A model generated the notes under the pieces. The model was given only the letters and a program-made list of their open reading frames with translations, was not told the DNA's origin and made no database searches. 37,087 bases of DNA from assembly GCA_003167275.1 (NCBI GenBank), contig PMTT01000888.1, positions 882-37,968 on the forward strand, written 5' to 3'. This DNA is from Bryobacterales bacterium (GTDB lineage: Bacteria > Acidobacteriota > Terriglobia > Bryobacterales > Bryobacteraceae). The position numbers were made by a program, and so were the translations under genes. Positions 1 to 37,087 of the stretch are shown one piece after another; positions within the stretch are counted from its first letter, which is position 1; each line of letters begins with the position of its first letter.

Positions 1-690
1 GCACGCGCCCTGGTGATCGATCCCACACTGGCTTATTCCACCTTCCTCGGAGGCTCGGATCTGGACCAGGCTTTCGCCATCAAGGTAGATTCCCTGGGCA
101 ACGTCTATGTTGCGGGCCTCACCTGCCCCAGCAATTTCCCGGTCTCCCCGTCGCCGCAACCGATCTTCGAACGGACCCAACTCCCGGTTGCAGAAGGGTC
201 TAGCTGCCCGAACTCCAACGACCAGATGGACGCCTTTGTCACCAAGCTGAACCCCACAGGCACCGCGCTGGTCTATTCCACCTACCTCGGCGGCAGCGGC
301 ATCGATTTTGCCACGAGTCTGGCGATCGACACCTCGGGGAACGCGTACGTGGGCGGGTTGACTTATTCGCCCAATTTTCCCACCACCCTGGGGGCGCTGC
401 AGACCATTTGTGCGCCCGCATCCACCTATAATCCCGCACTCAGTTGTCTACGTTCCGTCTCCAGCGCGTGCTCCTTCGGGAATGGAGTCTATAACGGGTT
501 TGTGACGAAGCTGAATTCCACCGGGTCCGCACTGGTTTATTCGACGTTCATCGGCGGAACGGGAGGCGACTTCGTGGCCGGTCTGGACGTGGACACGGCG
601 GGCCAAGTGTATGTCACCGGTAACGCCACCTCAAAAACATTCCCACACTCGGCTATCTGCAGCGCACGGTCCTGGCCCCGCTGGCGGTGA
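1..690 (+). pseudogene. SBBP (seven-bladed beta-propeller) repeat protein, 3' part; 5' end outside the window, reading frame broken near 633-648
   Basis: Repeats of the type 'LVIDPTLAYSTFLGGSDLDQAFAIKVDSLGNVYVAG' and 'ALVYSTYLGGSGIDFATSLAIDTSGNAYVGG'. Frame is open to base 1. After 'YVTGNATSKTFP' the plausible C-terminal tail continues in the -1 frame to a stop at 786-788. Confidence 0.7.
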
Positions 691-795
691 CCGTAGGCCA
701 GTCCAATCTCGCCATCACAGGCCGCCTGAACGTCCAAGGGACGGGTTCGTTCGGCGAAGTCCTGCATCTGAATCTGGCGCCACAGTGAGCCCCTA

Positions 796-920
796 GGTGG
801 GGCAGCCAATCCTGGCTGCGGACGGCTTCCAGCCGGCCCTTGCCGCGCGATGATTCGCCCTGAAAGAGCCTTGCGGGGCAGGATTCACATCCTGCTACGC
901 CGGTTGAAAGCCGGCCGACG
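796..920. repeat. Cluster of hairpin elements (two double-hairpin units)
   Basis: GCAGCCA-atcc-TGGCTGC (802-819) followed by GGCT-tcc-AGCC (824-834); GCAGGAT-tcac-ATCCTGC (878-895) followed by GCCGG-ttgaaag-CCGGC (899-915). Confidence 0.75.
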
Positions 921-945
921 TCGGCGTAAACCGGCGGGCCTTCCC

Positions 946-1602
946 CTACTGCACCGTCCATTGCAGGAAGTTGCCCCGCGGATCGAATTCGCTGCTCACG
1001 TGGTATTCGGTATGCCGCCGGAACGGCCAGCCGAGAGGGAAATACGAGATGACAACCCGGAATTCCACATTCCTGAGCCGCATCCCAGACAAATCCATCT
1101 TACCCACGCAGGAGACGGGTATCGTTTCCTTGGAATGGACAACCGGTTGCATCTGGTTCGGATTGGGCGCAGCTTCAGTTGGCGCGGTAGAGAACCCCGA
1201 TTGGTCTACCACGTCGGCTAAATCACATGCGGTGTCGACTCTATAGATGGGCAACGGGCTCGCGTTCACGACGCCGAGTAGCGGCGCAATGGATCTCATG
1301 AATTGGCTTGGCACGGGCAGGGACGGCGGCACAATAAACGATGTGATGCCGGAGAGGCACGAAAGCACCGCCAGAACTGCCACGCTCCGCAAGGTGATGA
1401 CCAGCCATTTGGGGCGACGCTTGAGAGACCCCCCCCGTCGGCTGCCGGAGGCTCGTGCCGGTTTCTCGTCCGGAACGACAGTTCCACTGGCCTCTTCCGG
1501 GCCCTTGAGAGGTGATGCGGCCCGCTGCTTCTCTACCCGAGCCTTTTGCTCGCTCTTCTTTGACATAGGTTTGCCTGATTTGCTTTCCGCTGCGTTCGCC
1601 AT
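946..1602 (-). CDS. Hypothetical protein with a charged N-terminus and one predicted transmembrane helix
   Basis: 218-aa ORF; Lys/Arg-rich N-terminus then hydrophobic 'WLVITLRSVAVLAVLSCLSGITSFIV'. No family recognised. Confidence 0.55.
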   Translation of the reverse strand: MANAAESKSGKPMSKKSEQKARVEKQRAASPLKGPEEASGTVVPDEKPARASGSRRGGSLKRRPKWLVITLRSVAVLAVLSCLSGITSFIVPPSLPVPSQFMRSIAPLLGVVNASPLPIYRVDTACDLADVVDQSGFSTAPTEAAPNPNQMQPVVHSKETIPVSCVGKMDLSGMRLRNVEFRVVISYFPLGWPFRRHTEYHVSSEFDPRGNFLQWTVQ

Positions 1603-1780
1603 CGCGCCCCGATTCCGCCGCGACGGCGTCCGGACCCCAGCCCGAGGGCGCCCTTGCCGGACCCTCCAGGCGGCCCCGAAGTGGCAGGTGGCCGGGCAGG
1701 CCTAAGCCTGCTGCCTTTCAGCAACAACAAGTATAACGTAGGGTGTGGTTGAAAATGCTTCTACCGCCTGCCCTCGGGTG

Positions 1781-1901
1781 TGGTGTGACAGGCGCTTCAG
1801 CCTGTCTTCGCCCGCTTGCGGGCGATTCTTTTAAAAGCCTCCTCAGCCTCCTTAGCCGCCGCAGTTTTGAGGCCCGGGTGGTGCAGGCGGTGCTCGCCTG
1901 C
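1781..1901. repeat. Hairpin-element cluster upstream of the Sel1 gene
   Basis: GACAGGC-gcttca-GCCTGTC (1787-1806), CGCCCGC-tt-GCGGGCG (1809-1824), GCAGGCG-gtgct-CGCCTGC (1883-1901). Confidence 0.75.
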
Positions 1902-1994
1902 GCATCCAGCCCCCCGGCCCCTCGGTCGCCCCTTGAGCCGCTCCCGCATCCCCTCACGCCCACCAGCCAATCGCCAGGATGTCATAATAGTCTC

Positions 1995-2804
1995 ATGGCA
2001 CTCGCCGTGACCCGCACCCGCCGCCCGTGGCCGGCGGGACCTCTGTGGGCTACCGCCGTCGCTGCCGGGTTGCTCTGCGGCTCATCGGCCATGGCTCAAT
2101 CCGGTGCTCCCACTCCTCCACCCGAAGCCTCACTCAAAGCCCAGATGACTCGCGGGGTGCAAGCCTTCGAGGCCGGGAACTACTCCGTCGCATTCGACGT
2201 TTTCCGCCTCGCCGCGGCCAGCGGGGACGTCGATGCCATGATGTATCTCGGCGTCATGTATGGGAGCGGTCACGGCATCGCCGTGGACTATTCGGCGGCC
2301 ATGGGTTGGTTCCGCCGGGCGGCGACTGCCGGAAACAGTCAAGCCATGTGCAATATCGGCCTGCTGTACCTGCAGGGGTTAGGCGTGGCGAAGAGCCCCA
2401 CCGAGGCCATGGGCTGGTTCCTGAAGGCCGCCTCTTCCGGCAACGCCGAGGCGATGTTCAACGTGGGCGTGCTCGAGCGCGATGGCATGGGAGTTCCCGC
2501 GAACTTTGCCGAAGCCATGAGATGGTTCCGAAGGGCAGTCGGCGAAGGCGACGTCACCGCCGCCAACGCCATCGGCGTGCTGTACCAGCAGGGTCTGGGC
2601 GTCCCCGTGGATTACGCCGAGGCCATGAGCTGGTACCGAAGAGCCGCCGATGCCGGCAGCGACGCCGCGATGTACAACGTCGGCGTACTCTGGGAGAGTG
2701 GATTGGGCGTCGCCAAGGACCGGGACCAAGCCATCGAGTGGTATCGCAAAGCCGCCGCCGCCGGCAACGACCGCGCCCGAGAAGCCCTGAAAACTCTTAT
2801 GTAA
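1995..2804 (+). CDS. Secreted Sel1-like (TPR-like) repeat protein
   Basis: From internal ATG 1995: signal peptide-like 'PLWATAVAAGLLCGSSAMAQ', then tandem ~36-aa repeats 'AMMYLGVMYGSGHGIAVDYSAAMGWFRRAATAGNSQAM'. Confidence 0.85.
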   Translation: MALAVTRTRRPWPAGPLWATAVAAGLLCGSSAMAQSGAPTPPPEASLKAQMTRGVQAFEAGNYSVAFDVFRLAAASGDVDAMMYLGVMYGSGHGIAVDYSAAMGWFRRAATAGNSQAMCNIGLLYLQGLGVAKSPTEAMGWFLKAASSGNAEAMFNVGVLERDGMGVPANFAEAMRWFRRAVGEGDVTAANAIGVLYQQGLGVPVDYAEAMSWYRRAADAGSDAAMYNVGVLWESGLGVAKDRDQAIEWYRKAAAAGNDRAREALKTLM

Positions 2805-2834
2805 CACGGGCATCCTTGCCTGTGTTGGTTTTGA
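2803..2834 (+). terminator. Candidate intrinsic terminator of the Sel1 gene
   Basis: aacacgggc-atcctt-gcctgtgtt stem (one G-U wobble) followed by ggtttt, overlapping the stop codon. Confidence 0.45.
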
Positions 2835-2862
2835 CGCGTGTTCTTTTTGCGGAGCCGTGCCC

Positions 2863-3774
2863 CTACCGCCTCCCCATCTCCACTTCCACAAAGTCTCCCA
2901 ACTGCTCGGCCGTAAACTCATTCCCCTCGAAGTTCGCCGCCAGCTTTCCCTGCCGCCCGATCACGACGGTGTGCAGCGTGTGTGTCAGGGAGCCCTCCTC
3001 CTGCCAGAAGTTCAAGCCGAACTGCCGGCAGACCGCCTTCACGTCGGGCAACGACCCGGTCAGAAAGTGCCACGACTTCGGATCGGCCTTCCACGTGGCG
3101 CCGTACTTGGCCAGCACTTTGGGCTGATCGTGCACCGGATCGAAGCTGATGCTCAGGAGCACCAGGTCGCGCCCCATGCGGTCCGCGAAGCGCTTGCTGA
3201 GGCGTCCGAAATTATTGGAGAGGCGGAAACAATAGTCCGGCAAAGGGCAGCTCGTATAGATGAACGTGAGCGCCACCACCTTGCCCGCGAATTGGGAAAG
3301 CGCGACGCGCTGTCCAGTCTGGTCGATCAGGGCGAAATCGGCCACGGGCTGTCCCAATGTCAGCTTGCCCGCGCCCGGATCCGCGGCTGCCGGGTCCGCC
3401 AGGAGTTGTAAGCGCCGTGCGCGGAGCGGCTCCTGTTCCATGCTCTCGTAGCGGTGGATCCGAATCCCTTCGGCGTAAGAATGGTCCCCATCCACCACCA
3501 GCGTGAACTCCACCGGCATGCTCGGCTCCAGCCCATCCAGCGCTTTCTCCTCCCGAACCGTGAAGGGCATCGCCATGGCCTCCATGTATCCCGGGATCGC
3601 CGCACAAGACGCGACGAACGTTAGATGGGCCCGGTCGATTTTCAAAATAACGCCAGTGACCGGATATCGCTTCGCCGCCGCGAAGCAGAGACACGCGAGC
3701 GTAAGTATGATCGCCACTTTTGTACGGTATGCTTTAGCTTGCCCAGTCTTCTTCTTTAAGCAACCTTTACTCAC
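2863..3774 (-). CDS. CusF-like copper-binding domain fused to SCO1/SenC thioredoxin-like protein
   Basis: C-terminal Sco fold: 'GQPVADFALIDQTGQRVALSQFAGKVVALTFIYTSCPLPDYC...LLSISFDPVHDQPKVLAKY...HTLHTVVIGRQGKL'. N-terminal 'YPVTGVILKIDRAHLTF...AMPFTVRE' resembles CusF. GTG at 3774 gives a signal peptide and overlaps the upstream stop. Confidence 0.75.
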   Translation of the reverse strand: MSKGCLKKKTGQAKAYRTKVAIILTLACLCFAAAKRYPVTGVILKIDRAHLTFVASCAAIPGYMEAMAMPFTVREEKALDGLEPSMPVEFTLVVDGDHSYAEGIRIHRYESMEQEPLRARRLQLLADPAAADPGAGKLTLGQPVADFALIDQTGQRVALSQFAGKVVALTFIYTSCPLPDYCFRLSNNFGRLSKRFADRMGRDLVLLSISFDPVHDQPKVLAKYGATWKADPKSWHFLTGSLPDVKAVCRQFGLNFWQEEGSLTHTLHTVVIGRQGKLAANFEGNEFTAEQLGDFVEVEMGRR

Positions 3775-6340
3775 GCCCCCCCTTCCCCAACCGGACCGCC
3801 CGCCGCTCCAGCTTCTTATACTCGCGCCCACCTTCCGTAATCTCCAAAGCCTGATTCTTTCCCACATTCGCAAACACTTGCGGTTCGATCGTCCCCGGCC
3901 ACCGAATCTCCACACTCACAATCTGTGCCGACTTTCCGAGCCCGATATGCTGCTCCAAAGGCGACGCGCCGAATGACCCCCCGCTTCCCACCGTGCGATA
4001 AATCGAGCGCGCCGGCCCGCCCTCATTCTTCACCGTCACCTTTACGCGCGCCCCGATCGCCGATCGGTTAGCCTTCACGCCCCTCAGCTTAAGAGAAACC
4101 CAGTCGTTCCCCTGCCCCGGGTTTTCGAACAGACGGAACGCGTGGCTGTCTCCCTGCGTCGCACCGCCAATCACAGTCAGAATGTCTTCGTCGCCGTCGT
4201 TGTCGATGTCGGCGAAGGCCACGCCGTGTCCCTTGTGTAACTCGCCCGTCCCCGACGACGTGGTGATGTCCACGAAGCGCTTCCCCTCCTTGTTATGCAG
4301 TAACACGTTCGGAACCATGGAGGCGTAGGATGGATCGCCCGTGCCCAGATAGATGTCAAGGTAGCCGTCGTTATCCACGTCTCCGAAATTCGATCCCATC
4401 GGCATGAAGACCTTGTCGAGCCCCGCTTCCACAGTCACATCGCGAAACGCCCCATTTCCCAGATTCTTGTAGAGCTTCATCGTCCCGGCGTTGTGCGGCA
4501 GCCCCAGGTAAGTCCGGGCGGTCTCTTCCACCGACATGTAATAGCTGCTGACGAACAGGTCGGGCCAGCCGTCGTTATCGTAATCGAAGAACCATGCGGG
4601 GAAGCCGTGCCCGCTTCCCAGCACGCCGGCCTGTTTGGCGATGTCCGTGAACGTCCCGTCGCGATTGTTGTGGTAGAGCGCATTGTCCCCGCGGTAGTTG
4701 GAGACGTAAAGATCTACGTACCCGTCGTTGTCGTAGTCGTCCGCCACCACGGCCTTTGTGAAGGCCACCAGGTCAACCCCGGCGGCGTGTGAGACGTTCT
4801 GGAAAGTCCCATCCCGCTTGTTGAGGAAGAGTTGGTTGGGTCCGTTCTCATTCCCCACATACAGGTCCAGCCAGCCATCGTTGTTGATGTCCGCCCAGAC
4901 GGCGGTTTGGGAACTCATGGCCGGCTCCGCCAGCCCGCTTTCCTTAGTCACATCCGTAAAGGTCCCGTTGCAATTGTTCCGCAGCAGCGACCTCCGTTGG
5001 GGAATCTCCCAGCCACCGCGCAGAACCAGTATGTCGACACAGCCATCGTTGTTATAGTCGGCCTGGATGATATTCAGTCCGCCCACCTGCCCCGAGAGCC
5101 CAGCTTTTTCGGAACGATCCGTGAACGTGCCGTCGCCATTATTGTGAAAGAAGTGCATGGGCACGCACATGTCGAAACTCGAAGTGACAATGTCGAACAG
5201 TCCGTTATTCTCGAAGTCATCCACGATGACGCCCGCGGCCATGGAAAACAGGTTCAACCCGGCTTCCGTGGCCACGTCCTTGAATCGGCCGATATCCTCG
5301 GCGGAGGCGAATGACGCCGGCGGCAGCAGATACTCCTTCGGCACGCCGGCCGGCCACGTCCCCAACGTCATGTATGTGAGGTTCAGCAGCCACTTCACTT
5401 CCAGGTCGTCCGGCCGCCCCTTGAGGAAATCGAGAAAGTACTGAACAGCCTTCTCGGAATCCGCGGGTTTCCCATACCGGACCGAAGGCCCCATCGGGAA
5501 GAGGCAGCGTTCGCCAGGCTTGCGGTAGACGTCGTTTTCGATTTCCGACTTATGCAGGTACCCGATCCCCAGGAGTTCCTGCAGGTACGGCAGTGCGCGC
5601 GGCAGGTCCGTCGACGCCATCTTGTAAGCCAGTTCCCACGGCTCGATGGCTTGGGCCATCTCGCCCCGGTAGGCGTGCACCTGCCCCTGGGCCACCCGCA
5701 TCGACATCACGTCGATGGCCTGCCGCCCGGCGATGTTAGCCGGGTCGAGCAGCGCGGCGACGCGTTCCTGGACGGCCGCCAACGACTGCTTGCGAACTTC
5801 GCAGGCCCCGCGCAGGTCCAGGTACCAGCCGGCGGGTTTGGCGATCCCGGCCAGCGCGGCCTCGGTCTCATTGATTCCGGAGATGTCGAAGTCGAATCGC
5901 ACGCTCCCCTCCGCGCTGATGGCGGTCCGGCGGGCCTTTTCGGTATTCTCGAGCTCCGCGACCTCATTGGGCGGGAGCACCTTGAGGATAGCGAAGCCCG
6001 CCGGCAGCCTGAAGACGCGGGAAATCCGCCCCGGCGCCACTCCCTGCAGGGCCTCTCGCAACTCGGCCCGAAGGGTAGTGGTATCCACGTTACCGAGGAA
6101 TCCGCCGTCCACGGACGTAGCGTCCACGGATTTCTCCCGCGCCAGCACGGCGAAGTCCGCGCCGCCGTTGAGTTGCCCCAGGAGTTTGTCGGCCTCGGCT
6201 GCGGAATTCACGACGATTAGCCGCAAAGGAATCGTGTTGGCGGAGGCATCCTGTCCCGCGCGGGCGCTGAAGAAGCAGAACGTAAGAACTGCCGCCACCA
6301 CGGGCCACACGGCCACACGAAATATCCTGGCGAATGACAT
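3767..6340 (-). CDS. PpiC-like domain, FG-GAP/VCBS repeats and ASPIC/UnbV domain protein
   Basis: N-terminal parvulin-like 'AEADKLLGQLNGGADFAVLAREKSVDATSVDGGFLGNVDTTTLRAELREALQGVAPGRISRVFRLPAGFAILKVL'; repeats 'DYNNDGCVDILVLRGG', 'DYDNDGYVDLYVSNYRGDNALYHNNRDGTFTDIAKQAGV'; C-terminal 'NRSAIGARVKVTVKNEGG...GSGGSFGASPLEQHIGLG'. Confidence 0.85.
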   Translation of the reverse strand: MSFARIFRVAVWPVVAAVLTFCFFSARAGQDASANTIPLRLIVVNSAAEADKLLGQLNGGADFAVLAREKSVDATSVDGGFLGNVDTTTLRAELREALQGVAPGRISRVFRLPAGFAILKVLPPNEVAELENTEKARRTAISAEGSVRFDFDISGINETEAALAGIAKPAGWYLDLRGACEVRKQSLAAVQERVAALLDPANIAGRQAIDVMSMRVAQGQVHAYRGEMAQAIEPWELAYKMASTDLPRALPYLQELLGIGYLHKSEIENDVYRKPGERCLFPMGPSVRYGKPADSEKAVQYFLDFLKGRPDDLEVKWLLNLTYMTLGTWPAGVPKEYLLPPASFASAEDIGRFKDVATEAGLNLFSMAAGVIVDDFENNGLFDIVTSSFDMCVPMHFFHNNGDGTFTDRSEKAGLSGQVGGLNIIQADYNNDGCVDILVLRGGWEIPQRRSLLRNNCNGTFTDVTKESGLAEPAMSSQTAVWADINNDGWLDLYVGNENGPNQLFLNKRDGTFQNVSHAAGVDLVAFTKAVVADDYDNDGYVDLYVSNYRGDNALYHNNRDGTFTDIAKQAGVLGSGHGFPAWFFDYDNDGWPDLFVSSYYMSVEETARTYLGLPHNAGTMKLYKNLGNGAFRDVTVEAGLDKVFMPMGSNFGDVDNDGYLDIYLGTGDPSYASMVPNVLLHNKEGKRFVDITTSSGTGELHKGHGVAFADIDNDGDEDILTVIGGATQGDSHAFRLFENPGQGNDWVSLKLRGVKANRSAIGARVKVTVKNEGGPARSIYRTVGSGGSFGASPLEQHIGLGKSAQIVSVEIRWPGTIEPQVFANVGKNQALEITEGGREYKKLERRAVRLGKGGRE

Positions 6341-6697
6341 GGACGAAAGGACAACCCGGTCCAGCGAAGTATTGATATGTTATCACCCCCAGCGCCAGCG
6401 TGCGTTTTTGGTGGGACAGGCAGGCCGCCCAATCGGCACTTCCACCCGCCGGTCTTTTCGATGGGCGCGATAGAAACTTTTTGCGCGACAGGTTCAGCGT
6501 GCCTTGGCATACTGTGACCATGTCCCTGGCGAACCCCGAGCGCATCACGCGGGCGCGGATTTCTATCCGCGTGTTCCTTCGCCTCACCGCCATGGACGTG
6601 TGCTGCGGGCCTCCCTGCCATTCCCTTTCCTGATCGCCGGACCACGCACGGATTTCTCCGCGCCTGGCCGCAAATGAAAGCTGAAAGGTGGGAGCGT

Positions 6698-7414
6698 ATG
6701 AGCGAATCGTCCGTCCTCTGGGAAGAGATAGTGCAACCGGGCGCGACCTGGTCGCACGTGTTGAAGCGCGGCACGGCGTTGCGGATCACCGATGTGGAAG
6801 GCGGCGCGAATGCCGGCGCCATCTTCTATAACTTTGAGTGCCCCACCGAGCGCTACAACATGCCGGACACCCTCAAAGCGCAGCACATCGCGCGGCTCAC
6901 CGAGGGATTCGTCCTCTATTCGGATATGGGCCGGATTCTGTGCTCCCTCACCCGCGATACGGTGGGCTGGCACGATCCGCTGGCAGGATGTTCCAACCGC
7001 GCGATGGTCGCCGCCCGCTACGGCGAGGCGCGCTATCAGGATTTCCGGAACGACTGTCACAAGAATGCGCGCGACAGCTTTCTGGTGGAGTTGGGGAAAT
7101 GGGGGCTGGGGCCGCGCGACCTGATCGCCAACGTGAATTTCTTCAGCCGCGTGGATGTGGCGGAGGACGGGAGCATGTCGTTCCACGCGGGGAACTCCCA
7201 GCCAGGCGCGTACGTGGATCTTCGCGCCGAGATGAACGTGCTGACCCTTGTGAATACCTGCCAGCACCCTCTCGATCCGAATCCGAAATACGACCCGAAG
7301 CCCGTCCACCTGTCGATCCGGCGCGTGCCGCCCGCCGGACCCGACGATCCATGCCGCCTGTCGCGGCCCGAGAACGGACGCGGCTTTACGTTGACCGAAC
7401 GCTATTTTCTGTAG
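6698..7414 (+). CDS. DUF1989 urea carboxylase-associated protein 1 (candidate carboxyguanidine deiminase subunit)
   Basis: 'LWEEIVQPGATWSHVLKRGTALRITDVEGGANAGAIFYN...ERYNMPDTLKAQHIARLTEGFVLYSDMGRILCSLTRDTVGWHDPLAGCSN' is typical of UAAP1; position in operon. Start chosen at internal ATG 6698. Confidence 0.85.
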   Translation: MSESSVLWEEIVQPGATWSHVLKRGTALRITDVEGGANAGAIFYNFECPTERYNMPDTLKAQHIARLTEGFVLYSDMGRILCSLTRDTVGWHDPLAGCSNRAMVAARYGEARYQDFRNDCHKNARDSFLVELGKWGLGPRDLIANVNFFSRVDVAEDGSMSFHAGNSQPGAYVDLRAEMNVLTLVNTCQHPLDPNPKYDPKPVHLSIRRVPPAGPDDPCRLSRPENGRGFTLTERYFL

Positions 7415-7426
7415 GGGAGGAGGAGC

Positions 7427-8080
7427 ATGAGCGGGATCGTAGAGAGCAATCTGGACGCAGCGAACGCCGTCTACCGCGCCGTCATTCCGGCGGGCGAGCC
7501 GTGGGTCCGCGAAGTCCGCAAGGGGCAGTACTTCCGGATCGTCGATCTCGGCGGCAACCAGGCTGTCGACACGCTGTTCTACAACGCGCACGACTATTCC
7601 GACCGTTTCAGCGCGCAGGACACCATTCGCGAACAGCGGAATATCTACCTCACTACGGGCACGCGCCTGATGTCCAACGGAGGCACGGCCCTGCTCACCA
7701 TCGTTGCCGATACCTGCGGACGCCACGACACGCTGGGCGGCGCCTGCGCCAACGAAAGCAATATGGTCCGCTACGCCATCGAGAAGCGGCACATGCACGC
7801 CTGCCGCAGCAGTTTCCTAAAGGCCGTCACCGAATGGAACCAGGGCATGACCAAGCGTGACATCACCAGCAACATCAACTTCTTCATGAATGTCCCGGTG
7901 ACGCCGGAGGGCAAGCTCACTTTCGAGGACGGAATCTCCGAACCCGGCAAATACGTCGAGATGCGCGCCGAAACGGACGTGCTGGCCATGATCAGCAACT
8001 GCCCGCAGCTCAATAATCCCTGCAACGGGTACGATCCCACCCCGGTCGAGGTGTTGATCTGGGACGGGCCGGGAAACTGA
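7427..8080 (+). CDS. DUF1989 urea carboxylase-associated protein 2 (candidate carboxyguanidine deiminase subunit)
   Basis: '[92 protein letters not shown]'; stop abuts the carboxylase start at 8080. Confidence 0.87.
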
Positions 8081-11000
8081 TGTTCCGCAAGGTCCTGGTC
8101 GCCAATCGAGGCGTTATCGCAGTTCGGATTATCCGCACGCTGCGGCGTATGGGAGTCGGTTCGGTGGCTGTCTACTCGGAGGCGGACCGGCATTCCCTGC
8201 ATGTGGAGCGCGCCGATGAGGCGGTCCTGATTGGCCCTGCGGCAGCGGCCGAGAGCTATCTCTCGGTTGAGCGATTGCTGGAGGCAGCGCGAAAAACAGG
8301 GGCGGAAGCGATCCATCCGGGCTACGGATTTCTGAGCGAGAACGCCGGTTTCGCCGAGGCCTGCGCGGATCGCGGTATCGTCTTCATCGGGCCGTCTCCT
8401 GACCAGATGCGGGCGTTTGGTTTGAAGCACACGGCGCGGCGGATCGCGGGCGAGAACGGAGTGCCGGTGTTGCCGGGCACGCCGCTTCTGGGGTCGCTGG
8501 CCGAGGCGCTGTCGGCCGCCGCACGGATCGGCTACCCTGTGATGCTCAAGAGCACCGCGGGGGGCGGCGGGATCGGCATGCGATCGTGCGACCGCGCGGC
8601 GGAGCTGACGGAATCGTATGCCGCCGTCCAGCGCTTGAGCCAATCCAGTTTCGGCACCGGCGGGATGTATCTGGAGAAATTCGTGGCTCGCGCGCGGCAC
8701 ATCGAGGTACAGATCTTCGGAGACGGCGCGGGCGCCGTGGTCGCGCTGGGGGAGCGCGATTGCTCGGCGCAGCGGCGCAATCAGAAGGTCATTGAGGAGA
8801 CGCCCGCCCCCGGCATCGACGAGGCCACTCGCGCGCGGCTTCTGGACGCCGCGGTGCGGTTGGGCGAGGGCGTGAACTATCGATCCGCCGGCACGGTGGA
8901 ATTCATCTACGACGCCGATACGTCGCAGTTCTACTTCCTGGAAGTGAACACGCGGCTGCAAGTGGAGCACGGAGTCACCGAGGAAGTCACAGGCGTCGAT
9001 CTGGTGGAGTGGATGGTGCGCCTGGCGGCGGGGGATAGACTTTGTAGCGCCGGCGCTACAGGCTGCTCCCTCCAGGTCCGCATCTACGCCGAGGACCCCG
9101 CCAAGAACTTCCAGCCGAGCGCCGGCAAACTTTCGCAAGTGTCCTGGCCGGCACGGGCGCGCGTGGAGACCTGGGTGGAGTCGGGCACGGAGGTCACCCC
9201 GTACTACGACCCGATGCTCGCCAAGATCATCGTGCGCGGCGTCGACCGCGCCGCGGCGCTCGCGGCAATGCGCGCGGCACTGGCGGAGTGCCGCATCGCC
9301 GGCATTGAGACCAACCTGGAGTACTTGCGCCAGGTCTGTGCCGACCCGGCCTTCGAAGCTGGTGGCATCACCACTTCGTTTCTCCGCGCCTTCGATTACC
9401 GGCGCCATGCCGTCGAGGTGCTTGACCCCGGCACGCAGACCACGATTCAGGATTATCCCGGCCGCGTGGGCTACTGGCACGTCGGCGTTCCCCCCTCCGG
9501 TCCGATGGACGCCCTGTCCTTTCGCGTGGGCAACCGCCTGGTGGGAAACGCCGAGGAGGCAGCCGGGCTGGAGATCACGGTGACGGGCCCCGCGCTGCGG
9601 TTCGGCTGCGATGCCACGATCGCGCTCACCGGCGCGGATTTCGGAGCGCGGCTGGACGGCGTGGCACTCGCTCCCTGGCAGGCCGTCGAGGTGAAGGCCG
9701 GTTCGGTCCTGGAACTGGGTTCGGCGCAGGGACCCGGCAGCCGCGCGTATCTGGCGATCGCCGGAGGATTCGACGTGCCGGTGTATCTGGGCAGCCGGAG
9801 CACATTCATCCTAGGCAAATTCGGCGGCCATGCCGGACGAGTGCTCCGGGCAGGCGACGTGGTGCACTTGCTCCCCCGTGGCGCGGGCACTCGTGCCTGC
9901 CGCATCGACTCCCCTGGTGGGACAGGCGGTTTCGCCTGTCCTCCCGCCTGTATGAGGCCCACGCCAACAGAACAGTACCAAACCCACACAGGCCAGAATG
10001 CCCATGTCACAGCGTGGGAAATCGGCGTCCTCTACGGCCCGCACGGTGCGCCCGATTTCTTCACCGCCGCGGACATCCAGACCTTCTTCTCCAACCCGTG
10101 GAAAGTCCACCACAATTCGGACCGCACCGGCGTCCGCCTCATCGGGCCCAAACCGGAGTGGGCGCGCAAAGACGGAGGCGAAGCCGGCCTGCACCCATCG
10201 AACATTCACGACAACGCCTATGCCGTCGGCACCATCGATTTCACGGGCGATATGCCAGTGATCCTGGGTCCCGATGGCCCCAGTCTGGGCGGGTTCGTCT
10301 GCCCGGCCACGATAGTCCAGGCCGAGCTCTGGAAGATCGGCCAACTGAAGCCGGGCGACCTGGTTCGCTTCCGCGCCATTTCCCTGGAACAGGCGCGCGA
10401 AATGGAAAGGCTCCTCGACGACTATGTGCGGACGCTGGACGGACGGCCACCGGGTTTGCCACCGGTGCCGGTTCGCGAGGAGCCGATATTGCGGAGCACC
10501 CCCCAATTGCTGGGCAAGCTAAAGCATACCCTACGGGTTTGCCGGGCCGATGGCGATCGCTACCTGCTGGTCGAATACGGGCCCAACGTCCTCGATCTGA
10601 ACCTCCGCTTCCGTGTCCACGCGCTCGAAAGCCAACTGCGCGGCGCGGCACTTCCGGGCATCCTCGACATCACGCCCGGAGTCCGCTCCCTGCACATCCA
10701 TTACGATGGCAGACTCCTGGCGCGCGAGTCCCTGCTCGAAGCACTGGACGCCTGCGAGCAGCGCATCCCGGATCTCGACGATCTGGTGGTGCCCTCGCGC
10801 ATCGTCCATTTGCCGCTCTCCTGGGACGATCCGGCCACCCAGTTGGCCATTCGCAAATACATGCAGGGGGTCAGGCCCGACGCGCCCTGGTGCCCTAGCA
10901 ACATCGAGTTCATCCGCCGCATCAACGGCCTGGAATCCGTCGATGCTGTCCGCCGTATCGTGTTCGGCGCGAACTACCTGGTGCTAGGCCTGGGCGACGT

Positions 11001-11763
11001 CTACCTGGGCGCGCCGGTGGCCACGCCGACCGATCCGCGCCACCGCATGGTCACCACCAAGTACAATCCGGCGCGCACCTGGACTCCCGAAAACGCCGTG
11101 GGGATTGGAGGCGCCTACCTCTGCGTCTACGGCATGGAAGGGCCGGGCGGATACCAGTTCGTGGGCCGCACCGTCCAGATGTGGAACACCTGGCGCGCCA
11201 CGCGCGAGTTTGAACCCGGTACGCCGTGGCTTCTCCGCTTCTTCGACCAGATCCGGTTTGAGCCGGTCTCCGCCGCCGAACTGCTGGAGATCCGCGACCA
11301 GTTCCCGCATGGGCGCTATCCGCTACGCATCGAGCACCAGGATTTCCGCCTGAAGGACTACCACGCCTTCCTGGCCTCCACCGCAACAGAGGCCGCGGAA
11401 TGCAAGCGCCGCCAGCAGGAAGCCTTCGATGCGGAGCGCGAGCGCTGGGCTCGCGCCGGCGCGGACAAGGTCTTCGAAGCGCCCGACGAAAGCGCCGACC
11501 CAGGTGGCGTCCGCGCAGAAGAGATGCCCGAGGGTTGCCGGTCCGTCTGCTCCCCGGTCACCGCAAGCGTCTGGAACATCGCGGTGGAAACCGGCCAACG
11601 TGTGGAAGCCGGGCAGAAACTGGTGGTCCTGGAAGCCATGAAGATGGAGATTGCCGTGGCATCTCCCGCCGCCGGGACTATCGAGCGGCTGAATTGCATC
11701 GCCGGCGCGTTGGTGATGGCCGGGCAGCACCTGGTCACGCTGCGCCAGGAGGTGAGAACATGA
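8080..11763 (+). CDS. Biotin-dependent urea/guanidine carboxylase (biotin carboxylase - AHS2/AHS1 - biotinyl domains)
   Basis: N-terminal '[24 protein letters not shown]', ATP-grasp, '[31 protein letters not shown]'; '[37 protein letters not shown]' (AHS2); '[23 protein letters not shown]' (AHS1); '[11 protein letters not shown]' biotin-attachment motif. Confidence 0.92.
9043..9060. repeat. 18-bp perfect palindrome inside the carboxylase CDS
   Basis: TGTAGCGCCGGCGCTACA; encodes part of '[14 protein letters not shown]'. Confidence 0.7.
9878..9950. repeat. Hairpin elements lying in frame within the carboxylase CDS
   Basis: GTGGCGCGGGCACTCGTGCCTGCCGCATCGACTC (9878-9911) then GGTGGGACAGGCG-gttt-CGCCTGTC (9916-9940); both match intergenic copies elsewhere in the window. 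Confidence 0.8.
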
Positions 11764-13541
11764 CGTCGGATCTCGCGCTGGACCTGGCATCTTTGCGCGC
11801 ACTCTATCAATCGCGGTCGGCCAAGCCCACCGACGTGGTGGCGGCGGTCTACGACCGGATCGGCAGCGGCCCTCTGGCCCCCGTTTGGATCTCCCTGGTG
11901 CCGCGCAAATACGCCATGGCCCAGGCGCGCGAACTGGAGAACGACCCGCTGGCGGCCGCCCGTCCGCTCTACGGCGTCCCGTTCGCCATCAAGGACAACC
12001 TCGACCTGGCCGGCCTCGCGACCACCGCGGGATGCCCCGCCTACGCCTATCAACCGTCCCGCAGCGCGACCGTCGTACAATCGCTGGTCGATGCCGGAGC
12101 GATCCCCATCGGCAAGACCAATCTCGATCAATTCGCCACCGGCCTGGTGGGCACCCGGACACCGCACGGGGCCTGCTCCAGCGTCTTCGACCAGCGGTAC
12201 ATCTCGGGCGGATCCAGTGCGGGCTCGGCCGTGGCAGTCGCCAAGGGGTTGGCCAGTTTTGCGCTGGGCAGCGACACGGCCGGGTCGGGCCGAGTCCCGG
12301 CGGCCTTCAACAACCTGGTAGGTCTGAAGCCCTCGCGCGGCCTGTTGAGCACCCTGGGACTGGTGCCCGCATGTCGGACCTTAGACTGTGTTTCCATCCT
12401 GGCGGCGACCTGTCATGACGCCTGGACCGTGTGGGACTCCGCCCGTGGATTCGATGCCGCCGACCCGTTTTCCCGCGTCCCGTCGTCCGGCCAGTCCGCC
12501 GCGCCCTGGGCCAGCGGGACCTTCCGATTCGGCGTCCCGGCGGCCGACCAGCTTCAGTTCTTTGGCGATGACGAGGCCGCCGCCCTGTATGAAAAGGCGG
12601 TGGCGGCGCTGGAGGGCGTAGGCGGGCAGAAGGTGGAGATCGATTTCGCGGTCTTCCGCGCCGCCGCCGACCTGCTCTATTCCGGCCCGTGGGTGGCTGA
12701 GCGCCTGGCGGCGATCCGCCCATTCCTCGAACAGCATGCCGACCAGATGGACCCGGTGGTGCGCGAGATCATCTCCGGCGCACGCCGCTATACCGCGGTG
12801 GACGCATTCGAGGCCGAATACCGCCTGCGGGAGTTGCGCCGCGCCACCGAATCGCAATGGGAGCGCATGGACGTCCTGGTGCTCCCCACCACCGGAACCA
12901 TTTACACGCACGAAGCCTTGGCCGCCGAGCCTTTCAAACTGAATACCAATCTGGGCTACTACACCAACTTCGTGAACCTGCTGGACCTTGCCGCGGTGGC
13001 GGCGCCCGCCGGTTTTCGTGCCAACGGTTTGCCCTTTGGCGTATCGTTTATCGGCCCGGCGTTCAGCGATGAAGCCCTGCTGGCGGTGGCCGACCGGTAC
13101 CATCGCACGTGGGCCCAACTGCCCGGCCCGGCCATCGACCTGGGGGCGTGCCCTCCAGGCTGCATCGCGGTGGCGGTGGTGGGCGCGCACCTGAAGGGGC
13201 AGCCCTTAAATCGCCAGCTCACGGAGCGCGGAGCGCGCCTGATCAAATCGTGCCGCACCGCGCGCGGCTATCGTCTGTACGCGCTGGATCGGACCATGCC
13301 TCCGAAACCCGGCCTGGTGCGCGACGATAGTTTCGACGGGAAAGGCATCGAGGTGGAGGTGTGGGCGGTGCCCGAAGATCGCTTCGGCGGATTCGTCGCG
13401 GACGTGCCGCCGCCGCTCGGAATCGGGAACGCCACTCTGGATAGCGGCGAGACGGTGAAGTGCTTCATCTGCGAGCCCTATGCGATTCGGGGCGCCACCG
13501 AAATCACCCACTTCGGCGGCTGGCGGAACTATTTGAAGTGA
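11760..13541 (+). CDS. Allophanate hydrolase (amidase-signature domain plus C-terminal domain)
   Basis: ATG at 11760 overlaps the carboxylase stop (ATGA). '[24 protein letters not shown]', '[64 protein letters not shown]'; C-terminal '[37 protein letters not shown]'. Confidence 0.93.
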
Positions 13542-13596
13542 GGCTTACCATCCCTTTCTTTGGGGCTGATGATGCCCAAAGCTGGACAGGGTCTAT

Positions 13597-13625
13597 TTGC
13601 GCAAACCATGGACCTCCGATATGAT
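13597..13625 (+). promoter_or_regulatory. Candidate promoter for the HTH/PIN module
   Basis: TTGCGC (13597-13602), 17-bp spacer, TATGAT (13620-13625); GCATTTG repeated at 13642 and 13651 downstream. Confidence 0.35.
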
Positions 13626-13684
13626 GTTTATGCCACTTGTAGCATTTGCGGCATTTGGCGCGTCTGTACCAAAGGGGAATCTAA

Positions 13685-14149
13685 ATGGCCCTTCAGGAGC
13701 AACCGCAAGCGCCCGTCGCGCTCTCGGAGAGCGACCAGCGGCAGGTCCTGGCACTTTACCAGAAAATTCAACGCAGCCGCGCCAAACTGGTCGGGCCGGA
13801 CGGAAGAACCCAAAGCATGCCTGCTTCCCTCTGCGAGTTTCTGACGACGCTGACCGCCGACCTCTCCGAAGGCCAGTCCGTCGCCATCGTGCAGAACGAC
13901 GCTCAGCTAACAACGGTGGAGGCCGCCCGAATGCTCGGCGTGTCACGCCAGTTTCTCATTGGACAACTGGAGAGAAACGAGATCCCATTTCACTTGGTCG
14001 GTACTCACCGGCGTGTCTATGCGCGGGACGTGCTGGCGTATAAGATGCAGCGCGACGGCAAGAGGCGCCGGATTCTGGATGAGCTGACTCGTGCAGAAAC
14101 GGCGGAAGGCCTCTACGACCGGGAACCGCCGGATGATCGCACAGACTAA
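13685..14149 (+). CDS. Excisionase-type helix-turn-helix antitoxin
   Basis: 'QLTTVEAARMLGVSRQFLIGQLERNEIPFHLVGTHRRVYARDVLAYK'; immediately upstream of and overlapping a PIN-domain ORF. Confidence 0.8.
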   Translation: MALQEQPQAPVALSESDQRQVLALYQKIQRSRAKLVGPDGRTQSMPASLCEFLTTLTADLSEGQSVAIVQNDAQLTTVEAARMLGVSRQFLIGQLERNEIPFHLVGTHRRVYARDVLAYKMQRDGKRRRILDELTRAETAEGLYDREPPDDRTD

Positions 14150-14687
14150 CGAATTGGTCCTGCTCCTGGACACTTGCGTCCTGGTTTCCATGCCGTTGTG
14201 TGACACGCTGCTGCGGCTGGCCGAGGAACCGGCGTTTTACATGCCGCGTTGGAGCGCAGATATTCTCGGCGAATTGCGACGAGGCCTCCGCAGGATGAAG
14301 TATAGCGAGGCCCAGGCCGAGCGGCGGGTTACCGCTATGCAAGCAGCATTTGAAGATGCCTGTGTCACCGGTTACGAGAAGCTCATCCCGTCCATGACGA
14401 ACGACACGAAAGACCGTCACGGACTGGCGGCTGCCGTCTGCGCAGGCGCGCATGCCATCCTCACGGAAAACGTGAAGCACTTCCCCGCCAGGTCCGTCGA
14501 GCCCCACAAGATCGAAGTGCTCACACCCCACCAGTTCCTGGTACACGCATTCCACTTCAACCGGGAACTGCTCGAAGACAAGCTGCGGGGACAAGCAGTG
14601 GCCCGCGGGATTCGCTTTGAGGATCTCGTTCACAAGCTGGCGACATGGGCGCCGCCGTTGCCGAAACTCCTCCTCGACGAGATGTAG
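14133..14687 (+). CDS. PIN-domain toxin
   Basis: 'LVLLLDTCVLVSMPLCDTLLRLAEE...SADILGELRRGL...DTKDRHGLAAAVCAGAHAILTENVKHFP' with the expected acidic residues; ATG 14133 overlaps the antitoxin stop by 17 bp. Confidence 0.8.
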   Translation: MIAQTNELVLLLDTCVLVSMPLCDTLLRLAEEPAFYMPRWSADILGELRRGLRRMKYSEAQAERRVTAMQAAFEDACVTGYEKLIPSMTNDTKDRHGLAAAVCAGAHAILTENVKHFPARSVEPHKIEVLTPHQFLVHAFHFNRELLEDKLRGQAVARGIRFEDLVHKLATWAPPLPKLLLDEM

Positions 14688-15311
14688 CTACTCCAGATAC
14701 AACACCTTCCGCTTCTTCTCCACGAGCTTGATGAAATTCCGTTTGATCTTGTATTTCGCCCGCAGCGCCTCCAGATGTTGTACGAACTCCACACTCTGGC
14801 CCATTCGCTTCATCGCGGCCGCCGCCTTCACCAACAAGCCGACGGCCTCTTCGTACCTTCCGGCGCTCTCGCGTGCGACGCCCGCCTCGCCATACCTCAA
14901 ATAGATCGGCGCAGCGTCTTCGGGATGTTCCTTCTCGCGAACGGCGGCAAGCCGGAGCCACAGAGCGTCCGAACATCCCCCAACCCCGGCCTCGCGCCAA
15001 GCATCTTCCGCGTTGCCTTCATCCAGGAAGATCTCCACCAGGACAGAATGGTCCTCGGCCAGCCAGCGGGTCCTGGCCAACCCCGGGGGCTTCTCCTTGG
15101 ACTTCGCGATGCCCGACCGGATCTCTCGAAGCGCGCGCTCCCGGTAATCCGGCCACGCGCCCGCCTTCTTCGCGTGTCTTTGCAGCGTTTTGAATTCCTG
15201 CGGAGATGGGCGCTCCACAAACGCGGCCCACATCACCTGCATGGCCTCATCGTAGCGCTGGCGGCGGTGATACTCTTCCGCGGCGTTCCTCGGGCGCATT
15301 GGGGAACTCAC
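14688..15311 (-). pseudogene. C-terminal fragment resembling a SWIM zinc-finger family protein
   Basis: 'AVGLLVKAAAAMKRMGQSVEFVQHLEALRAKYKIKRNFIKLVEKK' resembles the C-terminus of large SWIM-domain proteins. No SWIM motif is present; the 5' end runs into a different gene fragment. Confidence 0.5.
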
Positions 15312-15405
15312 CGAGGATGGCCTGACTGCCGATCACCACGATGTCATTGTCATCGGCGATGGTTCCGGCAGCTCGAATGATGTGCTCCAGTTGGGCGCGG
15401 GTCAC
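15247..15405 (-). pseudogene. Truncated nucleotidyltransferase-like protein
   Basis: GTG at 15405 overlaps the stop of the upstream gene. Translation 'VTRAQLEHIIRAAGTIADDNDIVVIGSQAILGEFPNAPEERRGRVSPPPALR*' starts like an NTase (IVVIGSQAILGEFP) but stops after 52 aa. Confidence 0.6.
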
Positions 15406-15740
15406 GGCTGGCCGGCTGGTTGCGGCGCAAACCGCGAGTAGACGGCCCAGCGTTCCGCCGGCTCTAGGACGCCCGCAAAAGGCGTCGCCTGGCGCATCGC
15501 ATTCATCCGCTCGCTGTCCTCCTCCAGCAATGCCAGGACCTCGGATATCGGACGGTCCAGAATCTCACGCCAGGCCTCCCAGTAGGGCTGCGACCGCCCG
15601 GCGGATGCGCTCCAACGCGCCAGATTTTCGCGCGCAATTTCGATGAGTTCCGGATGAGCTTGCAACTTGGCGGCGATGGCGCGGTGCAATTCCAGGCTGC
15701 GCCGGTCAATCCGCCGATGCCCTTGAAGAGGCAAGTTCAT
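15402..15740 (-). CDS. Small helical protein, partner of the nucleotidyltransferase-like gene (candidate TA-module component)
   Basis: 'MNLPLQGHRRIDRRSLELHRAIAAKLQAHPELIEIARENLARWSASAGRSQPYWEAWREILDRPISEVLALLEEDSERMNAMRQATPFAGVLEPAERWAVYSRF'; 4-bp overlap with the truncated NTase. Confidence 0.65.
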   Translation of the reverse strand: MNLPLQGHRRIDRRSLELHRAIAAKLQAHPELIEIARENLARWSASAGRSQPYWEAWREILDRPISEVLALLEEDSERMNAMRQATPFAGVLEPAERWAVYSRFAPQPAGQP

Positions 15741-15760
15741 GCCCACATTGTATCGCCGAT

Positions 15761-15932
15761 GTGGCGCGGACACTCGTGTCTGCCGCGTCGAGACTCGTCT
15801 CGACGCATTTCGCGCCCGGCCCGAAATGCCACGAAGAGCAACGGGATTGCTTTCCCTTGCAGCGTAGATGACGTGCTGCGCCAACTGCGTCGAGACGAGT
15901 CTCGACGCGGCAGACACGAGTGTCCGCGCCAC
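15761..15932. repeat. 172-bp unit bounded by a perfect 46-bp inverted repeat (MITE-like)
   Basis: 15761-15806 gtggcgcggacactcgtgtctgccgcgtcgagactcgtctcgacgc is the exact reverse complement of 15887-15932. Each arm contains GACAC-tc-GTGTC and GCGTCGAGAC-tc-GTCTCGACGC. Confidence 0.92.
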
Positions 15933-15956
15933 CGGTTCTATGGGACAATCTGATCC

Positions 15957-18245
15957 ATGCGCGGATCATCGGGAGGCTTTAGGGCGCATCTCGCGACCTC
16001 GGCGGTCGTGTTGGCTGCCGCGGCCTTGACAGGCCGGGCGTATACGCAAGCGACGGCGCGCTCCCCAATATCGAGTCCCGCGAACAACTATGTAGATCCC
16101 GCCCTGTGCGCCCAATGCCACGCGGAGATCGCGAACAATTTCCGGAAGACTGGCATGGGGCGCTCCTTCTACCGCCTGTCGTCTGTGGATCTCACGGCTG
16201 TCAAGCCGTTCTATCACCAGGCGTCCGGCTGTTACTTCGCCATGATCGAGCGCGGCGGCAAGTATTATCAGCGCCGCTGGCAAATGGGATTCGATGGCAA
16301 GGAAACCAACGTGGACGAGCGGCAGGTGGACTTCGTTCTGGGCTCCGGCAATCACTCGCGGACGTATCTTCACCTCACGAGCCGAAACACGCTGCAGCAA
16401 TTGCCACTCGGCTGGTACGCGGAAAAAGGCGGCTACTGGGGAATGAATCCGGGCTACGACCGGCCGGATTTTCCGGGGGCTACCCGCCTGATCGGATACC
16501 AGTGCATGTTCTGCCACAACGCTTATCCCCGGATTCCGAATGGGCATTCAGAGGATGGCGCGGAGGCGCAGTATGTTCTGCCCCTGCCCCCGGGCATCGA
16601 CTGCCAACGATGCCACGGCCCCGGGGAGCGGCACATCGCGGCGCTGGGCAAGCCGGGCGCCAGGCCGGAGGAGGTTCGCGCGGCCATCGTGAATCCCGGC
16701 CGTTTGAGCCCGGAGCGCGAAATGGAGGTGTGCCTGGAGTGCCATCTGGAGACCACGAATCTGCCGCTGCCGGGCTCGCTGCAGCGCCGGAGTCGGGGAC
16801 CGTTTTCCTATGTGCCGGGACAGCCGCTGGCGGACTTCCGGTTGTCCTTCGACCGCGCGGCTCCCGAAGACCGGTTGGAAGTGGCGCACGCCGGCTACCG
16901 ACTGCTCGAATCGCAGTGCTATCTGAAGAGCGCGGGAAAACTGCGGTGCACCACGTGTCACGATCCGCACAATATCCCGCGCGGTGAGGCCGCCGCCGCG
17001 CACTACAACGGCATTTGCCTCACGTGCCACCAGGCGTCCCTTCAGAGCGCGGTTGCCACGGGCGCGCATCCCGCCGATTCCGCCTGCGTGGGCTGTCACA
17101 TGCCCAAAGGTAGAACCGATGACGCGGTGCATATCGTGATGACCGATCACTACATCCGTCGCCGTCCCCCTAGCACCAGCGATCTGTTGGCGGAGAAGGA
17201 TACCTCGCGCGAATTGCCCGTTGTTCCGTATCGCGGCGAGGTGGTTCCCTACTATCCCGCGCATCTCCCTGCGACGGCGGAAAATGCCCTGGATGCTGCG
17301 GTCGCGCAGCTTCGCGACCGCAGCAATCTGAAGGATGGTTTGCCGCGGCTTGCGGGCCTGATCGAGAAGTACCATCCGGCGGCAGCGGGCTACTATTCGG
17401 ACCTTGCCGAGGGATACCTGGCGGCAGGAGACGCAGCGCGGGCGATGCTCTATTTCGGGCAAGCCGTGCAGCATGTGCCCACTTCTGCCGTCGTGCCGCT
17501 GCGATATGGAAACGCTTTGGTGGAGACGCAGCAATGGGCGAAGGCAGAAGCAGTCCTGCGCGGCGTTACCACGCGGTCGCCTGACGATGCCGAGGCGTGG
17601 GGACTGCTGGGCCATGCATTGTGGCAGCAAAACAAGCTCGCGGAAGCGAAGGCGGTGTTGGAGAAAGGATTGAAGCTGAATCCCGACTTGCCCGAGCCGC
17701 ACAATTACCTTGGCGGCGTGCTGGTGGCCACCAGAGATTTTGCTGGGGCGGAGAAGGAATTCCGCGCGGCGCTGCGGATCGAACCTGGCATTGCGGAGTG
17801 GCAGGCGAATCTGGCGAATCTCCTGGCGTCGCGCGGCGAACTGTCCGAGGCCACATATTACTTCGAGTTGAGTATCCGATTGAAGCCCGGATATGCCGGT
17901 TCGCGGCTCGGGTACGCCCGCTTGCTGGCCAACACGAATCGTTACGCCGAAGCCGAACCGCAGGCCAAGGCAGCGGTGGAAGCTGATGCGGGCGTGGCCC
18001 CCGCGCACGAGCTGTGGGGCTATCTCTTGGCCGCCAAAGGCGACATGGATGGCGCCGCGCGCGAGTTGCAGGCCGCTGTGCGCTTGCAGCCCGATTTCTG
18101 GCGCGCCCAATACGAACTCGGCGCAGTGCTCGACCGCAAGGGCGACACTGCCTCCGCCGTGGAGCATCTGACGCTCGCGGCGAAGGGCGCGGACCCGGAC
18201 ACCAGGGCGGCAGCACTGCAATTGCTGCAGAAGGTCAAGCGCTGA
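15957..18245 (+). CDS. Multiheme cytochrome c (seven CxxCH) with C-terminal TPR domain
   Basis: CAQCH, CMFCH, CQRCH, CLECH, CTTCH, CLTCH, CVGCH; TPR region from ~aa 460 ('LAEAKAVLEKGLKLNPDLPEPHNYLGGVLVATRDFAGAEKEFRAALRIEPG'). Confidence 0.88.
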   Translation: MRGSSGGFRAHLATSAVVLAAAALTGRAYTQATARSPISSPANNYVDPALCAQCHAEIANNFRKTGMGRSFYRLSSVDLTAVKPFYHQASGCYFAMIERGGKYYQRRWQMGFDGKETNVDERQVDFVLGSGNHSRTYLHLTSRNTLQQLPLGWYAEKGGYWGMNPGYDRPDFPGATRLIGYQCMFCHNAYPRIPNGHSEDGAEAQYVLPLPPGIDCQRCHGPGERHIAALGKPGARPEEVRAAIVNPGRLSPEREMEVCLECHLETTNLPLPGSLQRRSRGPFSYVPGQPLADFRLSFDRAAPEDRLEVAHAGYRLLESQCYLKSAGKLRCTTCHDPHNIPRGEAAAAHYNGICLTCHQASLQSAVATGAHPADSACVGCHMPKGRTDDAVHIVMTDHYIRRRPPSTSDLLAEKDTSRELPVVPYRGEVVPYYPAHLPATAENALDAAVAQLRDRSNLKDGLPRLAGLIEKYHPAAAGYYSDLAEGYLAAGDAARAMLYFGQAVQHVPTSAVVPLRYGNALVETQQWAKAEAVLRGVTTRSPDDAEAWGLLGHALWQQNKLAEAKAVLEKGLKLNPDLPEPHNYLGGVLVATRDFAGAEKEFRAALRIEPGIAEWQANLANLLASRGELSEATYYFELSIRLKPGYAGSRLGYARLLANTNRYAEAEPQAKAAVEADAGVAPAHELWGYLLAAKGDMDGAARELQAAVRLQPDFWRAQYELGAVLDRKGDTASAVEHLTLAAKGADPDTRAAALQLLQKVKR

Positions 18246-18306
18246 TTGCCCGGGTGCTTCGTGGCGCAGGCGGTCGCGAGCCCCTGATAACTCATTGGTT
18301 TTTCTT

Positions 18307-18336
18307 ATCCGTGTTCATCTGTGTTCATCGGTGGCT
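18307..18336. repeat. Candidate dispersed repeat with internal GTGTTCATC duplication
   Basis: atccgtgttcatctgtgttcatcggtggct; GTGTTCATC at 18311 and 18321. Confidence 0.4.
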
Positions 18337-18416
18337 AACGCTTTTTCTCGACTTGTGAGCTGAGGAGTTTGGCTGGGTGAGGGCCTCGCCAAAACGGTCA
18401 GCACGCTCGATCTCCA

Positions 18417-20687
18417 TCAACGGCCCAGTTTCTGCAACAACTGCTGCGCCGATGCCTTCGCGTCCGGATCCGTTCCCTGTGCCGCCAGCTTCAGATGTTC
18501 CTCCGCGCCCGCGAAGTCGCGCAAACGCCCCAGCACCACTCCCAGTTCGAAATGCGCACGCCCAAAATCCGGCTGTAGCCGCACGGCCTCCTGCAACTCT
18601 CGCCGGGCGCCCTCCAGGTCGCCGCGGGTGGCCAGCAGCGCGCCCCACAACTGGTGAGCACCCGCCATGCCCGGGTCCGCCGCACTGGCCGCCTGGACCT
18701 GCTTTTCGGCTTCGCCCGTGTCGTTGTTCAACGCCAGCATGCGCGCATAGTTCAGCCTGGCCTCACCGTAATCGGGCTTCAACCGGATGGTCTGCTCGAA
18801 TTGATAGCGCGCCTCGGCGACCGCGTTCCGCGATGCCAGCACGCTCGCCAGGTTCGACCGCACCTTGGCGTTGCCAGGCTGAATCCGCACCGCCTCGCGG
18901 AACTCCTTCTCAGCCGCCGTGCGGTCGCCCTCGGCCAGCAGCAGCGACCCGAGCGAATCGTGCCATTGTGGCAATTCTGGATCGAACCCGATGCCTTTCT
19001 CGAAGGCCGCCTTCGCCGCTGGGTTCTTGCCTTCCCGCCACAAGACCTGGCCCAGCATGCCCCACGCCCCGGCATCGCCGGGCGCGAGCGCGATGACGCG
19101 CCGCAACGTCGCTACCGCTTTCGCCAGTTGCCCCGCCTCCATCTGCGCGCTACCCAGCTTTCGCAGGATGATAGCCGAGCCCGGACGGTGCCGCACAGCT
19201 TCTTCAAAATAGGGCAGAGCCTTTGCGAGTTCCCCGGCATTATTCAGCCCTTCCGCTAGAGCCGCATAATAATCGGCACGCTGCGGACGATACTTCGCTA
19301 TCAAACTCTCAAGCCGCGGCAATCCGTTCTTCAGATTGCTCCACTCCAGGACCTGCGCCAGCGCCAGGTAGAGCGCCGCCTCCTGCTCCGTCGACGCCAG
19401 TTTCGCCGGATAGTAAGGAACCACTACACCGCGATAGGCAGTCGCGAGCGATTGGCGCACCTCCGGTTTCTCCGCCAACAGGTCCCCCGCGGGCTGCCTT
19501 CTACGGATGAAGTGGTCGGTCATCACCACATGCACCACGTCGTCGGTCCTCCGCTTGGGCATGTGGCAGCTCACGCAGTTCGCGCCGCCGGCGTGTGCTC
19601 CGGAAGCGACCGGCAGAGTCGCATGGCAATCCCGGCAAATGGCGTTGTAGCGGACCGTGGCCGCTTCTCCGCGCGGGATGTTGTGCGGATCGTGACAGGT
19701 TGTGCATCTCAGCTTTCCTTCGCTCTTGAGGAAGCACTGGGATAGGCGCATCCTGTAGGCCCCGTACGCGATCTCAAACCGGTCGCCCATTCCTTCCGCA
19801 CGGTCGAAGGTCAAGTGGAAATCCCCCAAAGGCTGTCCCGGTATGTAGGAAAACGGTCCGCGATCCAGCTTCCGGATGGCATGCGGCAACGGGGCAGTGG
19901 TGGTCTCCAGATGGCATTGCATGCAGACCTCTAATTCGCGGTCGGGAGTCAGGCGCTTAGGATTCACGATGGCCGCGCGAATCTCCGCGGCCTTCGCGCC
20001 CGCCCGGGCGACCGCCTCGATATGCCGCTGTCCAGGCCCATGGCACCTCTGGCAATCGATTCCCTCGGGGATCGGCGGCTGGAACTCCGCCCTCGCGCCG
20101 ACTTCCTCGTGGCCCGGCGGGGTCTTAGGGTAGGCATTGTGGCAGAACATGCACTCGTAGGTCACCACGCGGGTCGAACCGGGAAAATCCGACCGCTCGA
20201 ATCCCGGCGACATGGCCCAATAACCGCCCTTCTCCGCGTACCAGCCGAGCGGCAATTCCTCGATCGTATTGCGGTTCGTTAAATGAAGATAGGATCGGAC
20301 GTGATTGCCCGAACCCATGACGAAGTCCACCTGCTTCTCATCAACATTGGTTTCCCGGCCATCGAATCCCACCTGCCAACGGCGCTGGTAATACCTGCCT
20401 CCACGCTCGATCATCGCGAAGTAACAGTCGGACGCCTCGTGATAGAACGGCTTCCCCGGCGTGAAGTCCTCGATCGCGTTTTCGGCTCCCAATCGGTAGA
20501 ACGAGCGTCCCATGCCGGTCTTCCGGAAATTGCTCGCAATTTCCGCATGGCACTGCGCACACCTAGCCGCATCTACATACTGGTTGATGCCTGAAGTGGA
20601 AGCCAGTTGCGTCTGTGCCCGCCCGGTCATGAGAGCGGCGGCCGCAATCCCCAGCGCCGCAATCGTAATCCGCGATTTCATCCGCAT
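18417..20687 (-). CDS. Multiheme cytochrome c (seven CxxCH) with C-terminal TPR domain, paralogue of 15957-18245
   Basis: CAQCH, CMFCH, CQRCH, CMQCH, CTTCH, CRDCH, CVSCH; 'CHAEIASNFRKTGMGRSFYRL' and 'RGGRYYQRRWQVGFDGRETNVDEKQVDFVMGSGNHVRSYLHLTNRNTIEELPLGWYAEKGGYW' nearly match the other copy. Internal start at 20687 gives a signal peptide. Confidence 0.88.
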   Translation of the reverse strand: MRMKSRITIAALGIAAAALMTGRAQTQLASTSGINQYVDAARCAQCHAEIASNFRKTGMGRSFYRLGAENAIEDFTPGKPFYHEASDCYFAMIERGGRYYQRRWQVGFDGRETNVDEKQVDFVMGSGNHVRSYLHLTNRNTIEELPLGWYAEKGGYWAMSPGFERSDFPGSTRVVTYECMFCHNAYPKTPPGHEEVGARAEFQPPIPEGIDCQRCHGPGQRHIEAVARAGAKAAEIRAAIVNPKRLTPDRELEVCMQCHLETTTAPLPHAIRKLDRGPFSYIPGQPLGDFHLTFDRAEGMGDRFEIAYGAYRMRLSQCFLKSEGKLRCTTCHDPHNIPRGEAATVRYNAICRDCHATLPVASGAHAGGANCVSCHMPKRRTDDVVHVVMTDHFIRRRQPAGDLLAEKPEVRQSLATAYRGVVVPYYPAKLASTEQEAALYLALAQVLEWSNLKNGLPRLESLIAKYRPQRADYYAALAEGLNNAGELAKALPYFEEAVRHRPGSAIILRKLGSAQMEAGQLAKAVATLRRVIALAPGDAGAWGMLGQVLWREGKNPAAKAAFEKGIGFDPELPQWHDSLGSLLLAEGDRTAAEKEFREAVRIQPGNAKVRSNLASVLASRNAVAEARYQFEQTIRLKPDYGEARLNYARMLALNNDTGEAEKQVQAASAADPGMAGAHQLWGALLATRGDLEGARRELQEAVRLQPDFGRAHFELGVVLGRLRDFAGAEEHLKLAAQGTDPDAKASAQQLLQKLGR

Positions 20688-20767
20688 GATGCCCCACATC
20701 TGTCCGGACTCTCGTCTGCAATTCCGGCGGTTGCCGCGCCGGATCATACCTGATAGATTAGCGGCAA

Positions 20768-23614
20768 ATGAAACGCCTTGTCCTGTTTGCGGTTGTGGCG
20801 GCGGCGATTGCGTTCTTCAGCTTTAGCCTGGGGCAAAACCAGGCGCCTCGGCCAAGTGGCGTGGCGCCCGCGGCCCGCACGGCCATTCGCATCGCCTTTG
20901 GCGAGAGGCAGGAACGGGAAACCGACTATTCCGGCACCATCTCGCTCAGCCAGGGGAGAGTCGCGGAACTGATTCCCTGGCGTTTCTACGGTACCGATGC
21001 GATCGTGGGCGAAAACGGATGGAAGCTTGTTACCGCGCGCGCCAACCTGGAGAACCAACCCGATCAGCCGCGCCATCTCGCGACTGCCGGGGCCGATCAG
21101 AACATCGTTATGAAAGCGGTGTCCGCGGTCCTGGATGCTCCGCCCACGGCGAACGTCACGGTCGAGACCACCCGCGGCGCTTATCGGTTCGCCTTGGACT
21201 CTTTGCAGAACGGCCGCACGCTGGTGTTCGAAGATGGCGACGTGACGGTGCAGGCCGTGCCCGCTACCGCGCGCATCTCTCCAGCATCGCCTCCCAACGC
21301 CATCCCCGATCACGATTATCCTTCGCTGGCGATGGCATCCGACGGTTCCGCGTGGATCGCCTGGCAGGTGTATGAGAATGGCGGCGACCGCGTGCTGGCG
21401 GCACATTCCACAGCGGGCGGATGGTCCGCGCCCGAACCGTTGACCGCGACCGGGCAGGATATCTTCCACACCGCCGTCGCGCAGGACGCGGGTGGCCGGG
21501 TGTGGGTGGTCTGGTCGCAGCGCGAAGGCGAGGTGTGGAACCTGGTGGCGCGCAGCAACGACGGCCGTGGCTGGAGCGCACCGCGCAGACTCACCAACGG
21601 CAACGGGCCGAACTTCTTCCACAAGCTGGTGCGCGATCGCGCGGGCAACCTGCACCTGGTGTGGGTGGGCCACCTGAACGCGCAATCGCACGTCATGTGG
21701 AGCAAGCTCGCGGGCGACCAGTGGAGCGCGGCGCAGGAGATCAGCGGCGCCAGCGCTTGGATGCCGGACGCCGCGGCCGATTCCAAAGGCAATCTCTACA
21801 TCGCCTGGGACAGCTATCGCACCGGGAACTACGACATCTTCCTGCGGCGCGTCGGGGCGGATGGCGACCTGGGGCCGATCCAGCAGGTCACCAAATCGTC
21901 GCGATTCCAGGCGCACGCTTCCGTGGCGGTGGACGGGAGCGACCGCGTCTGGCTCGCCTGGGACGAGTCCGGCGCCAATTGGGGAAAGGATTACGCCCGC
22001 GACGATACCTGGCGCGGCACCACGCTCTATGCCGACCGCCGTCCGCGAGTGGCCGTGCTGGAGAACGGCAAATGGTCGGCTCCGGCGGCCGACCCCATGG
22101 CCGCCATGCCGCGTCGCTATGACCGCTACGTGGAGGGTCCACAACTGGCCGCCGACGGCGCCGGCCGCATCTGGATGGCGCTGCGCGCGCGCACGTCTAC
22201 CGCTATGAACCGCGCGGATTTCTGGGCGAACAACGGACGCTGGGACATGTTCCTCACGGCCTACGAAGGGGACCGTTGGCGTCCGGCCGCGCAGATCCCG
22301 CGCTCCAGCACACGGCCCGATGGACCTTTTCAACTGGCGCCCGCGGGTGCCGGAGTGTGGGCGGTGTGGACCCACGACAATCGCCTGTTCCCGGCAGCGG
22401 CGGGCCAACCGAACAAGCGGCACAACGAGATCGATTTCGCGCGCGTGGACGGTGCTGCCGCAGTTCCGCCGCCGGTCTTCGCGGCGTTTACCGAGGGGCC
22501 GGCCAACGCAGGTTTCCTCCCTCCCGGCGAGGCCGCCGATATCCAACGCGCCCGTGCCTATCGCATGCAGACAGGCGGCGCCGAACTGCGCATTCTGCGG
22601 GGCGACTTCCATCGGCACACGGAGATCTCCCCGGATGGCGCGGGCGACGGCTCGCTGGAAGACTACTTCCGCTACATGATCGACGCCGCCGGCATGGACA
22701 CCGGGATCGTCTCCGACCACAACGCGGGCCCCGATGAGTACACCTGGTGGCGCACCGAAAAGGCCATCGACCTGTTCAAAATCCCGGACGGTTTCACGCC
22801 GCTATTCGGATACGAGCGCAGCGTGCCTTACCCCAACGGCCATCGCAACGTGGTCTTCGCGCAGCGCGGCGTTCCGGTGCTGCCGATCTCGCCCGCGGAG
22901 AACCAGGGAACGGTCAACACCGGACCCATCCTGTACCCATATTTGAAGCAGAATCGCGGCATCTGCATGTTGCATTCGCTGGCCACCGACCAGGGCAGCG
23001 ACTATCGCGATAACGATCCCGAAGTGGAACCGCTGGTGGAGATTTACCAGGGCTACCACGCCAATTATGAATACGAAGGTGCGCCGCGCGCCGAGTCCAA
23101 GGACTACCAGGTGATGGCGCACGGCCCGTTCCGTCCGGCGGGCTTCTATTGGAACGCGCTGAACAAAGGCCTCAAGCTGGGAACGGAATCGAGCTCCGAC
23201 CACATCTCCACGCACACTTCGTACACCATGATTTACTCGCCCTCCGCGGACCGCCGCGACATGGTGGAGAGCATGCGGAAGCGCCACGCCTACGGGGCCA
23301 CCGACAACATCGTGCTGGATTTTCGCGCGCGCGACCGGCAAGGCAAAGAGTGGATGATGGGCGACGCGTTCGACGCCACCGCCCCGCCCGTGCTGCACGT
23401 GAAAGTGCTGGGAACGGCCCCGATTGAGAGCGTCGAGGTCATCAAGGATGGCGCCTTCATTTACAAGACGGAGCCGAACGCCCCCAACGCGGAGTTCGAC
23501 TACACCGACACCGCCGCCCGCAACGGCGCAAGCTGGTATTACGTACGCGTGATGGAAGCAGACCGCAACATGGCCTGGTCCAGCCCGATCTGGGTAACCT
23601 ACACCGGACGATGA
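20768..23614 (+). CDS. Secreted protein with N-terminal beta-propeller-like repeats and C-terminal DUF3604/PHP-like metal-dependent hydrolase domain
   Basis: 'LRGDFHRHTEISPDGAGDGSLEDYFRYMIDAAGMDTGIVSDHNAGPDEYTWWRTEK'; N-terminal repeats 'AVAQDAGGRVWVVWSQREGEVWNLVARSNDGRGWSAPRRL'; signal peptide. Confidence 0.83.
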   Translation: MKRLVLFAVVAAAIAFFSFSLGQNQAPRPSGVAPAARTAIRIAFGERQERETDYSGTISLSQGRVAELIPWRFYGTDAIVGENGWKLVTARANLENQPDQPRHLATAGADQNIVMKAVSAVLDAPPTANVTVETTRGAYRFALDSLQNGRTLVFEDGDVTVQAVPATARISPASPPNAIPDHDYPSLAMASDGSAWIAWQVYENGGDRVLAAHSTAGGWSAPEPLTATGQDIFHTAVAQDAGGRVWVVWSQREGEVWNLVARSNDGRGWSAPRRLTNGNGPNFFHKLVRDRAGNLHLVWVGHLNAQSHVMWSKLAGDQWSAAQEISGASAWMPDAAADSKGNLYIAWDSYRTGNYDIFLRRVGADGDLGPIQQVTKSSRFQAHASVAVDGSDRVWLAWDESGANWGKDYARDDTWRGTTLYADRRPRVAVLENGKWSAPAADPMAAMPRRYDRYVEGPQLAADGAGRIWMALRARTSTAMNRADFWANNGRWDMFLTAYEGDRWRPAAQIPRSSTRPDGPFQLAPAGAGVWAVWTHDNRLFPAAAGQPNKRHNEIDFARVDGAAAVPPPVFAAFTEGPANAGFLPPGEAADIQRARAYRMQTGGAELRILRGDFHRHTEISPDGAGDGSLEDYFRYMIDAAGMDTGIVSDHNAGPDEYTWWRTEKAIDLFKIPDGFTPLFGYERSVPYPNGHRNVVFAQRGVPVLPISPAENQGTVNTGPILYPYLKQNRGICMLHSLATDQGSDYRDNDPEVEPLVEIYQGYHANYEYEGAPRAESKDYQVMAHGPFRPAGFYWNALNKGLKLGTESSSDHISTHTSYTMIYSPSADRRDMVESMRKRHAYGATDNIVLDFRARDRQGKEWMMGDAFDATAPPVLHVKVLGTAPIESVEVIKDGAFIYKTEPNAPNAEFDYTDTAARNGASWYYVRVMEADRNMAWSSPIWVTYTGR

Positions 23615-23705
23615 GCGTGGCGACCGGGTCGGGTGACGGGGATTGCGCCCCGGCACCCTCCCACACCGCCGGCGCGAAATCCCTGGCTGGTACGAGAATG
23701 GAATT

Positions 23706-24086
23706 ATGACTGGCGTGAGAATGGACAAGTGGCTGTGGGCCGCCCGGTTCTTCAAGACGCGATCGATCGCACAACGGGCATGTGAACTTGGCAGGATCGA
23801 ATCCAACGGACAGCCTGCCAAGCCTGCTCGGGAGGTCAAGGCCGGCGACCTGTTGCGGGTGAAGAACGACAGCGGCGAATTCCAGGTGGAGGTGCTGGGC
23901 CTCAGCGAGATGCGCGGTCCGGCGGCGGTAGCGCAGACGCTCTACCGGGAGACTGAGACGAGCCGGGAGTTGCGGCTGAAGCTTGCGGAAGAGCGCAAAG
24001 CGGATCCATATTTCGAAGGGTTCCGGGATGGCAGGCCATCGAAACGCAATCGCCGCGACATGGACCGTCTTCGGGGCAGGGCGTAG
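23706..24086 (+). CDS. S4-domain RNA-binding protein (Hsp15/HslR-like)
   Basis: 'MDKWLWAARFFKTRSIAQRACELGRIESNGQPAKPAREVKAGDLLRVKNDSGEFQVEVLGLSEMRGPAAVAQTLYRET'. Confidence 0.88.
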   Translation: MTGVRMDKWLWAARFFKTRSIAQRACELGRIESNGQPAKPAREVKAGDLLRVKNDSGEFQVEVLGLSEMRGPAAVAQTLYRETETSRELRLKLAEERKADPYFEGFRDGRPSKRNRRDMDRLRGRA

Positions 24087-24153
24087 CGACAGCAACGGCG
24101 GCGAGACCACCAGGCGTTACAATCGACTAAAGTTGAAACATTAGAGGACTAAT

Positions 24154-25566
24154 ATGAGTTCCCGCACCGCTTTCCCTTTCCTTCTTGCTATCGGCGGAAT
24201 GCTTCGGGGTACGGCCGCCTTCTCGCAGGCTCCGGCGGAATCGCCGGTGCCGACCGACGCCGAGATCCGGCGAATTCTGGCGGATCGCATCGGTGGAGAG
24301 AACCTGGGCGTCGGCATCGTGGTTGGAGTCATCGACGCGAAGGGACGGCGAGTGGTCGCGTATGGCAGTCTTGCCAAGGACGATAAGCGGCCCCTCAACG
24401 GCGACACCGTCTTCGAGATCGGTTCGATGACGAAGGTGTTCACCTCCCTGGTGCTGATGGACATGGTACAGAAAGGCGAAGTCGCCTTAACCGATCCGGT
24501 GTCGAAGTACCTGCCTGCGAGCGTCAAGATGCCGGAGCGAAACGGACGTAAGATCACCCTGCAGGATCTGTCGACCCAAAGTTCGGGCCTGCCGCGGATG
24601 CCCTCGAATTTTAACCCCAAGGATGCCGGGAACCCCTACGCCGACTATTCGGTGGAGCAGATGTATGCGTTTCTATCGAGCTACCAACTGACGCGCGACA
24701 TCGGCGAGAAATACGAGTACTCCAATCTGGCAGTCGGTCTGTTAGGGCACGCGCTGTCACGTCGCGCGGGCATGGACTACGAAGCGATGGTCAGGTCCCG
24801 AATCTGCGAACCGCTGGGGATGAATAATACGCGTGTGACCCTTACGCCCGAAATGAAAGCGCGGCTGGCGACGGGCCACAGCGCCACGCTGAATCCGGTG
24901 GCGAATTGGGATATTCCGACGCTGGCCGGCGCGAGAGCCCTGCGGTCCAACGCCAACGACCTGCTGATCTTTATCGCGGCGAACCTGGGCTACACCAAGA
25001 CGCCGCTGGCCGCCGCCATGGCCGCGGAAGTTTCGATTCGACGGCCCGCCGGGGCCCCCGACATGGAGATCGCTTACGGTTGGCACGTGCAGACGAAGGA
25101 AGGAAGATCCATCATCTGGCACAACGGAGGCACGGGCGGATACCGGACGTACATGGGCTATGACCCGAAGAGCCGCGCCGGCGTGGTGGTATTGTCGAAC
25201 CTCTCAACCGCGGCAGGTCCGGACGACATTGGACGGCACCTGCTCGACGCAAGCTATCCATTGGTGAAGGCGCAACCGCTCAAGGAGCATAAAGAGGTCA
25301 CGGTCGACACGAAGAGTTGTGACGGGCTTGTGGGGAACTACCAATTGGCGCCCAATGCGATTCTGGCCATCTCGCGCGAAGGCGATCAGTTGTTCGTACA
25401 GCTCACGGGCCAGCAGAAGTTCCCGATGTTCCCCGAAGGGGAGCTGGCTTTTTTCCTAAAGGTGGTGGACGCCCAGATCATCTTCGATGTGGATCCTCAG
25501 GGTAAGACGACTCAGGCAGTCCTTCACCAAAACGGGAGGGATATGCCGGCGAAACGGCTGGATTAG
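24154..25566 (+). CDS. Class C beta-lactamase-like serine hydrolase (PF00144)
   Basis: 'FEIGSMTKVFTSLVLMDMVQKGEVALTDPVSKYLP' with SxxK, 'YEYSNLAVGLLGHALSRRAGMDYE' (Y-x-N), 'IIWHNGGTGGYRTYMGYDP'; signal peptide. Confidence 0.9.
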   Translation: MSSRTAFPFLLAIGGMLRGTAAFSQAPAESPVPTDAEIRRILADRIGGENLGVGIVVGVIDAKGRRVVAYGSLAKDDKRPLNGDTVFEIGSMTKVFTSLVLMDMVQKGEVALTDPVSKYLPASVKMPERNGRKITLQDLSTQSSGLPRMPSNFNPKDAGNPYADYSVEQMYAFLSSYQLTRDIGEKYEYSNLAVGLLGHALSRRAGMDYEAMVRSRICEPLGMNNTRVTLTPEMKARLATGHSATLNPVANWDIPTLAGARALRSNANDLLIFIAANLGYTKTPLAAAMAAEVSIRRPAGAPDMEIAYGWHVQTKEGRSIIWHNGGTGGYRTYMGYDPKSRAGVVVLSNLSTAAGPDDIGRHLLDASYPLVKAQPLKEHKEVTVDTKSCDGLVGNYQLAPNAILAISREGDQLFVQLTGQQKFPMFPEGELAFFLKVVDAQIIFDVDPQGKTTQAVLHQNGRDMPAKRLD

Positions 25567-25695
25567 GCCGCTCTGTGTCAGTTTCGGGAGAGCAACGTTA
25601 GAACAGAATGACACGGTCGAGCGAAAGAAAGTGCCGGAGAGGGGCCGCGCTTCCTTCGCCAGCATCGAGCAACTGTCGTTGTTTGGAGGTGAGCT

Positions 25696-26385
25696 TCACA
25701 TTGGCTGTCCAGCTTGAAGGCGCCGGAATTCAACGATGAGGTCACGAACTCTTCCCGCAGTCAACAGTTCGAGAGGTACCCGTCCGCCGAAGGCATCTTT
25801 AGCCGTTCGGAGCCATTCATGCTGCTGTTCGGGACGAATGTAGTCGTTCAAGAGATCTACGAACTCGGCGACGTCGCCCGCGCGCTTCTCGAGTTGGCTG
25901 AGCCCAAGTCCAGCTTCCCAGTTTTGGATGGTCCGCGGACTCAGCTTAAGGGCCAAGCCAAGCTGCTCTTGCGTCAACCCCAACTGCTGCCGGATAGCCG
26001 CAACGTCAATCACTGGCTTGGTGGATCCCTTGAGCTCCAGGATGTTCGCAACCTGGTCGGCTTCGAAACACAGGTGCGCGTGCTTTTGACGCATTTGGCC
26101 GAGTATCATCCCCCATTTAGCGGCAGTCTCCGGAGCGCGGGCCGCCGAGTACAGGACCAGGACTTCACAGCGGCTCTTAGAAACGGCGCGAAGCACCCCC
26201 TTAAGAGCTTCGGCGGGTTCGCCGCCCGCAAGGTACACCAGGAAACGCCGGTCCAGCGGGGATGGCTTCAAATTCCCAAACTCAACCGCTCTTGGAACAG
26301 CGCCGAGGCGACGGGCAAACCGCACCGCCGCAGCCTTGACCGGCGGCTCTGCCAGAAGAAGAAGGTCGTGCACGGTTGTACCCAT
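25696..26385 (-). CDS. Xre-family HTH protein with Xre/MbcA/ParS-like C-terminus; orphan antitoxin-like regulator with unassigned N-terminal domain
   Basis: 'IRQQLGLTQEQLGLALKLSPRTIQNWEAGLG' (HTH), 'PEQQHEWLRTAKDAFGGRVPLELLTAGRVRDLIVEFRRLQAGQPM' (MbcA/ParS-like). No RES-domain ORF adjacent. Confidence 0.7.
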   Translation of the reverse strand: MGTTVHDLLLLAEPPVKAAAVRFARRLGAVPRAVEFGNLKPSPLDRRFLVYLAGGEPAEALKGVLRAVSKSRCEVLVLYSAARAPETAAKWGMILGQMRQKHAHLCFEADQVANILELKGSTKPVIDVAAIRQQLGLTQEQLGLALKLSPRTIQNWEAGLGLSQLEKRAGDVAEFVDLLNDYIRPEQQHEWLRTAKDAFGGRVPLELLTAGRVRDLIVEFRRLQAGQPM

Positions 26386-26395
26386 ACCTGAGCCC

Positions 26396-26419
26396 ATTAT
26401 ATCACGCAGAAATGCGTGA
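26396..26419 (-). promoter_or_regulatory. Candidate promoter/operator of the Xre/MbcA-type gene
   Basis: Minus-strand TATAAT (26401-26396), immediately preceded by perfect palindrome TCACGCA-ttTc-TGCGTGA (26419-26402; plus strand TCACGCAGAAATGCGTGA); ATG at 26385. Confidence 0.5.
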
Positions 26420-26459
26420 GCACGAATAAATGCGGGCCGGCAATGTGGGCGAGCCCGGG

Positions 26460-27947
26460 CTACTTCACCAGCGTCGCCGACTTGACGGCGAAGTCCAGCA
26501 CCCAATTGGGGAAGATGCCGAGGAACAGTGTGCCAATTGCCGGAATCATCAGGGCGGTTCCCAGGCCCAGGGAAAGAGGCTCCACTTCGGAGCTGGCTTT
26601 GCTGGGCTCGTGCATGTACATCATCACCAGGATTCGCAGGTAGTAGTATGCCGCCACCGCGCTAGTAAGCAATCCCAGGACGGTGAGCCACACCAGGTGC
26701 GACTCCAGCGCCGCCTTGAAGATGTAGAACTTGCCAAAGAATCCCCCGGTGAGCGGCACGCCGATCAACGAGAGCATGAAAATCGTGAGCAGGGCCGCGG
26801 TGAGCGGCTGTTTCTGCGCCAGTCCCGCGAAATCGTCCACAGTCTGATACCGCTCACCCTTCCCGGAAAGATGGCTCACCACCGCGAATGCCCCGACGTT
26901 CATGAAGGCGTAGGCGGCCAGGTAAAACATGGCGGCCGAAGTGCCGATTTCCGAGCGCGCCGTGAGCGCCACCATCACGTAGCCGGCATGCGCGATCGAG
27001 CTATAGGCCAACATGCGTTTGACGTTGGATTGCAGAAGCGCCGCGAAATTCCCGATGACCATGGAGAGCAGCGCGGAGATCCCGAACAGCCACGGTTGCC
27101 AGGAGGCCGACATCGGCTCGAAGGCGGTCATGAAGATCCGCAGGAACACGGCGAAGGCCGCGGCCTTAGGACCGGCCGAGAGGAAGGCTGCGACGGGGGT
27201 GGGCGCTCCCTGGTAAACATCCGGCGCCCAGATCTGGAAGGGGGAGGCGGAAACCTTGAAGGCCAGCCCGACGAACATCAGCGCCGCCGCCAGGCCAATG
27301 AAAACGGACGAGGGAACATCCGGCCCCATCAGGATGCCGCGGACCGTGCTCAGATTGATGCTTCCGGTGGCGCCGTAGATGAGGGCTACGCCGTACAGGA
27401 AAAAAGCTGTCGCAAACGAGCCTAGCAGGAAGTACTTTAAGGCGGCCTCATTGGCGCGCTTATCGTCGCGCAGATAGCCGGCCATCACGTAACTGGCGAT
27501 GGAGGAAATCTCGATGCCGATGAACACCATGATCAGGTCGTTCGAAGCCGCCATCAGGCATTGCCCGGCGATGGAGAACAGCAGCAGTGCGTGATACTCG
27601 CTGGTCTCGGCATCTTCGCGCTGGAGGAAACGGTAGGAGGAGAGCACCGTCAGGATGCCGACCACGATCACCAACACCCGGAAAAAGGTGGCGAAACCAT
27701 CCACCATCAACATGCCGCCGAAGGCCGGGCAGGACTGCGGGACCGAGCAGCCTCCCTCGGTGTACGCATACACCGAGCCACCCAGCGCGCCGACGAGGGC
27801 CAGCAGGCTCAAGTGGCCGAAAGCGTAGGACGAGCGCCGCTGCAGGATGGGGTCCATCACCATCAGGAAAGTGCCCATGATGGTCAGGATGATCTCGGGC
27901 AGGAAGCGGATGAGGTCGGGCGTGCTCACGAAGGAATTAACGAGCAT
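26460..27947 (-). CDS. nuoN: NADH-quinone oxidoreductase subunit N
   Basis: Multi-pass protein with 'LFSIAGQCLMAASNDLIMVFIGIEISSIASYVMAGYLRDDKRANEAALKYFLLGSFATAFFLYGVALIYGATG', in nuo order; start at M6 of the ORF. Confidence 0.95.
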   Translation of the reverse strand: MLVNSFVSTPDLIRFLPEIILTIMGTFLMVMDPILQRRSSYAFGHLSLLALVGALGGSVYAYTEGGCSVPQSCPAFGGMLMVDGFATFFRVLVIVVGILTVLSSYRFLQREDAETSEYHALLLFSIAGQCLMAASNDLIMVFIGIEISSIASYVMAGYLRDDKRANEAALKYFLLGSFATAFFLYGVALIYGATGSINLSTVRGILMGPDVPSSVFIGLAAALMFVGLAFKVSASPFQIWAPDVYQGAPTPVAAFLSAGPKAAAFAVFLRIFMTAFEPMSASWQPWLFGISALLSMVIGNFAALLQSNVKRMLAYSSIAHAGYVMVALTARSEIGTSAAMFYLAAYAFMNVGAFAVVSHLSGKGERYQTVDDFAGLAQKQPLTAALLTIFMLSLIGVPLTGGFFGKFYIFKAALESHLVWLTVLGLLTSAVAAYYYLRILVMMYMHEPSKASSEVEPLSLGLGTALMIPAIGTLFLGIFPNWVLDFAVKSATLVK

Positions 27948-29546
27948 TGGCGGCCTCCGCAAGCACGGAAAGGTGGGGCGGACGCCCTCGTCCGCGCGCG
28001 ACCCCCTGGTCGTGCTCTTCTTGGCCGACGGGCGGCGCTGCTTGCACGCGGGTGGTGACGTTGATCTTGCTCTGCTCCAGCACGAGCGCGCTCACCTTGC
28101 TGACCGGCGGCAGGAAGCTTTGGGAGTACACGCCCATCCACACCATCATGGCGATCAGCGGAATCACGGCCGCCCATTCGCGCGGGTTGAGGTCGGGAAT
28201 GTGCGACCGGACCTCGTGGCCGGCCTCACCGTAGAACACGCGCTGGTACATCCACAGCATGTAGCAGGCTGAAAGAATCACGCCGATGGACGCGTAGATG
28301 GTCCACTGGTAATGCTCCATCGCCGTGCCCTGAAGCACCAGGAATTCGCCCACGAAGTTGTTCAGGAGGGGCAGGCCGATGCTCGCCAGGGTGGTGATGA
28401 GGAAGGCGGTGGAGAGCCACGGGGCCACCGTAGCGACTCCGCCGAAATCGTCGATGGCCAGTGAATGGCGCCGCTCATACAGCAATCCGACGATCGCGAA
28501 GAGCGCGCCGGTCGAGATGCCATGGTTGAGCATCTGGTAGACCGCTCCATCCAGACCCATCTGGCTGAACGAGAAAATCCCCAGGACGACAAAGCCGAGG
28601 TGGCTGACCGAAGAATACGCCACCAGTTTCTTCATATTGGGCTGCACCATCGCCACCAGCGCGCCATAGATGATCCCGATGATCGCCAGCACGGCGATCC
28701 AGGGGGCGCAACTGTGGGCGGCCCGGGGGAATAGCGGCAGGCAGAAATGATAGATTCCGTAGGTGCCCATCTTCAGCATCACGGAGGCCAGCATGATGGA
28801 GCCGGCGGTGGGCGCTTCCACGTGCGCATCGGGCAGCCAGGTATGCAGCGGGAAGAGCGGGACCTTGATGGCGAACGCCACGAAGAATGCCAGGAAGAGC
28901 AGCATCTGCTCGCCCGAAGTGAACGACAGATCGCCGCGGGAGAGCATGTCCAGGATCTTGGGGTAGCTGAATGTGTGGGCCTGATTGTAGAGGTAGATAA
29001 TTGCCGTCAGCATCAGCACCGAACCGGCCATGGTGTACAGGAAGAACTTGACGGCGGCGTAGATCCGGCGGTCGTGGCCCCAGATGCCGATCAGGAAATA
29101 CATGGGTACCAGGGAGACTTCCCAAAACACGTAAAACAGGAACAGGTCCTGCGCCAGAAACACGCCGATCAAACCGAACTCGAGCAGCAGCAGGAAGGCG
29201 TAGAACTCTTTCGCGCGGTTCTGGATCGAGCGCCAGGAGACCAGCACGCAAAGCGGGGTCAGGAAGGCGGTGAGCACGATCAGCCACAAACTGACGCCGT
29301 TCACGGAAGTTGCGAAGTGGATATCAGGTGATGTGATCCAGGGGATGTCGATGGAGAACTGCTCGCCGCCTTGTCCCCGGTCGAACTGCGCCACCAGCAT
29401 CAGCGCATCCAAAAAGGCCAGCAGAGACATCGTCAACGCCAGTGCCCGGCTGTTCTCGGGCCGCCGCCTTGGGACGCAAAGCGCGGCAAGAAAGCCGATC
29501 AACGGCACGACTAGGACGGAAAGCATCCGGACTGAGGTAGCCGAGT

Positions 29547-29550
<4 letters not shown>
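27937..29550 (-). CDS. nuoM: NADH-quinone oxidoreductase subunit M
   Basis: 'FLIGIWGHDRRIYAAVKFFLYTMAGSVLMLTAIIYLYNQ', 'KVPLFPLHTWLPDAHVEAPTAGSIMLASVMLKMGTYGIYHFCLPLFP'; operon position. Confidence 0.95.
27972..28012. repeat. Double-hairpin element in the 3' end of nuoM
   Basis: GGTGGGGCGGACG-ccct-CGTCCGC (lead plus stem, 27972-27995) followed by GACC-ccct-GGTC; same lead as copies at 796 and 9914. Confidence 0.7.
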
Positions 29551-31394
<1,844 letters not shown>

Positions 31395-31403
31395 CAGGTT
31401 TTC

Positions 31404-31712
31404 TTAGTTCTTCATCGAATCGATTTCATCGATATTCAAAGTCGCCCGGTTCTTGAAAACCGTCAGGATAATCGCCAACCCCACGGCCGCTTCGGCCGCC
31501 GCGACCACCATGACGAAGAACGCCAGCAGGTGCCCGTCGACCTTCTGGAGCTTGTACGAAAACGTGATAAAGCTCAGGTTCACGGCGTTCAGCATCAGCT
31601 CGATGGACATGAACACCGTGATGATATTGCGCCGGAACAGGAAGCCGGCCACGCCCAGGGCGAACAGGATCGCGCTCAGCGTCAAAAACCACGAAATAGG
31701 AATCTCGGACAT
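31404..31712 (-). CDS. nuoK: NADH-quinone oxidoreductase subunit K
   Basis: 102 aa: 'FLFRRNIITVFMSIELMLNAVNLSFITFSYKLQKVDGHLLAFFVMVVAAAEAAVGLAIILTVFKNR'. Confidence 0.95.
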   Translation of the reverse strand: MSEIPISWFLTLSAILFALGVAGFLFRRNIITVFMSIELMLNAVNLSFITFSYKLQKVDGHLLAFFVMVVAAAEAAVGLAIILTVFKNRATLNIDEIDSMKN

Positions 31713-31713
31713 C

Positions 31714-32247
31714 TCAATCCATCTCCTTTCGTGCCAGAACGATTGCGCCTAAGATTGCGATCAGGATGAGGACGGAGGTTACCTCAAAGGGAAGAAGATA
31801 GGTGGTAAACAGCGCCATGCCGACCTGGTGCGCCGAGCCCCCTGATTCCGCGACCTTTCCAGGAAGCGCAGGCAGGCTGAATCCGCCGAAGTGTACCGTG
31901 GTGTTGGCCGGAAACCAGCCCTGCAAATACCAGGACATCACGATCAGCAGCCCGGCCAGCAGCGGCACACCCAGAAACAGCGCCATGGTCGACTGCCCCT
32001 TCTTGGTCTCTGCCCCCGCATTCAACAGCATGATCACGAATACGAACAGCACCATGATGGCGCCGGCGTAGACGATCACCTGCGCGGCCGCGATGAATTC
32101 CGCGCCCAACAGAAGATACAGGACTGCCAGCGAGCCCATAACGCCGACCAGCGAGATCGCGCTCGAGATCGGATGCGTCTGCACCACCACGTTGATGGCG
32201 CAGACTACCGCGATAATCGCGAAGATCAGAAAGAGAATGACATCCAT
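31714..32247 (-). CDS. nuoJ: NADH-quinone oxidoreductase subunit J
   Basis: 'MDVILFLIFAIIAVVCAINVVVQTHPISSAISLVGVMGSLAVLYLLLGAEFIAAAQVIVYAGAIMVLFVFVIMLLN'; start at internal ATG 32247. Confidence 0.95.
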   Translation of the reverse strand: MDVILFLIFAIIAVVCAINVVVQTHPISSAISLVGVMGSLAVLYLLLGAEFIAAAQVIVYAGAIMVLFVFVIMLLNAGAETKKGQSTMALFLGVPLLAGLLIVMSWYLQGWFPANTTVHFGGFSLPALPGKVAESGGSAHQVGMALFTTYLLPFEVTSVLILIAILGAIVLARKEMD

Positions 32248-32261
32248 TTCAGGCAGCCATC

Positions 32262-33446
32262 TTAGGAAAACCAGGCGACCAGAAAACCGGTCACCAGCAG
32301 ATTCAAAATCGCGACCGGGAAGAGAAACTTCCAGGTGAAGCCCATCAGTTGGTCGTAACGGAATCGCGGCAGCGTGCCGCGAACCCACATGAACGTGAAC
32401 AGAATCGCGCCCGTCTTGGCGCAGAACCAGAACAACGGAATCAGCCAGATTTGCGTAATGGGCAGAACGAAGACCACCGCAATGAGCAGGAAGATGATCC
32501 CGAAGACCGGCAGCGTCTTCTTATCGCGCCGGCGCGCAGCATGCATCCCGTGATACAGCGCCACCACACCCGCGAACGCGAAGATCACGGCCGGCACAAA
32601 GCTCGATCCATACTTTTCCGGCCACGGCGCCATCCAGCCGCCTAGAAACAGCAGCGTCGCCATGGAGCTCACCGTGATCATGTTGGCGTACTCGGCCATG
32701 AAGAATGAGGCGAATTTCATGCTGCTGTACTCGGTGTGAAAACCGGCCACCAGCTCGTTTTCAGCCTCGGGCAAGTCAAACGGCACGCGGTTGGTCTCCG
32801 CGAATGCGGCAATCAGGAAAATGATGAAGCTGAAAATCTGCGGAAACGGTCCGTGCAGCAGGTTCCAGCTCAAAATGCTGCCTTCCTGCCGCATCACCAG
32901 GTCGTGCAGGCTCAAGGTGTTGGAGATCAGCAGCGGCGCGGCGATCGCCAGCGACATCGGCAATTCGTAGCTGATCATCTGCGCCGAGCTGCGCAGCCCG
33001 CCGATGAGCGCGTACTTGTTGTTCGAAGACCATCCCGCGAGGGCAATCCCATACACCCCTAGCGACGACACGGCCAGCACGAACAGCACCCCGATATTGA
33101 GGTCCGTGAGCTGCATCAAGGTCTGGTGGCCGAACACCGTGATCTCGGGCCCGAACGGAATCACCGAAATCGAAAGCAGCGCCATGGTGATCGCCAGGAA
33201 CGGCGCCGCCAGGTAGAGCGCCTTATTGACGTACGGCGGCACCAGGTCTTCCTTAGTGAGAAGCTTGATCACGTCCGCCAGCGGCTGCAGCAGGCCGTGC
33301 GGACCCACGCGATACGGCCCCGGCCGCACCTGGATGTGCGCGATCACTTTGCGCTCCACCCATTGGAGGTACGCCAAGGTGGTCATGAGCACGGCAAAGA
33401 CTACCAGGATCTTGATCAGGCTGATGACAACGAATGTTAGGTCCAT
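32262..33446 (-). CDS. nuoH: NADH-quinone oxidoreductase subunit H
   Basis: 'YLQWVERKVIAHIQVRPGPYRVGPHGLLQPLADVIKLLTKED', 'ETNRVPFDLPEAENELVAGFHTEYSSMKFASFFMAEYANM'. Confidence 0.96.
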   Translation of the reverse strand: MDLTFVVISLIKILVVFAVLMTTLAYLQWVERKVIAHIQVRPGPYRVGPHGLLQPLADVIKLLTKEDLVPPYVNKALYLAAPFLAITMALLSISVIPFGPEITVFGHQTLMQLTDLNIGVLFVLAVSSLGVYGIALAGWSSNNKYALIGGLRSSAQMISYELPMSLAIAAPLLISNTLSLHDLVMRQEGSILSWNLLHGPFPQIFSFIIFLIAAFAETNRVPFDLPEAENELVAGFHTEYSSMKFASFFMAEYANMITVSSMATLLFLGGWMAPWPEKYGSSFVPAVIFAFAGVVALYHGMHAARRRDKKTLPVFGIIFLLIAVVFVLPITQIWLIPLFWFCAKTGAILFTFMWVRGTLPRFRYDQLMGFTWKFLFPVAILNLLVTGFLVAWFS

Positions 33447-35611
33447 TAGCGGCTCGCGCGACTCTCCAGCACCGAGTTCAGAACCTTAGAATAGCGCCCG
33501 AGCGTCCCGGACGCGAATAAACCGTTGTGATCCGAATGCACCAGGTCCGGGCGGCCTTCCACGGGAATTCGCCCGTTGACCGGCACGGTTTGCGCGGCGC
33601 CTCCGGTGGAAATCACCGGCAGGGGAACGTCGTAGCCGCGAACCTTCTTGCGAATCTCCTCGAAAACCACGTCGGGCACCCAGGGCCCCAGGGTCGCGGC
33701 AACGCCCATTTCGCGCGCGATGAAACCCATAATTTCGAGATCCGGCTTGGCGCCCATGGTGTTCACGGCGCGCTTCATGCGCTGCACTTCGCCCGTGACG
33801 TTGGTAATGGTCCCATTCTTCTCGTATGCGCAAGCCGCCGGAAGCACCACGTCAGCTAGCCGCGCAGTTTCCGTGAGGAACATGTCCTGGACCACCAGGA
33901 ACCCGCACTTCTTCTCGCCGGCCCCCTTGTAGGGATTCGACCCCACCACCCAGAGCACGCCTAGATCGGCGCTGACCATCTCTCCGGCGTGCATGCCGGG
34001 TTGACCCGACGGCCTGTAGCCTGGCAGCAGTTCCGGCGCCAGGCCCATATCGACTGCGCCTCGCGAGTTCGAATAATCCACCAGACAAATGTACTTCACC
34101 GCGATGCCGAGCGATTCGCCGAAATCCACCAGCCTGCGGATGTCGTCGCCTTTGAAGGAGTCGTCGAACACCATCACCAGTTCCGCTTCGGCTTGCAACT
34201 TCTCGCGGAGGGATCCGAGTGCCGCGAAGTAGTCCGCCGGGACCGCAGTCACGCTGTGCGGATGGACGAATCCCGAGGGGTTGCCGAGCGCCAGGTCCTC
34301 CGCGGCGACGAGTTGCCAGCCACCGACGGGGCCGCCCACGCGAATACTTGCGACCGAGTACTTGTCCTCGCGCACCGGTCCCGGCGTCACCGCGTACACA
34401 TGGGCCTGGTGATGCCGGTAATTCGCCCGAACCTGGAAGGAGAGCAGCGGATGCTCCAGGGCCAGATCGGCCCCAAGCACCAGCACCGCCTTACTTTCGT
34501 ACAGGTCTGCGACCGTGGCCAACTTGCCGGCCTTGCCGCTCAAGGCATCCAGCAGCGCTACAACATCGCCGGTGCGGTGGTGGTCGATGTGGTTGGTGCG
34601 CAACACCTCGCGCGCAAACTTCTGCAGATAGAAATTCTCTTCGTTGGTGGTGTGGTTGGAGCCGATCACGCCGAAGCTTCCGCCATCCGCCAGGGTCTGG
34701 TTGAACTTCTTCGCGACGGTGTCAAGCGCCTGAGCCCAGGAGACTTCTTCGAGCTTGCCGTTGACGCGCACCAGCGGGGCCTGCAACCGTTCCGCATGAT
34801 CGTAAAAATCGAATCCGTAGCGGCCCTTGATGCACAGGAACTCGCCGTTCACGCCCGAATGATCGCGGTTGTTGCCGCGGATGATGCGGTCGTTGCGCGT
34901 CCCGAGCGTGGTCTTACAGCCGTCGGCGCAGTGCGTGCAGATGGTGCCGACGTGGGTCATCTCCCACGGCCGCGTTTGATAGCGGTAGATCCCGCTGGTC
35001 AGCGCCCCTACCGGGCAGATGTCGATGCAGGCGCCGCACTCGTCGCATTCCAGGTGGTCGCCCTGGTTCGGCCCGATCTCCGATAGCACTCCGCGGTTGA
35101 TCACGCCCAGCGCGCCCACGCCCAGCCCCTCATTGCAGATGCGCACGCAGCGGAAGCAGAGGATGCAGCGCGGCGCATCGAAGAACACCACCGGGGAGAA
35201 CTGCTTCTCCGGCGTGTGGACCTTCTCTTCGGTGTAGCGGCTTTCCCCGGCGCCGTAGCGGAACACCATGTCCTGCAGTTCGCACTCGCCGCCCTTGTCG
35301 CACACCGGGCAATCCAACGGGTGGTTGGTGAGCAGCAGTTCGAGCATGGATTTGCGCGCCTGCGCCACCTGTGGAGTCTCGGTGCGAACCACCATGCCCT
35401 CGGCGACAGGGAGCGTGCAAGCCGTCATCAGCTTGGGCATCTTCTCCACTTCCACCAGGCACATGCGGCAGGCCGCCTGCAGGGTCAAGCCTTCGTAATA
35501 GCAGAACGCCGGGATCTCGGTGCCCATCGTTTTGGCGGCATCGATCACCAGGGTTCCCGGCGGAGCCTGCACCTGCCGGCCGTCGATCGTGAGTTTTATG
35601 AGATCAGCCAT
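33446..35611 (-). CDS. nuoG: NADH-quinone oxidoreductase subunit G
   Basis: N-terminal 2Fe-2S ferredoxin domain, 'CPVCDKGGECELQDM', 'CILCFRCVRICNE', 'CDECGACIDICPVGAL', molybdopterin oxidoreductase-type C-terminal domain; 1-bp TAATG overlap with nuoH. Confidence 0.94.
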   Translation of the reverse strand: MADLIKLTIDGRQVQAPPGTLVIDAAKTMGTEIPAFCYYEGLTLQAACRMCLVEVEKMPKLMTACTLPVAEGMVVRTETPQVAQARKSMLELLLTNHPLDCPVCDKGGECELQDMVFRYGAGESRYTEEKVHTPEKQFSPVVFFDAPRCILCFRCVRICNEGLGVGALGVINRGVLSEIGPNQGDHLECDECGACIDICPVGALTSGIYRYQTRPWEMTHVGTICTHCADGCKTTLGTRNDRIIRGNNRDHSGVNGEFLCIKGRYGFDFYDHAERLQAPLVRVNGKLEEVSWAQALDTVAKKFNQTLADGGSFGVIGSNHTTNEENFYLQKFAREVLRTNHIDHHRTGDVVALLDALSGKAGKLATVADLYESKAVLVLGADLALEHPLLSFQVRANYRHHQAHVYAVTPGPVREDKYSVASIRVGGPVGGWQLVAAEDLALGNPSGFVHPHSVTAVPADYFAALGSLREKLQAEAELVMVFDDSFKGDDIRRLVDFGESLGIAVKYICLVDYSNSRGAVDMGLAPELLPGYRPSGQPGMHAGEMVSADLGVLWVVGSNPYKGAGEKKCGFLVVQDMFLTETARLADVVLPAACAYEKNGTITNVTGEVQRMKRAVNTMGAKPDLEIMGFIAREMGVAATLGPWVPDVVFEEIRKKVRGYDVPLPVISTGGAAQTVPVNGRIPVEGRPDLVHSDHNGLFASGTLGRYSKVLNSVLESRASR

Positions 35612-35663
35612 GTAGACCGGCGCCTCTTGCTAAACCAAAGTACCTGCATCCCCGGGCATTCAT

Positions 35664-35855
35664 TTCAACGCCGAGGCGCCAAGACGCAGAGGAGAAAACG
35701 GGACCTCGGCGAACTCTGCCATCTCTGCGCCCTAACCCCGGCTCGGAACCACGGCTGTTGCTGAATCCTACTTCCATATGGGCCGCAGAGGAAGCCGAGA
35801 GCGCAGAGCAAAGCAAGACTCTCTCTTCTCCGCGTCTCTGCGCCTCGGCGGTGAA
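35664..35855. repeat. Imperfect inverted repeat in the nuoG-nuoF gap
   Basis: 35664-35696 ttcaacgccgaggcgccaagacgcagaggagaa versus the reverse complement of 35826-35855, ttcaccgccgaggcgcagagacgcggagaa. Confidence 0.6.
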
Positions 35856-35863
35856 AATGTTCT

Positions 35864-37087
35864 TCATGCCATCACCATATGCGTGGCATGCTCGTACGGA
35901 CACGGCTTGCCGTTCAGGTGGTCTTCGAACTCGCTCCGGAACTTCTCCACAATCGAAATGGTCGGCATGGCGGCCGCGTCACCCAGCGGGCAGAACGTAC
36001 GCCCCAGCATGTTCTTCGAGATGTCGCCGATCAAGTTGATGTCGGTGCGCGTCCCGTAACCATCGTGGAAGCGCTGCAGGATCTTGCGAAGCCACGTGGT
36101 GCCCTCGCGGCACGGAATGCACCAGCCGCAGCTTTCATGCGCGTAAAACCGCATGATCCGCAGCGCGGCCTTCACCATGCAGGTGTCTTCGTCCATGATG
36201 ATCACGCCACCCGACCCCAGCATGGTCTTCCGCTGGGCCATGGAGTCGTAATCCATGTTGGCGCCTTCGAGTTCGGCCGCCGTCAGCACCGGGCAGGACG
36301 ATCCGCCCGGAATGAAGGCTTTCAGTTTCTTTCCGTTGCGAATGCCGCCGCCCACCTCTTCGATCATCTGCTTCACCGGGAAGCCGATCCGCAATTCGTA
36401 GACACCCGGTTTATTCACGTGGCCCGTGAGGCAGGTCATCTTCGTCCCGCCGGACTTCGGTATGCCCAGGTCTGCAAAGGCCTTCCCACCGTCCAGGATG
36501 ATCGACGGCACTGCGCAAAACGTCTCTACATTGTTCAATATCGTGGGGCACTGGAATGCGCCCGAGACCGCCGGAAACGGCGGCCGGATGCGCGGAATCC
36601 CCCGCTTGCCCTCCAGCGATTCCAGCAGCGCCGATTCCTCGCCGCATTCGTAAGCGCCCGCGCCGGTGTGGGTGTAAAGATCGAAATCGAACCCGGTGCC
36701 CTGAATGTTCTTCCCCAGCCAGCCATTGGTATAGGCTTCAGCGATCGCCTTGTCCATGATGTCGATCAGGTAGCGATACTCGCCGCGAATGTAGATGTAG
36801 CCTTTGTGGGCATCTACCGCCAGCCCCCCGATCAGGCAGCCTTCGATCAACTGGTGCGGGTCGTTCTCGATCAGGACACGGTCCTTGCAGGTGCCCGGCT
36901 CGCTCTCATCGCCGTTGACGACGATGTATTTCGGCTTGGGCGAGGTTCGCGGCACGAAACTCCACTTCATTCCCGTAGGGAAGCCCGCCCCGCCGCGACC
37001 GCGGAGATTGGAGACCTTCACCTCATCGATGATCTGTTCCTGCGTCATGCCGGCGGCCTTCTTGAAAGCCTTGTAGCCGTCAGTCGC
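35864..37087 (-). CDS. nuoF: NADH-quinone oxidoreductase subunit F (5' end outside window)
   Basis: 'SNLRGRGGAGFPTGMKWSFVP', 'YIVVNGDESEPGTCKDRVLIENDPHQLIEG', 'ESCGWCIPCREGTTWLRKIL'; the frame continues upstream as '...TDGYKAFKKAAGMTQ'. Confidence 0.95.
   Translation of the reverse strand, partial: ATDGYKAFKKAAGMTQEQIIDEVKVSNLRGRGGAGFPTGMKWSFVPRTSPKPKYIVVNGDESEPGTCKDRVLIENDPHQLIEGCLIGGLAVDAHKGYIYIRGEYRYLIDIMDKAIAEAYTNGWLGKNIQGTGFDFDLYTHTGAGAYECGEESALLESLEGKRGIPRIRPPFPAVSGAFQCPTILNNVETFCAVPSIILDGGKAFADLGIPKSGGTKMTCLTGHVNKPGVYELRIGFPVKQMIEEVGGGIRNGKKLKAFIPGGSSCPVLTAAELEGANMDYDSMAQRKTMLGSGGVIIMDEDTCMVKAALRIMRFYAHESCGWCIPCREGTTWLRKILQRFHDGYGTRTDINLIGDISKNMLGRTFCPLGDAAAMPTISIVEKFRSEFEDHLNGKPCPYEHATHMVMA

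Follow-up and report, generated by a model that had tools for sequence, protein, structure and literature searches.

Tagged hairpin repeats in a large acidobacterial genome are most likely REP elements spread by RAYT transposases

The stretch of DNA analyzed here (37,087 nt, referred to below as the window) carries short G+C-rich hairpins that share a leading motif and differ in their stems. What are these units, how did they come to be repeated, and why do the two arms of a stem differ together from copy to copy? The evidence presented below makes it very likely that they are REP elements, occurring singly or as REPINs and belonging to several families within one large acidobacterial genome, with each family mobilized, now or once, in trans by its own RAYT (TnpA-REP, a Y1 HuH transposase).

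Results

The window contains about nine units of one plan

The common plan consists of a GTGG tag, usually one further base, a G+C-rich hairpin of ~18 nt (H1) and, in most cases, a second hairpin (H2). About nine units of this plan are spread across the window. Both units that the initial annotation described at 796 to 920 are present with the stems it gave, and the recurrences it placed near 1787, 9878 to 9940, 15761, 15887, and 27972 are real:

797-819, plus strand: unit 1, tag GTGG (797-800) and H1 GCAGCCA(atcc)TGGCTGC (802-819), of the GCAGCCA-atcc-TGGCTGC family
823-835, plus strand: H2 of unit 1, CGGCT(tcc)AGCCG
873-895, plus strand: unit 2, decayed tag GCGG (873-876) and H1 GCAGGAT(tcac)ATCCTGC (878-895)
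899-915, plus strand: H2 of unit 2, GCCGGTT(gaa)AGCCGGC, with one G-T pair
1780-1825, plus strand: unit with a decayed tag, H1 GACAGGC-gcttca-GCCTGTC, H2 TCGCCCGC-tt-GCGGGCGA
1878-1901, plus strand: degenerate single-hairpin unit, GTGGTGCAGGCG-gtgct-CGCCTGC, not among the sites first listed
9878-9901, plus strand: unit GTGGCGCGGGCAC-tc-GTGCCTGC, in frame within a urea carboxylase gene
9917-9940, plus strand: unit GTGGGACAGGCG-gttt-CGCCTGTC, in frame within the urea carboxylase gene
15761-15806, plus strand: left arm of a REPIN, GTGGC, H1 GCGGACAC-tc-GTGTCTGC, H2 GCGTCGAGAC-tc-GTCTCGACGC
15887-15932, minus strand: inverted right arm, partner of 15761-15806
27973-28015, plus strand: GTGGG, H1 GCGGACG-ccct-CGTCCGC, H2 GCGCGACC-ccct-GGTCGTGC, overlapping the 3' end of a nuoM-like gene

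Several of these units have relatives elsewhere. The 23-mer made up of the tag and H1 of unit 1 is repeated many times in the host genome, relatives of unit 2 with an intact GTGG tag are found at L022:3628 and L062:5351, and whole two-hairpin relatives of the unit at 1780 to 1825 are dispersed in a sister genome (G001).

Some genes at or near the units have features of their own. In the urea carboxylase open reading frame (ORF; 8080 to 11763), the units at 9878 to 9940 fall in a loop with ~14 extra residues relative to the solved structure 3va7, and the equivalent place in G001 has a different sequence. The unit at 27973 to 28015 appears to supply part of the predicted C terminus of the nuoM-like gene product (27937 to 29550, minus strand). 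For the gene upstream of the type locus (~600 to 790), homology to G001 reaches a stop at 788 and the called ORF ends at 690, possibly reflecting a frameshift or an assembly error.

Copies exceed chance in the window and across the genome

The window has 7 instances of GTRG followed by a stem of 7 bp or longer; 100 dinucleotide shuffles gave 0.53 on average and never more than 3. Over ~1 Mb of the host genome, part of which was picked for containing elements, the lead GTGGGGC is followed by a fully paired 7-bp stem in a fixed register at 86 of its 307 occurrences, while control leads of similar composition precede a paired stem in ~0 to 2% of cases. An unselected scan showed GTGG to be 5.6-fold enriched directly before hairpins. 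Genome-wide counts rest on exact patterns, the covariance model (CM) having scored 106 candidates per genome: GTGGGGCAGN10CTGC has 112 matches and GTGGGGCGGACCN4GGTCCGC has 223 exact copies, and neither pattern occurs when reversed. The initial annotation's observation of a recurring hairpin family is confirmed. The strict form of the element was found 18 times in 230 kb of unselected contigs (~78 per Mb), which extrapolates to an estimated ~900 strict copies in the 11.5-Mb genome.

These properties are those of REP elements: a GT[AG]G tag lies 0 to 2 nt before a G+C-rich hairpin, and the copies are numerous, dispersed, and, as judged with a rough gene caller, mainly extragenic. REP elements are also expected to consist of a single hairpin of ~20 to 40 nt. 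Most units here carry a second one (under a lenient rule, H2 is present in 116 of 149 strict copies in the ~1-Mb sample), so we classify them as a variant of the REP element.

H1 defines families, and neighboring units form inverted pairs

Within each family, the stem and loop of H1 are nearly fixed together. The families include GCAGCCA-atcc (22 sampled copies of GCAGCCA-atcc-TGGCTGC), GCGGACC-ccct (12 of GCGGACC-ccct-GGTCCGC), GCAGGCA-atct (7 of GCAGGCA-atct-TGCCTGC), GCAGGTT-gtc, GACAGGCG-gttt, GCGGACAC-tc, ACAGGCA-ttct, and others. The stems seen in the window thus come mostly from different families, each of them nearly fixed, and the contrast with classical REPs that had been drawn from their variability is not supported: to each family belong an H1 that hardly varies and a separate RAYT clade.

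Inverted, head-to-head REPs separated by a short spacer, the arrangement of REPINs or BIMEs, are common, as at 15761 to 15932 (172 bp), and single units occur as well. Among neighboring elements within 260 bp of each other at the collected loci, 26 of 34 pairs are inverted (+/-). In several of these, the arms span 120 to 125 bp end to end, and REPINs overall measure ~120 to 190 bp. The REPIN of the GCGGACC family is ~124 bp long, and sequences matching a whole 124-bp REPIN occur at several locations in the sister genome.

Repeat types correspond to branches of the RAYT family

The initial annotation also suggested the involvement of a RAYT/TnpA_REP-type transposase, and such enzymes were found, flanked by elements with the same stem. 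Of 61 genomes searched with PF01797, 40 have Y1 transposases, the host among them. One RAYT clade, A1, is characterized in alignment by the motifs NHVH, FWQDESYDHxxR, and YIExNPV. The closest solved structure to the RAYTs is E. coli TnpA-REP (4er8), and alignment to it shows A1 to have the HuH and Y motifs as well as the W, Q, and R residues with which that enzyme reads the guide. All 16 RAYTs match Y1_Tnp and the NCBIfam REP transposase model NF047646 (best E value, 3.3e-24); the bit score available, for one member, is 62.7, below the model's curated cutoff of 80 bits.

Genes of clade A1 often have a plus-oriented element upstream and a minus-oriented element of the same stem type downstream. 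At genome-contig loci, 61 of 132 RAYT flanks have a GTRG hairpin no more than 300 bp from the gene, compared to 5 of 127 control windows, and unrelated tags show little such enrichment. At the 38 RAYT loci with elements on both flanks, left and right stems differ at a mean of 1.5 of 9 positions, compared to 4.27 after permutation, and none of 5,000 permutations gave a value as low (P < 1/5,000). Stem types also track the enzyme phylogeny. On a maximum-likelihood tree of 32 RAYTs, mostly from Bryobacterales, nine stem types (assigned manually according to the flanking elements, close variants being pooled) require 9 changes where the minimum is 8; the shuffled mean is 18.6, and 0 of 200 shuffles reached the observed value. 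Across all phyla, the correlation between RAYT and stem distances is weak (Mantel r = 0.17, P = 0.056). The RAYT clade and the element occur together in 17 of the 61 genomes, with the RAYT alone in 2, the element alone in 3, and neither in 39 (P = 3e-10, a value that overstates independence because the genomes are related). Three CM-positive genomes gave no strong match to the A1 clade. RAYTs of the HHVTQRG type in the same genomes are mostly unflanked by these elements. The data indicate that every type of repeat is matched by a distinct branch of the RAYT family.

Two RAYTs of the A1 clade are visible in the host, on contigs C427 and C39, and both genes contain assembly N gaps. The C427 gene is flanked by elements of the GCGGACG/GCGGACC type, which is that of the window unit at 27973, with that H1 lying 130 bp upstream. 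The C39 gene (L172), as judged by eye, is flanked by inverted, GTRG-tagged GGTATGCTttAGCTTGCC repeats, which have one T-T mismatch in the stem. RAYTs flanked by their cognate element are therefore found in relatives and, for the 27973 type, in the host itself; no cognate RAYT for the other window types is visible in the host assembly. For the unit types at 797 and 15761, the nearest RAYT-flanking matches are in relatives, at L114 and L231, respectively. The clade matching unit 1 (GCAGCCA) comprises L090, L106, and L114, and the H1 of the 15761 unit adjoins the RAYT in L231, with a close variant in L227.

The single clean PF01797 match in the host, a transposase on contig C223, was considered as a driver and dropped, being a RAYT of another type that adjoins a different, TTCGGTGGCAGCCACCGTAACCCC-type repeat. 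Repeats of that type lie just upstream of the gene (L021, 1302 to 1420), in L009, and elsewhere in the genome, and they apparently form a second, unrelated REP-like family.

H2 pairs are preserved while their sequence changes

The initial annotation held that both arms of a stem change together. This holds for H2 within an H1 family; differences in H1 lie mostly between families. In 68 copies picked on an exact H1 only (alignment A3), the eight pairs of H2 are 96.7% paired, compared to 69.9% in shuffled and 17 to 46% in slid controls, and double changes are present at seven of the eight pairs. We discounted the covariation in another alignment (A2) in favor of A3 because the rows of A2 had been selected for pairing. 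Among 22 distinct H2 stems whose inner seven pairs are intact, one-pair differences are two-sided 50 times and one-sided 4 times, in comparisons that share ancestry and so are not independent events. Eight of the 68 copies have private one-arm breaks in H2. We read this as fold-competent copies multiplying and decaying afterwards, with a possible contribution from template switching between arms. Two sources of stem covariation can be told apart, one between families, along with the enzyme, and one within a family, in H2, through shape or template switching.

Could all of the paired changes come from mutation alone, through template switching from one arm of a quasi-palindrome to the other, without the fold being selected? 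Two published accounts report that this process creates and maintains hairpins (PMC8794818, PMC8604942), and the 50-to-4 excess of two-sided differences speaks for it. It competes with the covariation part of our explanation only, and cannot account for amplification, for RAYTs flanked by same-stem elements, or for the match between stems and the RAYT tree. Although it may add to change in H2 and is to that extent a partial rival, we consider it rather unlikely as the whole cause of the paired changes.

Spread by RAYTs, small single-strand transposases, is most likely the copying process. The initial annotation had raised a copying mechanism, which these results support. E. coli TnpA-REP and others of its kind are known to bind and cleave REPs in single-stranded form (PMC8266576). 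We infer that the RAYT would bind the folded hairpin on single-stranded DNA, read the GT(A/G)G tag as a guide to the cleavage site, and cut and join strands so that a new copy arises at a short target that contains T. Spread would be confined to copies with folding stems, so that H1 would stay fixed within a family and differ between families along with the RAYT, while H2 would need only to pair and its sequence could drift. Tentatively, and with the odds somewhat against it, H2 may be a second module of the mobile unit whose shape is read by the RAYT or matters in a single-stranded intermediate, being obliged to pair and otherwise free in sequence. In several pairs of the GCGGACC family, the H2 of one arm is of the GGCCGAC type and that of its partner is GCGGGTCC, and such differing H2s on the arms of a REPIN may be end markers.

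Sister species carry elements at different sites

In G001, the orthologue of the gene adjoining the type locus is followed by a tRNA-like stretch, and the element is absent there. In a conserved intergenic gap (L063, 18966 to 19058; L198), the host carries a GTGGCACAGGCA REPIN and G001 a GTGGGGCAGGTC REPIN; different REPIN families in one gap suggest repeated use of the site or replacement. Where the window has ~7 bp between genes (31401 to 31408), a composite insertion of 200 bp in G001 includes a GTGG element. For the units at 9878 and 27973, a search of G001 for clean empty sites showed other, partly hairpin-like sequence at both orthologous positions.

The bases before the tag are also biased. 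A T stands at position -2 of the tag in 80 of 148 copies (54%), compared to 150 of 648 hairpin-less leads (23%), and the best families have CTG or CTT motifs there. E. coli TnpA-REP cleaves next to REPs at CT; in the case of a group 3 enzyme, changing GTAG to GTGG permits cleavage at CC (PMC8266576). The bases before the tag may reflect target preference.

We also considered whether the host maintains the hairpins as RNA or DNA structures (bidirectional terminators, mRNA-stabilizing hairpins, or gyrase sites), their mobility being incidental. REPs can terminate transcription or stabilize mRNA (PMC6006769); T-rich bases follow H2, and the elements are depleted in called ORFs (54 of 114 inside, where a rough caller assigns 85% as coding). 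However, convergent gene ends are not preferred (13 of 57, compared to 82 of 382 gaps), elements also occur in frame within a gene, their sites vary between sister species, individual copies decay through private one-arm mutations, and an Rfam scan of the window gave no match. Selection by the host is a very improbable explanation of the elements. Scarcely credible is a derivation from MITEs or from fragmentary ends of a conventional DD(E/D) insertion sequence, with the hairpins as terminal inverted repeats: the ~120-bp inverted pairs are of MITE-like size, but single units and direct pairs exist as well, the hairpins are local structures that carry a tag, and the enzyme found with them belongs to the Y1 HuH transposases, a RAYT linkage that disfavors this origin.

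Other repeats were also noted. Another repeat family (CGCCGAGGCGC.../...CTCTGCGCCTCGGCGG) lies at 35646 to 35864 of the window and has several copies in G001 (including L192, 6370 to 6570), once with a nested GTGG element. The segment of L063 at 13372 to 13465 has over 20 matches in G001, often where contigs end, and is probably a further mobile element at which the assembly breaks.

Discussion

We conclude that the tagged hairpins are very probably REP elements mobilized by RAYTs, which places a high-copy, multifamily REP/RAYT system in Bryobacterales-type Acidobacteriota. The system offers many natural pairs of RAYT and hairpin in which stem type and enzyme have diverged together. These pairs make it directly testable how RAYTs recognize and spread REPs.

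The components are already known: REPs, REPINs, GT[AG]G tags, REPtrons, and multiple families have all been described before (PMC3733652, PMC6006769, PMC8266576). Several REP families with different stems in one genome are classical, and GTGG tags are known in Opitutus terrae (PMC3733652). The GTAG REPs and REPtrons of that study resemble our units in having a tag before a palindrome of 6 to 9 bp, several stem families, inverted dimers, and flanking of the RAYT. Here, in contrast, GTGG is the usual tag, H2 follows H1, and the stem families go with separate RAYT clades. TnpA-REP subclass 2.4 (PMC6006769) shares NHVH, WQ, and YIxNP-type signatures, a resemblance of motifs only, and its REPs share the GT[AG]G foot, double-foot forms (compare L008), and in-frame insertions in genes; tandem double hairpins are not described in the sections of that work considered here.

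Two comparisons concern the same phylum. TIRYT genes of Acidobacteria (PMC3733652) are also Y1 transposases with inverted repeats, some doubly palindromic and recurring in the genome; by their description, those repeats are unrelated to GTAG REPs, which sets them apart from the GTRG tag and REP-like H1 found here. In Solibacter usitatus, a related host, the class 3 TnpA-Y1 structures (PMC6006769) include a hairpin family of ~600 copies tied to a Y1 protein, with a CnGA foot and class 3 enzymes where our system has GTRG and RAYTs of the YIExNPV type. At the loci sampled, related RAYTs in other phyla mostly accompany single-hairpin GTAG REPs, and two strong tandem hairpins are found almost only in Bryobacterales/Acidobacteriota. 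The two-hairpin GTGG form thus appears to be special to Bryobacterales-type Acidobacteriota.
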